Of a stretch of DNA of 61,298 nucleotides, positions 1-61,298 are shown piece after piece (position 1 is the first letter of the stretch; every line of letters starts with the position of its first letter). A model generated the notes under the pieces. That model worked only from the letters and a program-made list of their open reading frames with translations. It was not told where the DNA came from and made no database searches. This stretch comes from Planctomycetota bacterium (GTDB taxonomy: Bacteria > Planctomycetota > Planctomycetia > Planctomycetales > Planctomycetaceae), in NCBI GenBank assembly GCA_003388505.1, contig QQVO01000040.1, positions 1 to 61,298 of the forward strand, in the 5' to 3' direction. The position numbers and the translations under genes were made by a program.

Positions 1-2
1 TT

Positions 3-353
3 GAGAACTGGACCGAACGCCGGCACATCGAGTTGACGTCGGCCGCTCGCGCCGCGTTCGACGTCAAGGGGGACGACTTCCGCGCCCGGCACAAGCCGCC
101 CGCCAAAGCGCTCGACTGGATCGCTTCGGGCGTGCCGCTCGCCATGAACGCCGATTCGAGCAGCGCCGAGCACGCCGCATCACTCGGCTTTTCTCTATGT
201 CACCTGGACGAGACAGAGCGCTGGCTGTCAGAAGCCTACTGGAACGAGACCCAGCAGTTCGCAAAAAAGTTGCAGACGACTTTGAACCTCAAGCGAGTTG
301 CCCACACCTGGCTTAACCTGTTGCGAGATATCGCTCTCAGCAGAACGTGTTGA
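3..353 (+). CDS. C-terminal end of a glycosyltransferase-like protein (5' partial)
   Basis: The reading frame is open from the first bases of the window to a TGA at 351-353, so the true start lies upstream. The visible 116 residues include a KPPAKALDWIASGVP stretch. This resembles the C-terminal donor-binding region of GT-B glycosyltransferases, where a lysine-rich segment and an 'A-x-G-x-P' turn precede the acidic donor-contact residues. A helical tail of about 50 residues follows. The neighbouring glycosyltransferase genes downstream support the assignment. A strong terminator at 714-745 suggests that this gene ends an operon separate from the one starting at 971. The family call is an inference from a short tail. 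Confidence 0.5.
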   Translation, partial: ENWTERRHIELTSAARAAFDVKGDDFRARHKPPAKALDWIASGVPLAMNADSSSAEHAASLGFSLCHLDETERWLSEAYWNETQQFAKKLQTTLNLKRVAHTWLNLLRDIALSRTC

Positions 354-713
354 GACCACAGTCAAGTCGAATCTCGGAAAAGCGAGAATATTAAAAAGAA
401 ACTTGTTGACAATCCGAATCACCAGTCGTAGTCTGATCTGCCCGCTTTCGGCCGACGACCAATTCAGAGTCATCAATTCAACAATCGTCTGCTGCGGGAT
501 CTCAAATCTGATCGGCCTTTCCGACAAGAGGTGTCCGGAAAACCAGGGAAGAATGAAGCGACTGGAGCGTTGTGACGCCGCCGGCAGTCTGCGAAGGTGA
601 GGCCGGGGCGAAAGTAAGGAACAGTGTGGTGGCAGTCGACTCTTTGACAAGCTGCTGTTCAGATCAGGCCGGCGCGCTGCGAGTTTCCGGCCAGCAGGAC
701 AAGAGACATCCAG

Positions 714-745
714 CACCGTTGCGAGTTTCGCAGCGGTGTTTTTTT
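714..745 (+). terminator. Rho-independent terminator
   Basis: An 11-bp stem (714-724 with 728-738, one G-U pair) closed by a 3-base loop is followed directly by seven T residues at 739-745. This is a canonical intrinsic terminator for rightward transcription. It would end the operon of the partial glycosyltransferase. Confidence 0.8.
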
Positions 746-803
746 ATGGGTTCCGCACGACCGGTTCCGGGAGGACGGCTGAAAGAACCGTTGCAGTGAA
801 GTG

Positions 804-846
804 AATAAAAAAAGTCGTCCCGCGGAGCTAGACCCTCCACGGGACG
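804..846 (-). terminator. Candidate leftward terminator
   Basis: CGTCCCG at 816-822 pairs with CGGGACG at 840-846. An inner GGAG/CTCC pairing extends the stem. On the minus strand the hairpin is followed by a run of T residues (complement of the A tract at 806-813). No minus-strand gene lies immediately to the right, so its purpose is unclear. It may insulate the operon starting at 971. Confidence 0.4.
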
Positions 847-970
847 GTGACTTGGCAGTTTCGCATGCATTGACTGCACCAGCCAAGCCGTTGGGAGTGT
901 AGCGCACGGCGCTCCGCTGTTCAACAAGAATTCTGCATGCGACTGCCGCATCCAATGGAAGGGCGGCCCG

Positions 971-2602
971 ATGGGGAGCATGCAGGCGGCGGAACCGCGC
1001 TCCGCGAAGATTCCCACATCTCTCGGGAATCGGGAAGAATCGCTCGAAAATCACCGCAGAGCGTGCGCCCTGGCGGCGAACGGCCAATACGACGGGGCCG
1101 CTCAGTTGCTGGCCGATGTGCACGCCAGTGCCGGCGATAGAGGACTGCAAGCGCTCGCCGGCAACGATCTCGGCGTGCTGCAGGCTGTGGCCGGAGACGA
1201 GTCGGCCGCCCTCGCACAGTTTGACGCGGCCCTGACCATCGATCCGGACTGCCGGCCGGCACGAACGAACCGCCAGTACCTCTCGGAACGCAGCGATTCG
1301 CCCCCAGGGCGGCCGGGCGAAGACAACCGGCGGACGCGGATCGCGGTCGTCAGCCTGCTGTTCAACTGGCCGTCGACCGGCGGCGGCACGATCCACACCA
1401 AGGAACTGTGCCAGTTCCTGACGGCAGACGGCTACGACGTCCGGCACTTCTACGCCGCGTGCGACTCGTTCGGAGTCGGACGGGTCAGCCAAGAGCTGCC
1501 CTACGACAGCCTGCCGATCGGGTTCGACGAACGATCCTGGAGCGCGGCCGGTGTCCGGGAGCGGATTCGCGAACATGTGGCCGCATTCGATCCGGACTGG
1601 GTGATTGTCACCGACAGTTGGAACACAAAGCCGCTGCTGGCCGAAGCGGTCGGCGACTGGCCCTATTTTCTGCGGATCGCAGCGCTGGAGTGCGTCTGCC
1701 CGCTCAACAACGTGCGGCTGCTGTGCGAAGACGGGCGACTGGTCCAGTGCGAGCGCGACCAGTTGCGGCATCCGGACGTCTGCCGACAGTGCGTGTCCAC
1801 CAACGGCCGGTTCAGTGGCGGACTGCATCAGGCCGAACGGGCGCTGGCCGGATTCGAGAAACCGGACTATTCCGAGCGGCTGCAGCGGGCGTTTGCGAAC
1901 GCGGCGGGCGTCCTGGCGGTCAACCCGACGATCGCCGGCATCATTCGCTCCCACACGCCGGCGGTGCACGTCATCCCGAGCGGGTTCGACCGGTCCCGGT
2001 TTCCGGAAGAGATCACGCCGCCCCCGCGCCGTAAGGGCGAGAAAGTGAAGATCCTGTTCGCCGGCCTGGTGGACGAGTTGATGAAGGGGTTCTCCGTGCT
2101 GCAGTCGGCCGCCGCGAAGCTGTGGGAGATGCGGCAGGATTTTGAGCTGATTGCCACGGCCGACCCGCCCGGCCGCGTGAACGACTCCACGCGGCTGATC
2201 GGCTGGCAGTCCCAGCGGGATCTGCCTGCCGTCATGAGCGATGCCGACATTGTTGTGTTCCCGACCGTGGCGCAGGAGGCGCTCGGCCGCAGCGCCGTGG
2301 AGGCGATGGGCTGCGGACGTCCGGTGGTCGCCAGCCGCATCGGGGGCCTGCCCTGGGTCGTGGGCGACCGGGAAGCCGGCCTGCTGTTCACGCCGGGCGA
2401 CGCGGACGGTCTGTGCCGGCAACTCAACCGACTGCTGGACGACGCGGAACTGCGGCGGCGGATGGGTCAGGCGGGACGCGAGGAGTTTGAGCGGCGGTTC
2501 ACCTGGGACGTCGTGCTGGAGAGCTACCGCGCGCTGTTCGGCCCGGCCGTCAACGCGGGCGGCGCAACCGATCGGGGAACTGTAGAGGGAGCATTCAATT
2601 GA
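971..2602 (+). CDS. GT4-type glycosyltransferase with short N-terminal TPR region
   Basis: The 543-residue protein starts with about 100 residues of helical, TPR-like sequence (AGNDLGVLQAVAGDESAALAQFD). A GT-B glycosyltransferase follows from about residue 118: an N-terminal Rossmann part with a GGGTIHTKEL motif, and a C-terminal part with KILFAGLVDELMKGF, then FPTVAQEALGRSAVEAMGCGRPVVAS. The last stretch is the E-x7-E donor-site signature of GT4 enzymes. It should transfer a nucleotide-activated sugar in glycan assembly at the cytoplasmic face of the membrane. The ATG at 971 is preceded by a GGAAGG element. The gene overlaps the next by four bases (TTGA), so the two are probably translationally coupled. 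Confidence 0.85.
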   Translation: MGSMQAAEPRSAKIPTSLGNREESLENHRRACALAANGQYDGAAQLLADVHASAGDRGLQALAGNDLGVLQAVAGDESAALAQFDAALTIDPDCRPARTNRQYLSERSDSPPGRPGEDNRRTRIAVVSLLFNWPSTGGGTIHTKELCQFLTADGYDVRHFYAACDSFGVGRVSQELPYDSLPIGFDERSWSAAGVRERIREHVAAFDPDWVIVTDSWNTKPLLAEAVGDWPYFLRIAALECVCPLNNVRLLCEDGRLVQCERDQLRHPDVCRQCVSTNGRFSGGLHQAERALAGFEKPDYSERLQRAFANAAGVLAVNPTIAGIIRSHTPAVHVIPSGFDRSRFPEEITPPPRRKGEKVKILFAGLVDELMKGFSVLQSAAAKLWEMRQDFELIATADPPGRVNDSTRLIGWQSQRDLPAVMSDADIVVFPTVAQEALGRSAVEAMGCGRPVVASRIGGLPWVVGDREAGLLFTPGDADGLCRQLNRLLDDAELRRRMGQAGREEFERRFTWDVVLESYRALFGPAVNAGGATDRGTVEGAFN

Positions 2603-5600
2603 TCCAGCGCATCGCCGTCATCTTCGACAACACGCTCCGGCCGGAGACGACCGGTCTCTACTGCCGCCGCGCCCTGGGGGAACTGGTGCGCGAGGGAAGG
2701 CTTTCTGAGGTGGAACACTTTCTGCCGGATGAACTCGATTGCATCGCCGCCAACCGGTTCGATCTATTCCTGTACGTCGATGACGGGCTCGACGGCCCAA
2801 TCGTCGATCGACTCCGGCCGAGCGTCTGGTGGGCGATCGACACGCACCTGGACTTCGAGCGCTGCCTCGGCAAGGCCCGGCAGGCCGATTTCACGTTCGC
2901 AGCGCAAAAGAACGGCACGCTCCGGCTCAACGAATCAGGCTTTGAAACCGCAACCTGGCTGCCCCTGGCCTGCGATCCCGTGCTGCACGGACGATGCGAG
3001 ACCCCCAAGGTGCGTGACGTCTGCTTCATCGGTAATGTCTTGCCGGGAGAGCGGCAGCGACTGCTGGGACTGCTCCGACAGCGCTATCCGGACATGCTGG
3101 TTGACCGGCGGTTTTTCGAGGAGATGGCTGAGGTCTATTCAGCGAGTCGCACGGTGTTCAATCGCGGTGTGGCGGACGACGTCAACATGCGCGTCTTTGA
3201 AGCGCTCTGCAGCGGGTCGCTGCTTGTGACGAACGCACTCGGCGACAACGGGCAGGCGGAACTGTTTACGGACGGCCGCGAACTGGCGACGTACTCCAGC
3301 GATGACGAGCTGCTCGACAAGTTGAGGTACTACCTGCAGCACGATCAGTTACGCGAACAGGTTGCGGCCTGCGGCCGTGCGGCCGTTCTTGAGCAGCACA
3401 CCTACCGGCACCGGATGGAGACGATCCTGGCGACGGTCGACCCGTCGGCCGGGAACGGGGGCTGCCAGAAGGGGAACGGTCGAGCCGCCCGCAACGGGCG
3501 TCTGAACGGCCGTTTCCCGACGTCGGCTGAACCGCAGCGAGTCCGGTCGGCCGTCGCGGCGAAAGACCGGCTGTACTTTGAATTCCATCGGCCTGACGTG
3601 GTCGAGCTTGTTCCGCAGACGGCGCGCCGCATCCTCGATGTCGGCTGCGGCGGCGGCCGGTTGGGCGCGGCCCTCAAGGCTCGGCAGGAGTGTGAAGTCG
3701 TCGGAATCGAGCTGGACCAGTCGGCCGCCGCTGCCGCAAAAGAGCGGCTGGACCGTGTCGTCGTCGGTAACGTCGAAGAGGCCGGCCGCGTGGAGTTTTC
3801 TGAAGGCGAGTTCGACTGCGTGATCTGCGCCGACGTGTTGGAACATCTGCGCGAACCGGCCGATCTGTTGAAGACGTTGCGCCGCTGGCTGGCTGCGGAC
3901 GGCGTCCTCGTCACCAGCCTGCCGAACGTCCGCAATCACACGGTCGTCCAGTCGCTCTTGGCGGGGAACTGGACCTACGAATCGGCCGGCCTGCTCGATG
4001 CCGATCATGTGCGGTTCTTCACGCGCCGGGAAATCGAGAAGCTGCTGTATCGTGCAGGATTCGCCGTCGACGAGATGCGGATGGCGCCGGGAGAAGGGTT
4101 TTCGGAATGGGTGAATGCCGGGCGGCCGCGCGAGGTCTCAGTCGGCGGCCTGCAGATCCGGGCCGATTCGCCCGCAGACGCGGCAGAGTTCTTCGCCTAC
4201 CAGTACCTGACTCGTGCCACACCGGCGCCGGAATCCAACCACGGCCTGACGTCGATCGTGATTGTCACGCACGGCCAACTGGCCCACACCAAGGCGTGCG
4301 TCGACAGCATCCGCCTGCTGACCGACGAACCGTACGAGTTGATCTTCGTCGACAACGGTTCGACCGACGGCACGGTCGACTATCTACGTTCGCTGCACGG
4401 CGCGACCGTCATTGCCAACGATTCGAATCGCGGGTTCCCGGCGGCCGTCAACCAGGGAATGGCCGTCGCTCAGGGCGAGCAGATCCTGCTGCTCAACAAC
4501 GATTGCGTCGTGACGACCGGGTGGCTGAGGCGGATGCTGGATGTGCTGCGCAGCGATTCAACGATCGGACTCGTCGGCCCGGTCTCCAACAACGTCAGCG
4601 GTGAACAGCAGATCCCGGTCGGCTACGGCCATCTGTGTGAGCTGGACGGCTGGGCCTGGGACCGCCAGCGGTCGTTCATTGGAGACGGTTGTTTTGCACA
4701 CAACGCCGCCTGTGGCACGGACCGTCTGGTCGGGTTCTGCCTGCTGATGAAGCGCGAACTCGTCGATCGAATCGGAGCATTGGACGAGCGGTTCGGAATC
4801 GGGTGTTTCGAGGACGACGACTTCTGCCGCCGGGCTGTGGATGCCGGGTACCGGGCGGTGATCGCGAACGGTGCGTTCGTCCATCACGTCGGCAGCGCGA
4901 CGTTTCGGGCGAGCGGAGTTGATCTCGGCGATGTCCTGCAGCAGAACCAGAGACTCTATGACGAGAAGTGGGGCAGCGAGCAAGCAGCGGACAGGGGACA
5001 GCGAAGAGAAAAGAGCCTGTCGGGGACGACGACGGAATCGGCTCTCGCTCGTCGCGTCGAGCCTCCACCGCCTCCAGCGGGAAAACCGCGACCGAGACAC
5101 ACAATCGAGGCGGCCGCAGGGGGCGGACTGCTGCTTCGCCCCAACACGATCGGACTCTCAGTCTGCCTGATCGTCCGCGACAACGAACAGACGATCGGTC
5201 CCTGCCTGGAATCCATCAAACCTTGGGTCGACGAGATCGTCGTCGTCGACACCGGCTCGGAGGATCGTACTGCGGAAATCTGCGAAGAATTGGGCGCGCG
5301 GGTCTTTCACTGGGCCTGGCAAGACGACTTCGCGGCGGCCCGTAACGTGTCGATCGATCACGCCCGCGGCGAATGGCTGTTCTGGATGGATTCGGACGAC
5401 ACGATTCCGGCCGAGTGCGGCCGGAAGCTGCGCGACCTGGCGACCGGCCCGCATCCCGATCACATCCACGGCTACGTCGTGCAGGTGCATTGTCCGGGCC
5501 CGCCGTCCGGCGGTTCGGGCCTTCGGCCGCGCGAGCCGGAGGCGAACCTGGAATCCGGCGACCGATCGCGAGCAAGACCTGGAGCATCCGACGTCACCGT

Positions 5601-6822
5601 CGTCGACCACGTCAAACTGTTTCGCAACCGGCCCGATCTGCGGTTTGAGTTCCGCATTCATGAGCAGCTTCTGCCGTCGATCCGGCGGGCCAGCGGAGAG
5701 GTGGCATTTACGGACATCTATGTCGTCCACTCCGGCGCCGATCACACGCCCGCAGGCCGTGCGGGCAAGCTGGACCGCGACTTTCGGCTGCTTGAGCTGG
5801 AACTGGCCGACCGGCCCGACCATCCGTTCGTTCTATTCAATCTGGGTATGACGCACGCCGACGCCCGGCAATATGAACAGGCGATCGACTTTCTCCAGCG
5901 GTGCATCACGGTCTCGCAGCCGAGCGAATCCCACTTGAGAAAAGCCTACGCACTGCTGGTTAGCTCGTTGCAGCAGACTGAGCAATTTGCGGATGCGCAC
6001 GCAACATGCCGCCAAGGGTTGCAACTTTATCCCGACGACAAGGAACTGCTGTTCCGGGACGCGATGCTGCTGCACCAGTCGGGGCGTCTTGAGGAGTCGG
6101 TGGAGACCTACCAACGGGTTCTCAATCAGGCCACCGACCGGCACTTCACCAGCGTCGACGCCGGGATCGGGGGGACAAAGACGCGGCACAATCTGGCGAT
6201 CGTCTATGAGGATCTCGGGCGGCTCAAAGAAGCGGAACGGGAGTGGCGGGCCGTCGTGGACGCCGAGCCTGGATACCGATCGGGTTGGCGTGGGCTCGGT
6301 CAGGTTCTCCTGAAACAGGGACGAACGGCCGAAGTGGAGGACTTGACACAGAAACTGACCGGCGACCCTGAACTGCGGGGAGTCGCCGCATTGCTGTCGG
6401 CCCGGCTGGCGGAGTGTGAGGAGCGGTTCGAAGACGCCGTTTCGATTCTGCAGACCACGGTCGCCGAGTCAGCCGACGACCGGGAGGTCCACAACGAACT
6501 GTGCCGGGTGTTGTTTGAACGGGGCGATCCCGAGACGGCTGCCGCAGCCCTCCAGCGACTGACCGAACTCGAACCGACCGACGCGGCCGCCTGGCACAAT
6601 TTGGGGACGGCCCGGCTCAGAAGCGCCCGATACGAAACGGCCGTCACCGCCCTACGCGAATCTTTGCGGTTGCGGCCGACTTCGCCCGCGACACAACGGG
6701 AGCTTGAAGTTGCGCAAGGGGCGCTGGCACGGGCCGGTTCGCTTGAGGGTCGCAGGTCGCCGCGCATTGAACGCGCTGCAGCCGGCCGTCACAAAACATT
6801 CGCAGGGGTGAGTCATGGCTAG
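2599..6822 (+). CDS. Multidomain glycosyltransferase-methyltransferase-GT2-GT2-TPR fusion
   Basis: This 1407-residue protein combines four catalytic modules. Residues 1-290 resemble the CgeB/DUF3880-type GT-B glycosyltransferases (VFNRGVADDVNMRVFEAL, with an NALGDNGQAELF stretch). A class I SAM methyltransferase begins near residue 344 with RILDVGCGGGRLG and has a CADVLEHL motif. A GT2 domain begins near 550 (SIVIVTHGQ, IFVDNGSTDGT, LLNNDCVVTTGW). A second GT2 domain begins near 852 (LSVCLIVRDNEQTI, VVDTGSEDRT, WMDSDDTIP) and belongs to the group often followed by TPRs. TPR helices fill residues 1070-1370. The start is TTG at 2599, chosen because it overlaps the stop of the preceding gene. 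The protein probably builds and methylates a complex glycan. The linker around residues 795-840 is low complexity. Confidence 0.85.
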   Translation: MIQRIAVIFDNTLRPETTGLYCRRALGELVREGRLSEVEHFLPDELDCIAANRFDLFLYVDDGLDGPIVDRLRPSVWWAIDTHLDFERCLGKARQADFTFAAQKNGTLRLNESGFETATWLPLACDPVLHGRCETPKVRDVCFIGNVLPGERQRLLGLLRQRYPDMLVDRRFFEEMAEVYSASRTVFNRGVADDVNMRVFEALCSGSLLVTNALGDNGQAELFTDGRELATYSSDDELLDKLRYYLQHDQLREQVAACGRAAVLEQHTYRHRMETILATVDPSAGNGGCQKGNGRAARNGRLNGRFPTSAEPQRVRSAVAAKDRLYFEFHRPDVVELVPQTARRILDVGCGGGRLGAALKARQECEVVGIELDQSAAAAAKERLDRVVVGNVEEAGRVEFSEGEFDCVICADVLEHLREPADLLKTLRRWLAADGVLVTSLPNVRNHTVVQSLLAGNWTYESAGLLDADHVRFFTRREIEKLLYRAGFAVDEMRMAPGEGFSEWVNAGRPREVSVGGLQIRADSPADAAEFFAYQYLTRATPAPESNHGLTSIVIVTHGQLAHTKACVDSIRLLTDEPYELIFVDNGSTDGTVDYLRSLHGATVIANDSNRGFPAAVNQGMAVAQGEQILLLNNDCVVTTGWLRRMLDVLRSDSTIGLVGPVSNNVSGEQQIPVGYGHLCELDGWAWDRQRSFIGDGCFAHNAACGTDRLVGFCLLMKRELVDRIGALDERFGIGCFEDDDFCRRAVDAGYRAVIANGAFVHHVGSATFRASGVDLGDVLQQNQRLYDEKWGSEQAADRGQRREKSLSGTTTESALARRVEPPPPPAGKPRPRHTIEAAAGGGLLLRPNTIGLSVCLIVRDNEQTIGPCLESIKPWVDEIVVVDTGSEDRTAEICEELGARVFHWAWQDDFAAARNVSIDHARGEWLFWMDSDDTIPAECGRKLRDLATGPHPDHIHGYVVQVHCPGPPSGGSGLRPREPEANLESGDRSRARPGASDVTVVDHVKLFRNRPDLRFEFRIHEQLLPSIRRASGEVAFTDIYVVHSGADHTPAGRAGKLDRDFRLLELELADRPDHPFVLFNLGMTHADARQYEQAIDFLQRCITVSQPSESHLRKAYALLVSSLQQTEQFADAHATCRQGLQLYPDDKELLFRDAMLLHQSGRLEESVETYQRVLNQATDRHFTSVDAGIGGTKTRHNLAIVYEDLGRLKEAEREWRAVVDAEPGYRSGWRGLGQVLLKQGRTAEVEDLTQKLTGDPELRGVAALLSARLAECEERFEDAVSILQTTVAESADDREVHNELCRVLFERGDPETAAAALQRLTELEPTDAAAWHNLGTARLRSARYETAVTALRESLRLRPTSPATQRELEVAQGALARAGSLEGRRSPRIERAAAGRHKTFAGVSHG

Positions 6823-7234
6823 TCCTCGATCAAACCCGCACGGTTGCTGCGGTGTCGAAGTGTCATGCTGCTCGGGCGCAGCCGTCAACGAGACGCTCAC
6901 AGCAACAATCACGAACCTTGCCAACTGCCCCTGCGCCGACGGGGCGGAGATCGAACTCAAGATCGAACCGATCGTTCCGACGTGGAGCGGGCGGGGGCCG
7001 TTCGGCAGTTGCGGCCGCGAGATCGGACTGACGCTCATCTGCGATGGCAATGAGTGTGAACATTTCAAACTCGACTACGAATTCTCCGACGCGTGCATCG
7101 GTGCGGGTCAGATACCCGCACCGGAGTCATGTTCGTGCGATCCGCTCAACCTGGAGTTTCGGCTTGGACCGACGGGCGGATGCTGCAACCACCCCACGCC
7201 CGACGACCAATTCGCAATCACGATCACCGAATGA
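6815..7234 (+). CDS. Cysteine-rich small protein, paralogue 1 of 3
   Basis: The 139-residue product belongs to no family I recognise. It starts with NPHGCCGVEVSCC, has a central NCPCADG motif and a GPFGSCGREIGLTLIC segment, and ends in ITITE. The genes at 9698 and 10222 encode proteins with the same order: N-P-x-G-C-C-G, then C-x-C-A-D-G, then a beta-rich stretch with paired cysteines, then I/V-T-I-T-E at the end. The regular cysteine pattern suggests disulfides or metal binding. No signal peptide is evident, so export, if any, must use another route. It overlaps the preceding gene by 8 bases and the next by 4 (ATGA), which places it in one operon with glycosyltransferases. Confidence 0.8.
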   Translation: MASPRSNPHGCCGVEVSCCSGAAVNETLTATITNLANCPCADGAEIELKIEPIVPTWSGRGPFGSCGREIGLTLICDGNECEHFKLDYEFSDACIGAGQIPAPESCSCDPLNLEFRLGPTGGCCNHPTPDDQFAITITE

Positions 7235-9015
7235 CCGCCTGCATCTGCCCTGAACCTGGATACTGTCCCCGGCATCGGTGCCGCAAGACGCCGCACTGGC
7301 ACAAGCTGTGCCGGCGGAGACAGGATTATTTCGAGCTCTGGGAAGCTGGGCGCGGGCCGGGGCAGGCCGTCGGGCCGCGCACCAGTCCGCAAACCGCAGG
7401 CCGACTCACGCGAATCTTGCGCTGGATCGGTCTCGCCCGCCTGAGCGGTCCGAAAGTCGAGATCAACGGACACGGCGCGGGGGAGTGCGGCGTAACCGAC
7501 GAGACGACCAGTCGCGAGTCGCTGGCGGTCATTATCCCGGCCTGCGATGCAGTCGACCTGACTTGTCGGTGCCTTGACAATCTGGCGCTGCACGGCGACG
7601 TGCCGCTGCAGATCGTCTATGTCGACAACGGCAGCCGGGCCGACGCGCCGCGGCAAGTGGCCGCGCACGCGGAGCGGCTGGGGCTTGACCTGTGCGTCAT
7701 CCGGAACTCCACGAACATCGGCTTTACGGCGGCCGTCAACCAGGGAATCCGGGCCGCCGGTCGACGGCACGTCCTGGTTCTCAACAACGACTGCTTTATC
7801 GGGCCGGGCTGCCTCTCGCGAATGCTGGCGCAACTCAAGGAACGGGTCGCGGCGGTCGGCCCGGTGACGGGGGACGACGGCAGCCAGTCGCTCCGGCGAA
7901 CCCGGATTCGGAGTCGTGTCGGGGTGTCCGGAGAGATCGACGAGAGCGACCCGATCGCCGGCAGCACGGCGCTGGCCCATAACTGTGGCCGGAGCATGCC
8001 GGCCGATCGGTTGTCGTTCTTCTGTACGCTGCTCTCTGCGGAGGCGTTGCGCGAGTTCGGCCCGCTCGATGAGCGGCTGGCGCAGCTCGGTTCGGACGAC
8101 GAGTGGTGCGCGCGGGGCCGCAAGAGCGGCTGGAAGATTCGGGTCGCAATGGACGCCTACGCGGCCCACCTGCACAAGTCGAGCTTCCGGCGATTGGGGC
8201 TCGATCGGGCGGCGCTGCAGCGGGAAGCACTCCGGAGACTCGCTCAGCAGAGGCGGCAACCGGCGTGCGTGCTGGTGATGCCGGTCTTCAACCGCCTGGA
8301 GTATGTTCGGAAGTCCCTGGAGAGCGTTCTGCAACAGGACTATCCGGCATTGAGGATCGTGGTCTGGGACAACGGCTCGGACTCCGCAACAGAAGAATAC
8401 CTGCGGAGGCGGCTGGCGGACGAACCGCGAGCCACGCTGATCCGCAGTCCGCGCAACATGGGCTGCATTTACCCGCAGGCGGTCGTGTGGGGCCGCTTCG
8501 CGAACTCGGTGGAACTGCTGGCCAAGATCGACAGCGACATTCTCGCGCCGCCCGATTACATCGCACGACTGGCGGACGCCTGCCTGGCGTCCGATCGGCT
8601 GGGAGTCATGGGGGCGTTTCACTTCGGAGCGGACGCCGAGACGTGGATCAATCCTCAGCGGATCGAGTCGTTCGGCCGCCGCTCGCTCGTTCGGCAGAAG
8701 CACGTGGGAGGCTGCTGCATGCTGCGGGCCGACGTCTACCGCCAAGGGGATCCGATTCCGTGTGAGCCCCGCTGCGCGGATGAGCCGTTTTCCGACGGCA
8801 GCTTCACAGTCTACCAGCAGCAACTGCAGCGCCGGGGCCTTTGCAACGGGTATCCGCTGCCGCTGGTGCACATCGAACAGATGGAGGACATCCGCTCGGA
8901 GCATTGCGTCCAGACTGACGAGTACGAGACCTACAAGGTCCGGATGCGGGGCCGGACGCAGGCGCAGATGACGAATCACAGTTGGATTCACAACGCGAAG
9001 AAGTACCTCGGTTGA
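7231..9015 (+). CDS. Tandem GT2 glycosyltransferase with N-terminal Cys/His cassette
   Basis: The 594-residue protein is taken to start at ATG 7231, which overlaps the stop of the preceding gene. This start gives an N-terminus (about 45 residues, C-x-C, CPRHRCRKTPHWHKLCR, then YFELWEAGRGPGQ) that matches the N-terminus of the protein at 10723. A GT2 domain begins near residue 97 (LAVIIPACDAVDLT, YVDNGS, VLNNDCFIGPG). A second begins near residue 345 (CVLVMPVFNRLEYVRKSLESVL, VWDNGSD, AKIDSDILAP). The cassette may bind zinc and could dock the enzyme to a partner. It is probably cytoplasmic and involved in building a surface polymer. The duplicated GT2 arrangement suggests sequential or alternating sugar additions. 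Confidence 0.85.
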   Translation: MTACICPEPGYCPRHRCRKTPHWHKLCRRRQDYFELWEAGRGPGQAVGPRTSPQTAGRLTRILRWIGLARLSGPKVEINGHGAGECGVTDETTSRESLAVIIPACDAVDLTCRCLDNLALHGDVPLQIVYVDNGSRADAPRQVAAHAERLGLDLCVIRNSTNIGFTAAVNQGIRAAGRRHVLVLNNDCFIGPGCLSRMLAQLKERVAAVGPVTGDDGSQSLRRTRIRSRVGVSGEIDESDPIAGSTALAHNCGRSMPADRLSFFCTLLSAEALREFGPLDERLAQLGSDDEWCARGRKSGWKIRVAMDAYAAHLHKSSFRRLGLDRAALQREALRRLAQQRRQPACVLVMPVFNRLEYVRKSLESVLQQDYPALRIVVWDNGSDSATEEYLRRRLADEPRATLIRSPRNMGCIYPQAVVWGRFANSVELLAKIDSDILAPPDYIARLADACLASDRLGVMGAFHFGADAETWINPQRIESFGRRSLVRQKHVGGCCMLRADVYRQGDPIPCEPRCADEPFSDGSFTVYQQQLQRRGLCNGYPLPLVHIEQMEDIRSEHCVQTDEYETYKVRMRGRTQAQMTNHSWIHNAKKYLG

Positions 9016-9043
9016 TGATCGGGTTCTCAGTGAAAGCAGAATT

Positions 9044-9697
9044 GTGACCACGACAACAGCCACATCCCCGGCGGAACCGGCGGTCGAGCCGATGCGGCAG
9101 GTGTTCCTGCGGCGTCTCGACGGGCTGACCGACGTGTTGCACGGGATCGCGATGCGCAAGCACCGGGACGTCGACGACCACGCCGCGCTGCTGTGGGGGG
9201 TGGCGGTCGCCCTGCGGCCGGAGGTGATCGTCGAGATCGGAGTCCGCAAGGGAAACTCGACGACCGTGCTGGCCCATGCCGCCCGCACGGTGGGGGGCCG
9301 GTTGTTCTCGGTCGACATTCACGAGTGCCCGCTGGCCGAGCGGAGAGTGGCCCAACTCGGGCTGGAGGCGGAGTTCTCCTGGGAGGGGCGCGACGCGGCC
9401 GGCCGGTTCGCCGATGGGGCGATCGACCTGCTGTTCCTCGACGGCGACCACAGTCATGCGGGGGTGGAGGCCGACCTGGCCGCCTGGGGGCCGAAGATCC
9501 GCCGGGGGGGCATGGTCATTGCACACGACGCAGAGCGACCCGGTGTGGCGGAGCCGCTGCGGCAGTCCGGCTGGCCGGCGGTGTTCCTGGCACCGGGCCG
9601 ACCGGGGCTGGCACTTCTGCAGCGGCCTGAGACAGATCGACTGCACGCCGGAGCAGGCGCAGATCGCATCCCGGACCCAGAACGAAAGGAGCCGTAA
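9044..9697 (+). CDS. SAM-dependent methyltransferase (Methyltransf_24/CmcI-like)
   Basis: The 217-residue protein starts at GTG 9044. It has the class I methyltransferase motif I as VIVEIGVRKGNSTTVLAHAA, an acidic strand-2 end (RLFSVDI), and LLFLDGDHSHAGVEADLAAW, the D-G-x-H-x-Y/A signature of the CmcI and Methyltransf_24 group. These enzymes methylate sugars or small metabolites, so methylation of the glycan made by the flanking transferases is a reasonable inference. The next gene begins immediately after its stop codon, consistent with one transcript. Confidence 0.8.
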   Translation: MTTTTATSPAEPAVEPMRQVFLRRLDGLTDVLHGIAMRKHRDVDDHAALLWGVAVALRPEVIVEIGVRKGNSTTVLAHAARTVGGRLFSVDIHECPLAERRVAQLGLEAEFSWEGRDAAGRFADGAIDLLFLDGDHSHAGVEADLAAWGPKIRRGGMVIAHDAERPGVAEPLRQSGWPAVFLAPGRPGLALLQRPETDRLHAGAGADRIPDPERKEP

Positions 9698-10135
9698 ATG
9701 GGCAATCCAATCCCGAATCCGTCGGGCTGTTGCGGGATTCCCGCCTGTTGCGACGGAGCGTTCGTGCCTGATGTGATAGTGGCCACGTTCGAATCAATTT
9801 CTGGATGTGGATGTGCAGACGGCACAACGGTGGAGTTGGCCGGCTCCAAGCCCAACCCCGATCCGGCGTCCGGCACGGTCTGGGTGGGCGCCGGGCCGTT
9901 CGGGACGTGCGGCGGTGACGTCTCGATCGCCCTCCTCTGTGTGGCCGATGCCCATTGCGCCTTCAAATTGGACGTCGACTTCACCGGCTGCGCCGCGTCG
10001 GTCGACGGCAAGACGCCCGACAGTTGCGAATGCGATGCGAACACACCGCTCAATGTCGTTTTCGACAACATCCCTGTCGCTGGCTGTTGCAATGCGGGAC
10101 CTCCGGAAGAGGTCAAGATCACGATTACAGAGTAA
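9698..10135 (+). CDS. Cysteine-rich small protein, paralogue 2 of 3
   Basis: The 145-residue product shares the plan of the proteins at 6815 and 10222. It has NPSGCCGIPACC at the N-terminus, CGCADGT near residue 40, GPFGTCGGDVSIALLC in the middle and KITITE at the C-terminus. Function is unknown. The start ATG at 9698 follows a strong AAAGGAG ribosome binding site and lies one base after the methyltransferase stop. The conserved glycine-phenylalanine-glycine-x-C-G block shared with paralogue 1 suggests a folded beta domain with structural cysteines. Alternatives include a secreted structural protein or a substrate for modification by the neighbouring transferases. Confidence 0.8.
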   Translation: MGNPIPNPSGCCGIPACCDGAFVPDVIVATFESISGCGCADGTTVELAGSKPNPDPASGTVWVGAGPFGTCGGDVSIALLCVADAHCAFKLDVDFTGCAASVDGKTPDSCECDANTPLNVVFDNIPVAGCCNAGPPEEVKITITE

Positions 10136-10221
10136 GGAGCTTGAGATTGGTAAACAGAAAACGATTGGATACGGCAGTTCGGTGACTCGCGGCAGTTCCA
10201 AAAACTGCGAAGGAGCAATTT

Positions 10222-10626
10222 GTGGCTATTCAAAATCCTCATGGGTGCTGTGGCGTAGAAGTGGACTGCTGCGACGACCCGATGCCGGACGTCCTGCACG
10301 CGATGATTGAGGACAAGTCGAATTGTGCCTGCGCGGATGGAAAAACAGTGGCGCTCGCGTTCACCTCTCCTGGGGTCTGGCGCGGCGAAACGGATGTCTG
10401 TGGAACGACCTGGCGTCTTTCGTTTATGTGTGGCGGAGAAAATGGATCGTTGTCTCAGTTGGTTGGAGATACTCCTTTTCCGGGGTGCTCAATTGCGCCC
10501 CAGTACTGCGATTCGGGAGCCACTTGCGATCCAGTGCACATCGTCTTTTCAGGAATGAGTCCCGATCCCGCGTGCGACTGCGAAGGTCCCGCGCCGAGGA
10601 CTGTCGACGTGACGATCACGGAATGA
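10222..10626 (+). CDS. Cysteine-rich small protein, paralogue 3 of 3
   Basis: The 134-residue product begins NPHGCCGVEVDCC, almost identical to paralogue 1. It has NCACADGKTV, a shortened central region with DVCGTTWRLSFMCGG, and ends DVTITE. Translation probably starts at GTG 10222, 9 bases after an AAGGAG site. It is the most divergent of the three in the middle. Function is not known. Its position between paralogue 2 and the Cys/His-cassette protein keeps it within the same operon. Confidence 0.8.
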   Translation: MAIQNPHGCCGVEVDCCDDPMPDVLHAMIEDKSNCACADGKTVALAFTSPGVWRGETDVCGTTWRLSFMCGGENGSLSQLVGDTPFPGCSIAPQYCDSGATCDPVHIVFSGMSPDPACDCEGPAPRTVDVTITE

Positions 10627-10722
10627 CGTCCCGCACAACTCCGATGGTGAGACTATTTTGACCGCGACAGATTCGACTGGCACCAACACTCCAACGGGAT
10701 ATACGACGAGTCGAGGGACACG

Positions 10723-11220
10723 ATGAACTCCTGCCAGTGCCAACCTGAATCGTTTCCGTTCATGTGCCAGCGGCACGGCTGCCGGAAGACGGAGCACTGG
10801 CACAATCTGTGTCGCAAGCATGCCGGATACTTTCGGATGTGGGAAGAGGGACGCGGCCCCGGACAGCAGGTGGGACAGCCGCCGGGATGGCTGCGACGGG
10901 CCTGGAATTTCTGCCGGGCGGTCGTGCGACACGTCCGCAACTGGGCGCAGTACGCATCGCGGCGGGTCTACCGCGAGCGGCTGGCGATCTGCCGGGCGTG
11001 TCCGTCGCTCGACCCCGAGCGGATGGTCTGCCGCGAGAAAACGTGCGGCTGTTACGTCGAACGCAAGGCCCGCTGGGCCTCCGAAGAGTGCCCGCTGGGC
11101 AAGTGGCGGGCCGCCGGGTCACTGGATCGCGGACCATCCCAACAACAGCCCGGCGATGAACCGGGCGAATCGACCAGTCAGTTACGCACGTTACACCCTC
11201 AACCAACGACCAACGACTGA
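10723..11220 (+). CDS. Small protein with Cys/His cassette and a CPLGKW zinc-finger-like motif
   Basis: The 165-residue protein has two cysteine-rich modules. The N-terminal 50 residues repeat the cassette of the GT2 protein at 7231 (CQRHGCRKTEHWHNLCRK, then YFRMWEEGRGPGQ). Residues 85-130 carry C-x2-C spacing followed by CREKTCGCYVERKARW and ECPLGKW. This resembles the small zinc-binding motif ending in C-P-L-G-K-W seen in some phage and bacterial hypothetical proteins. No enzyme domain is visible. It sits directly before the RHS gene and may act as an adaptor between the glycosyltransferases and the cysteine-rich or RHS proteins. That role is inference. Confidence 0.75.
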   Translation: MNSCQCQPESFPFMCQRHGCRKTEHWHNLCRKHAGYFRMWEEGRGPGQQVGQPPGWLRRAWNFCRAVVRHVRNWAQYASRRVYRERLAICRACPSLDPERMVCREKTCGCYVERKARWASEECPLGKWRAAGSLDRGPSQQQPGDEPGESTSQLRTLHPQPTTND

Positions 11221-11280
11221 CAGCCGACAACCCAGACAGAACACAACCCGCGCTGACGCAGCGCTCAAGGAGAACGAACG

Positions 11281-14200
11281 ATGGCCAATTGCAGCTCCGG
11301 TTCCCAATGCGGTTCGGGCACCTGTCCGGCCCCTTCTTACACACCCTTTCCGGGGGACGACTTCGATCCGACCAGGTCGATCGGCGGCGGCGCGCAGCAG
11401 ACCGGCCTCCCGCTGACCTGCGGACCGGGCGGCGGAGGCGGGAACGGAAGCCCCGGCCCGTGCGACTGCGATTGCGACTGCGGCTGCAACGGGGCCGCAG
11501 GCGGCGGAGGAGCGGGCAACAAACCGGTCCGCGGCGGCAACACGGCCGGCGGAGGCGGGCTCGGCAGCGGACTGCAACTCGGCGCGCCGGCGGGGGCCGC
11601 CGCGCGGCCTGGGGTTTACGAGGCGTACGGGCAGTTCCAGGGGCAGGTCGGTTCGGGGCAGTCGAGCGGACGCTGGACGGCTCGCGGCGGCGGGATCTAC
11701 GACGCGCAGGGCGCGGCGGGCGGTAGCTGCGGTTGTGGCGGCGGTGCGGGGGCCGGCGGCAAGGGGCTGGGGGGCGTCGTCAACAGCGTGAACGGCAACC
11801 TCGGAGTGCCGGTGTCGCTGCCGCAGACGGTCTTCTCGATCACGCCCCCCTCGTTCGTCTACAACTCCCGCGCCTCGGGCGACGCCATCCAGTTCGGCAG
11901 CGGCGTGGCCGACCTCTATAACCCGACCGTCTCGGTCATCAGCAGCACCAGTGCGCAGGTCGTCTCCGGGCAGGGGGCCGCCCGCACCTACACCGGCAAG
12001 GACGCCAACGGCAAGTACCTCGCGCCGGAGGGGACCGCCAGCGCGCTGGTCGAGAACACAGGCGGCGGCTGGACCGAGACGCAGCCGAACGGCGTGAAGT
12101 GGGTCTACGAATCGACCGGGGCCCTGGAGCGGCTGCAGAACCCGGCCGGGGACCGCTGGACGATCCTCCACACGGGCGATTTGCTCTCGGCGATCGAGGA
12201 TCCGTACGGCCACCGGCTGACCTACACCTACGACGGCTCGGACAACCTGCGGTCGATCGTCGACCCCGGCGGACGCCGCACCAGCTTTACGATCGACGGG
12301 GCCAGCGATCTGACCAGCGTGCGGTATCCGGACGGCTCCCGGCTGACGATGGTTTACGATTCGTCGCACCGGTTGACGGCCTACGTCAACCCGGAGGGGG
12401 GCCGCAGCAGTTATACGTATGACGGCATCCGCCGGGTGACGTCGGCCACCGATCCGCTCGGCTGCAAGACGACGTTCGCCTACGGGCTGGCCAACACGAT
12501 CACCGACCCGCTGGGCGGCCTCACCACGCTGCTCTTCGACGACGACCGCAACGTGACGGCCGTCGTGAATCCCCTCGGCCACCGCCACACCTGGCTGTGG
12601 GACGAGGAGGGCCGCGTGACGGCGTCGATCGACGGCAACGGCCGCCGGACGACGTACGCCTACAGTACGCTCGGCAACCGCACGCCCGGGCTGAGCAGCG
12701 TCGTTGATCCGAGCGAACGGCGGACGACGGTTCTGTACGACTCGAACGATCGCCTGCAGGCCACAATCGATGCCCGCGGGAATCGCAGCACCTGGGTTTG
12801 GGACGGCACCGGCAACCGGACGGCCATCATTGACGCCGAGGGAAACCGGTTCAGCAGCATCTACAACGCGCACGGCCAGATTACGGCCAACCTCGACCCG
12901 CTGGGACACAGGAACACGTACGTGTACGACGGCGACGGCCGCCTGGTCGCGTCGCTCGACGGCGAGGGGAATCGGACTTCGTACGTGTTCAACAACGACG
13001 GGGCGCAGATCGCGATCGTCAACCCGCTCAGCCAACGCGTGACGACCATCCGCGACGCACTCGGCCGGCCTCTGGCGGTGGTGAACCCATTGGGTGAACG
13101 GACGACGACGGTTTACGACGCCGGCGGCGACCCGGTGGCGATGATCAATCCGCTGGGGAACCGGACGACGAGCGTGCATGACGCGGCCGGTCAGTTGATT
13201 GCGACGGTCAACCCGCTCGGGAACCGGACGTCGTTCGCTCATGACTGCAACGGCCAGCGAATCCGCGTGACGAACCCGCTCGGCGAGCACACGACAGCCG
13301 TGTACGACGACGGCGGACGGATGATCGCGAGCGTCGATCCGCTCGGCCGACGGACAACCCTCGGCTACGACGCGGCCGATCTGCGGATCACGGCAACAGA
13401 TGCAGCCGGAAATGTCACGACGACCGTCTACAACAGCGACTCGCTGCCGATCGCCACGATCAATCCGTTCGGCGACCGGACGTCGTACGCGTACGACGCG
13501 GTGCATAACCGGATTCAAACGAAGAATCCCCTCGGCGACATCTCGACGACCGTCTACGATGACCTCAACCGGCAGGTGGCCTCGGTGACGCCGCTCGGCA
13601 ATCGGTCAACGACCCTGTTCGACGCGGCGGGTCACCAGGTGGCCCAGATCAATCCGTTGGGTGACCGCTCGACGATGGTCTACGACAGCGCCAATCGGCG
13701 CGTCGCCGGCATCAATCCGCTCGGCGACCGATCCACAACGATCTACAACGCCGCGGGCCGGGCGGTGGCATCACTGAACGCCGTCGGTGCGCGAAGTACG
13801 ACCGTTTACAACGTTGCCGGACGGCCAATCGCGCGGATCAATCCCCTGGGGAATCGCAATACGACCGTCTACGACGATGCCGGACGCACGATTGCCGCTG
13901 TGAACCCGCTCGGGAATCGCAGCACGACGGTTTACGACGCCGCCAATCGCACGGTTGCCTCGGTCGACGCGCTGGGGAACCGCTCGACAACGATCTACGA
14001 CGATGCCAATCAGACGATCGGCTCGGTCAATCCCCTCGGGAAGCGATCGACGACGACTTATAACGCTGCTGGCCAAACAGTGGCGTCGATCACTCCGCTC
14101 GGGAACCGCACAACCAGCGTCTACGACTCAGCTGGACGCAGCGTCGCTCAGGTCAACGCGCTGGGGAACCGCAGCACATCGGTTTACGAAAAGAACCGCG

Positions 14201-15237
14201 TCGTCGCCAGCATCAACCCGTTGGGCAACCGATACACGTCTGTGTTCGACGATGCCGGCCGGACGATCGCCCGGATTGATCCACTCTCGAATCGCAGCAC
14301 CACCGTCTACAACGCCGAAGGCAACGTGATTGCTTCGATCGATCCGTTGGCGAACCGGTCGACGACCGTGTACGACGCGGCCGGCCGGACGATCGCGTCG
14401 GTTGACCCGCGCGGGAATCGGTCTACGACGGTCTACGATGCGGCCGGCCAGCGGGTCGCCGGTGTGAATCCGCTGGGCGACCGGACGACGAGCGTCTACG
14501 ATGATGCGGGCCGTCAGGTGGCCGTCATCGATGCACGGAACGAACGCACGACCAGCGTGCTCAACATTGCCGGGCAGACGGTCGCCGTCGTCAACGCCGA
14601 CAATGAGCGGACGACTTCCGTGTATGACGCGGCCAGTCAGCCGATCGCGACCGTCGACGCTAACGGCAATCGCAACACGACGGTCTACGACGCGGCTGGA
14701 CGAACGGTGGCGAGCATCGATCCGCTCGGCGATCGCAGTACGACCGTGTACGATGCGGCTTCGCAGCCGACTGTTTCGATCGATGCGGAAACCGAGCGAA
14801 CGACCACCGTCTACGATGACGACGGCCGAACGATCGCCCAAATCAACGCGATGGGAGATCGCAATACAACCGTGTACGACGCAATCAGCGCGACGACAGC
14901 CCTGATTGACGCTCGCGGCAATCGGTTCTCGTTCACATACGACGCGGCCGGGCAACGGACGCAATCGATCGATCCGCTCGATCGCCGGGTCACGTACAGC
15001 TACGACGCGGCGGGTCGGCAGGAATACCGGATCGATGCGCGCGGCAATCGTTCAACGTATGCCTACGATGCCGACAGCCGTTTGACGAGCCGGCAGTATC
15101 CGAACGGCACACGGGCGACATTTGCGTACGACGCAGCCGGCAACCGGACGACGACCGAGAACGCGGCCGTCACGGTGACCGCGACGTACGACGGCTTCAA
15201 CGACAAGGACTCGGTGACTACCGAGTACAAGGTGTGA
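11281..15237 (+). CDS. RHS/YD-repeat protein, large repeat half without RHS core
   Basis: The 1318-residue protein starts at ATG 11281 after a clear AAGGAG site. Its first 170 residues are rich in Gly and Cys, with a CDCDCDCGC block and long glycine runs. A DUF6531/RHS-like entry region follows (GNLGVPVSLPQTVFSITPPSFVYNS). From about residue 275 to the end it is a near-continuous array of roughly 48 YD repeats of 21 residues (for example NPLGNRTTTVYDAAGRTVASV, varied). RHS repeats form a hollow beta shell that encloses a toxin or cargo. This protein ends in repeats and has no RHS-associated core, which is carried by the next gene. No signal peptide is seen. Confidence 0.9.
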   Translation: MANCSSGSQCGSGTCPAPSYTPFPGDDFDPTRSIGGGAQQTGLPLTCGPGGGGGNGSPGPCDCDCDCGCNGAAGGGGAGNKPVRGGNTAGGGGLGSGLQLGAPAGAAARPGVYEAYGQFQGQVGSGQSSGRWTARGGGIYDAQGAAGGSCGCGGGAGAGGKGLGGVVNSVNGNLGVPVSLPQTVFSITPPSFVYNSRASGDAIQFGSGVADLYNPTVSVISSTSAQVVSGQGAARTYTGKDANGKYLAPEGTASALVENTGGGWTETQPNGVKWVYESTGALERLQNPAGDRWTILHTGDLLSAIEDPYGHRLTYTYDGSDNLRSIVDPGGRRTSFTIDGASDLTSVRYPDGSRLTMVYDSSHRLTAYVNPEGGRSSYTYDGIRRVTSATDPLGCKTTFAYGLANTITDPLGGLTTLLFDDDRNVTAVVNPLGHRHTWLWDEEGRVTASIDGNGRRTTYAYSTLGNRTPGLSSVVDPSERRTTVLYDSNDRLQATIDARGNRSTWVWDGTGNRTAIIDAEGNRFSSIYNAHGQITANLDPLGHRNTYVYDGDGRLVASLDGEGNRTSYVFNNDGAQIAIVNPLSQRVTTIRDALGRPLAVVNPLGERTTTVYDAGGDPVAMINPLGNRTTSVHDAAGQLIATVNPLGNRTSFAHDCNGQRIRVTNPLGEHTTAVYDDGGRMIASVDPLGRRTTLGYDAADLRITATDAAGNVTTTVYNSDSLPIATINPFGDRTSYAYDAVHNRIQTKNPLGDISTTVYDDLNRQVASVTPLGNRSTTLFDAAGHQVAQINPLGDRSTMVYDSANRRVAGINPLGDRSTTIYNAAGRAVASLNAVGARSTTVYNVAGRPIARINPLGNRNTTVYDDAGRTIAAVNPLGNRSTTVYDAANRTVASVDALGNRSTTIYDDANQTIGSVNPLGKRSTTTYNAAGQTVASITPLGNRTTSVYDSAGRSVAQVNALGNRSTSVYEKNRVVASINPLGNRYTSVFDDAGRTIARIDPLSNRSTTVYNAEGNVIASIDPLANRSTTVYDAAGRTIASVDPRGNRSTTVYDAAGQRVAGVNPLGDRTTSVYDDAGRQVAVIDARNERTTSVLNIAGQTVAVVNADNERTTSVYDAASQPIATVDANGNRNTTVYDAAGRTVASIDPLGDRSTTVYDAASQPTVSIDAETERTTTVYDDDGRTIAQINAMGDRNTTVYDAISATTALIDARGNRFSFTYDAAGQRTQSIDPLDRRVTYSYDAAGRQEYRIDARGNRSTYAYDADSRLTSRQYPNGTRATFAYDAAGNRTTTENAAVTVTATYDGFNDKDSVTTEYKV
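12190..15220 (+). repeat. Tandem 63-bp YD-repeat array
   Basis: About 48 in-frame copies of a roughly 63-base unit encode the RHS shell. Many adjacent units between 13070 and 14900 differ at only a few positions. They repeatedly spell N-P-L-G-N/D-R-x-T-T-V-Y-D, which suggests recent expansion or homogenisation by recombination. The array also leaves long spurious frames open on the opposite strand. Confidence 0.85.
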
Positions 15238-15341
15238 GAAAGCCCGCCGACGGTAATCGGCGAGTCCACGACCAGCAAACGCAAACTCAGGTTCCAATTT
15301 CGCGAACACAAACCGTACAATCCAGTTAAGGAGCAGCCGTT

Positions 15342-17261
15342 ATGGGCAGCCGCAAGAAGACGATTTCGTACCGGTATGACGCGGTCCGCAACCGGGTGGG
15401 GATGACGGATCCGGACGGGGGACGGTTTACATACAGCTACGACTCTGTGAACCGCATCAAGGAGGTCGTCAACCCGCAGGGGGATCGGACGACGTACGGT
15501 TACGATCCAGGCGGACGACGAACGGTCAAGAAACTGGCCAACGGCACGCGCGCGTCGTTCTCGTACGACGCGGCGAGCAACCTCACCCGGCTGGCCAATC
15601 TCAAGAGCGACGGCACGACGATCTCCAGCTTCGATTACGATTACGACAAAGTCGGCAACCGCACAGCAGTCCTGGAGGCGGACGGCAGCCGGGTCACCTG
15701 GAGTTACGATGCCACCTATCAGCTCACTGGAGAACACCGCACCGGCAGTAATGCGTACCGGGACACGTACACCTACGACCCGGCCGGAAACCGGCTGCTG
15801 AAGATCCACGACGGCGCCCGGACCAGCTACAGCTACGATGCGGCGAACCAGCTTCAGTGGAGCGAGGACGCCTCCGGACGGACGACGTACGCGTTCGACG
15901 CGGACGGCAACCAGGAACTGGTAATCGAGCCGAGCGGAGACCGCACGACAACCGCCTGGGACTACGAGAACCGCACCACGCTGGTGCAGCTTCCCTCAGG
16001 CATCCGCAACACAATGGCCTACGACCCGGACGGCCTGCGGGTGAAGCTGGAGGAGTCAGCCGGAACGAAGAAGTTCGTGTGGGATGAGCAGAACTACCTG
16101 GCGGAGACGGACGAAAACGACGACACGCAGGTGGTGTACACGAACGAGCCGAGGCTGTATGGCAACTTGGTCAGTCAGCGCCGTGGAAGTGACAGTCACT
16201 GGTATTACTTCGACGCCATCGGTTCGACGCGAGAACTGACCGACGCAAGCGAAAGCGTAACTGACACGCGACTCTACGATGCGTGGGGAGTGCCATCGGT
16301 CGCCACAGGTCCGACCATACTGTTATTCCAATTCTGTGGTAAACTTGGTTACGCGACGGATCTTGATACGAACATTGCATATGTTCGCCAACGCCATCTC
16401 ACCCCGGACAATGGTAGGTGGATGTGTGTCGATCCACGCTGGGCGCCAGTCATTCGAGACCGTTTTGTCTATGCTTCCAACTCTCCCGTGTTGATACTCG
16501 ATCCTTCTGGAGAGAGGGCTGTCGCCAGTGTCGAATACAAAGTATACGAAATGACGATCGAGCCGCCGCGCACTGCAAACACGGTGATTGCCGAAGTAAC
16601 ACTGACCCTTGACGCTACATATGACAGGTGCCACACCGTGTGCGGCCCAGTTTACCATTGTCCGGTGCCGTTGTGCTTCTGCGTGGGGGACATTGACATC
16701 TCGTTAGAGTTTGACTGGCACGCGCTCACCGACGGCTTTCAACACACGTTGGGCTCCGGACGGGGAACAAATCCGCTTCCGTCTTACGACATTGGCATGC
16801 TCGTCGGCGACGAGTGGATTCCATTGAGGTGGACGGGGAATCTCGACGATGACGGAAGACGTATTGCGAGAGACTCTCATTACCGAGGTACTGCACACCT
16901 CGGACAAGTGCCGTGCGCTGGACCTCAAACAGCTCTGGGTCGGGTAGGCGTATTTGGAGGACAGAACTTTCGTCAATACATTGACGCCGTTCGTGAAGAC
17001 TTGGGATCAAATCAAGCTCGTGACACATACGGTTACTTTACGATCTCCTACGATTTTGCATCATGGGGCCATTCGCCGAAGCCTTTAACCGACTTAGATC
17101 GACCGCCGCGAGGTTGCGGCGATGTCTTAATTGCAGAGGTCAACATGAGTGTTACGTCTGGAGGTGCTGTCGCATGGCCCCCAACGTCAAAAAGGCTAGA
17201 AGAGATCGATCGTTGGCCCCCACGAATTGATATTGGATACTCCGATGAACACATCAATTAG
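15342..17261 (+). CDS. RHS protein with RHS-associated core and variable C-terminal domain
   Basis: The 639-residue protein starts at ATG 15342 after a TAAGGAG site. Residues 1-330 are YD repeats continuing the register of the upstream RHS protein. The RHS-associated core lies near residues 280-390, with a divergent GYATDLDTNIAYVRQRHLTP motif (usual form: YD-x-x-TGLYYLRARYYDP), then GRWMCVDP and a DPSG end. About 245 residues of unrecognised C-terminal sequence follow, with a cysteine cluster (CHTVCGPVYHCPVPLCFC). Base composition drops in GC after about 16300. This is typical of exchangeable RHS C-terminal toxins or effectors. No catalytic motif is recognised in this domain. Confidence 0.85.
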   Translation: MGSRKKTISYRYDAVRNRVGMTDPDGGRFTYSYDSVNRIKEVVNPQGDRTTYGYDPGGRRTVKKLANGTRASFSYDAASNLTRLANLKSDGTTISSFDYDYDKVGNRTAVLEADGSRVTWSYDATYQLTGEHRTGSNAYRDTYTYDPAGNRLLKIHDGARTSYSYDAANQLQWSEDASGRTTYAFDADGNQELVIEPSGDRTTTAWDYENRTTLVQLPSGIRNTMAYDPDGLRVKLEESAGTKKFVWDEQNYLAETDENDDTQVVYTNEPRLYGNLVSQRRGSDSHWYYFDAIGSTRELTDASESVTDTRLYDAWGVPSVATGPTILLFQFCGKLGYATDLDTNIAYVRQRHLTPDNGRWMCVDPRWAPVIRDRFVYASNSPVLILDPSGERAVASVEYKVYEMTIEPPRTANTVIAEVTLTLDATYDRCHTVCGPVYHCPVPLCFCVGDIDISLEFDWHALTDGFQHTLGSGRGTNPLPSYDIGMLVGDEWIPLRWTGNLDDDGRRIARDSHYRGTAHLGQVPCAGPQTALGRVGVFGGQNFRQYIDAVREDLGSNQARDTYGYFTISYDFASWGHSPKPLTDLDRPPRGCGDVLIAEVNMSVTSGGAVAWPPTSKRLEEIDRWPPRIDIGYSDEHIN

Positions 17262-17859
17262 CGTCCTTTGCCACGAGAATGTTGCAACTGCAGGCCGACC
17301 ACTTTCACCACGAAACGGGGTCGCATGCTCGATTACAGCGCTAGTTCTGTTAAGTGCCGTATATGTTCTAAGGCCCAGCGTCATGCGACCACACACCACC
17401 GACGTCCAGCCAGTTCCGGAGGCGTCACCTTCGAGATCAATTGTACTCACTAGTGATGGGGAAAGCGCATACGTTTTATTTGAACTTGGCCCATCGAGGA
17501 CGCCTCACTTGAGTGCTGACGACTTCCGATGGTTATCTACCAAATCGCGGATTCGGCGTGTGTGGTTCGACGGCGTTACAATTGAGCCAAGGGGCTTGAG
17601 ATATTTGCGGAACATGCCCAACCTTCGTGATCTTGGCTTAGGCGCGTACAACCTGCAAGACTCCGATCTCAAGGCAATTTCGACGATGCACCAACTGGAA
17701 TCACTCTCGATTGGACGCTCTCAGGTTACAGACGAAGGTCTTGTTTATATTTATGGGTTGTCGAAATTGACATGGTTGGGCATCGCTCGTTCACAAGTTA
17801 CGAGCAGCGGAATCGCGGAGTTGCGTCGCCGATTGCCGCAGCTCCGTCATGTTGAGTAA
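17245..17859 (+). CDS. Membrane-anchored leucine-rich-repeat protein
   Basis: The start is placed at ATG 17245, inside the last codons of the RHS gene (17-base overlap), giving 204 residues. One transmembrane segment lies near residues 30-48 (VACSITALVLLSAVYVL). The C-terminal half has LRR-type units: LRYLRNMPNLRDLGLGAYN, LKAISTMHQLESLSIGRSQ, LVYIYGLSKLTWLGIARSQ. Local GC is lower than in the RHS repeats. LRR proteins are common in planctomycetes. The overlap with the RHS C-terminal region makes an immunity or partner role possible but unproven. Confidence 0.7.
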   Translation: MNTSISVLCHENVATAGRPLSPRNGVACSITALVLLSAVYVLRPSVMRPHTTDVQPVPEASPSRSIVLTSDGESAYVLFELGPSRTPHLSADDFRWLSTKSRIRRVWFDGVTIEPRGLRYLRNMPNLRDLGLGAYNLQDSDLKAISTMHQLESLSIGRSQVTDEGLVYIYGLSKLTWLGIARSQVTSSGIAELRRRLPQLRHVE

Positions 17860-17886
17860 ACGTAAGACTCCTACAGGGAGCAGTGT

Positions 17887-18132
17887 ATGCGATACTGGCA
17901 ATGCAGCAAGATCGTGGCCTGGATGAGCGTTGCCACGTCTATTCATCTGGAATGCGCCACTATAGATGTCGCCGTTCATTCTGAAGTCGCGTCAATTGCT
18001 GGTAGTGATTACCGATTGAAGGTCAAGGAAGGGCGTCGGCTGGCATTGGAGTACTCGGAGAGGGACGCGCATGCTGCGAAGAAAGAAGCAACGCATTCTC
18101 CCTTTTCGTTCGACGGTGAGGTGAGCTCATAA
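17887..18132 (+). CDS. Small hypothetical protein
   Basis: The 81-residue product has a weakly hydrophobic N-terminus (IVAWMSVATSIHLECATIDVAV) and a charged C-terminal half. ATG 17887 follows an AGGGAG sequence at a reasonable distance. I do not recognise a family. It lies 27 bases after the LRR gene, within the low-GC segment behind the RHS C-terminal domain. It is therefore a candidate immunity or cargo-associated protein by position only. Confidence 0.5.
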   Translation: MRYWQCSKIVAWMSVATSIHLECATIDVAVHSEVASIAGSDYRLKVKEGRRLALEYSERDAHAAKKEATHSPFSFDGEVSS

Positions 18133-18147
18133 TTCGAGGATTCCGTT

Positions 18148-18537
18148 TTGATCGAAACTTCTCAATTCACCGAGGTGGCACTTTCACGGTGGGGGAGCTC
18201 ATCGCTCGTCGCTCTTGTCGAGGTCCGGCAAGATGCAGGTGTCCTGTACCTTTGCCTGACGTTCACCGCAGCGAAGGCGAGTGAATCGGCGAATGTGATC
18301 GAGCCAACTACCACCGTGGTAATGCGTTCAGAGGGGAATCCGCGAATACTAGCATTGCCAGGGACGAGGCAAGGCGATTTGCTTGTTGCGGTCATTGGAT
18401 GGATGACTCACAATAAGCCAGGCGCGATTGAGACAGGACAGATGCGATTCGATGGCTGCCCTAATCCTGAGTCGATTTCTGGCTGTGTCGGCGCCTCTTC
18501 TCTGGAGTATGATGCTCAGTCATTCGATTTTCCTTGA
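18148..18537 (+). CDS. Hypothetical protein downstream of RHS C-terminal module
   Basis: The 129-residue product is taken from TTG 18148, preceded by GAGGA. It is predicted to be mostly beta strand (SLVALVEVRQDAGVLYLCLTFTAA, LLVAVIGWMTH) with no signal peptide or membrane segment. I do not recognise a family. Spacing of 15 bases from the preceding gene suggests co-transcription. Like its neighbours it is lower in GC than the RHS repeats, consistent with acquisition together with the variable RHS end. Confidence 0.5.
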   Translation: MIETSQFTEVALSRWGSSSLVALVEVRQDAGVLYLCLTFTAAKASESANVIEPTTTVVMRSEGNPRILALPGTRQGDLLVAVIGWMTHNKPGAIETGQMRFDGCPNPESISGCVGASSLEYDAQSFDFP

Positions 18538-18609
18538 CAGTCCCAATGTGCGCTAGCAGTTGTGGCAGTATTTGACTTTTCACACGCCCTCGAATGTTCG
18601 GAGGCCGTC

Positions 18610-19212
18610 ATGGGCAGTCTGAAGAAGACCATTTCTTACCGTTATGACGCTGTCCGCAACCGCGTCGGCATGACCGATCCGGACGGGGCACGGTTCACCT
18701 ACAGCTACGACTCGGTGAACCGCATCACGGAGGTCGTCAACCCGCAAGGGGATCGGACGACGTACGGGTACGACCCGGCCGGACGGCGGACGGTGAAGAA
18801 GTTGGCCAACGGGACGCGGGCGTCGTTCTCGTACGACGCTGCGGGGAATCTCACACGGTTGGCCAATCTCAAGAGCGACGGCACGACGATCTCCAGCTTC
18901 AACTACGACTACGACAAGGTTGGCAATCGCACGGTCGTGCTGGAGGCGGACGGAAGCCGGGTCACCTGGAGCTACGACGCCACCTATCAGCTCACCGGTG
19001 AGCACCGCACCGGCAGCACGCCGTATCGCGATACCTACACCTACGACCCGGCCGGAAATCGGCTGCTGAAAATCCACGACGGTGCCCGGACGAGTTACGG
19101 CTACGATGCGGTCAGATTCGACTTGCGCAATTGGCTCTGGCATGTATTCTTCTCGCATTCACGAACATGGAGTGAATGCGAGACCTCACCAACAACAACT
19201 TTGGCCATCTGA
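18610..19212 (+). pseudogene. Truncated duplicate of the second RHS gene
   Basis: From ATG 18610 the first about 167 codons closely copy the start of the RHS gene at 15342 (MGSLKKTISYRYDAVRNR versus MGSRKKTISYRYDAVRNR). Similarity stops abruptly at about 19113, after GARTSYGYDA. A short unrelated tail follows that reads into the next gene in another frame. It lacks the core and any C-terminal domain. This looks like the remnant of a duplication or of an exchange between RHS copies. It is possibly still a homology arm for recombination. Confidence 0.75.
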
Positions 19213-19715
19213 TTGCATACGTCATCCCAGGGCTCACGGCCCTTTGGGGAGCGAGTCATTTCTCTCCAACGCTACAATCGTGGCTGACGACGAATCCGTC
19301 AGACCTCCCAACCGTCGGCGGTTTTCTGTACCTGACGCTCGGCTCGGTGACCGCAGGAATGATCGTCAGCACGGTGCGCTGGCTGATCATTGATGGAGTC
19401 CATCACGCAACCGGTCTGACGGAACCCCGCTGGGATTTCTCGCAACTCGCACGGAGAGTGGACGCTTTCGAGTCGCTGATCCGAATTCACTACCAGTTCT
19501 ATCAGTTCAACGCCAACATGCTCGTCGCGATTGTGTTCGCGTACGCCGTGAGGAAATCCACCAGTCCGGTCGAAATCGCGATGATCGGCTGGGAAGATGC
19601 CGCATGGCTGCTCGCGGCCGTCATCTTCTTCGCGGGATCGCGCGACACGCTGAAGAGGTACTACCTGCGCGTAGATGGCCTTCTGGGACGCGTGCCGGAC
19701 GTGAACCAGCGATGA
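19176..19715 (+). CDS. Integral membrane protein of unknown function
   Basis: The 179-residue protein starts at ATG 19176, overlapping the RHS remnant. It has four predicted membrane segments: near residues 10-27 (FGHLIAYVIPGLTALWGA), 48-70 (GFLYLTLGSVTAGMIVSTV), 110-128 (FNANMLVAIVFAYAV) and 140-158. The loop between segments two and three is a conserved-looking hydrophilic block (ARRVDAFESLIRIHYQFYQF). I recognise no catalytic motif. It is followed by the convergent XRE repressor gene. Confidence 0.75.
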   Translation: MRDLTNNNFGHLIAYVIPGLTALWGASHFSPTLQSWLTTNPSDLPTVGGFLYLTLGSVTAGMIVSTVRWLIIDGVHHATGLTEPRWDFSQLARRVDAFESLIRIHYQFYQFNANMLVAIVFAYAVRKSTSPVEIAMIGWEDAAWLLAAVIFFAGSRDTLKRYYLRVDGLLGRVPDVNQR

Positions 19716-19733
19716 GCGGGAACCGATGCTGGA

Positions 19734-19967
19734 TCACGGCATCAGATCACGAAGGGAAACATTGAGTGCTCTCGCCAATCGATCAATGTTTAGAAGCGAA
19801 ATGTTTCGTTCGCCTCGTTCAACGCTGCTGATGTAAGTGCGGTGCAAGCCCGCCAGGGCGGCCAGCTTCTCCTGTGAGACGCCCTTCGATCGACGGACGG
19901 TGCGCAGCTTGCGCCCGAAAAGTTCTCTGACGTCGGGCAAGTCTGTGGCCTCGACCGGGGTTGCCAT
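19734..19967 (-). CDS. XRE-family transcriptional regulator, copy A
   Basis: The 77-residue protein is almost entirely a helix-turn-helix domain of the Cro/C1 (XRE) type. It has LFGRKLRTVRRSKGVSQEKLA, then LAGLHRTYISSVERGERNI, then NIDRLARALNVSLRDL. Proteins of this size and sequence resemble the controller proteins of restriction-modification systems and small phage-type repressors. It is 87% identical to the protein at 22469. The promoter side faces a nested inverted repeat (20004-20053), a likely autoregulatory operator shared with the divergent small gene at 20086. Confidence 0.9.
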   Translation of the reverse strand: MATPVEATDLPDVRELFGRKLRTVRRSKGVSQEKLAALAGLHRTYISSVERGERNISLLNIDRLARALNVSLRDLMP

Positions 19968-20003
19968 TCTCCAACACGACCGTTGACAACCACTGTCGAA
20001 GGT

Positions 20004-20053
20004 TGCACACTATGCATCTACAGACTTTGCGATACGGTGTCGCAAAGTGTGCA
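20004..20053. promoter_or_regulatory. Nested inverted-repeat operator, copy A
   Basis: TGCACAC at 20004-20010 is inverted as GTGTGCA at 20047-20053. Inside it CTTTGCGA at 20025-20032 is inverted as TCGCAAAG at 20040-20047. The structure lies between the divergently oriented XRE gene and the small gene at 20086. The equivalent region of copy B keeps the outer arms and most of the inner ones. Such symmetry fits a dimeric XRE repressor binding site. Confidence 0.55.
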
Positions 20054-20085
20054 GAGAGAATTCTTGCAGAGTACGGAGAACTGAG

Positions 20086-20232
20086 ATGACAAACGGCGGA
20101 GGAAAGCACAGCGGCCAGCACCAAACGGAGAACAAGAAACGCACGAACAGCGAAAGGAAGACGGAAGCGATGAACCAGACCGAGAAGGGCACGGCAAGCG
20201 AACCGTTGACGACCGAAAAGCGGAACCGGTAG
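20086..20232 (+). CDS. Charged micropeptide, copy A
   Basis: This 48-residue frame begins with MTNGGGKHSGQHQTENKKR and ends with EPLTTEKRNR. It is extremely hydrophilic and probably disordered. A GGAGAACTGAG ribosome binding site precedes ATG 20086. Copy B at 22820 encodes 50 residues with the same beginning and end. It has in-frame insertion and deletion differences and no frameshift, which argues for selection at the protein level. Function unknown. It is divergent from an XRE regulator and probably controlled by it. Confidence 0.55.
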   Translation: MTNGGGKHSGQHQTENKKRTNSERKTEAMNQTEKGTASEPLTTEKRNR

Positions 20233-20251
20233 GACGCGAGCCGCCTGATTG

Positions 20252-20274
20252 ATTCAGGGTACGATACCCTGAAT
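20252..20274. repeat. Perfect 10-bp palindromic hairpin, copy A
   Basis: ATTCAGGGTA, a three-base spacer CGA, and TACCCTGAAT form a perfect inverted repeat 19 bases after the micropeptide stop. The identical hairpin occurs at 22993-23015. No T tract follows, so it is not a standard terminator. Confidence 0.7.
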
Positions 20275-20303
20275 GGAAATCGCTCACGGAGCATAAACGA
20301 CTA

Positions 20304-20346
20304 CGTCAAATCTGTCGCGGCGGGAGTTCGCCGCAACTGGTTGACG
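20304..20346. repeat. Conserved long hairpin, copy A
   Basis: A GCGGCG/CGCCGC core with a six-base loop is extended by outer pairings to CGTC/GACG. In copy B (23046-23088) the same fold is kept and the middle stem is fully paired. In copy A it has one T-T mismatch and a G-T pair. Conservation of pairing suggests that the folded form, in RNA or single-stranded DNA, matters. Confidence 0.5.
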
Positions 20347-20731
20347 CCACACCACCTTCGGCAAGCCCGCGAGAACGGCCGATGAGTTCGGGACGTAGAG
20401 GTGGGAGGGAGCCTCGACGCGTAGTGCCCTTGGGTGACACTTAAGCTGTGTTCGCAAGTTGTTGACAGCAGCGTTACCGCCCTCTCGCCCAACACGCTGC
20501 ATTTGCGTAGCTCGCAGTTGACGATGTGGACACATTCGAGCCGACGCTGATGCTCAACAGTACTCGAATTTGGACTCGATGCCAATTGGCGGCCTGAATG
20601 AAAATATCGCCGCCAATGATGCAAGAAAAGGACTGTGGATTTCGCATCACAGCCCGGTATTATTGCGACTGCTCCGCCGAGGAACTTCCAGCGGGCAATA
20701 CGTTTGGTTTACGGCAGAAGAGGCGATGTCG
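20347..20731. other. Non-coding segment after module A
   Basis: I see no credible gene here. The first 55 bases still match copy B (up to a GTTCGGGACGTAGAG block near 20387-20401). The remainder has only frames without ribosome binding sites. It separates the duplicated module from the convergent zinc-finger gene. Confidence 0.4.
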
Positions 20732-21013
20732 TCACTCCAATGACCTTTCCTCGCCTACGTTCGAATCTCGATCGAGGGCACTTGCGAATTTCGCGGCCAA
20801 TGTAAACATTTCTCTTCGCATCGAACAGTATTCGCAGCGACGCACGTGCTCCTCCACTTGTTCCGTAAGTGCGACGGTTAGCATGCCGCACATCATGTCG
20901 ACAATGAATCCCTTCGCCTCCTCACATGACAAGTCTCCAGCTCCGTCAGCCCGCCGAAAATGTGGTCGCTGCGACTCCGTGCCGCCGCCGCTCATGTCGT
21001 GTCCAGTTGTCAT
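20732..21013 (-). CDS. Zinc-finger protein, probable anti-sigma partner
   Basis: Starting at ATG 21013 after a GGGAGAA site, the frame gives 93 residues. The C-terminal part contains the anti-sigma zinc-finger arrangement: LSCEEAKGFIVDMMCGML, then VEEHVRRCEYCSMRREM. In this arrangement H-x3-C-x2-C typically holds zinc and contacts an ECF sigma factor. There is no membrane segment, so it would be a soluble anti-sigma factor. The ECF sigma gene lies 244 bases upstream on the same strand, which supports pairing. Confidence 0.65.
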   Translation of the reverse strand: MTTGHDMSGGGTESQRPHFRRADGAGDLSCEEAKGFIVDMMCGMLTVALTEQVEEHVRRCEYCSMRREMFTLAAKFASALDRDSNVGEERSLE

Positions 21014-21257
21014 CGGTGAATTCTCCCGTGTGCTGGATGGGAAAGGTTGTCGCCCAGCTCGAGAGAAGCCTCGGCAATGACCACACGATTTAACGGTGAG
21101 CCACCCGAGCCAAATTGTCAACACTGTCATGCTGTCTTCTCAAACTCAATTCACGCGAGTCTTGAGCTAAGTCCAACCGTGTCCCAAGCCACAAAAAATC
21201 CGCCCGACACGCAGCAGCGAGGGCGGAGTATACCAGTGCCTGAAAGTGCCAGCGGTG

Positions 21258-21767
21258 TTACGGCACGGCACGTTGAAGGATACCGCAGATCCTTGATCGT
21301 TCTTTCTCGATGTTTCGTGAGTCGTCAACTCCAAGCCTTTCGGCGATTTCTTGATCGGAAGCGCCGTCCAAATGCAAACCAAGGATTCGCCGCCGCCGAG
21401 GGGACAGGTGTTTCGATCGTAAGATCAGGGCTCTGAACTCCGCCCTTTCGGCAGCGTCTTGAGGTGAAACGAGATTCATGGCAGGCAACGTGTCAGCGAT
21501 TAGTGGCAACGGCGTCTTGCTGGTCGATCTTTGAATTCGCTTTGCGACTCTTGAGCAAGCTCTCCTCAAGACATCGTTTCCAGCAGCCCCTTCTTCGAAG
21601 AATTTCGCAACATCACCATTCGAGGTGAGTTCGCGGAGCACACTATGCACTTCGAAGAAAACCTCTTGAACGAAGTCGTCTCGAATGTCCGTTGGAATTT
21701 GACTCCACACGCGGTGTTGGCGAGTTTCTCGGATCACGCGTTCGATACAATCCTCTGTCCACTTCAT
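21258..21767 (-). CDS. ECF-type RNA polymerase sigma factor
   Basis: ATG 21767 is chosen because GGAGG lies seven bases upstream, giving 169 residues. Region 2 is recognisable (DIRDDFVQEVFFEVHSVL, the D-x2-Q-E-V-F core). Region 4 has LSPRRRRILGLHLDGASDQEIAERLGVDD, the helix-turn-helix that binds the -35 element. It should direct polymerase to a small regulon, with the zinc-finger protein at 20732 as likely inhibitor. Region 2 is shorter and less conserved than usual, so target promoters cannot be guessed. Confidence 0.75.
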   Translation of the reverse strand: MKWTEDCIERVIRETRQHRVWSQIPTDIRDDFVQEVFFEVHSVLRELTSNGDVAKFFEEGAAGNDVLRRACSRVAKRIQRSTSKTPLPLIADTLPAMNLVSPQDAAERAEFRALILRSKHLSPRRRRILGLHLDGASDQEIAERLGVDDSRNIEKERSRICGILQRAVP

Positions 21768-21961
21768 CCGCAGGCCTCCAATTGCACGAGTGGATGCGGG
21801 CCACAACCTCCGTGCGCAGACCAGCGTGATTACAACTACATGGACACAAATGGTGAGAGTTGTCGCGATATTTTTTCCGATATTTCTCCGGCGACAATTG
21901 AGGGACGCGGCGTCCCTAACCGTTAGCGGACAAACTGATGCGGTGACGGTCGGAAGACGGG

Positions 21962-22174
21962 ATGAACTACATGGGTGGCCATGTCGACGGGCAATGTTCG
22001 CGGTGCGGTCGTTTTCACGTCGTACACCCAGACCCGGGGCCTGCTTTCTGTAGAAAGCTGGAGATCCAATCGAGTGGAGCGTCTCTCACTGTAGCAATCG
22101 AAGCGAGACGCAACTTTGAGAACGCGTTGTTACCGACGAGCACTGGGTTTGTCGGATCTGTTTCGGTATCGTGA
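21962..22174 (+). CDS. Small protein with CxxC motif
   Basis: The 70-residue frame begins at ATG 21962 after GGAAGACGGG; a second ATG three codons later is possible. It has GQCSRCGRFHVVHPDPGPAFC near the N-terminus, a possible zinc ribbon, and an unstructured C-terminal half. It is divergent from the sigma factor gene and only 17 bases ahead of the 29-residue frame at 22192, with a strong terminator beyond. That arrangement supports a short operon. Function unknown. Confidence 0.45.
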   Translation: MNYMGGHVDGQCSRCGRFHVVHPDPGPAFCRKLEIQSSGASLTVAIEARRNFENALLPTSTGFVGSVSVS

Positions 22175-22191
22175 AACAAGAAAGGGAAATC

Positions 22192-22281
22192 ATGGCAAAG
22201 GACAGGGATTGCGACTGCGATCACGACGAACCGGACGGCCACTGGTTTCCGGAGCACAATCCCTTCAACCTCTTCGGTTGA
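22192..22281 (+). CDS. 29-residue Asp/His-rich micropeptide
   Basis: ATG 22192 follows an AAAGGGAAATC ribosome binding site and the frame ends at TGA 22279-22281. The peptide carries DCDCDHDEPDGHW, a dense run of potential metal ligands, then PEHNPFNLFG. A perfect 12-bp intrinsic terminator begins 23 bases after the stop. This makes a short transcript ending with this gene likely. I know of no named family, and function could be metal-related. Confidence 0.55.
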   Translation: MAKDRDCDCDHDEPDGHWFPEHNPFNLFG

Positions 22282-22304
22282 TGAAAGAGTCTGTGCGCTG
22301 GACA

Positions 22305-22342
22305 CAAGCAGGCTGCGTTCGGCAGCCTGCTTGTTCTTTTTT
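22305..22342 (+). terminator. Strong rho-independent terminator
   Basis: CAAGCAGGCTGC (22305-22316) pairs perfectly with GCAGCCTGCTTG (22322-22333) around a GTTCG loop. TTCTTTTTT follows. It ends rightward transcription of the small genes at 21962 and 22192. Confidence 0.9.
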
Positions 22343-22468
22343 CGCTTAACCACCCTCGCGATTTCAAGCCCTGTATCGAGGCGGGCGTCAACCAAAGAAT
22401 CCCAGCAGAACGGGACAGGGGGCTGACGAGCACCCAGGCAAGAGTCGAGCCCGATGGGCAATCGTTCG

Positions 22469-22702
22469 TTAGGGCATCAGATCGCGAAGGGAGACGTCGA
22501 GAGCGGCTGCCAATCGATCGATGTTCACCAGTGAAATATTGCGTTCGCCTCGTTCAACGCTGCTGACGTAGGTGCGATGCAACCCTGCCAGGGCAGCCAG
22601 CCTCTCCTGTGAGACGCCCTTTGATCGACGGACGGAGCGCAGCTTGCGCCCGAAAAGCTCTTTGACGTCGGGCAAGTCTGTAGCCTCGACCGGGGTTGCC
22701 AT
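22469..22702 (-). CDS. XRE-family transcriptional regulator, copy B
   Basis: This 77-residue helix-turn-helix protein differs from the regulator at 19734 at only ten positions, mostly conservative (for example V/I, K/R, D/N). The recognition helix region LAGLHRTYVSSVERGERNI is almost identical, so both copies probably recognise the same operator and may cross-regulate. It is divergent from the micropeptide gene at 22820 across a conserved nested inverted repeat. Confidence 0.9.
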   Translation of the reverse strand: MATPVEATDLPDVKELFGRKLRSVRRSKGVSQERLAALAGLHRTYVSSVERGERNISLVNIDRLAAALDVSLRDLMP

Positions 22703-22738
22703 TCTCCAAGACGACTGTTGACAACCACTGTCGAAAGT

Positions 22739-22788
22739 TGCACACTATGCATCTACAGACTTTACGATACCGTACCGCAAAGTGTGCA
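22739..22788. promoter_or_regulatory. Nested inverted-repeat operator, copy B
   Basis: The outer arms TGCACAC (22739-22745) and GTGTGCA (22782-22788) are identical to copy A. The inner arms, CTTTACGA at 22760 and CCGCAAAG ending at 22782, keep position but have mismatches. Retention of the outer symmetry in both copies supports a shared repressor site. Confidence 0.5.
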
Positions 22789-22819
22789 TTGTGAATCTTG
22801 CAGATTACGGAGAGTTGAG

Positions 22820-22972
22820 ATGACAAACGGTGGAGGAGAGCACGGTGGCAAGCACCAAACGGAGAACGAGAAGCGCACGAGCAGCGAGAACAGCGAAAGA
22901 AAGACGCAAGCGGGGAAACAGGCCCAGAAGGCTGCGAATGAACCGTTGACGACCGAAAAGCGGAACCTGTAG
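22820..22972 (+). CDS. Charged micropeptide, copy B
   Basis: ATG 22820 follows GGAGAGTTGAG. The 50-residue product starts MTNGGGEHGGKHQTENEKR and ends EPLTTEKRNL. Compared with copy A it has a short in-frame insertion (SSENSER versus NSER) and several substitutions, but the ends are preserved. It has no hydrophobic segment. Function is unknown; the pairing with an XRE gene and duplicated hairpins is the main clue. Confidence 0.55.
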   Translation: MTNGGGEHGGKHQTENEKRTSSENSERKTQAGKQAQKAANEPLTTEKRNL

Positions 22973-22992
22973 AACGCAATCCGCCGAATCGC

Positions 22993-23015
22993 ATTCAGGG
23001 TACGATACCCTGAAT
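22993..23015. repeat. Perfect 10-bp palindromic hairpin, copy B
   Basis: Identical to the hairpin at 20252-20274: ATTCAGGGTA, CGA, TACCCTGAAT. It begins 20 bases after the micropeptide stop, almost the same distance as in copy A. Confidence 0.7.
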
Positions 23016-23045
23016 GGAAATCAGTCACGGAGAATAAACGACTTA

Positions 23046-23088
23046 CGTCAAATCAGTCGCGGCGGGGGTTCGCCGCAACTGATTGGCG
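23046..23088. repeat. Conserved long hairpin, copy B
   Basis: GCGGCG pairs with CGCCGC, AATCAGT pairs perfectly with ACTGATT, and CGTC pairs with GGCG using one G-T pair. The equivalent in copy A (20304-20346) has substitutions that mostly keep pairing. Confidence 0.5.
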
Positions 23089-23352
23089 CCATACCACCTT
23101 CGGCAAGCCCGCGCTGGCAGCCCGTGTGTTCGGGACGTAGAGAGCTCGTCTCGCGGACGTCGCGTAACCCTCTGCGAAGGCACCGACTTCGGTGGAGTCG
23201 CTCAGTCCGACTGGTGCACCGTACCCGGAATGTACCCTGAATCAGCGATTGCCATTACGCGCCGCATCCAATCAGCTCGCGGGCGCAGTCCATGCCGAGT
23301 GAACGACGGCATTCCGGGGGGCAATGGGGTCAGATCGTGCGACAAGCAGGTA

Positions 23353-24261
23353 TCAGGAGAGACTCCGACGAGATGCCGTGATCCGATGAAGTGATGAGGT
23401 CGTTGAGGGACGGCGTGAGAACTCTTCTCTCAATTGCGAAAGCAATCGACGTGACGCGTTCTCTAACAGCGGCAACGGTTTTCGTCTTGAACTTTCGTCG
23501 ATGTTCGAGAGGTGCGCCACGACGAGCTGTTGGGCGCGCTGGTCTTTCTGACAGTCGATCGCTTCAAGAATGGCAATGTGGTCTTGAATAATTCGCCACG
23601 CAACAGGAGGTTCACAAACCTGGTGTGGAGGATGCTTCGCTGCGAAGCCGGCGATTATGATGCCACCAAGAATGTCCAAAACCTCATTATGAGCGGCTTG
23701 CAACACACGTTGGTGAAACCTCTGGTCGCACATCACCCAATCCCTTATTGTTCCGATCGTGTCGACCTGATCGTGGATAGATTGCTCAATCGCGTGTAGG
23801 TCCTCTTCAGTTCGAAACTTGGCCCCCAAGCTTGCGGCGGCACCTTCGACGCCGACGCGCACTTCGCGAATCCAGTCTCTGCCCTTCTCGCATGCCGGAG
23901 CCGTCGTCTCCGACGCAATCTCGCTCGACAGCAGCACGAATGCGCTTGCAATCGCCGCCGGATCAGGTTTCTCACGCAAGTGAGTTCCGGACCGCGTTCG
24001 GCGTTCAACCGCGCCGAGTTGTTGCAGGAGATACAGGGCTTCCCTGAGCTTCGGTCGGCCGATGTCTAGGTCCTTCGCAAGATCCTGTTCGCATGGGATA
24101 CGGTCTCCCGGAGAAAAGTTCTTGCGTAGCGAGTCCCAAACTCGAATCCAGTGTGGTTGATCTGGATCCGGAGATGCTGCAAAGCAATCGAAAGTCCAAA
24201 GACCAGGCATTTTCTCGAGTTTTTTCAATCTGCGAATTGCGGAAAGAATCGCTCTTGCCAC
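23353..24261 (-). CDS. GntR-family regulator (FadR/FCD subgroup)
   Basis: The 302-residue protein starts at GTG 24261; an alternative ATG lies 17 codons inside. Residues 40-100 form the winged helix (FSPGDRIPCEQDLAKDLDIGRPKLREALYLLQQLGAVERR, given in parts: IPCEQDLAKDLDIGRPKLR then LLQQLGAV). The FCD-type effector domain follows, with W-I-R-E-V-R, FHQRVLQAAHNEVL and DHIAILEAID segments and conserved histidines that usually hold a metal near the ligand pocket. FCD regulators sense acids or sugar acids. No adjacent metabolic gene indicates the ligand. The last 25 residues are an extra basic tail. Confidence 0.85.
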   Translation of the reverse strand: MARAILSAIRRLKKLEKMPGLWTFDCFAASPDPDQPHWIRVWDSLRKNFSPGDRIPCEQDLAKDLDIGRPKLREALYLLQQLGAVERRTRSGTHLREKPDPAAIASAFVLLSSEIASETTAPACEKGRDWIREVRVGVEGAAASLGAKFRTEEDLHAIEQSIHDQVDTIGTIRDWVMCDQRFHQRVLQAAHNEVLDILGGIIIAGFAAKHPPHQVCEPPVAWRIIQDHIAILEAIDCQKDQRAQQLVVAHLSNIDESSRRKPLPLLENASRRLLSQLREEFSRRPSTTSSLHRITASRRSLS

Positions 24262-24581
24262 ACCGTTAGATTCCCGCTTATCGTACCGAATAGCAATTAG
24301 TCAGACAAATGAGGCTCGGCCGCGAGGAGGGCATTGGCTGCTCTCTAACTGCTGCGTTCATTTGGAGAGTTGAAAAAGGCCCAAGGGCGGATACCCAAGG
24401 GCCGGGAACGAAAGGGGCACCGGTCGTCCAACACACCCTGTCGCATTCGAACTCAACCGGGTGTGTTCGGAACAACGCATGATGCCCCTTCCGAAGGTGC
24501 TTCTTCCACTGTGGCGGAAGAAGTCACGGATGTCAAACGCCTTTGGCACGACCGGTACCCATTCTCTGAGGGGAGTGGGAG
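24262..24581. other. Divergent intergenic region rich in inverted repeats
   Basis: No coding frame is convincing. The region between the GntR gene and the small CxxC gene holds a series of hairpins (24379-24404, 24412-24490, 24500-24523) described separately as a candidate RNA. Confidence 0.5.
24374..24530 (-). ncRNA. Candidate structured small RNA ending in a terminator
   Basis: Read on the minus strand, the segment has a CTTCTTCC/GGAAGAAG stem (24500-24523). A two-tier structure follows, with AAGGGGCA/TGCCCCTT (24412-24490) enclosing AACACACCC/GGGTGTGTT (24430-24467). Last comes a GGCCC/GGGCC hairpin (24379-24404) followed by TTTTTC, an intrinsic terminator. A TTGACA lies at 24536-24531, but no good -10 follows. 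The terminator would otherwise have no gene to serve. It could alternatively be a plain insulator for the GntR gene. I do not recognise a known RNA family. Confidence 0.4.
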
Positions 24582-24809
24582 ATGGGGGACCAAGAGCGGG
24601 AACCACAACAGTATGAACCACATGACTTGAATGAGCGTTGGATTCCGTGCATCTATTGCAACAGTATCCTGGGGAGTGGAGGATGCTGCCGGTGTCAGGC
24701 CTTTCTGGCTCGTCCTACCGCGTTCGTAGCGAGCTCCAACGTGCAGGAAAGAATCAGATGCCGACTTCAACAAGTCATTGCGAAGCAAGGACGATTCAGA
24801 CCGCAGTAA
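24582..24809 (+). CDS. Small zinc-ribbon-like protein
   Basis: The 75-residue product has CIYCNSILGSGGCCRCQ near residues 23-39, two paired-cysteine knuckles that could hold one zinc. ATG 24582 is preceded by GGGAGTGGGAG. The C-terminal half is basic (ERIRCRLQQVIAKQGRFR). It resembles the CxxC micropeptide at 21962 in size and style but not in sequence. Function unknown. Confidence 0.45.
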   Translation: MGDQEREPQQYEPHDLNERWIPCIYCNSILGSGGCCRCQAFLARPTAFVASSNVQERIRCRLQQVIAKQGRFRPQ

Positions 24810-24869
24810 CGTTCATTCGATGACGCGATCGAAGGTCGAAGCAGAAGCCCTCACTCCACGATGCTGCGA

Positions 24870-25048
24870 GCCGAGCGTCGCGCAAACCCTTGCCAAGACA
24901 CCAGCCTCGGTGGAGTCCTCCAAGCAGATCGGTGAACTGTACTCGGAATGGATACTCTGAATCAGGAATCGAAAATCAAGGCCGATTCAATCAGCTCAGG
25001 TCGGCGATTCATGTCGTCCGAATGGCAGCATTCCGGGGGGCAATGGGG
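24870..25048. repeat. Degenerate copy of the module-B tail
   Basis: Blocks shared with 23168-23323 occur in the same order: CGTCGCG, CGGTGGAGTC, CGGAATG followed by CTGAATCAG, AATCAGCTC, and finally CATTCCGGGGGGCAATGGGG. The spacing is similar but identity between blocks is low. The copies lie either side of the GntR gene and small zinc-ribbon gene. Confidence 0.6.
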
Positions 25049-25174
25049 GGGGCAGGATTGGCAATCCGGCCCCAATTCAAGTGAAATGTCAAATCGTTGA
25101 AGTAAACCAGGAAATCTGCTTTCTGAAAGGGAAATCAACACTTCTTCAACGCACGCTCGACGCACATCCCTGAC

Positions 25175-25225
25175 GCCGAAAGTGGATTTTGAATCCAGCG
25201 CGTCTGCCAATTCCGCCACTTCGGC
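25175..25225 (-). pseudogene. tRNA-Leu(CAA) remnant lacking variable and T arms
   Basis: On the minus strand GCCGAAGTGGCGGAATTGG begins a textbook tRNA-Leu. The D arm and the anticodon arm (TGGAT, TCAAA, ATCCA; anticodon CAA) are intact. After ATCCA the sequence jumps directly to TTTCGGC, which pairs with the 5' acceptor GCCGAAG apart from one G-T pair. The variable arm and the T arm are missing. The simplest explanation is deletion between short ATCCA-like repeats in the anticodon and T arms. It cannot be a working tRNA. Confidence 0.7.
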
Positions 25226-25368
25226 GCTTGCCGCAATGCGCGGCTCGATTTCTCGGACGGCGAGTTTATCAGGAACAACTCCAGCGAGAAATGAACCCCT
25301 CGTCACACGACTGACAGCAGCCGGCGACGGCAGGTTCATCCCCGTTGTCCCGCCACCTGAACCAATCC

Positions 25369-27294
25369 CTATTCGACAACCGCCACCTCACGCGGCTCCA
25401 CCAGCGCTGTGATCTCGGGCACGTCAAACTCCGCGAGCAGACCGAAGCAGAACATCTCCGGTCCGTCCGGGATCTGCAGACTCTCTTCGATTACCTGCTT
25501 CAGACTGGTGAACGGCTGGTGCAACCGCAACTCGCCGATCGCTTCCTCCTCCAGCGCCGCCGCCACCAGTGCGCCGAGCCCCGTCCGCCGGCCGACCGCC
25601 ACCACCGTCACCGGTCCCGCCTGCTGCTCACCGACCAGCCAGCGCGAAACCGCCGCAATCTGATCCGCCTGAATCCCCAGCGGCCTCTCTCCCACCGTCG
25701 CCACCAGGAGCCCATACAGAAAATCCCGCTGCGCGATCTTCGATTCCCCAAAGTAGAACGGGTCCACCGCCAGCACCCGTTTGCCGGCCGCCAGCAGTTC
25801 ATTGATCTGCGTCGCAGCCGCCACCCGTCCGCCGTCCGCCACCACCACGGCCGCTCCCTTTGCATCGTTCGGAATCAGCTCCACCGCCGGGATCGTCCAG
25901 CTGTCACCGACCTTCAATTGCCAGTAATTCGCCTGTAGACCATCCGCCTTCTCCGCATGCGCCAGTTCCGCGGCGGTGACCGCAAGATCGTTGGCCCGCA
26001 CGATCTCCGCCAGCCGGTCCCGCCGTGCCGCTGCCGATTCATCACCGGCTTCACGCGGCAAATCCTCCATCAGCCGCCGGGCCAGCGCATTGAAATCGGC
26101 GTTCCCTTTCGGCAGGTCGACGTGCAACTGCTCCGCTGTCTTGATCTCGTCACTGCACTCAATCTCGCGCCAGTCGAATTCCTCTCCCGCATAGAAGTGC
26201 TCGCCGATCATCCGGTACAGCGCCTCGCGATTGTCCTTGCCGAAGTTGTGGTCGCCCGGCAGATGATTCACATGCGCCACCAGGTTCTCCAGTTTGCCGT
26301 ACATTTGATACACCGGCCGCGCAGCGTCGAGCAGCGGCGGCAGCGCATGTCCCGCCGCGAAGCAGCAGTTGTCCCGGTCGTTGAAGGTCAGCAGCATCGG
26401 CCTCGGCGCACGGATCGCCGTCAGTGTGGCATAGTCGGCGTTGACTCCCAGATCGGTCGGCGTCTGCTCCGAGTCGCCCAGGTCGCTCGTCACATCGCCC
26501 CGCGTAATGAAGCTGCTGTATCCCGCCACCGGGTCGCACAACGTGACCCGCGTATCGAGCGAACTGATGAAGATCGTCTGCCACCCGCCCCCCGAAAGAC
26601 CCGCCACCGCGACCCGCTCCGGGTCGGCGTGTTCATGCTCCAGCAGAATGTCCAACCCCCGGCTCATCGACAGAAAGAACGGCGCCAGCCCACTCGTCCC
26701 GCACAGGTCGAGTTGGTTCATCCGGTAATGGACAAAGCCTTCGCTCCGCAACTGGCCCATCCCGACCCACTCGAGATTCAGCGCCAGCATCCCCCGCTTC
26801 GCCTGGTTAATGCACCGCGTCTGCTTGTACTCGGCCACTTTGCCGTTCCCGTCATGCCCGTTCACGTTGAGCACTACCGGAACCTGCCCCTCCAGTTCCT
26901 TCGGCTCATACAGCAGAGCCGGAATCCACATCCCCGGCACGGCCTGAAACCGCAGCTTCCGGATCACGTACTCCGGCCCCCCGTCGATCGTCTCCAGCCA
27001 TTCCGGCTCCGTCGGCATCTCCCGCCACTCCGCCGCGTCCCCGCGAAACACCACGTTGTTGAGCACGTTCTCCCGCGTCTGGTTTGCGAACTGCTCCCAC
27101 TGCTCCACGCTCTCCGGCTCGGGCGTCGGCGGGACGCGCGACTTGCAGAACTCCCGCACCTCATTCCAGGCGAGATTCGCATCAATAATCGGCCGCTTGA
27201 GCAACTCGGCCACGTCGGCCGCCTCCGCCGCCGTCGCCAGCGCCAGACAGGAAATTACAACCAGACAACTGACGCGAAGCAGTGAACGGCTCAT
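25369..27294 (-). CDS. Secreted alpha/beta hydrolase (acetyl-xylan-esterase/dienelactone-hydrolase-like)
   Basis: The start at ATG 27294 follows GGAGAGACATTG and gives a 641-residue protein with a signal peptide (MSRSLLRVSCLVVISCLALA, cleavage near AEA). The nucleophile elbow is AGLSGGGWQT with Ser234. Asp306 or Asp308 (LLTFNDRDNCC) and His349 (LPGDHNFG) complete a likely catalytic triad. The esterase domain covers residues 100-380. The C-terminal 250 residues look like a second, degenerate hydrolase-like domain (AAVVVADGG, VLAVDPFYFGES). Such proteins are abundant in planctomycetes next to sulfatases and probably remove ester groups from polysaccharides. Substrate unknown. Confidence 0.75.
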   Translation of the reverse strand: MSRSLLRVSCLVVISCLALATAAEAADVAELLKRPIIDANLAWNEVREFCKSRVPPTPEPESVEQWEQFANQTRENVLNNVVFRGDAAEWREMPTEPEWLETIDGGPEYVIRKLRFQAVPGMWIPALLYEPKELEGQVPVVLNVNGHDGNGKVAEYKQTRCINQAKRGMLALNLEWVGMGQLRSEGFVHYRMNQLDLCGTSGLAPFFLSMSRGLDILLEHEHADPERVAVAGLSGGGWQTIFISSLDTRVTLCDPVAGYSSFITRGDVTSDLGDSEQTPTDLGVNADYATLTAIRAPRPMLLTFNDRDNCCFAAGHALPPLLDAARPVYQMYGKLENLVAHVNHLPGDHNFGKDNREALYRMIGEHFYAGEEFDWREIECSDEIKTAEQLHVDLPKGNADFNALARRLMEDLPREAGDESAAARRDRLAEIVRANDLAVTAAELAHAEKADGLQANYWQLKVGDSWTIPAVELIPNDAKGAAVVVADGGRVAAATQINELLAAGKRVLAVDPFYFGESKIAQRDFLYGLLVATVGERPLGIQADQIAAVSRWLVGEQQAGPVTVVAVGRRTGLGALVAAALEEEAIGELRLHQPFTSLKQVIEESLQIPDGPEMFCFGLLAEFDVPEITALVEPREVAVVE

Positions 27295-27666
27295 CAATGT
27301 CTCTCCATCAATGCTGTTGATTTTCGACCGGCAAGTTGAGGCACGGGCGTTACAAATCCGTCTCGTGCGCACAAGTCGTCCCGTTGGTTGGAAAAAACCA
27401 CGAAGGCCCAGCGCGGCCTTCGGCCGCAATCAAGGTAGCCGACTCGCTCCGCGAGTCGGATGTCCATGACGAGGAACTTCCTGCACGCGAAATTTGCGCG
27501 CCACGTGAAGATTCTCCCCATTAGTAGTACAAAGAACGCCAAGCTGGCTTACGGATTGATCGGCTCTGAGAATTCGCCTGCGGTGACTGCTCTTGGTGTC
27601 CTTCGTGCCGTGGTGGTGTACCAGGTGACGTCGAACGTCGGTTCGACAATGTTTACCCAGGGAAAA
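27295..27666. other. Intergenic region with palindromes
   Basis: No gene is supported. CGACTCGC/GCGAGTCG with a TCC loop (about 27440-27458) and a GGCC hairpin near 27413-27424 belong to the small-loop GC hairpins found at many gene ends in this window. Confidence 0.4.
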
Positions 27667-28080
27667 TCACTCCGCCGGGGTCCAGTAGTCGACCACCAGC
27701 ACGTCCTCCAGCACCGGCTTGAGGATTTCGACGAACGCCTGATGTTCCTCGTGCGGCAGGTATTCGGCCCGGCCCTCCTCGTCGCGGAACGTCACCAGGA
27801 AGCAATGCGTGAATCCCTTCGAGTGCATCTCGGGGCTGTTGTTCGTGCCCCACTCGAAGCTCTCGATGGCGTCAATCTTTTCGGGCAGGGCTGCGAATCC
27901 CTGCTCCACCTCGCGAATCTGCTCTTCCGTCGCGTCCTCCTTGAACTTGAGCAGCACGACGTGCCGCAGCACGCGATCCGACTTCTCCTTTGCCTCCGGC
28001 GCAGCCGGCTGTGTGTGCATCACCATTGCGACTCCCGTGAGACAAACGAAGAACGGCAGAAATCGACGAAAAGTTTTCAT
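27667..28080 (-). CDS. Exported stress-responsive A/B-barrel (Dabb) domain protein
   Basis: The 137-residue protein has a signal peptide (MKTFRRFLPFFVCLTGVAMV). One Dabb-type dimeric alpha/beta barrel domain follows: LRHVVLLKFKEDATEEQIREV, then KIDAIESFEWGTNNSPE, then THCFLVTFRDEEGRAEYLPH. H-x2-F at the end of the helix region (HEEHQAFVEILKPVLEDVLVVDY, in part) is typical. Many planctomycete genomes encode exported Dabb proteins of unknown role. A perfect 13-bp hairpin separates it from the sulfatase gene upstream on the same strand. Confidence 0.85.
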   Translation of the reverse strand: MKTFRRFLPFFVCLTGVAMVMHTQPAAPEAKEKSDRVLRHVVLLKFKEDATEEQIREVEQGFAALPEKIDAIESFEWGTNNSPEMHSKGFTHCFLVTFRDEEGRAEYLPHEEHQAFVEILKPVLEDVLVVDYWTPAE

Positions 28081-28113
28081 ATCAGATGCTCCTCACAGGT
28101 GAAATCTGTCATC

Positions 28114-28141
28114 GTAGCGCACGCAGGGCTGCGTGCGCTAC
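28114..28141. repeat. Perfect 13-bp hairpin with two-base loop
   Basis: GTAGCGCACGCAG and CTGCGTGCGCTAC are separated by GG. The hairpin lies at the end of the sulfatase gene and just ahead of the Dabb gene on the minus strand. It lacks a T tract. Confidence 0.6.
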
Positions 28142-29565
28142 GGGTTGCTGCTTCGCAACTCATCGGGAAACTGTGCGACCATCTCCTCAATGCGCCGCTT
28201 CAGATCTTCCACGACTTCCGGATGCTTCCCCGCCACATTCCGCTGCTCACCCGGATCATACTCCAGATCAAACAGCATCATCTCGGTTGATTCGTCCCCC
28301 GTCAGCAACCCCGGATACTCATCCGGCCGGCTCTGTTCATACGGTGCGAGAATCGTCACGCCGTCCGGCCCGCGCGGATCAACCCACGCCTCGCCATTCT
28401 CCCGGAACTGGCTCAACAGCGTCCCCCGCGGCGGCGTGACATGCAATTTGAATCGGCCCATCCGGACCGTCATCAACTGGTCGCCCCGCATCCCGAACAA
28501 CGGCCTCGCGTCGAACGCAGCACCGTTGACAAACACCGGCATCATGTCGCGTCCATCCAGGACGCGATCCTCCGGCAAATCGATCCCAGCCAGTGTCAGC
28601 ACCGTCGGCAACACGTCAATCGTCCCCAGCGGCTCATCAATCACCTGCCCCGCCGGGACATGCCCCGGCCAGCGCACAATCGCCGGCACGCGCAATCCCC
28701 CGTCCCAGGTCGCCGCTTTCATCCCCCGCAGCCCGCCGGTGCTGCCGCCGAACCACGGTCCGTTGTCTGAGGTAAACAGCACGAACGTCTGCTCATCCAG
28801 TCCCAGTTCGGCGATCGTGTCCAGCACGCGTCCCACGCTCCAGTCCAGTTCCGCGATCACATCACCATACAGCCCCGCTCCGCTCTGCTTGTAGAACGCT
28901 TCCGACGGCGCCAGCGGTTTGTGAGGCATCGCGTGCGGCAGATATAGAAAGAACGGCTTGTCACGGTTCCGCTCAATGAAGTCGACCGCTCGCGCCGTGT
29001 ATCGCTGTGTCAGCGTCGCCTGCACCACGGGATATTCGACCACCTCCTCGTTCTCGATCAACTGCACAGGCCGCATGTCGTTCGAGTACAGGATGCCATA
29101 GTACTCGTCGAACCCATGCCGCGTCGGAAAGAACTCGGGCCGGTGCCCCAGATGCCACTTGCCGATGCAACTCGTGGCGTACCCTGCCGCCTGAAACGCC
29201 TCTCCCAGCGTGACCTCGTCCTCCGGAATGCCGACGTCGTTGACCCCGCCGTTCGGCGCATCGGGAGCGGGATTCCGCCACACGCCGTGCCGCCACGGAT
29301 ACCGCCCCGTCAACAGCGTTCCGCGCGACGGTGCGCAGTAGGGCACAGGCACGTAAAACTGCGTCAGCCGCGCCCCTTCCTCCGCCATCCGGTTGAGCCG
29401 CGGCGTCTTGAACTCCGGATGCCCGTAACACTCCAGATCCCCATACCCCAGGTCATCCGCGAAGATAATCACCACATTCGGCGGCTTTGACGTGGCTTCC
29501 GCCACGCCCGGCAGCGCGCCGGCAAGTGCCATCCACGATCCAACTGAGATGAGTATTTGCGTCAT
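28138..29565 (-). CDS. Secreted sulfatase
   Basis: From ATG 29565 the protein has 475 residues and a signal peptide ending near VAEA; a start nine codons earlier is possible. The alkaline-phosphatase-like fold is shown by NVVIIFADDLGYGDLECYG, with metal-binding Asp37-Asp38. The sulfatase signature is YCAPSRGTLLTGR, where Cys77 would be converted to formylglycine. IGKWHLGH and FTSDNGPW carry further active-site residues. It should remove sulfate esters from polysaccharides in the periplasm or outside. The neighbouring esterase-like protein may act on the same material. All key residues are present. Confidence 0.92.
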   Translation of the reverse strand: MTQILISVGSWMALAGALPGVAEATSKPPNVVIIFADDLGYGDLECYGHPEFKTPRLNRMAEEGARLTQFYVPVPYCAPSRGTLLTGRYPWRHGVWRNPAPDAPNGGVNDVGIPEDEVTLGEAFQAAGYATSCIGKWHLGHRPEFFPTRHGFDEYYGILYSNDMRPVQLIENEEVVEYPVVQATLTQRYTARAVDFIERNRDKPFFLYLPHAMPHKPLAPSEAFYKQSGAGLYGDVIAELDWSVGRVLDTIAELGLDEQTFVLFTSDNGPWFGGSTGGLRGMKAATWDGGLRVPAIVRWPGHVPAGQVIDEPLGTIDVLPTVLTLAGIDLPEDRVLDGRDMMPVFVNGAAFDARPLFGMRGDQLMTVRMGRFKLHVTPPRGTLLSQFRENGEAWVDPRGPDGVTILAPYEQSRPDEYPGLLTGDESTEMMLFDLEYDPGEQRNVAGKHPEVVEDLKRRIEEMVAQFPDELRSSNP

Positions 29566-29591
29566 GCTTCGCTTTTCTTGCAACAGCAGCA

Positions 29592-29651
29592 TTAGGGTCC
29601 GCTGTGCGGACCACCCGCGCGAAAGTCAACCCGGTCCGCAAAGCGGACCCT
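29592..29651. repeat. Paired GC-rich hairpins
   Basis: GGTCCGC-TGT-GCGGACC and GGTCCGC-AAA-GCGGACC are two small hairpins. Their outer sequences AGGGTCCGCT and AGCGGACCCT also form one larger inverted repeat. They lie upstream of the sulfatase gene. Confidence 0.5.
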
Positions 29652-29682
29652 GCTCATGGTCGCTCCACCTGGCCGCTGGAAC

Positions 29683-31011
29683 TCACTCCTGAATCGGCAG
29701 CGTCAACTCAATCCGCTCTCCATCCCGAACGACAATGACGTCAACCGATTCTCCCGGCCGCTTTTCGTTCACCGCATAGGCCATCAATTGACCTTCAGTC
29801 ATGCGAACCGTCAAGCCGTCATACGAGACGATCACGTCCCCCTTCTCAAACCCGGCCCGCTTGGCCGCCGCGTGTTCGTTATACTGACCCACGTAGGTCA
29901 CCAGCAGAGCCAGATCGTCCTCGCTCACGCCGGCCGCGCGTCGCACCTTACCCGAGGCATCCTCCAGCACCAGTCCGCCCGTCGCGATCCGCCGAAACGG
30001 CCACGAACTCACCCGCCACGAAATATCCCCCGCCCGCCGCCATCCCTTCGGCAGCGTCCACGACAGCCCGAACGTCTCTCCATCCCGTTTGACCTCAGCC
30101 GTCAACTCATCCGGGTCGTCCGCATGATGCAGCACCCACTGGATGTCGGCCGTCGACAGCACCGGCTGTCCCTCCAGCGAGACGATTTCATCCCCCGCTT
30201 CAAACCCGATCTCCTGAACGTGAGACCCGTCTTCAACCCGCAATACCGTCGACTTCTCCTGCGGGTCCATGATCAATCCGAATTGCTTCGGATTCGGATA
30301 CGGAAACAGCAGCTTTTCCGGGATCGGCTCCCCCTCCAGCAGGTAACCCGCGCGGAGCGCATCCCCCACCTGATGACAGTGGATACAGCTCTTCACCACC
30401 TGCCCTTCGTAGTCCAGTTGCGAACCATACCGGCCTTCCAGGGTCGGCAAATTCTCCGGAACCTCGATCTCGGCGGCAGGCCCCCGTTTCGCCGCCAGCG
30501 CATCCCGGTGCTTCGAGAACTCGTCATGGATCGCCAACGCGGCCTTGAGCGTCTTCGCGAACCCTTCGACCGAGACGTCGTCGTCCGATTCCGTCTGGTG
30601 CGATCGCGTCCCGTAGCGGGCGATGATCGTCTTGTCCGCGTGCAGCACGAACGCCGCCCACGACTGATCGTAATCGAACTGAAACAGCGACAGGTCCATC
30701 CCGTTCGCGTGCACCATCCGTACGCAGACGAACTCGTCCAGCAGATCCCGCACGCGCGGATCCCGCTCGGCCACCTCTTCATCCAGCTTGGCGCACGCCT
30801 CGCACGGCAAACAGCGCAACGTCACCAGCACCGGCTTGCCTGCCTCCCGCGCCTCCTCGAGACCCGCTTCCAGATCGTTGTAGATCCAGAACTCCTCCGC
30901 CTCAATCCGCGCCCGGTCCGCACGAACCTTCTCCTCCCGCGTCTGCTGTGCCTCCGCGCAAGAAGCTGAAACGAACACAACGATCAAGAATGATGCAGCG
31001 AAGCGCTTCAT
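29683..31011 (-). CDS. Exported thioredoxin-like, CxxCH and PDZ domain protein
   Basis: The 442-residue protein has a signal peptide (MKRFAASFLIVVFVSASCAEA). A thioredoxin-like domain (residues 45-165) has CLPCEAC in place of the usual C-x2-C site (VLVTLRCLPCEACAKLDEEV, in part). A single heme-binding-type CIHCH motif lies near residue 212. Two PDZ-like domains follow, near 255-330 (GFEAGDEIVSLEGQPV) and 365-440 (GFEKGDVIVSYDGLTV). The mixture suggests a periplasmic redox or protein-handling role, but the pathway is not evident. It is divergent from the PQQ-propeller gene at 31181. Confidence 0.75.
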   Translation of the reverse strand: MKRFAASFLIVVFVSASCAEAQQTREEKVRADRARIEAEEFWIYNDLEAGLEEAREAGKPVLVTLRCLPCEACAKLDEEVAERDPRVRDLLDEFVCVRMVHANGMDLSLFQFDYDQSWAAFVLHADKTIIARYGTRSHQTESDDDVSVEGFAKTLKAALAIHDEFSKHRDALAAKRGPAAEIEVPENLPTLEGRYGSQLDYEGQVVKSCIHCHQVGDALRAGYLLEGEPIPEKLLFPYPNPKQFGLIMDPQEKSTVLRVEDGSHVQEIGFEAGDEIVSLEGQPVLSTADIQWVLHHADDPDELTAEVKRDGETFGLSWTLPKGWRRAGDISWRVSSWPFRRIATGGLVLEDASGKVRRAAGVSEDDLALLVTYVGQYNEHAAAKRAGFEKGDVIVSYDGLTVRMTEGQLMAYAVNEKRPGESVDVIVVRDGERIELTLPIQE

Positions 31012-31180
31012 CGCACAATCTCCAACTGGAATCGTCTCCGGCCGACACGGCGAGCATAAGGGATTGCCCCCACGTTTTCACCGCCCCCAGCCCACAGTTC
31101 CCGTCCCCGCCGCAGCGACCTATCATGCGCCCGAGCCGAGCGGCTGACATCGTGCCCATCTCAACCAGGAGCAGAACGCA

Positions 31181-32434
31181 ATGAGCATTCCCCGGACGGC
31201 AGTCAGCGCATCTCTCCTGGCCCTCGGCCTTGTCTCGACGGAACTCACCCGCGCCGCTGACTGGCCGCAGTTCCTCGGCCCCGACCGCAACGGAATCTCC
31301 ACGGAAACCGACCTGATCGAGAAGTTCGGCGACGACGGGCCCGAGATCGTCTGGAGCATCGCGCCGGGAGCAGGAATGTCCGGCCTCGCCGTAGCAGACA
31401 ATGCGGTTTACACGCTCGTGCAGCGCGACGGCCGCCAGTTCGCGATCGCCCTCGACGCCGCATCCGGAAACGAACTCTGGGCCTCACCCGTCGCGCCGGC
31501 CTACAAGAACTCCATGGGCGACGGCCCCCGCGCCGCCCCGGCCGTCGCCGGGAACTCGGTCTTCGTCTTCACCGGCGAAGGTGTCCTCGCTTCGCTCAAC
31601 ACAGAAGACGGTTCAATCAACTGGTCCCACGACGTCGTCGATGAACACCGAGGCGAGCCCGCCGACTACGGCATGGCCTGTTCCCCCTTGCTGGTCGAAA
31701 ACCTCGTCATCGTCACCGTCGGCGCACCGGACGCCACCGTCGCAGCCTACGATCAATCGACCGGCGAACCGGCTTGGACCGCCGGCAAGGATCATCCGGC
31801 CGGCTACTCATCCCCGGTACTGCTCGAAATCGCCGAGCAGTCGCAGATCGTCGTCTTCAGCGGAAACGCCCTCCTCGGCGTCGACCCCGCCAAGGGAGAA
31901 GTTCTCTGGCAATACCCCTACGAAACCGACTTCAACTGCAACATCGCCACCCCGGTCTCAATCGACGGCAACGTCTTCATCTCCTGCGGCGAAAACCACG
32001 GCTGTGCACTCCTCAGCATCAAGCCGGACGGCGACGGCTTTAGTGTTGAAGAAGTCTGGACCTCCCTCGGCCGCAGCAGCATCTTTCGCAATGAGTGGCA
32101 AACCTCTGTACTGCTCGACGGCAAACTCTATGGTTTCGACAACGTCGGCAGCGCAGGCCCCGTCACACACCTCGCCTGCATCGACGCCGCCACCGGCGAA
32201 CGCGAATGGCAGGAACTCCGTTTCGGCAAGGGCAACCTCATCGCCGCTGACGGCAAGCTCTGGATCACCAACATGGACGGAGAACTCATCATCGTCCGCG
32301 CCACTCCCGACGGCTTCGAAGAACTCGACCGCGCCCAGATTCTCAACTCCACCAGGCAGGCCCCTGCCCTTGCCAACGGCCGCCTCTACCTCCGCGGCAA
32401 CGAAAACATCGTCTGCATCGACATAAACAACTGA
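31181..32434 (+). CDS. Secreted PQQ-like beta-propeller repeat protein
   Basis: The 417-residue protein has an N-terminal signal peptide (MSIPRTAVSASLLALGLVST, cleavage near TRA). It begins its mature part with ADWPQFLGPDRNGIS, the opening of planctomycete PQQ-repeat proteins. Propeller blades show repeated A-x-D-x-A-S/T-G-x-x-x-W elements (IALDAASGNELWA, AAYDQSTGEPAW, GVDPAKGEVLWQY). No cofactor-specific catalytic residues are recognised, so it may be a scaffold or assembly protein related to BamB rather than a dehydrogenase. Confidence 0.88.
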   Translation: MSIPRTAVSASLLALGLVSTELTRAADWPQFLGPDRNGISTETDLIEKFGDDGPEIVWSIAPGAGMSGLAVADNAVYTLVQRDGRQFAIALDAASGNELWASPVAPAYKNSMGDGPRAAPAVAGNSVFVFTGEGVLASLNTEDGSINWSHDVVDEHRGEPADYGMACSPLLVENLVIVTVGAPDATVAAYDQSTGEPAWTAGKDHPAGYSSPVLLEIAEQSQIVVFSGNALLGVDPAKGEVLWQYPYETDFNCNIATPVSIDGNVFISCGENHGCALLSIKPDGDGFSVEEVWTSLGRSSIFRNEWQTSVLLDGKLYGFDNVGSAGPVTHLACIDAATGEREWQELRFGKGNLIAADGKLWITNMDGELIIVRATPDGFEELDRAQILNSTRQAPALANGRLYLRGNENIVCIDINN

Positions 32435-32618
32435 GAAACCCCAACCAGCCGCGCCGGTCAGGAAGCGGTCATCTGCAAGCGTCCCACGTAAGCCGACCGA
32501 CGCGCCCAAACGTTTAGCCGCAACCCGCAGGGGAGCGCTCGCCACGCAACGGGTGCTTGGGGTCGAAGCGCAGCGGAGCCCCCAGCGAACTACCCACTGT
32601 CCTCATCAGAACCTGCCC

Positions 32619-34025
32619 ATGCACCCCCTCATAGCGCCCCTCGTCCTCCTGTCCTCGATACTCGGTGCCGACGGCGACCTCCCCGCAGGCATCCAGCCCT
32701 ACGACTGGGCTCTCCAACAACTCCACATCCCGCAGGCCCACGAAACAACGCGTGGCTCAAGCGACATCATCGTCGCCGTCATCGACCTCGGCTACCGCCA
32801 CCATCCCCGGCTCGACGGACATCTCTGGACCAACCCCGATCCCGAACGCGGCGACATCCACGGCTGGGACTTCCACGACGACGACGCGTCACTGGAATAC
32901 ACCGGTCCCGGCGAAGACTCAGCCTACCACCGAAACCATCACGTCTTCGTCGCCGGAGAAGTCGCCGCGGTTGCTCCCGAATGCCGCATCATGGTTCTCC
33001 GCGTCGGCTATCGCTCGCACGACAGTTGGCACCGCGCGATCCGCTACGCCGTCGACCACGGCGCACGCGTCCTGGTTCTGCCGCACGGCTACATCCAGCG
33101 CGCCGAGGGCAGCGACGTCCCACTCTTCTACCAGGGCACCGACTTCGCCTATCCCGAGGAGTACCCGGAACTCCGCGAAGCTTACGATTACGCCTACGAC
33201 CAGGGCTGCCTGATCTTCAAAGGCACGGCCGACAACCGAGGCCGCCGCGCCGTCTTTGCGCAAGCCGCCTGGGAAACACTGTGCGCAGTCGGCTCACTCG
33301 ATCGACACGATCGCCCCGCCGACATCACCAACTCCGCTGACTACGTCGAATTCGCCGCGCCGGGAGGCGCCCGCGGCACAAACGACCCGGCCGAATCGGT
33401 CTGGGGCTGTGCCGCCGAAGACGGCTACTGCGCCTTCCAGGGAGGCTGCATGGCCAGCGGGTTCGCCGGCGGAACCGCCGCACTCATCTGGTCGCACTTC
33501 CCCGATCTGACCAACGATCAACTCCGCCAGATCCTCAGAAACACCGCCCGCCAGGCCGACGGAATCGAACCCGACCAAAACGGCTGGGACAACCAGACCG
33601 GCTTCGGAATCCTCGACGCCCAAGCCGCCGTATCACTCGCCGCAGACCAACTCACCCGCCGAGTCGAATGGGCCGATCCAAAGGCGACCGTCACCGAGGA
33701 CAACGGAACCGGTAAACTCACCGGGCGTCTCGCCAATCGCGGCGTTTTCGATGCCAACCAGGCGATCGCCGTCGTCTACAACGGCAACCCGCGAAAGCCC
33801 GCCTCACCCGCAGCCACTGTCGAAAGCCCCGGCCCCAGCCTGCAAGTCCGCCAGATCGGCCACGTCATCACCCCCGTCCGCGGACTGCAAGAAGCCGCCA
33901 TCACCATCGAACTCACCGAACCCCCCGGCCAATCCCTCTGGGTCGAAACCTACTCCCTCGACCGCCACGACCCCGGCCACCTCCACCGCACCGAGGTCAC
34001 GCTATCGCAGTCAGCGGGAGAATAG
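32619..34025 (+). CDS. Subtilase-fold protein with Ser-to-Cys change at the nucleophile
   Basis: The start at ATG 32619 gives 468 residues with a short signal peptide (MHPLIAPLVLLSSILGADG). The peptidase S8 pattern is clear. The catalytic Asp is Asp56 in IIVAVIDLGYR. The His is His107 in HHVFVAGEVAAVAP, where the usual motif is H-G-T-H-V-A-G. The segment that normally reads G-T-S-M-A is GGCMASGFAGG, with Cys277 in place of serine. The C-terminal 110 residues form a beta-rich domain. It may be an inactive relative, a binding protein or an unusual thiol enzyme. It is downstream of the PQQ gene on the same strand, 184 bases apart. Confidence 0.8.
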   Translation: MHPLIAPLVLLSSILGADGDLPAGIQPYDWALQQLHIPQAHETTRGSSDIIVAVIDLGYRHHPRLDGHLWTNPDPERGDIHGWDFHDDDASLEYTGPGEDSAYHRNHHVFVAGEVAAVAPECRIMVLRVGYRSHDSWHRAIRYAVDHGARVLVLPHGYIQRAEGSDVPLFYQGTDFAYPEEYPELREAYDYAYDQGCLIFKGTADNRGRRAVFAQAAWETLCAVGSLDRHDRPADITNSADYVEFAAPGGARGTNDPAESVWGCAAEDGYCAFQGGCMASGFAGGTAALIWSHFPDLTNDQLRQILRNTARQADGIEPDQNGWDNQTGFGILDAQAAVSLAADQLTRRVEWADPKATVTEDNGTGKLTGRLANRGVFDANQAIAVVYNGNPRKPASPAATVESPGPSLQVRQIGHVITPVRGLQEAAITIELTEPPGQSLWVETYSLDRHDPGHLHRTEVTLSQSAGE

Positions 34026-34049
34026 CTCCACGGCCCCCGAAACGGGTGC

Positions 34050-34068
34050 CACTGGCGTCCCGCCAGTG
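34050..34068. repeat. Small-loop palindrome after the subtilase gene
   Basis: CACTGGCG-TCC-CGCCAGTG forms a perfect 8-bp hairpin between the convergent subtilase and ferritin-like genes. No T tract follows, so it may serve both directions weakly or be a repetitive element. Confidence 0.5.
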
Positions 34069-34232
34069 CGATGCAACGTGCAATCCTGTCGCTTCATCCA
34101 TCCACGAATACACGAAATCCAGGATACAACCTGCCCCATCACCTTCGCTCCACTTGCGGGCAAGGCGAAGATGCCACCCAAGACTCTCCGCGCCCCCTCC
34201 GCGCAACCTCCGTGCCTCCGTGTTGAACTTCG

Positions 34233-34697
34233 TCACGCCCCTTTCTCGTACTCCGCCAGGTACCCCATAAAGTCCCGGCGGTGCTCTTCTTCATCCGCCA
34301 GCGACGTGATGCACAGGTCCTGCGTCACGTAGTCGACTCCGTCGCAGAGTTTGATCAGCTTGTTGTACTGGGCGATCGCCGAGTTCTCCGCTTCGATCAC
34401 GCCCTTGATGACGGAAATGACGTCGGTCGTGTCGGCCGGCGGTTGCAGCGAGTCCTGCCCGGCCGAAAACGCCTTGCTGCCGGGAACCGTGCCTCCCAGA
34501 GTCTTGATCCGCCTCGCCAGAATCTGGGCGTGCCCCAGTTCTTCCTGCACGTCGGCGGCGAGCGCCTTCTTGATCTCCTCGGCCCGTACGCCGTCCAGGT
34601 TGATCGAGTTCGCGATGTAGCTCATCACCGTCTCGATTTCCATCCAGTACGCCACCTGCAGTTCTTTGATGATCTTTCCAGTCGATTCGTCGCTCAT
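34233..34697 (-). CDS. Ferritin-like di-iron protein
   Basis: ATG 34697 after a GGAG site gives 154 residues forming four helices. Conserved metal ligands are visible as E-x2-H pairs: EELGHAQILARR in helix two and DEEEHRRDFMGYL in helix four. The glutamates MEIETVMSY and VIEAENSAIAQY lie in helices one and three. This is the bacterioferritin/Dps-related or rubrerythrin-type arrangement, suggesting iron oxidation or storage or peroxide protection in the cytoplasm. There is no heme-binding Met or rubredoxin tail. A longer start at 34742 is possible but lacks a better ribosome binding site. Confidence 0.85.
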   Translation of the reverse strand: MSDESTGKIIKELQVAYWMEIETVMSYIANSINLDGVRAEEIKKALAADVQEELGHAQILARRIKTLGGTVPGSKAFSAGQDSLQPPADTTDVISVIKGVIEAENSAIAQYNKLIKLCDGVDYVTQDLCITSLADEEEHRRDFMGYLAEYEKGA

Positions 34698-34860
34698 CGG
34701 CTCATCTCCGTCATTCACTGTGCGTTCAAGGCCCCTTGCCAATCACATCCGCCCCCAGGCCGGACATGCCGTCTCCGACGAATCGTAGGCGCGCCACCCC
34801 AACGATTCCACCAGCGATTGAAACTATCCCTCCCCCTCGCCAACCACCCGCCACCCGCCC

Positions 34861-34916
34861 TCGACCCTCGACCCTCGACCCTCGACCATCGACCCTCGAC
34901 CCTCGACCCTCGACCA
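34861..34916. repeat. Tandem heptanucleotide repeat with 28-bp higher order
   Basis: Eight 7-base units (TCGACCC, every fourth one TCGACCA) form two 28-base superunits. The array sits in the intergenic region between the divergent ferritin-like and aminotransferase genes, about 70 bases before the aminotransferase start. Copy number could vary and affect spacing of regulatory sites. Confidence 0.8.
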
Positions 34917-34988
34917 TCCCCCTCTTGACCCCCTCACCCCCCAACTGCCACGATGCAAACAAGCAAGTTCATCCTCAGAAAGTCGTGA

Positions 34989-36284
34989 ATGTCCACTAAT
35001 ACCGAGACAACCGCCGCAACCATCCGGCTCAGCCGTCGCTGGCATTACGCGCGGGAGCAGGCGATCAGTTTTCTCATGCAGCAGGCGGTCGAGAATCCCG
35101 ACGTCATCTCGCTCGCCGCAGGCCTCGTCGATTCCCAGAGCCTCCCCGTCGCCGAAACCCGAACCGCCCTCGCCGAGATTTTCGAGGACGAGTCGCGCGC
35201 CCGGCAAGCGCTGCAGTACGGCACAACGCCCGGCGCCGAAGACGTCCGACTCGCCGTCCTCGACCACTTCGCCCGGCAGGAACGCTGCCCCACCAAAGAC
35301 CTCGGCATCGACGCCGGCCAGTTGGTTCTCACCACAGGATCCCAACAACTCCTCTCCATCGTCTGCGAAATTCTGCTCGATGAAGGCGACATCTGCCTCG
35401 TCGCCGGACCGACCTACTTCGTCTTCCTTGGCAACCTCAACGGCGTCGGAGCGGAAGCCGTCTCCGTCCCGGCCGATGAAAACGGCATGCTGACCGGCGC
35501 CCTCGACAACACGCTCGCGGAACTCGACCGCGCCGGGCAACTCGATCGCGTCAAGATGATCTACGCCGTCAGCTACTACGATAACCCGAGCGGGACCAGT
35601 CTCAGCCCCGAGCGCCGCCGGGAGATCGTCGAGATCGCCCGCCGCTGGTCCCGCCGTCAGCGGATCTTCGTGCTGGAAGACGCCGCCTACCGCGAACTCC
35701 GTTACGACGGACCGCTGTTGGAGAGCATCTGGAGCTGCGACGAGTCCCGGCAGCACGTGATCTACACCCAGACCTACTCCAAAACCTATTCCCCCGGTCT
35801 GCGCGTCGGATTCGGGGTCGTCCCCCGAGAACTGGTCGGCCCCATCTGCGACCGCAAGGGAAACGAAGACTTCGGCTCGGCCAACCTCAACCAGCGGCTC
35901 ATCGCCTGCGTCCTCCGCAACGGCCTGTACGACAAACACGTCGAGGACGTGCAGACCGCCTACCGCAGGAAGCGCAATGCCATGCTCGCCGCCGCCGAAG
36001 AGCATTTCTCGAAACTCGCAGGCGTCACCTGGGTCCATCCGCACGGCGGTCTGTACGTCTGGATGTCGCTCCCCGAACAGATTCACACCGGCTTCAACAG
36101 CCCGCTGTTCGACCGGGCCGTCCATCACGAGGGGGTGATGTACGTCCCGGGCGAACTTTTCTACGCCGGCGAGCGCGCCGAGCGGCCCGCGCATCAGATG
36201 CGGCTCAGCTACGGCGTCCAGACTCCCGACGGCATCCGGGAAGGCATCGCCCGCCTCGCCCGCGCCGTCAAATCTGTCATCTAA
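34989..36284 (+). CDS. PLP-dependent aminotransferase (class I/II)
   Basis: The 431-residue protein has the fold type I aminotransferase features: LQYGTTPGAEDVRLAVLDHF, TTGSQQLLSIV, and the Asn of SYYDNPSGTSL. The PLP-binding lysine is Lys265 in QTYSKTYSPGLRVGF. The sequence most resembles the 2-aminoadipate aminotransferase / MocR-type group. Substrate cannot be fixed from sequence; aromatic or branched amino acids are alternatives. It starts at ATG 34989, has no close operon partner, and ends 5 bases before a perfect hairpin. Confidence 0.88.
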   Translation: MSTNTETTAATIRLSRRWHYAREQAISFLMQQAVENPDVISLAAGLVDSQSLPVAETRTALAEIFEDESRARQALQYGTTPGAEDVRLAVLDHFARQERCPTKDLGIDAGQLVLTTGSQQLLSIVCEILLDEGDICLVAGPTYFVFLGNLNGVGAEAVSVPADENGMLTGALDNTLAELDRAGQLDRVKMIYAVSYYDNPSGTSLSPERRREIVEIARRWSRRQRIFVLEDAAYRELRYDGPLLESIWSCDESRQHVIYTQTYSKTYSPGLRVGFGVVPRELVGPICDRKGNEDFGSANLNQRLIACVLRNGLYDKHVEDVQTAYRRKRNAMLAAAEEHFSKLAGVTWVHPHGGLYVWMSLPEQIHTGFNSPLFDRAVHHEGVMYVPGELFYAGERAERPAHQMRLSYGVQTPDGIREGIARLARAVKSVI

Positions 36285-36288
36285 CAAA

Positions 36289-36314
36289 GCCCACGGGTCG
36301 CAACCCGTGGGCTG
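36289..36314. terminator. Hairpin between convergent genes
   Basis: AGCCCACGGGT-CGCA-ACCCGTGGGCT is a perfect 11-bp stem between the aminotransferase (plus) and TPR (minus) stop codons. The position suggests a bidirectional terminator, though it lacks a T tract and resembles other repetitive hairpins in the window. Confidence 0.5.
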
Positions 36315-36320
36315 CCCCGT

Positions 36321-36635
36321 TCACTCCCCCAGCGTCTCCAGAAACTCTCTCATCTCCCCCTCGGCGTGCGCGTCGCCGGTCCGCCCCGCCACGCCGATCC
36401 CTTCCTGCAGAATCTGCCGCGCCGCCCCGGCGTCCCCCCGCTCCGCCAGCACCTGCCCCAGGTGGAAATACGCCGCCACGTAATCACCGTCGAGGCCAAT
36501 CACCTTCCGCAGTCCGTCCGCCGCGGCGGCAAGGTCGCCCTCGGTGCGGTCTTCCATCGCGATCCCGTAATGCAGGAACGGATCGTCGGGACTCGACTTC
36601 AGCATTTCCTCGAGTTTTTCGCGTCTCGTCGGCAT
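36321..36635 (-). CDS. Small TPR-repeat protein
   Basis: The 104-residue protein consists of about two and a half tetratricopeptide repeats: FLHYGIAMEDRTEGDLAAAADGL, VAAYFHLGQVLAERGDAGAA and a shortened third. It has no signal peptide. TPRs mediate protein binding; the partner is unknown. It is convergent with the aminotransferase gene. Confidence 0.8.
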   Translation of the reverse strand: MPTRREKLEEMLKSSPDDPFLHYGIAMEDRTEGDLAAAADGLRKVIGLDGDYVAAYFHLGQVLAERGDAGAARQILQEGIGVAGRTGDAHAEGEMREFLETLGE

Positions 36636-37008
36636 TCTGATCTCAGTCAGGTGTTCTCAAGGAGGGGCCGCTCGTTCGTCAGTCGTATCCGCTGCAGTTG
36701 CAAAAACCCGCTCGAATCCAGGCCATCGCGCACAACCCCCTGTGCCCTCAAGCCAGGTTATTCACTCAAACCGCCCGAATCGATGTCGAATCGCCGAATT
36801 GGCGCAGAGCCGCCCGCAAACTTTCACTCCCTCAACATCGGACAACTAGGCAAGTTGTGCGCCATCGGGACCGCCGTTTCAAGCGTGGCGAGAGGCGTGG
36901 CCGATTCAGCCCTTTGCGGAGACCGAAGGAGCGCGCTCTCCAGCCGGCTAAGGGATCTGGCCAGCACGTTGAATCGCCCCGACGACACGCCCAGGAACAG
37001 GTCCGCTG
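36636..37008. other. Divergent intergenic region
   Basis: No gene is supported in the 373 bases between the TPR gene and the HtrA-like gene. Frames exist but are arginine-rich artefacts of GC content. It should contain both promoters; none is clear enough to mark. Confidence 0.4.
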
Positions 37009-38448
<1,440 letters not shown>

Positions 38449-38623
38449 CCTCGCTCCAGTCGCCCATCGCCCGCTCCGCACACCGGACGCCACCGTGCGT
38501 TCGGATCATGAGAGAACGGCCCGCCTTGACCTGCTTGCTGATCCCGGCGACTCGCCCTAGATTGGCCGGTGGCCGGCCGTTGCAGCCGGCAAACCGGATC
38601 GATGCGAGTCCACCGGCTGTCTC

Positions 38624-39595
38624 ATGGCTGAATCAAGCGGAGAGTTCGCACTGATCGACTGGATCCGGCGCAACTCCGCCCGGCAACCGCAAGTCGAAAC
38701 CGGTATCGGCGATGATGCAGCCGTCCTGCGGTTTGACTCCGGGCGGACGATCGTCACGGCCGACATGCTCATGGACGGCGTCCACTTCCGGCTGAGTGAA
38801 TCCACTCCCGAATCAGTCGGCCGCAAGTGTCTCGCCGTGAACCTCAGCGACGTCGCCGCCATGGCGGGGCAGCCCACAGCCGCCTTCCTCTGTCTCGCTC
38901 TGCCGCGCACCGGCGGCGCCCCGCTGGCCGAACGACTCTACGACGGAATGAAACCGTTGGCAGAGCAGTTCAATGTCGAAATCGCCGGCGGCGATACGAA
39001 CATCTGGGACGGCCCGCTCGTCGTCTCCGTCACGATCCTCGGCGAACCGGCCGGTGTGGAACCGATCCTGCGCAGCGGCGCACATCCGGGAGACTGGCTG
39101 CTCGTCACCGGCTCGCTCGGCGGCAGTCTCAGCGGACGGCATCTGACCTTCACACCGCGTGTGCAAGAAGCGATGGCGCTCGCCCGCAGCGCCAGTCTCC
39201 ACGCCATGATCGATCTGAGCGACGGACTCGCGTCCGATCTGAGGCACATCCTGAGAGAGAGCCAGGTCGGCGCACTGATCGACGCCAACACCATCCCGAT
39301 CAGCGACGATGTCGACCCCGCGCTGTCACCGGCCGAACAGCTGCACCACGCCCTGACCGACGGTGAAGACTTCGAACTGCTGCTGACCCTCTCCCCCGAG
39401 CAGGGCGCCGCGCTCCTACAGAATCCGCCCGTCGAAGCTCGCTTGACGAAAATCGGAACGATCTCCGCTGAGCAGCGCTGCTTAATGGTCGACTTCGACG
39501 GCGAGACGGTGGAACTCCCCTCCGGAGGATGGGAGCACAGGTTCGGCAGCACCGAACCGGATGATTCACCACCCAGTCGCGGAGACACGGAGTAA
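38624..39595 (+). CDS. thiL: Thiamine-monophosphate kinase
   Basis: The 323-residue protein matches ThiL in length and motifs: GIGDDAAVL and VTADMLMDGVHF near the N-terminus, then CLAVNLSDVAAMAG, IAGGDTN, MIDLSDGLASDL and DGEDFELL. These residues bind Mg-ATP and thiamine phosphate in this AIR-synthase-related fold. It performs the last step of thiamine diphosphate synthesis, phosphorylating TMP to TPP. I looked upstream for a TPP riboswitch and saw none. The C-terminal tail after residue 305 is short and unstructured. Confidence 0.93.
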   Translation: MAESSGEFALIDWIRRNSARQPQVETGIGDDAAVLRFDSGRTIVTADMLMDGVHFRLSESTPESVGRKCLAVNLSDVAAMAGQPTAAFLCLALPRTGGAPLAERLYDGMKPLAEQFNVEIAGGDTNIWDGPLVVSVTILGEPAGVEPILRSGAHPGDWLLVTGSLGGSLSGRHLTFTPRVQEAMALARSASLHAMIDLSDGLASDLRHILRESQVGALIDANTIPISDDVDPALSPAEQLHHALTDGEDFELLLTLSPEQGAALLQNPPVEARLTKIGTISAEQRCLMVDFDGETVELPSGGWEHRFGSTEPDDSPPSRGDTE

Positions 39596-39664
39596 TTTCA
39601 TCGTGAGATCCACGGGGACCGCGCCACATGACTCGGTGGTGACATCCTTGATGAATAATCCGCG

Positions 39665-41014
39665 CTACCGCGAACGATTTCGATTCATCCGGTGCGTGAT
39701 CAACAGGGCCATCTCCATCGCCTGCTCGTAATTGAGGCGGGGATCCACGGCGCTCTTGTAGGCCTCCCTCAGATCGGAATCCTTCAGACCCCGTGCACCG
39801 CCGGTGCACTCGGTGACGTTCTCCCCGGTCAGTTCAAAGTGCACGCCGCCGAGGATCGATCCCGCCCGCTCGTGGATCGCAAACGCCTCTTCCAGCTCGC
39901 TGAGAATCGACTCGAACCGCCGCGTCTTGAGGCCGTCGGCAGTCGTTGTCGTGTTGCCGTGCATCGGGTCGCAGCACCACAACACGGTCCGTTGCTCGTT
40001 CTGCACGGCCTCGATCAGCGCCGGGAGAGACTCGGCGATCTGATCCGCGCCGAAGCGATGAATCAGTGTCAGCCGGCCCGGCTCCTGCTCGGGATCCAGC
40101 ACGCGAATCAGTTGCACCAGTTCCTGACCGGTGATGGACGGACCGATCTTCACGCCGATCGGATTGCGGATGCCCCGGAAGTATTCGACATGCGCCTCGT
40201 CGAGGGCGCGGGTCCGATCGCCGATCCAGGGAAAGTGCGTCGTGAGGTTGTACCAGCCCGTGCGGCGCGGCACCTGCCGGGTCTGCGATTCCTCGTAGGG
40301 CAGGTGCAGCCCCTCGTGACTTGTATAAAATTCAGCCCGCTTCAACTGCCGGATGTCCGCGCCGGCGACCGACTCCATCAGCGAGATCGCGTCGCTGATC
40401 GACTGGACGATCGAGTGATATTCAGCGGCCTGGGGCGAGTGGGACACGAATCCCAGATCCCAGTACTCCGGATGGTGTAGATCCGCGAAGCCCCCTTCCA
40501 CAAGGGAGCGGATGAAGTTCAGCGTCAGTCCGGCCCGCTCGTAGCCCCGCAGCAGCAGTTCCGGATCGGGCCGGCGATCCTCCAGCGTGAAGGCCCTGCG
40601 GTTGATCAGATCGCCGCGGTAGACCGGCAGCGTGGCGTCGCCGCGGGTTTCGGTCTCCGAGGAGCGCGGCTTGGCGAACTGGCCCGCGAAACGGCCGGCG
40701 CGGATCACCGGCTTGCGGCACCCATAGATCAGAACCACGCTCATCTGCAGCAGGATCTTGAGCTTTGCGGCGATGTTCGGAGACTGGCAGTCGTCAAAGC
40801 TCTCGCAGCAGTCGCCTCCCTGCAGCAAAAACATTTCACCCCGCGCAGCCGCCGCGAGTTCCGATTTCAGGGTTTCGATTTCCCAGCTTGTCACAAGCGG
40901 CGGCAGTCGGCTCAAACGGCTGAACACGTCGGCCACGGCCGACTCGGACGGATAAGCAACCTGCTGACGGGCAGGCTTCGTGCGCCAGGAGGAAGGCGAC
41001 CACTCGTGAGTCAT
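39665..41014 (-). CDS. Type II 3-deoxy-7-phosphoheptulonate (DAHP) synthase
   Basis: The 449-residue length and motifs fit the class II (plant/mycobacterial-type) enzyme: EMFLLQGGDCCESFD, VIRAGRFAGQFAKPRS, LPVYRGDLIN and FYTSHEGLHLPYE. Later motifs are GVKIGPSI, LIHRFGADQI, CDPMHGNT and GGVHFELTGENVTEC. The cysteine, histidine, glutamate and aspartate of these motifs coordinate the metal. It condenses PEP and erythrose 4-phosphate at the entry to the shikimate pathway. It is convergent with thiL. The extra N-terminal regulatory helices of the mycobacterial form are short here. Confidence 0.93.
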   Translation of the reverse strand: MTHEWSPSSWRTKPARQQVAYPSESAVADVFSRLSRLPPLVTSWEIETLKSELAAAARGEMFLLQGGDCCESFDDCQSPNIAAKLKILLQMSVVLIYGCRKPVIRAGRFAGQFAKPRSSETETRGDATLPVYRGDLINRRAFTLEDRRPDPELLLRGYERAGLTLNFIRSLVEGGFADLHHPEYWDLGFVSHSPQAAEYHSIVQSISDAISLMESVAGADIRQLKRAEFYTSHEGLHLPYEESQTRQVPRRTGWYNLTTHFPWIGDRTRALDEAHVEYFRGIRNPIGVKIGPSITGQELVQLIRVLDPEQEPGRLTLIHRFGADQIAESLPALIEAVQNEQRTVLWCCDPMHGNTTTTADGLKTRRFESILSELEEAFAIHERAGSILGGVHFELTGENVTECTGGARGLKDSDLREAYKSAVDPRLNYEQAMEMALLITHRMNRNRSR

Positions 41015-41560
41015 GGGGAGATCCAGCGTGCGGGAATCGGGCGCGGCGACCTATCGTCTCAGGTCCGCCGCAACAGTCCAATGGTAGCTGTTCTCATCCG
41101 TATGGCCGACACTCTTGCCGAATTCGTGAAGGCTCGCGAACCCTCGGTTCAACCGCCGCCGATCTCAGAAACCCAGGCCCCGTCGCGCCGTATGAGACCG
41201 CGAACTCCCGCAGAAACGCCTCCACTCAGAAGTCCTCGTACCACTCAATGCCATTGACTCCCCACACTGCTCCGGTCCCTTTATATTCGCAGCGCGGTTC
41301 ACCGATAACCTGAGGCTGAGTGACTCATCAAGAGTTGCAACACTGAGGCACAGAGCGGCCAGCGGACACAACCAATGTCGCCGACTCGCTCCGCCGAGCC
41401 GGTCGGCATTGCGATCCCGCAAGACACGCCGCATCCGAATCTCACAGACTCTGAACCAACGACAAAACGCTCTCAAACAATGTTGATTGATCGAATGCAA
41501 ACTCGCCGGAAAAACACCACCACACTCAAGTGCGGACGGCACGAAGAGCACATATCACGT
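41015..41560. other. Intergenic region before the DUF1080-like gene
   Basis: No additional gene is supported in about 545 bases. An open frame running from 41375 into the lipoprotein gene is rejected as its start because the signal peptide begins at 41561. Confidence 0.4.
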
Positions 41561-42250
41561 ATGAAGACACTGCACGCTTCACTGATCTTGATCCCGGTGG
41601 TCCTCAACGGTTGTTCACAGCGCGAGGCGCCTGATGTGGACGTCGAACCGGTGCCGGTCGCACCGCACGAGTCCGCAACCGACGAGAGCCCTTACCTCGT
41701 CGAGGAAGACGGTTTCACCATCCTCTCGCTCGACGACTTCGTCGAGTTTCCCTCACACACCGACGCCTGGCGCGAGGAAGATGGTGTCCTGATCTGCAGC
41801 GGCGACCCGCGAGGATACCTGCACAGCAGTAAGCCCTACGAAAACTTCACCCTGCGCGCCGAGTACCGTTTCGCCCCGCTCGACGACGGCGCAGAAAAGC
41901 CCGCCGAACCGAACACCGGATTCATGATCCACATTCAGGAGCCGCACAAGATCTGGCCGGTTTCACTCGAGGTGCAGGGCAAGCACTCCGAAATGTGTTC
42001 GATCAAAGCCAACGGCGGAGCGGCCGAGTTGACCATCGACGACTTTCCGGAAGGACGAGAGGCCGCTCGCTTGCCGGTGGGTGACTGGAACGCCGTCGAA
42101 ATCGTTTCGATCGACGGGGCGCTCATCGCACGCCTCAACGGAGCCAACGTCTGCAGCAGCGAACCGGGCGAACTCTCCTCCGGGATGATCGGCCTGCAAT
42201 CGGAAGGGTTCGAAGTCCAATTCCGCAATCTCCGCATCCGCGAAAACTGA
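41561..42250 (+). CDS. Lipoprotein with DUF1080 (3-keto-disaccharide hydrolase-like) domain
   Basis: ATG 41561 gives 229 residues beginning MKTLHASLILIPVVLNGCSQ, a lipoprotein signal peptide with lipobox L-N-G-C. The rest is a concanavalin-like beta sandwich typical of DUF1080: WREEDGVLICSG, LRAEYRFAP, NTGFMIHIQEP, WNAVEIVSIDGALIARLNG and IGLQSEGFEVQFRNLRI. DUF1080 proteins are strongly expanded in planctomycetes. Some have been assigned hydrolytic activity on 3-keto sugars. It should be anchored to a membrane facing the periplasm. Confidence 0.88.
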   Translation: MKTLHASLILIPVVLNGCSQREAPDVDVEPVPVAPHESATDESPYLVEEDGFTILSLDDFVEFPSHTDAWREEDGVLICSGDPRGYLHSSKPYENFTLRAEYRFAPLDDGAEKPAEPNTGFMIHIQEPHKIWPVSLEVQGKHSEMCSIKANGGAAELTIDDFPEGREAARLPVGDWNAVEIVSIDGALIARLNGANVCSSEPGELSSGMIGLQSEGFEVQFRNLRIREN

Positions 42251-42278
42251 TCTTGTAACCGCATTCAGCGCCGCATCG

Positions 42279-43850
42279 TCACGGCGATTCCGACTCGTCT
42301 TCAACCGTCAACAAAATCCCGCCTGGCCCGGTGACGTAACCCAGACCGGCCTGGTCAAGCACCGCCACCAGAATGCCCTGCACCGTTGTATCGACAAGGC
42401 TCACGCTGACCGGTTGTTCCAGCAGGTCCGCCTGACCCGCCTCAAAAACGCGACCGGCGTCGATCGGCACCCCGGCCATCTCTTCGACCTGCAACAGCAG
42501 AGCCGCTGCCGGAACGGGACTCTCCTGCTGAAACTCGACGATCCTCTGGCGCAGTGCGGCGTCCACGTCGAACAGCGGTTCGTCCGGCGCCATCTCCACT
42601 TCGATCGGCCGGTCATCCGCCTCCTCTTCATCCGCCGCAACCTGCACTTCGTCTTCAGCCGGCATCGCGTCCGCGACGGGGACCGGCTCTTCGCTCTTCT
42701 CGCCCGGTTCCCCCGGCACGGCCGCATCGAGCGGAAAGCCGTCTGCCATCGCCGCCATCCGCCGCATCAACAGCGGATCGATGTCCTCGGACAGAAACCG
42801 GACGCTGCCGTCTGCCATCAGGACGAACATCCCGTCCCCCTGCCCCGTGCCGAAGCCGTCCGGTCCGTTGATATACGGCTCTTCAACAAATGGACGAATC
42901 GTCCCCCGTCCTCCCGACGCCCACGAGGCAACGTCGGTCTGCACCCCCGCGACCATCATCGTCGACGACAGCCCGTCAGTAACGTCCTCCGCACGCGCCG
43001 TCCGGTTCCATCCGAAGATCCCCGCCCGCGGATGATCGACCGGCAGTGAAGCCGCATCCGCGCCGACGCCGGCGACGCCGGCGAAATTCGTCGCCGGGTA
43101 CCCCGCTCCGCCGACCAGTTGGCCGGTTGACGGATTCAGCAGCATATCGATCCGCTGCCGGACGAAGCGGTCGTTCAGTGGGTCGCTCCATCCCCGGTCC
43201 CACAACGGCTGAGCCCCGTCCGGATCGCTCTCCGCAACCAGCGCCGCGATCCACCCGAATCGCTCACCCCGCGGCAGTGCGGGATTCTCCGACGGCGCGC
43301 CCGGAAACTGGCCGAACTGTTCCCGGTAGTCAGCGATCGACCGGCCGACTTCAGCCAGTCTCGCCTCGATCAGCTCCCCCTCGCGCGGATCGACGACAGC
43401 CGGCCTCTGAGGTTTCACGCCGTCCGATTCGAAGCCTGAGTCCACCGATCGTTCATCGCCCTCTCCGCCGGCCGGGGAATCGACACCCGTCCCGCGAAAG
43501 ACGACGAATAACGCCGCGCCGAACACGAGCGCGGCCACAATCCAGCCGATCGCTGCGGGACTTCCCACGCGCCGCTTCGGCCGCGCTGGAATGTTCGTCG
43601 CAGCAGTAGGGGGACTCCTCTTAGACGTCACAGAGGCGTCCGGCTTCTTCGCCGATGCGGCAGGCTCGCCCGCTTTCCCTGGCGACGATTTCTCGACGAC
43701 CGCCACTCCGTGCAGCGTTCCGTCCACAGACGCCTTCACCAGAATCGGCTTCGTGCAGTCCGGACAGTTCACCGTCCGCCCCGCATAGCTGCGATCCCGA
43801 ACCCGCAATCGCGCTGCACAGGAGGGACAGGAGAACTCGTGAATGTCCAT
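42279..43850 (-). CDS. Zinc-ribbon membrane protein with DUF1559-like H-X9-DG tail
   Basis: ATG 43850 gives 523 residues. The N-terminus has a zinc ribbon (CPSCAARLRV and NCPDCTKPILV), a proline/serine linker, and one membrane helix (IGWIVAALVFGAALFVVF). The outer part contains the body of DUF1559-type proteins (FGWNRTARAEDVTDGLSSTMMVAG and FVLMADGSVRFLSEDIDPLLMRR, in parts). Both a D-G-x-S-x-T and a terminal M-A-D-G-S-V block are present. The last 130 residues are acidic, then an STN/secretin-like fold. The ribbon faces the cytoplasm. It is 57 bases downstream of a gene with the same ribbon-helix plan, so the two are probably an operon. Confidence 0.8.
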   Translation of the reverse strand: MDIHEFSCPSCAARLRVRDRSYAGRTVNCPDCTKPILVKASVDGTLHGVAVVEKSSPGKAGEPAASAKKPDASVTSKRSPPTAATNIPARPKRRVGSPAAIGWIVAALVFGAALFVVFRGTGVDSPAGGEGDERSVDSGFESDGVKPQRPAVVDPREGELIEARLAEVGRSIADYREQFGQFPGAPSENPALPRGERFGWIAALVAESDPDGAQPLWDRGWSDPLNDRFVRQRIDMLLNPSTGQLVGGAGYPATNFAGVAGVGADAASLPVDHPRAGIFGWNRTARAEDVTDGLSSTMMVAGVQTDVASWASGGRGTIRPFVEEPYINGPDGFGTGQGDGMFVLMADGSVRFLSEDIDPLLMRRMAAMADGFPLDAAVPGEPGEKSEEPVPVADAMPAEDEVQVAADEEEADDRPIEVEMAPDEPLFDVDAALRQRIVEFQQESPVPAAALLLQVEEMAGVPIDAGRVFEAGQADLLEQPVSVSLVDTTVQGILVAVLDQAGLGYVTGPGGILLTVEDESESP

Positions 43851-43906
43851 AACGGCGGCTGATTTCGCTTCCGGAGACCGGCTCTGACCGCACCGGCCCC
43901 GTTCGG

Positions 43907-45868
43907 TCACTCCGGATCAGGTTCGGGACCGATCAGATGAATCGTCTGTCCCTTCTGCAGGGCGAACTTCTTCGTGGTGACGATGATCGTCTTGGTTTCT
44001 TCGTCAATGCACACGACCATTCGCAGTTCCTCTTTCCCGTTGCTTTCGAGGGGATCGATGATGGCGTGGATCGCTTCCGAGGCCGGAACCACGCCCAGCT
44101 TGAATGTCTGCGGCATATTCTGCGTATAACCGGCGTCTTTCAGCGCGTCGCCATCGATGTCGAGCTTCACGCTCGTCTCCTCCGCGATATAGCGAAACGC
44201 GTCCTGCAGCGGTGTTCGACTGAACTCCGCGTCGATCTCCTGTTCCAGCCGTTCCGCAACAGTCTCCGGCAATTCGGGCCCCGTCTCGGCGACCGCCGGC
44301 GGAGGAGCGGAGCTGCCGCTGAAATCGGTCCGCCCCGCTTCATCCCACGTGATCAGTGTGGCCAGCGCAAGATTCGGAGCCGCCTTCGCCGGCAGCAGCG
44401 TGGTCAATCGCACAAACCGAGGTCCGGTCGTCGGCACCGTCGCCTGACGATACACCTCCACCATCGCCGGCAGGCGGCCGATGATCGTCCGCGCTCCCTT
44501 CCGGGCCGGATGCATCATGCGGGCCATCTCCATCAGATCCCGAGGAACCTCTTCAAACCGCGCCCCCAGCGTTTCCGCCAACCGCCGGGGCGTCATGATC
44601 TCCTGCGCATTGGCGATCCGCGTGCGGAAGATGAGATCGGAGTGCAGAGAGTCGCCGAGATGCACCGTCCAGCAGGCGGTTTCCACGTCGTCGCTGAAGG
44701 TGTCGAGCACCCGCTGGAACGCCGGTCGCGTGCCTTCCGAAAACAACCAGTCGTCGTGCCGGCGGACGTCGTCGACTTCCATCACCACCGTGAACAGCCG
44801 GCGACGGTCCGTGTAGTTGAGAAGTTGCAGGATCCCGTCCGTCGTCTGGTAGTTGGGAAGCGACACCCAGTCGGCCAGCTCGTCCCCCATCGACGCCGGA
44901 CAGATCGCAATCGTTCTTGCATCCCGGATCAGGTAAGCGTGCTCGGCGGCGCGATACAGCCGCAGTCCCCCCTCCTCGCGCAGCGGCTCTCCCCGAAACT
45001 CTTCGATCAGGTCCGAGAGTTTGGCCTCTTCCTTCAGTCTCACGACAGCCGCAACTTCCGGTTCCGTCCCCCGCGAGCCGAGAATGATCCCGATCAACGC
45101 CTCTTCGATCTCAGCCGGCTCGCGACGACACACCTCTTTCAGCTTCGCCGCAATCCAGTCGGTCACATTCTGCGTCAGACTGAAGCGAAACTGCTGGAAC
45201 TGCGGCTCGTCGCTCCACAACTCGGCCGGCCGCACGTGCAGCAGATAGTTGATCCCGCTCGGCATCATGTACAGTTCAATCGGCTGCGGCTCGCCCGGCA
45301 GCGGATTGGCCTGCTCCACCAGAGCCTGATTCTCCTCCAACTGGCTCTGCGTCAAAAACCACACCCCCTCGGTCGTCAGATCGTTCGGTGCAGCCGCCGG
45401 GGAGACGTCGCCGGAGGACTTCGATTCCGCCTGCTGCGAATCCTCGGCAACCGGCCGGTCGTCAATCTGCGACCGGATCAGCAGGAACACGCCGAAGGCA
45501 ATCACCGCCGTCGCCGCGCCCGCCACAATCGCCACGTTCCGCCGCTTCGCCCGCAGCCGTTTGATTTCCGCCAGCCGCGCCGTTGCGCTCACCTCCCCGC
45601 CCGGATCGACAACCGGGACGGGCGGGGTGAAGCCGGCCTCCGGCGAAGGCGCAGCAGCGGCCGTTTCGGGCACCCACTTGGCGCCCGTCCCCGTCGGCAG
45701 GGAGTCCTCCGCCAGTTCCAGTTCAACCTCCGGCTCCTCCGCCGGCTCGAGAACAAAGGCGTGGCTGCACGCCGGGCACTTGCCTCGGCGGCCGATCAGC
45801 GCCGGATCCTTGATCTTCAGATCGCGGCCGCATTCCGGACAATTCACGCGAATCGTTGTCGTGGCCAT
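43907..45868 (-). CDS. Zinc-ribbon membrane protein with STN-like C-terminal domain
   Basis: The 653-residue protein begins with a zinc ribbon (VNCPECGRDLKIKDP, CPACSHAFVL). A linker and a transmembrane helix follow near residues 112-131 (VAIVAGAATAVIAFGVFLLI), then a large extracytoplasmic domain. The last about 110 residues (EIDAEFSRTPLQDAFRYIAEE, VKLDIDGDALKDAGY, KTIIVTTKKFA) resemble the STN/secretin N-domain motifs repeated in planctomycete proteins. Function unknown. The architecture suggests a cytoplasmic sensor head and periplasmic binding part. Translation may be coupled to the following gene. Confidence 0.75.
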   Translation of the reverse strand: MATTTIRVNCPECGRDLKIKDPALIGRRGKCPACSHAFVLEPAEEPEVELELAEDSLPTGTGAKWVPETAAAAPSPEAGFTPPVPVVDPGGEVSATARLAEIKRLRAKRRNVAIVAGAATAVIAFGVFLLIRSQIDDRPVAEDSQQAESKSSGDVSPAAAPNDLTTEGVWFLTQSQLEENQALVEQANPLPGEPQPIELYMMPSGINYLLHVRPAELWSDEPQFQQFRFSLTQNVTDWIAAKLKEVCRREPAEIEEALIGIILGSRGTEPEVAAVVRLKEEAKLSDLIEEFRGEPLREEGGLRLYRAAEHAYLIRDARTIAICPASMGDELADWVSLPNYQTTDGILQLLNYTDRRRLFTVVMEVDDVRRHDDWLFSEGTRPAFQRVLDTFSDDVETACWTVHLGDSLHSDLIFRTRIANAQEIMTPRRLAETLGARFEEVPRDLMEMARMMHPARKGARTIIGRLPAMVEVYRQATVPTTGPRFVRLTTLLPAKAAPNLALATLITWDEAGRTDFSGSSAPPPAVAETGPELPETVAERLEQEIDAEFSRTPLQDAFRYIAEETSVKLDIDGDALKDAGYTQNMPQTFKLGVVPASEAIHAIIDPLESNGKEELRMVVCIDEETKTIIVTTKKFALQKGQTIHLIGPEPDPE

Positions 45869-46200
45869 CTATACAGACTCGCCGTAGTGGTTTGTCAATT
45901 GAAGGTTTTCGGGTTGAGCGGTTCGCTCGGGAGCACGAATCCCGCAGGTTCTCGTGCGGAGTTGCAGTCCGGCCAACCCGAGAATAAAGCCCTGAGAGGG
46001 CCGTAGTGGGAACCGTGATCGCATCTCGTTTCCTGCCTCGTCTCGCATCGCAAGGCCCGGGACCGGGCATCCGCCCGCAAGGATCAGTATACACGACGGC
46101 CTCCAGCCGGCGGGAGTGCGGCCGCCCGTCCTGGCAGTTCGCCCCGCCTCAAAGCCCGCAGGCGGCCGAGGGGGCAGTCGAATTTCATGCACACGAAAGT

Positions 46201-46227
46201 GGCACGGGGTTGCCGTGACCCCGTGCC
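46201..46227. repeat. Small GC-rich hairpin
   Basis: GGCACGGGG and CCCCGTGCC are perfectly complementary around a nine-base loop. It belongs to the same general class as the hairpins at 28114, 34050, 36289 and 47519. Confidence 0.5.
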
Positions 46228-46383
46228 CACCGCGCAACTGGCTCAGATTGGTTGACGAGCGGATTCTCCGAGACTTCCTGTTGTTTCTGCCGCCTCCGAT
46301 GGCTTGTCAGAAATCTTTCCGGAATTAACGCTCGGAGGGCTTGCCTCGCTGGACAATTCCACGGAAACTGCCGACCCAAGTTG

Positions 46384-46413
46384 TGTTGACACGTGTCAAC
46401 AGCGGCGTAGAAT
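46384..46413 (+). promoter_or_regulatory. Promoter embedded in a perfect palindrome
   Basis: TGTTGACACGTGTCAACA (46384-46401) is a perfect 18-bp palindrome. Its left half contains a consensus -35 (TTGACA, 46386-46391). A -10 TAGAAT follows at 46408-46413 after a 16-base spacer. A dimeric repressor on the palindrome would block polymerase. Predicted initiation is at about 46420, the A of the first gene's ATG. Confidence 0.7.
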
Positions 46414-46419
46414 TGTTGG

Positions 46420-46656
46420 ATGCACCGGCCGCGCCATCCCAACAAGCACATTGAAGCTGCTGTCCGATACGCGGAAGCACAAGGGTGGCGCGTGGTCTCC
46501 TCGAACGGCCATGCATGGGCGAGGTTGTTTTGCCCACACCAGAGCCATGAGGGCTGTAAGATCAGCGTATGGTCAACACCTCGGAACCCTGAGAACCACG
46601 CACGCCATATCCGCCGCGAAGTGGACGTATGCCCACACTGTGGAGGAGGTGAATGA
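46420..46656 (+). CDS. Small HicA-like toxin-type protein
   Basis: The 78-residue protein (KHIEAAVRYAEAQGWRV, SNGHAWARLFCPH, SVWSTPRNPENHARHIRR) has the size and G-W-x-x-x-x-x-G-H-A-W pattern expected of a small dsRNA-binding-like fold as in HicA toxins. Here the catalytic-type histidine lies in GHAW. Cys and His residues near the middle and end (FCPH, CPHC) could bind metal. It overlaps the next gene, and the palindromic promoter suggests autoregulation. No ribosome binding site precedes the ATG, and the transcript probably starts at or next to it. The toxin assignment is an inference. Confidence 0.6.
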   Translation: MHRPRHPNKHIEAAVRYAEAQGWRVVSSNGHAWARLFCPHQSHEGCKISVWSTPRNPENHARHIRREVDVCPHCGGGE

Positions 46657-47225
46657 TGTCGCAAGAATTTGATTTCACGCTTGTTCTCTCGGGACTGTCA
46701 GAGTCAGACATTGGCGCAGAAGATAAGCTGTTCGAAGCAGGCTGTGACGATGCAACCCTGAGCTTTCGATCGGGACGACCGTACTTGACGTTTTCGCGAC
46801 AGGAGAGGTCTCTTCGAGATGCGATTCTGAGTGCGATCAACAATGTGCGTTCTGCCGGATTCGACGTGCTTCGCGTGGATGTCTGCGACTTGGTTTCACA
46901 GTCAGACATTGCGAGGCGCATTGCTCGCTCCAGACAAAACGTGAGCCAGTACATTCTCGGGCAGCGGGGGTCTGGTGGGTTTCCTCCACCGGCATGCAAC
47001 ATCACTGACGAGCATCCGTTGTACTATTGGTGCGAGGTAGCACATTGGTTGTATGACAACGACATGATCCGAAAGGATGTATTGGACGAAGCTGTTGACG
47101 TAGCGGTCGTCAATGCCGTTCTTGAGATGAATTACCACAAGCAGTTGACGCCGGAGAAACTTCGTGAAGTGATCTGTGCCCTTGTGGATCACGGTGCGTT
47201 TCTTGCTGAGTCAAGTCGCCAGTAA
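46653..47225 (+). CDS. Putative antitoxin/regulator with helix-turn-helix
   Basis: The 190-residue protein begins at ATG 46653 (or 46656), overlapping the stop of the preceding gene, behind GGAGGAGG. The first 75 residues form an alpha/beta domain (FDFTLVLSGLSESDIGAEDKL, in part). Residues 83-107 are a helix-turn-helix (VSQSDIARRIARSRQNVSQYI). The C-terminal helices (YYWCEVAHWLYDNDMI) may bind the partner. Overlap, size order and operator are those of a toxin-antitoxin operon in which the second protein is antitoxin and repressor. Local GC is lower than in flanking core genes. Confidence 0.65.
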   Translation: MMSQEFDFTLVLSGLSESDIGAEDKLFEAGCDDATLSFRSGRPYLTFSRQERSLRDAILSAINNVRSAGFDVLRVDVCDLVSQSDIARRIARSRQNVSQYILGQRGSGGFPPPACNITDEHPLYYWCEVAHWLYDNDMIRKDVLDEAVDVAVVNAVLEMNYHKQLTPEKLREVICALVDHGAFLAESSRQ

Positions 47226-47297
47226 CATGAAACCTGTGCATTGGCCGCTCCCGATTCTGTTGAATCGGAAACCGACCCGCTCCTTGGCGGCGCATCA

Positions 47298-47495
47298 CGC
47301 TTAGAATGTGACCGCTTCAGTAAGAAACTGGAGAATCTGGCTGCTGCCGTGGCAATCCACATCGCGTGCTTCAACTTCTGCCGGCGGTCCCGAGAGAATG
47401 TGGATGGGGGCTACCGGAGAACGGGCGCGTTGCAAGCTGGCATCGTGAATGAGTTGTGGGACATGGATTGTCTGCACGATGAGGTAGTGCACTGA
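47298..47495 (+). pseudogene. Remnant of an IS1-type transposase C-terminus
   Basis: The frame reads RFSKKLENLAAAVAIHIACF then NFCRR, and later LQAGIVNELWDMDCL. This matches the C-terminal region of IS1-family transposases (compare [20 protein letters not shown] and [19 protein letters not shown] in the intact transposase at 56811). Everything upstream of this segment is missing and the region after NFCR is degraded. It marks an old insertion next to the toxin-antitoxin-like pair. Confidence 0.65.
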
Positions 47496-47518
47496 AGACA
47501 ATCAGATGACTCGACTTC

Positions 47519-47540
47519 CCCGCAGGCGGCGACCTGCGGG
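47519..47540. repeat. Small GC-rich hairpin
   Basis: CCCGCAGG and CCTGCGGG pair around a six-base loop, downstream of the minus-strand HtrA-like gene. Confidence 0.45.
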
Positions 47541-47587
47541 TTCCACGGACGGCCCGACGACGCCGACTCGGAATGCGCCAGACTACG

Positions 47588-48763
47588 CTACCGCCGCGGC
47601 CGGACCGGAGCGACCTCTTCCTCCCCGCTCAGAATCACCTCCACGTCCACAGTCCGCTCGCCACGCTGAACGGTCAGCGTCACCACGTCGCCCGGTTTCT
47701 TGCTCTCGATGTGGCCGAGGAACTCCGCAGCCGTCGTCACCTTCTCGCCGTCCACCGCAATCACCACGTCGGCGGCGCTGCGGTCTTCAATCACCACCGG
47801 ACCGCGACGCGTCACCGTCGGCCCTCGTAAACCGGCTCGTTCCGCCGGTCCGCCCGGCACCAGCCGCGCAATTCGCAGCCCTTTCTCCGTCACGGAAACA
47901 TGAGTGATTCCAATATCGCCCCGAATCACCCGCCCGTACTCGATCAGTTCCGGAACCACCCGGCGGACCAGATCGACCGGGATGGCAAATCCGATTCCCG
48001 CGCTCTGCCGGGCGTCCGCAGTCGCGATCGCCGTGTTCATCCCGATCAGCCGGCCGTGTGCGTCCAGCAGAGGCCCCCCCGAGTTGCCCGGATTGATCGA
48101 GGCGTCAATCTGGATGATCGACTTGATCACCCAGTTCTCGCGGACTTCCAGCGACCGGTTCAGGCTCGAGATGATTCCCATGCTCATCGTCCGGTTGAGA
48201 CCGAACGGGTTCCCCAACGCGAACACCCGCATGCCGACCCGCAAGTTCGCCGACTCCCCGAACGTCACCGGGAACAGCCTCTCCCCCGGCGCGTCGATCT
48301 TCAGAATCGCGATGTCATTCACCGGGTCCGCCCCGACAAGCTCCGCCTCATACGTCTCCTCGTCATACAGCGTCACCGACACCTGCCGCGCCCCCTCCAC
48401 CACGTGGTAGTTCGTCAGGATGTGCCCCTCCTTGTCGATCACCGATCCTGATCCGCTGCCCGGTTCCGGCACCGCCAGCATGAAGAACCGCCTCGAGCCG
48501 ATGCTCACCGTCGAGATGTTGACGACGCTCCGGTTCACACGGTCATACACCGCCACGTTCACCGCCTCATCCGGCGTCAGACCCGACTGCGTAAACAGAT
48601 CCCCCGGAGGACCGACGGGAACCGTTTCCCCCGGCGGGTCCGGCAGAAGCGGCGGAGGCAACACCTGCGCCAAGGCGACCGGCGATCCCGACTCGCTCAG
48701 AATCCACACCGTCACCCCCGAAGCGACAACGGCGACCGCCAGCGTCGATACCATGTTGCGCAT
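47588..48763 (-). CDS. HtrA-like serine protease with PDZ domain (second copy)
   Basis: ATG 48763 follows GGGAGGAG and gives 391 residues with an N-terminal hydrophobic segment (VSTLAVAVVASGVTVWIL). The triad is His120 (LTNYHVV), Asp150 (VNDIAILKID) and Ser228 (NPGNSGGPLL). One PDZ domain ends the protein (GPAERAGLRG, AADVVIAVDGEKV). It is likely an envelope-anchored quality-control protease. Compared with the protease at 37009 it has one PDZ and a proline-rich linker (PPPLLPDPPGETVPVGPPG). All catalytic residues are present. Confidence 0.9.
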   Translation of the reverse strand: MRNMVSTLAVAVVASGVTVWILSESGSPVALAQVLPPPLLPDPPGETVPVGPPGDLFTQSGLTPDEAVNVAVYDRVNRSVVNISTVSIGSRRFFMLAVPEPGSGSGSVIDKEGHILTNYHVVEGARQVSVTLYDEETYEAELVGADPVNDIAILKIDAPGERLFPVTFGESANLRVGMRVFALGNPFGLNRTMSMGIISSLNRSLEVRENWVIKSIIQIDASINPGNSGGPLLDAHGRLIGMNTAIATADARQSAGIGFAIPVDLVRRVVPELIEYGRVIRGDIGITHVSVTEKGLRIARLVPGGPAERAGLRGPTVTRRGPVVIEDRSAADVVIAVDGEKVTTAAEFLGHIESKKPGDVVTLTVQRGERTVDVEVILSGEEEVAPVRPRR

Positions 48764-49267
48764 CACAATTCTCCTCCCGGACCAATCAGCTTCGCACTCA
48801 TCCAAATGCCCACTGCCGCAAGTGTATACGACGAAACGCAAAACGTCTCAAGACGAACCCCCGCCCAACCCCCAACCCAAAAATCCAACCCCCACTCCCA
48901 ACACGGTAAACAATCGCAACCAGGCCACCGAAACCAGTGAACCAAAAAAATCAAACCAACAGCACAAGTCGGGAATTCCCGGCCACACTCGCGGCGACTG
49001 TCGCAACATTTGAGAACCTTGGAATGCTGCCAACTGAGACCTGCTCTCCAACGCCTCGTTTCACCTCAAGATCCTCCTCGTCTTTGCGCACCTCCGCGCC
49101 TTCGCGTTAGAAAACACGAACTCAACCTGCGGATTCGATCACGCCCGGAATCAAACCGGCTTCACCCCGCGAATTTCCCCCGTTTCACGCTCGGTTGTGA
49201 GACACCGCCCGCACGGTAGAATCGGGCTGCATTCGGAAGAGCCCCTCTCAAGCGGTTACGGAGAGCC
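48764..49267. other. Divergent intergenic region between htrA-like gene and dnaE
   Basis: No gene is supported. The region has a C-rich, A-rich low-complexity stretch (48845-48910), an inverted CGGGAATTCCCG at 48969-48980 and the text-like 'cctccgcgccttcgcgtt' motif that also occurs near 34200. It should contain the dnaE promoter. Confidence 0.4.
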
Positions 49268-52876
<3,609 letters not shown>

Positions 52877-53288
52877 TCCCCGTTCATCTCGGCACCCCCG
52901 GTTCCCCAACCGGCGTGCCGAGGGTTCTAGGAGGCGCTCTCGTGTGACGATCCAAAGCGGCGTCTTTCAACAGTCACACCATGGCGCTTGCCACTGGCCT
53001 CAGCAGCGCCATTGAAGCTATCATGGCAACGCCTAATTCGAACCAGCGCGTCTAAGGGCTCACCATTCGCTCGGACCTACACTCGCAAACAACAGCTTTC
53101 GACAATCGGTCGCAAGCAAATCACCTTCTGCAGCCTATCCCGAACGCAGTAACTCTTGACCTGATCGAGGTGTAACATGCAAGGTCCAATCCCAGCCGAG
53201 GGTTGATCCCAGCTTCCTCAAAGTCTGCACTTCGCACTACCAGGGCAAGCGGCACGAAATGCGCAAACAAAGGATTAGAGGGTAACAA
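52877..53288. other. Intergenic region marking the junction to the accessory operon
   Basis: No gene is supported. After the dnaE hairpin GC content falls, and no homology to flanking genes is seen. The boundary between core and acquired DNA is probably here. Confidence 0.4.
52888..52922 (+). terminator. Two-tier hairpin after dnaE
   Basis: CTCGGCAC (52888-52895) pairs with GTGCCGAG (52915-52922) and encloses CCGGTT-CCCC-AACCGG. It is a stable structure 12 bases after the dnaE stop but has no T tract, so it may be rho-assisted. Confidence 0.55.
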
Positions 53289-54461
53289 GTGACAAACGTT
53301 ATCAGCATCACACGCACGCTCAGAAAGCCTGCACGTCGTCTCAAACGCCTTCCGAAACTGACTGCGCCCCGACTTCGATTGAACGGCCTCTGCCCATACT
53401 ACACGATGTTCCCACTGCAATTTCCATTTCGCACGCTCAATTGTGCCAAACCGGGGCAGTGGGTGCTCGACCCGTTTTGCGGACGAGGAACGACAATTCT
53501 TGCTGCTCGACTACGCGGTTTGCCATCAGTGGGTATCGACAGCAACCCCGTCGCTGCAGCGATCGCTGCGTCGAAACTCGCACAAGTTCGCGCAACAGAG
53601 GTCGCCTCCCTTGCAGAAGACATCCTTGATGACAGACAACCAGGACCAGTTCCGAATTGCCCGCGAGGAGATTTTTGGACTCTGTGCTATGCTCCTGAAA
53701 CGCTGAGGGAGATTTGCCGCGTCAGAAACTACCTTCTACACAGTTGCGCAACACGAGTTGAAGTGGCCTTAAGAGGAACAATGCTTGGCATACTTCATGG
53801 CCCTCTCAACAAAGGTGAGCCGACTTACATCTCGAACCAAATGCCTCGAAGCTACTCAACGAAGCCGGGGCCAGCAGTTCGCTTTTGGAAGAAGAATGAC
53901 ATGGAGCCGATGCGAGTCGATGTCTTGGATGCTGTTAGGCGGCGTGCAGAGTTCTCGTTCGCAGACGTGCCGCCGTCATCGCTCGGAAAGATCGTCACTG
54001 GCGACAGCCGAACATTCGACCTGAAGAAATTATCGGCACGCTACTCGTGGGTCATCACGTCTCCGCCGTACTACGGAATGCGGACATATTTCCCCGACCA
54101 CTGGCTACGAAATTGGTTCGTCGGCGGTCCTGCCAACGTTGATTATCGGGCTGACGAGCAGGTGTCGCATCAGAGCGAAGAACAGTTCATTTCCGATTTG
54201 GCTTTGGTGTGGAAGCGAACTGCGGAGGTCTGTGTGCCCGGAGCGAAATTCGTCTGTCGTTTTGGTGCGCTGCCAAGCCGGACGAAAGACCCGCAAACGC
54301 TCTTTATGCGCACACTAGCGGAAGCCGGTTGCGGTTGGCGGGTCACGACCATTCGGAAGGCCGAGACTTCACAAAAAGGGCGGCGGCAGTGTGACCAGTT
54401 TGGAACTGGCAACAATAAACCAGTTGAAGAGATAGACGTGTACGCCGTCTTGGAGACGTAG
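53289..54461 (+). CDS. DNA (N4-cytosine/N6-adenine) methyltransferase with permuted motifs
   Basis: The 390-residue protein starts at GTG 53289 after GAGGGT. The SAM-binding motif is WVLDPFCGRGTTILAARLRG at Asp61. The catalytic motif TSPPYYG lies at residues 257-263, with FVCRFGAL and KPVEEIDVYAVLE at the end. In beta-class enzymes the TSPPY motif normally precedes D-P-F-x-G-x-G-T; here the order is reversed, with about 190 residues between that could hold a target-recognition region. It heads an operon with nurA and herA genes, implying a self-marking role in a defence or DNA-processing system. Confidence 0.85.
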   Translation: MTNVISITRTLRKPARRLKRLPKLTAPRLRLNGLCPYYTMFPLQFPFRTLNCAKPGQWVLDPFCGRGTTILAARLRGLPSVGIDSNPVAAAIAASKLAQVRATEVASLAEDILDDRQPGPVPNCPRGDFWTLCYAPETLREICRVRNYLLHSCATRVEVALRGTMLGILHGPLNKGEPTYISNQMPRSYSTKPGPAVRFWKKNDMEPMRVDVLDAVRRRAEFSFADVPPSSLGKIVTGDSRTFDLKKLSARYSWVITSPPYYGMRTYFPDHWLRNWFVGGPANVDYRADEQVSHQSEEQFISDLALVWKRTAEVCVPGAKFVCRFGALPSRTKDPQTLFMRTLAEAGCGWRVTTIRKAETSQKGRRQCDQFGTGNNKPVEEIDVYAVLET

Positions 54462-54463
54462 CG

Positions 54464-55615
54464 ATGTTCGACCCGGATACGCTTCCTGTTCTGCGCCAAG
54501 CCATCCGTGAGCGGACAGAGGCCGACCGCAGGCTGCTTGACGAGTTGCGGGACGAAGTGCGTCCTCTCGCATCGAACGTCGGAACGATCAAGCCACGAGG
54601 GACCACCTCGGTCTCGCTTGTCGCCAGCGACGGCGGAAACAACAAGCTCGTCTTCGATCCCTTCACCGTCCAACTGGTTCGAGTTGTCGATTCTTACGGC
54701 AAGGAACTCTTCTTCGATGCCATTTCTCCGACCACCGATACAGACAAGCTGAGTGAGGTGCAATTCAAGAGCGATGGTTCTCCCAGGACCGCTCTCGGGC
54801 GAATGATGGCCGACCTCGGTGTAACGACGCTGACGCAACTCAGCCACATGATCCCTGACGGAGAGAAGACACGAAAGGAGCCGCACGCCGTTTCACCATC
54901 ATGGGTGCTCGTTTACCGAGACCTCTGTGAGTGGGCAGTCCTTTACGACCGAATCTGTTACCACCAGTTCGCCACAGACACGCTGATCGTGCGGGATGGG
55001 TTCCTACGAAGCAAATTGTTCAGGGGCGAGCTTTTTGTCGAATTTCGGCGGCGACTGGAGCGAGCTATTGAACGGATTCGGGAGGAAGATCGTCGCTGGG
55101 TCTATCTGGTCGGAATTGCCAAGCACAGTAAAGTGCTCACTCGTTACCAACTCGCTATGGCGATTGAGAGGGTTATGCCGCCCGGTGAGGCTCGCTATGT
55201 CCGAGTTCCCCGTGAGCTTGAAGCGAAGGCTTACGTTTGGCCGGAGTATGCTCGTGGTGCCGAGACGGAAGGCGAGGGAGGTGAGGCTCCGAAATACGTC
55301 GCTGGCGACATGTACTTCGTGCGGTTCGGAAAGTCCAAAGGTGATCCAGTATGGGCGGTAGACCTGTTCAGCGCCCAATCGAGCAAAGATGCTGAAATCT
55401 TTGGTTATCTGCTGGCTGACGCCATCGACGGATTCCCCGTCCCGTTCTACCCAAGATGCTTGCAGAAGGCTCACGAGCACGCACAAATCGTCGATTTCGA
55501 CCTGACCATCCTTCAAGATGAAGTTTTCGCAGCCGTCCGTGGTCTCGTACCAGACGAAGGAGTGCTTGACGAGTTTCAACTGAACGTCGATTCGGCGGCG
55601 AGGAGATACGAATGA
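54464..55615 (+). CDS. nurA: NurA-domain nuclease
   Basis: The 383-residue protein carries the NurA signature. A metal-binding Asp lies in LVASDGGNNKLVFDPFTVQL (Asp56), and a second acidic region in WVLVYRDLCEWAVLYDRI. A long helical segment (FRRRLERAIERIREEDRRW), the VYLVGIAKHSKVLTRY motif and a late DLTILQDEVFA follow. NurA is a 5'-3' exonuclease/endonuclease that works with the HerA translocase on DNA ends. The gene starts two bases after the methyltransferase stop and overlaps herA by four bases, so the three proteins are probably made together. Confidence 0.85.
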   Translation: MFDPDTLPVLRQAIRERTEADRRLLDELRDEVRPLASNVGTIKPRGTTSVSLVASDGGNNKLVFDPFTVQLVRVVDSYGKELFFDAISPTTDTDKLSEVQFKSDGSPRTALGRMMADLGVTTLTQLSHMIPDGEKTRKEPHAVSPSWVLVYRDLCEWAVLYDRICYHQFATDTLIVRDGFLRSKLFRGELFVEFRRRLERAIERIREEDRRWVYLVGIAKHSKVLTRYQLAMAIERVMPPGEARYVRVPRELEAKAYVWPEYARGAETEGEGGEAPKYVAGDMYFVRFGKSKGDPVWAVDLFSAQSSKDAEIFGYLLADAIDGFPVPFYPRCLQKAHEHAQIVDFDLTILQDEVFAAVRGLVPDEGVLDEFQLNVDSAARRYE

Positions 55616-56565
55616 AGTTGTTTCCCCGAGACAAGACGGTTGGAATCTTTCGAGGCTTCAGTGAAGGGGGCTTGGAATTCCATGCCGATCTCGTGCTTCC
55701 CTACCGCAACGAGTTCCAGAGTACGCCGATGCACGGTCAATTCCTGATCGTGCAATTAGAGCACGAAGACGAGGCCGTTCTGGGCCGTATCACATCTATC
55801 TCATCACAGGGGCGACTTGCGTCCACTTCCGGCGAAGATTACGGGATTCGGGCTGTCGCAGATGATCGACCCGTTCCCGAAGACCTTCGTGAGCAGTATC
55901 TCAAGTACCGGGTCAACATTCGGGTACTGGGCGTCCTGCGAATCGTGGCTGGCAAACTTCAATTCGCCGCATCCCACCGTCGTCTACCTCACGTCGGGAG
56001 CAAGGTCGCCTTTCTGAGCGACGAAGTTCTACAAGAGGTATCCGGTCAGAGACTCGACGGAGCGGAGATTGGGTATTTCGCTCTCGGTGAGTTCATCTAC
56101 AGCGGCAACGACAGCCGCCTTCAGCGAGAAGAATGGATGCAGGTCAAATCTCCCGCTGTCGTTGCGAGATTCGATGTCGTCCACCTTGTTTCTCGCCGCA
56201 CCTTTGTCTTCGCCCGAGCCGGGTTTGGAAAATCCAACTTGGTCAAACTACTTTTCAGCAGCTTGTATGAGCAGACTCCAACAGTTGAGAAGAGAGGTGG
56301 CAGACGTGTTCCTGTGGGAACGATCATCTTTGACCCAGACGGTGAATATTTCTGGCCTGACGACAAGAACCGCCCTGGCCTCTGCGACGTACCCCACTTA
56401 GAAGACAAAGTAGTCGTCTTCACAAAGAAGAAAGGCCCCAGTCCTTATTACGACTCCTTCGTGGCAGGTGACATCAAGTTGGATATTCGACGACTGCGGC
56501 CTAGTGACGTGATCTCGATTGCTTTGCCAGCCGAAAAGCAGGACCAGCAAAACGTCGCAAAGCTC
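55612..56565 (+). pseudogene. herA: herA, 5' portion (interrupted by IS element)
   Basis: This fragment encodes 318 residues up to the insertion: the HAS-barrel at the N-terminus (GQFLIVQLEHEDEAVLGRI, in part) and the first part of the RecA-like ATPase. The Walker A motif is FARAGFGKSN (Lys207), followed by IIFDPDGEYFWPD. The IS is inserted exactly after codon 318 and adds a short foreign tail before a stop at 56587-56589. The remainder of the gene is at 59217-60407. HerA is a hexameric DNA translocase that partners NurA. This fragment lacks Walker B, so it should be inactive. Confidence 0.9.
56558..56565 (+). repeat. Target site duplication, left
   Basis: CAAAGCTC directly precedes the left inverted repeat and is repeated exactly at 59209-59216. 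Eight bases fits IS1-family insertion. Confidence 0.95.
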
Positions 56566-56588
56566 GGTAGTGTCCCCATGTTGTGTTG
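56566..56588 (+). repeat. IS terminal inverted repeat, left
   Basis: Perfectly complementary over 23 bases to 59186-59208. It begins GGTAGTG, like the ends of other IS1-family elements. Confidence 0.95.
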
Positions 56589-56593
56589 ATTGT

Positions 56594-56782
56594 TTACTGC
56601 TTCAGATTTCCGTCGAGAGCATCTTGAATCAACCGACCTATCGCTTCAGCATCGCTGCGATTCACTGTCTTGTATGCTGGACCCTCCAAGAGGTGCTCCG
56701 GGGCTTCGTCGTGCTTCTTGAATTGAAACACTTGAACCGTCTCGCCGTCGGGCTGAAGGTACACACGAGCGGAGTATTTCAT
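56594..56782 (-). CDS. Small protein encoded downstream of the transposase
   Basis: ATG 56782 is preferred over one five codons earlier because AAAGGTGAGG lies just before it. The 62-residue product (MKYSARVYLQPDGETVQVFQ, then EHLLEGPAYKTVNRSDAEAI) has a beta-beta-alpha look and no known motif. It starts 28 bases after the transposase stop, so it is probably co-transcribed. A regulatory or transposition-accessory role is possible. It ends five bases inside the left inverted repeat. Confidence 0.6.
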   Translation of the reverse strand: MKYSARVYLQPDGETVQVFQFKKHDEAPEHLLEGPAYKTVNRSDAEAIGRLIQDALDGNLKQ

Positions 56783-56810
56783 CGCCTCACCTTTCATGCA
56801 TCACACGTAG

Positions 56811-57767
56811 TTACGCTGCGACCACCTTCGCCGATTCGGTCAACAGCTTTTCCAGAGACCACGGCTCGTCCGTCAGTCCCGCAGACACGGCGGGAGTCGT
56901 CTTGAGCGTGCTGTGCTTCCGGCACCAATTGTACCACGCATAGAACAGGCCCAACATAGCTTCGTGGTTCTCCCACTTCTTGCTGAAGCCATTCGTCAGT
57001 CGCGTCATGCGCCGGACCTGCATTCGCGTCGTGAGGTTGTGGCGCTCGACATGGCTCGTACAAATGTGGTCCTCGTCCGGTGAACCGCAAACCGCTCGCT
57101 CGTCTACGCCTATTATCCGGGCCGGTGAGTATCGCCGCTGTCCCTGCTGGTCCGGCGAGCCGTATTTCTTGACCAGTTGGGCGTAGTCGCAGTCGAAGCG
57201 CCAGGTCAACGGGATGGCCTGCATGTACGGCCTGAATCCGTCGGTGCTGATCTGCGGTCGACCCGAGACGCAGCGGTACAGCTTCTCGACGAATTCCCAC
57301 GTGTGGTCGGAGTCGCGTTTCCCAAGGTGGAAACAGATCACCATTTTCGAGTCGCGGTCGATGGCTGTGAACGTGTAGGCGTCTCCCGCGTCCGCAGCGC
57401 CGCCCTGAAAGAACGCCGTCTTTTCTTTCATGCCGACGAATCCCCACTGCTCGTCGATTTGAATGTCGCCGAACGGGTGATTATCGATGGCGTCGGCCAT
57501 GAATTGGCAGCACTGCCGCCCGGCCGTCTCGACGATCCGCTGTACGGTGTCTTTGTCGAGATTCGTGATTCGGGCCGTGGCGCGGATGCTCATGCCCTCC
57601 AGCAATAGCCGGAGCGCCATGACAGCCGATTCCAGATCGGTCGCCAGTCCGGGGAGGGGTTTCGGTTCGGAGAACGTCTTGCGGCATTCACGGCAGCGGT
57701 AGCGCTGCTGGCCGTCTCGGGTCTTGCCGAACTTACTGGCTTGCTCTCGGCATGATGGGCATTGCAT
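56811..57767 (-). CDS. IS1-family transposase
   Basis: The 318-residue protein has an N-terminal zinc finger ([20 protein letters not shown], then CREC) and a helix-turn-helix ([20 protein letters not shown]). A DDE catalytic domain follows with Asp105 ([11 protein letters not shown]), Asp176 (ISTDGFRPY) and Glu241 ([15 protein letters not shown]). The ending [20 protein letters not shown] and [19 protein letters not shown] is typical of the single-frame IS1 relatives. It is complete, so the element could move itself. The ATG at 57767 follows a 430-base leader full of hairpins. Confidence 0.92.
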
Positions 57768-57889
57768 CAGGGTTCGCCTTCACTTCTGCGACGAACCGGG
57801 TACAATGCGAGTTGCTAGGCTGCATTTGGGTTCGCCTGAATGTGGTTGCCCGGAGTCGCACCAACGACTCCGGGTCTTTGGTGAAATCG

Positions 57890-57981
57890 CGGTGGGCAGG
57901 GGTTTCGATCCCACTGACACCAATCAGCCCCTCCGCCAGCTTATAAGGCTGGTGCGCCGACCAAGACGCGGGCTGCCCACC
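57890..57981 (-). tRNA. Candidate class II tRNA with 9/3 acceptor/T-stem (anticodon UAU)
   Basis: On the minus strand GGTGGGCAG (57981-57973) pairs perfectly with CTGCCCACC (57899-57891), a 9-bp acceptor stem. GGG-ATCGAAA-CCC is a 3-bp T stem with a 7-base loop. CCAGC-CTTATAA-GCTGG is a perfect anticodon arm with anticodon UAU. The D loop contains TTGGT. The variable arm has a GCTGA/TCAGT stem. The base after the acceptor is G. A 9+3 arrangement keeps the 12-bp branch and is the geometry of allo-tRNAs, many of which are serine-type. The CCA end is not encoded. T54 is replaced by A, so function needs testing. Confidence 0.6.
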
Positions 57982-57994
57982 ACGGACACAAGCG

Positions 57995-58071
57995 AGACAG
58001 GGACCGGAGTCGAACCGGTTTTCCGAGGGTTGCAAGCCACGCTGAGGACCGTCCTCCCCCCTGTCCCTGTC
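57995..58071 (-). tRNA. tRNA-like structure with continuous 12-bp acceptor/T branch
   Basis: GACAGGGAC (58071-58063) pairs perfectly with GTCCCTGTC (58004-57996). The adjacent T arm CGG-TTCGACT-CCG has a canonical T loop. The pairing can be read as 7/5, 8/4 or 9/3. The D region is a GAGG-ACGGT-CCTC hairpin. The loop CTTGCAA suggests anticodon UGC or, shifted, GCA, but the anticodon stem has mismatches. Discriminator base is U. It may be a degenerate or non-translational tRNA-like RNA. Confidence 0.45.
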
Positions 58072-58347
58072 GCCTTGCCCCCGGCGGTCCGCTGGCCGCC
58101 AAAACCTGCTACCGCCGGGGACTCGTGCTTCTGCGGCCCCGCCGAACGGCGACTCGCAATCAACGGGGCCTGCTACTCTTCTGGTCATGCGACACCTCCC
58201 TTCGTGATCTCACCATCATATCCGTTCAAGCTGACTATTCAAGTCCATTCAACCTGCAACCTGAATAAATTGTCGACTTTGGTTCAGCTAAATGGTTGAC
58301 TTGTGGGTGAGCAGGAGTCAGAATGATTGTCAGAAAGGAGGCCGAAC

Positions 58348-59124
58348 ATGGCCAAGCACCGTAGCCCGATACATCCCAACCTGACAGTCGAAGATGCCGT
58401 AAAGTCGGTTGAGGTGATCTACAAGCACGAGCGACGCAACCCGGTCCCCGTCGAGGTGATCGCGAAGCACTGTGGTTACGACAGCTTCAAGAGCAGTTCT
58501 GCGAAACGCCTGATTTCGACGCTACTGCAGTACGGCTTGGTAGACGATGAGGGGTCTGGCGATGACCGCAAAATGAAGCTGTCTCAGCTTGCGCTAGATA
58601 TTGTGCTTGCTGACGGGAGCGATGATCCGAATCGCAAAGCGGCAGTCCGCAGGAGTGCGCGTTTGCCAGCGGTTCACGCCAAGATTCTGAGTGAATTCCC
58701 CGATCGTCTGCCATCTCCAGCAACGCTGAAGTCGTATCTGATACGTGACCTCGATTTCAACGACTCTCAGGTTGACACGTTCATCAACAAGTTCCGAAAA
58801 ACTGTTGACTTCGCAGATTTGTACGGCGAGAATGACGACGAAGAGGGGGAAGGCGCTAACGGAAATGGGCACGATGACGAGTCCCTCGCGCTGCGTAAAC
58901 CGTCGATCACACTGAATCCGAACGCACCCAAAATGCGTGACCTTCCAATCACCTTGCCGAGCCTCGCCGTTGCAAAGGTGACTATTCCTGAGCGCATGAA
59001 CGATCTGGACTTCTCTGTGTTGATCTCAACGATTAAGGGGTGGAAGGACGCGCTTGTCGAGAAGCCAGGAAGTGACGCGCCGGAAGTCGACCCAGATGAT
59101 GGTGGTGAAGACGAAGACGACTGA
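58348..59124 (+). CDS. IS passenger protein with winged-helix-like N-terminus
   Basis: ATG 58348 follows AAAGGAGG with six bases between, giving 258 residues. The N-terminal 90 residues (LTVEDAVKSVEVIYKHERRN, HCGYDSFKSSSAKRLISTL, QYGLVDDEG) resemble the winged-helix repeats of the DUF5343 group. The central part is helical, and the end is very acidic (VDPDDGGEDEDD). It is not a transposase. It lies on the opposite strand to the transposase and reads out toward the right end of the element. Possible roles are regulator of transposition or of the tRNA-like RNAs, or cargo. Confidence 0.65.
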   Translation: MAKHRSPIHPNLTVEDAVKSVEVIYKHERRNPVPVEVIAKHCGYDSFKSSSAKRLISTLLQYGLVDDEGSGDDRKMKLSQLALDIVLADGSDDPNRKAAVRRSARLPAVHAKILSEFPDRLPSPATLKSYLIRDLDFNDSQVDTFINKFRKTVDFADLYGENDDEEGEGANGNGHDDESLALRKPSITLNPNAPKMRDLPITLPSLAVAKVTIPERMNDLDFSVLISTIKGWKDALVEKPGSDAPEVDPDDGGEDEDD

Positions 59125-59185
59125 CCAACGACCGCTTTCAGTTTCACGCGGCGAACATCACGCCGCGTTTTTCATGCGCCATCAC

Positions 59186-59208
59186 CAACACAACATGGGG
59201 ACACTACC
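59186..59208 (-). repeat. IS terminal inverted repeat, right
   Basis: Perfect inverse of the left end at 56566-56588. Confidence 0.95.
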
Positions 59209-59216
59209 CAAAGCTC
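59209..59216 (+). repeat. Target site duplication, right
   Basis: CAAAGCTC, identical to 56558-56565. Removing the IS and one copy restores the herA frame. Confidence 0.95.
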
Positions 59217-60407
59217 AAAGGCATGAACGATGCTGACTGGCGAACTCTCGTCGATGAAATCTTCACGAATGGAAACGCCACCGACGTACAAACGATCAAT
59301 CACCTCTTACGGCTGAATCCAAATCAGGAAGCGGAAGCGGTAGCAGCCCGCTCAAACATGACACGCATCGTCAGGATGCTGCATGATCCGAGCAGCCAGA
59401 TGATGGACATGCTGATTGCCTCGCTAAAGGAAGGGAAAATCTGTGTCATCGACATTTCGCAGATGCGAGGCACTCCCGCATTGGTGTTGTCCGGCCTTCT
59501 GCTCCAACGAGTGTTTGACCACAATCAGGAGGAGTTCACCAAGGCCACCCCGGAGACGATTCCAACGCTCGCTGTGGTCGAGGAGGCACAATCCGTCTTG
59601 GGCAGCGGAGGAAGCTCGGGCGAAGGGCCGTATGTTGCGTGGGTGAAAGAAGGACGAAAATACGACCTTGGGGCAGTGTTGATTACTCAGCAGCCGGGCA
59701 GCATTTCCCACGAAATTCTGAGCCAAGGAGACAACTGGTTCATCTTCCATCTGCTCTCGGCTGGTGATCTCGTTTCAGTCAAGAAAGCAAACGCACACTT
59801 CAGTGACGACATCCTCAGTACGCTGCTGAACGAGCCGATTCCGGGGCACGGTGTGTTTTGGAGCAGTGCGGGAGGGAAGAGTTATCCCATTCCGCTACGT
59901 GTCCTTTCGTTCGAACAGGCATATTCTGCACGTGACCCACAGTACAACTTGCCTGCTGGCAAGACATTCTCGCAAGAACTGAAGGGGCGATTTCAAGCGG
60001 CAATCTCGGCCAGTCGTACAAAACCGCCATCGACACCAGAGGCAAAGCCAGAATCTCAAACTGGTGGTCTCTTCCCGGCGGAAGCTGGCTCTGACACGGA
60101 CGATGACTCAACAGCGGACACTCCCGAAGACGTTCTCGCAACGTACTCGAAGGCAGCGATTGAGAAGGTTGCCGGAGATACGCAGTTCATGCAACGGATG
60201 CGAAGCAATGGAATGCCTTGGAAGGGCGTAGTCACTGCCCTAGAAGAAGCGCTTCCTGACGTACTCGACGACCGTAACAACATCGCTTACCAGCTCGTTC
60301 CACAGTTCTTGCAAGACACATTTGGCGAGCAAGACACGGCATGGGAAACCGAGAGGCGTCCACGCAAGAGCGGCAGCGGAACCACGACATGGATTGTCAT
60401 AAAGTGA
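59217..60407 (+). pseudogene. herA: herA, 3' portion (separated by the IS element)
   Basis: In the frame restored by IS removal, the sequence continues K-G-M-N-D-A-D-W from 59217 to the stop at 60405-60407. It includes the Walker B region (PTLAVVEEAQSVLGSG), a glutamine/arginine sensor segment (GAVLITQQPGSISHEILSQG) and the HerA-type FHLLSAGDLVSVKKANAHF. The joined protein has 714 residues, a normal HerA size with a C-terminal extension after about residue 590. An ATG at 59223 could give a separate fragment, but without Walker A it could not hydrolyse ATP. Confidence 0.9.
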
Positions 60408-60583
60408 GATCACGACCGTTTTATTCTCCCATGATTCGTCCTCGTGACACGGCGGATTACAGTGTAAGCAGCACGTAATTGGATGCTGCCCTCGCCTCCA
60501 ACCAACCGAATCGTCGTGCCGCTCTTCGGTTGCCGTATAATCGATTCCGTTCTTCACGCCACAAGTCGTGCTATCATCCGGCG

Positions 60584-60814
60584 ATGACTCGGCCAACCAA
60601 GTCTCGCCGCAAGCGGATTGCCCTCTGGGCGGCTGCATCCCTGTTGCTGCTGGCGATGTATCTGTCCAGCCTCGGCCCATGGGTCTATGCGGCGAACGCC
60701 AATGTTCTTCCCTTCTGGATGATGCAAGCGCTTCACTACTTCTACCTGCCGCTCGAACTGGTCGCCCGCCACACTGACTTCTTTGAGGAAAACCCCATTG
60801 GCCGAGCCTATTAG
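60584..60814 (+). CDS. Small membrane protein
   Basis: ATG 60584 starts a 76-residue protein with a basic N-terminus (TRPTKSRRKR), one membrane helix (IALWAAASLLLLAMYLSS) and a hydrophobic second half (FWMMQALHYFYLPLELVA). Similar short proteins occur in planctomycete genomes with unknown function. The frame ends at a TAG (60812-60814). Beyond it the same frame continues for 13 codons (SYVEWWEWLSVQ) to a TGA at 60851-60853. The tail fits the protein's style, so the TAG may be a recent nonsense change. Confidence 0.6.
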   Translation: MTRPTKSRRKRIALWAAASLLLLAMYLSSLGPWVYAANANVLPFWMMQALHYFYLPLELVARHTDFFEENPIGRAY

Positions 60815-60922
60815 AGCTACGTCGAATGGTGGGAATGGCTGTCGGTGCAGTGATTCCCTGGCTGGTTCTCACCCTGCAAGCGGTCAACCTGAGCCTGCAG
60901 GTCAATACCCAACAAAGCCCCC

Positions 60923-61298
60923 ATGCAAACTCTCCTGATCCCGCTCGTAATCACGTTGGCCATCGTCACCGGCCTCGCCGCAGACGACCGCCCCAACGTC
61001 ATCCTCTGCATGGGGGACGACCACGGCTGGGACGAAACCGGCTACAACGGGCATCCCTACCTCCACACCCCCGTCCTCGACGAAATGGCCGCCGCCGGAC
61101 TTCGGCTCGACCGCTTCTACTCCGCATCCCCCGTCTGCTCCCCGACCCGCGGCAGCGTCATGACCGGGCGGCATCCCAACCGTTACGGGACATTCACCCC
61201 GAACTGGTCGATCCGCCCCGAAGAAATCACCATCGCCCAACTGCTCTCAGGCGCCGGCTACGCCTGCGCACACTTCGGCAAGTGGCATCGCGGCCCGG
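60923..61298 (+). CDS. Secreted sulfatase (3' partial)
   Basis: The frame opens at ATG 60923 and runs off the window. It has a signal peptide ([20 protein letters not shown]), the metal-binding start [19 protein letters not shown] and the formylglycine signature [13 protein letters not shown] with Cys72. HFGKWHRG follows at the end of the window. It is a second formylglycine sulfatase, likely acting on sulfated polysaccharides outside the cytoplasm. No start-proximal ribosome binding site is obvious. Confidence 0.92.

Follow-up and report, generated by a model that had tools for sequence, protein, structure and literature searches.

An allo-tRNA-like RNA with a UAU anticodon in an IS1-family element, and AUA codons gathered ahead of the catalytic glutamate of the element's transposase

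The window, meaning the whole stretch of 61,298 nucleotides that was analysed, belongs to a Planctomycetota contig (QQVO01000040.1) and contains a host gene interrupted by an insertion sequence (IS). The following features were located; loci used for comparison are given as L numbers.

55612..60407, plus strand: host HerA/DUF87-type gene, interrupted by the IS; its flanks joined at the target-site duplication form one open frame of 714 residues
56558..56565, second copy 59209-59216: target-site duplication CAAAGCTC, 8 bp
56566..56588: IS end (terminal inverted repeat, TIR), 23 bp, begins GGTAGTG, perfect inverted copy of 59186-59208
56811..57767, minus strand: IS1-family DDE transposase, 318 aa (NCBIfam NF033558, Pfam PF03400, alignment, AlphaFold/Foldseek)
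57051..57167, minus strand: AUA-rich stretch, transposase codons 201-239, just before catalytic E241 (codon counts)
57111..57116, minus strand: two AUA codons, 218-219, the sole AUA in the window transposase (codon counts)
57849..57874, minus strand: strong hairpin in the transposase leader, CCCGGAGUCG...CGACUCCGGG (z -3.19, 0/200 shuffles)
57890..57981, minus strand: UAU RNA, a five-stem 9/3 tRNA-like RNA with G73, 92 nt (fold and homologue comparison)
57994..58071, minus strand: second tRNA-like RNA, 7/5, short D arm, loop CUUGCAA, anticodon UGC by eye (ARAGORN 'tRNA-???')
58072..58190, minus strand: structured leader upstream of both RNAs (fold z -3.85), partly shared with L068 by alignment
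58327..59124, plus strand: cargo gene, 265 aa, no match in Pfam, PADLOC or NCBIfam
59186..59208: other IS end (TIR), perfect inverted copy of 56566-56588

The element carrying the UAU RNA measures 2,643 bp, and its perfect 23-bp ends and 8-bp target duplication agree with the IS1 pattern of terminal inverted repeats and a target duplication of 8-9 bp. Both TIRs and both copies of the duplication enclose the UAU RNA, so the location inside an insertion sequence that the first-pass annotation had proposed was borne out. One copy of the element was found in its own genome. The UAU RNA is placed between the transposase and the divergent cargo gene, 122 nt upstream of the transposase start.

The transposase scored 101 bits against NCBIfam NF033558 (cut-off 100), as expected of an IS1-type enzyme, and the L070 (clade-2) and L206 transposases fell under that cut-off at 59.6 and 70 bits. 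Residues D105, D176 and E241 were invariant in a 10-row transposase alignment. The AlphaFold model (pLDDT 84.7) matched the ISCth4 transposase, other DDE transposases and retroviral integrases in Foldseek; in this model W218-227 form a strand and W235 lies just ahead of the helix holding E241. Elsewhere in the window, the C-terminus of the transposase had a further weak match at positions 47316-47483 (34 % over ~56 residues, E 1e-4), perhaps an IS remnant.

Read from its 5′ end at 57981 to its 3′ end at 57890, the UAU RNA has an acceptor stem with nine of nine pairs followed directly by a G (G73), a T stem of 3 bp with a loop of seven bases, a 5-bp anticodon stem with the loop CUUAUAA and anticodon UAU, GG in the D loop and a paired variable arm. 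These were the features claimed at first pass, and all of them were confirmed on the minus strand. The 9 + 3 pairs give the 12-bp acceptor/T branch (8/4 or 9/3) of allo-tRNAs, the anticodon is a non-serine one, and the long variable arm, whose five pairs covary, accompanies G73. The latter base was present in 16/16 tabulated UAU-tRNA members, two alanine-like ones aside. By G73 and the long variable arm the UAU RNA appears serine-like.

Standard searches detected this RNA in part. The Rfam tRNA-Sec model spanned its entire length at 34.9 bits (E 3.5e-5, 631 bases searched), short of the gathering score of 47 bits, and no gathering-score match was found in an Rfam scan of the whole window. ARAGORN did not call the UAU RNA, its sole call being the neighbour at 57994-58071, and the single-sequence fold was modest (z -2.39, with 2/200 shuffles equally stable). 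The neighbouring RNA scored 23.3 bits (E 0.037) against the Rfam tRNA-Sec model. An RNA of this kind, its D arm short (GAGGACGGUCCUC), stands before the UAU RNA in the window and, at the same place, in L068, and the transposases of these two elements are ~39 % identical.

To identify relatives, a covariance model built from four sequences was searched against 170 genomes of the same family. A clear group of UAU RNAs emerged at 23 places in 19/170 genomes, with scores of at least 43.9 bits, and homologues were also present in viral contigs. The matches below 43.9 bits that were inspected were ordinary class II tRNAs or tRNA-Sec-like RNAs, and the raw tally of 106 genomes with model matches includes ordinary tRNAs. 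The anticodon was UAU in 22/23 members and UAA in one (L082). By eye, U33, UAU and a purine at 37 were kept in 22/23 while position 38 varied, as decoding would demand. The exceptional L082 RNA (L082:3038-3127) had no transposase found beside it, and its cargo resembles the window cargo by eye.

In an alignment of 22 homologues, itself fitted to the covariance model, 94.2 % of cells paired and 23/30 pairs had changed on both sides, a level reached by 0/500 shuffles; sliding the structure by 1-3 columns reduced pairing to 40.5-55.7 %. Covariation spanned all six helices. RNAalifold, applied to a MAFFT alignment of 21 homologues not fitted to the assumed structure, recovered the acceptor, T and D stems, four pairs of the anticodon stem and an additional CCC:GGG helix, and did not draw the variable arm. 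This fifth helix was present in most members, with CG replaced by UA in three rows and by GC in one, and the anticodon-stem pair closest to the loop was unpaired in 14/22. The RNA proposed in the first-pass annotation was thus found again in related insertion sequences with compensatory change, its 9/3 stems kept and co-varying. We regard these comparative data as strong evidence for the predicted fold, which is best described as a five-stem junction plus acceptor rather than a plain cloverleaf.

An IS1-type transposase was located near the RNA in 14/23 family members, with remnants only in L083, L085, L078 and L072; of the other members two stop at a contig edge and seven were without a transposase found. 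Several of these seven have GGTAGTG ends ahead of the cargo. Five loci (L069, L075, L077, L081 and L084) showed a GGTAGTG-type left end, cargo and RNA with no transposase found, the contig ending in L075 and L077, and these are read as truncated or non-autonomous forms. Complete ends with a perfect 8-bp duplication surrounded the RNA in seven first-set elements, and also in L066 (weaker ends) and L137. In a phylum search that scored only 10 candidates per genome, so that absence elsewhere is weak evidence, model R2 matched 3/392 genomes and a motif 2/392, all from the window's own family, which by count supplied 27 of the 392. A contig search of genomes found one relative, without the RNA.

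To examine codon use in the transposases, a stretch of 39 codons matching window residues 201-239, between the invariant D176 and E241, was chosen on the first set. Among the 12 UAU-tRNA elements of that set, AUA accounted for 21/449 codons inside the stretch vs 5/3,231 elsewhere in the transposase. It was the most enriched of all codons there (p 1.6e-15; the next was CCG, 1e-4), and UUA, AGA, AGG and CUA were not enriched. Seven transposases without a UAU tRNA and taken as AUA-free (L011, L012, L013, L014, L016, L021 and L033) held no AUA in 2,070 codons, and the neighbouring DNA polymerase gene (49268-52876) used AUA for 0/62 isoleucine codons. Five AUA-bearing elements without a model match were inspected. 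In L017 and L097 a differently built UAU tRNA was present (7/5, G3:U70, A73), and L094, L095 and L096, whose elements are close to that of the window, gave no UAU tRNA even with the model filters off.

Pooled over all sets, 18/18 elements with an upstream UAU tRNA had AUA in the stretch vs 19/115 without one found (Fisher p 2e-12). L017 and L097 had been checked for a tRNA because AUA was present; with the three tRNAs identified by eye (L017, L097 and L216) left out or counted as lacking, the comparison was 15/15 vs 22/118 (p 4e-10). AUA made up 32/674 codons inside the stretch vs 10/4,939 outside in the 18 elements (p 8e-22), and 29/4,452 vs 111/29,120 in the 115 others (p 0.012). As a synonymous choice in the 18, it supplied 32/52 isoleucine codons inside the stretch vs 10/229 outside. 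The UAU tRNA was on the transposase strand, 122-600 nt upstream, in 18/18, and several builds occupied this same post: the five-stem 9/3 form with G73, the alanine-like 7/5 form with G3:U70 and A73 (L097, L017), a 7/5 class II form with G73 (L206, whose transposase has 34 % GC) and a 7/5 form with a long variable arm and G73 (L216). A statistical link between the AUA stretch and the UAU tRNA through codon and anticodon is, on these counts, probable. The first-pass annotation had proposed AUA codons, rare in a GC-rich genome, as the target; this is refined here, in that the AUA codons of consequence probably lie in the transposase that the element itself encodes, beside the catalytic Glu. That annotation had missed these codons, as well as the fifth helix and the adjoining second tRNA-like RNA.

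The pattern was repeated in loci found later. The second set comprised 80 transposase loci from viral contigs, scanned regardless of AUA. Model R2 gave three strong matches (L134, L137 and L157), each ~400 nt upstream of the transposase, and ARAGORN found an upstream tRNA at 7/80 loci, one of them UAU (L206, with a canonical class II body and G73). All four UAU elements of this set had AUA in the stretch (9/153 codons vs 4/1,085 outside, p 2.5e-6), as had 10/70 others. A third set of 37 new transposases, after 50/87 loci were dropped as duplicates, added L216 and L217, both with AUA in the stretch, as had 6/35 others. Together the six later-found UAU elements had AUA at 11/225 codons inside vs 5/1,708 outside (p 1e-7). 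Dropped before counting were L068 (a 99 % copy of L076), identical proteins, and L018 and L020 (the same loci as L073 and L065); L221, a 129-codon fragment, was left out of the tree only.

On a tree computed with the stretch excluded, the UAU tRNAs required at least five changes on starred branches. A tree-paired test had only six independent starred pairs, in which AUA agreed in 2.4 on average and disagreed in none, and was not significant, so part of the pooled signal reflects shared descent. Descent alone would be hard to reconcile with a synonymous choice of AUA at 30-55 % protein identity and with L206, whose nearest rows are AUA-free in the stretch.

Other anticodons were observed at the same place in IS1-type elements. 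Three viral-contig loci (L141:4784-4871, L173:4615-4686 and L292:3276-3358) have a tRNA upstream of the transposase with an anticodon read as UUA (ochre). No in-frame UAA was found in these three transposases, and a UAA in the L141 upstream frame, considered as a recoded codon, appears to be a normal stop codon separating two genes. L147:4793-4869, L189:4753-4826, L192:4627-4699, L198:4775-4849 and L264 have tRNAs with ACU, GCU, CAC, AGU and UGC anticodons. Some tRNA bodies mismatch the anticodon, and that of L198 looks like tRNA-Glu by eye. No cognate codons for the UUA, ACU and CAC tRNAs were found in the stretch. For the AGU tRNA, codon ACU was 2/41 inside and 4/248 outside, and cognate codons of the GCU tRNA were 5/38 inside and 3/237 outside, at positions where Ser is conserved anyway; neither shows a clear link. 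For the window UGC RNA, GCA occurred 0 times in the stretch and once outside, and the codon for a CGC tRNA in L017 occurred 0 times inside and 13 outside. Element-borne altered tRNAs may therefore extend more widely than UAU.

Two explanations at the DNA level were rejected. A -10 promoter box within the anticodon loop was set aside as the final base of TATAAT varies among the 23 members by eye, and an internal promoter or fixed DNA motif behind AUA was set aside as the AUA sites are spread over nine columns whose flanks are unlike one another. ATA in a second frame was also somewhat enriched in the stretch (7/449 vs 3/3,231), which we attribute to the CGA-TAC codons of a conserved RY motif.

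The residues of relatives at the AUA sites were used to consider what reading these codons would do. Across 32 sites, weighted other rows had Ser or Ala in 4 % vs a stretch background of 17 %, and I, L, V, M or F in 49 % vs 15 %. W235, six residues before E241, was I or V in 119/121 other rows. The commonest AUA site, W218 (9/32), was Cys in 75/121 other rows, and a small residue might be tolerated there; Cys and Thr were common at W218/W219 in relatives, and W229 was mostly polar. Functional recoding in which serine is required at AUA is not favoured by the 4 % vs 17 % figure, yet Cys and Thr are common at W218/W219. The first-pass proposal of an IS-borne allo-tRNA for serine at AUA is supported in part, namely in its geometry, its serine-type features (G73, long variable arm) and an anticodon that would be expected to read AUA. 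Where a tRNA-Ile(TAT) is present it reads AUA, and otherwise a lysidine tRNA made by TilS does so, according to the portion of PMC6582537 on this point. TilS was present in the window's own genome. By identity rules that we take to apply here, the UAU tRNAs look serine- or alanine-like and none looks isoleucine-like.

These observations can be combined in a model in which the UAU RNA is an element-encoded missense tRNA that acts on its own transposase and throttles it, a proposal whose chances we regard as evenly balanced. The RNA would be excised from the transcript and gain CCA, and would be charged with serine, as its G73, long variable arm and nine-base-pair acceptor suggest. It would then compete with the host lysidine tRNA-Ile at the AUA codons of the stretch. 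Host reading would insert Ile and give active transposase; reading by the element tRNA would insert Ser (Ala for the alanine-like builds) at sites where relatives seldom have either residue, and the product would be inactive or weakened and possibly dominant-negative. As the tRNA is free to diffuse, missense would rise and transposition fall as the element multiplies, which amounts to a copy-number brake. The serine- or alanine-like and never isoleucine-like tRNAs, together with host TilS, point to this model, and we lean towards a brake rather than a helper as the direction of effect. Counting against the model are the reported failure of UAU members in E. coli translation (Mukai et al. via PMC7609411), the non-significant paired test, the 19/115 elements with AUA where no UAU tRNA was found, the tRNAs of other anticodons with no clear codon link, the frequent Cys at W218 and the loop-proximal anticodon-stem pair that is open in 14/22; the first of these also weighs against the first-pass proposal of serine insertion. 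A fuller version is more tentative, falling a little short of an even chance: a private missense tRNA is paired with AUA bunched at the catalytic core, the share of enzyme that is active depends on the dose of the tRNA and, through it, on copy number, and lineages fill the post with differently built tRNAs, serine- or alanine-like, that share only the anticodon.

The opposite direction, a gate at which the element tRNA is needed to pass AUA and transposase is made only when that tRNA is made and charged, as with bldA, would fit the association of AUA with UAU equally well, and both the absence of AUA from the polymerase gene nearby and the small residues of relatives at W218/W219, where Ser or Ala might be accepted, agree with it. 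We consider a gate unlikely, since with host TilS present AUA should be readable without the element tRNA, AUA also falls at the almost invariably I or V position W235, and full-length AUA-bearing transposases without a UAU tRNA found exist (L094-L096).

A role for the UAU RNA within the transposase transcript, as a structured element for regulation or processing that RNase P/Z cuts or a regulator binds, with AUA arising by descent or another cause, is also rather improbable. The constant position and orientation of the RNA ahead of the transposase, an extra helix unlike a working tRNA and the non-significant paired test would suit such a role, as would the report that UAU members could not serve translation in E. 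coli (Mukai et al. via the allo-tRNA-UAU passages of the review PMC7609411). The anticodon and U33 are nevertheless kept, which cleavage by RNase P/Z would not call for, tRNAs of different build but identical anticodon take the place of this RNA, and AUA is singled out among all codons in a pattern that recurs in later sets.

The cargo offers a further possible partner. In family elements a variable gene adjoins the RNA, oriented towards or away from it, and many of the scanned neighbours (elements L065-L085) resemble defence or toxin genes. Matches in Pfam or PADLOC were to AIPR/AbiU (L070, L076), SLFN-like (L067), HTH-M78 (L066), GmrSD (L075), HipA-like (L065), AAA with a weak AriB-like TOPRIM (L069), HEPN (L084), AAA-DUF4143 (L078), trypsin-like (L079), methyltransferase with a HicB-domain protein (L072) and ParA (L081). 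Neither database returned anything for the window cargo, L068, L071, L073, L074 or L082, and L064 had a sub-cut-off Pfam match only. A short convergent ORF, RHH-like by eye and with weak family matches, has its stop abutting the RNA 3′ end in several elements (e.g. L067:2771-2953). The RNA could serve such cargo as a decoy, antitoxin or substrate of tRNA-cutting effectors; the abundance of defence- and toxin-like neighbours would speak for this, and a transposable-element or toxin-antitoxin role is suggested for allo-tRNA-UAU in the review's passages on the group (PMC7609411). We nonetheless judge it very unlikely, as one conserved RNA faces very different cargo, 6 of 20 Pfam-scanned neighbours had no Pfam or PADLOC match (the weak L064 match aside) and AUA codons in the cargo were not bunched. 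A hitch-hiking tRNA relic without function, to which the damaged members L083, L085 and L099 might point, is highly improbable, as compensatory changes in all helices and an anticodon kept in 22/23 indicate selection.

If the brake model is correct, a mobile element uses a tRNA of its own for self-regulation through programmed mistranslation, of which no earlier description was found in a literature search with the original allo-tRNA paper outside its scope. That search, of titles and the starts of abstracts, returned nothing on transposon-encoded tRNAs, AUA or rare codons in transposases, IS1 passenger and tRNA genes, or mistranslation of transposase. The model would also provide natural element-borne non-cognate AUA tRNAs and a simple genetic test of a sense-codon missense tRNA in nature.

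As far as the relevant passages of the review describe it, the UAU RNA is a member of the published, functionally unexplained allo-tRNA-UAU group (PMC7609411). Common to both are the 12-bp acceptor branch, the long variable arm, UAU and a possible five-stem junction, as well as an overlap with a transposon-related ORF, reported by Mukai et al. 2017 for an allo-tRNA-UAU pseudogene in Edaphobacter C40, and polycistrons with other irregular tRNAs (PMC7609411). The same passages name the group as the most abundant of allo-tRNAs in soil and sediment metagenomes and place its relatives in Acidobacteria; the 9/3 allo-tRNAs reviewed there had Arg, Leu or ochre anticodons, whereas here 9/3 pairs with UAU (PMC7609411). 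New here are the IS1-family ends with target duplications, the fifth-helix covariation, the defence-like cargo and, above all, the transposase AUA stretch, which offers a concrete and testable target for a group that those passages credit with no known job (PMC7609411).

The UAU RNA resembles tRNA-Sec (RF01852) in its long acceptor, six-pair-like D arm, long variable arm and weak model match, and differs in its score below gathering, its 3-bp T stem, its extra helix and its anticodon UAU rather than UCA. The anticodon of tRNA-Sec is UCA, with some sense-codon exceptions known. In Streptomyces, the rare codon UUA and one dedicated tRNA, bldA, control selected genes. A rare codon and a dedicated tRNA are shared with the present case, in which the cognate codon is likewise concentrated in the gene that would be controlled; bldA is a host tRNA inserting the normal amino acid, whereas the tRNA here is element-borne, aimed at its own transposase and apparently non-cognate in its amino-acid identity. 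In yeast, frameshifting in Ty1 is controlled by the scarce tRNA-Arg(CCU). There, as proposed here, the output of a mobile element depends on how much tRNA is available, although in Ty1 this is achieved by a host tRNA and frameshifting.
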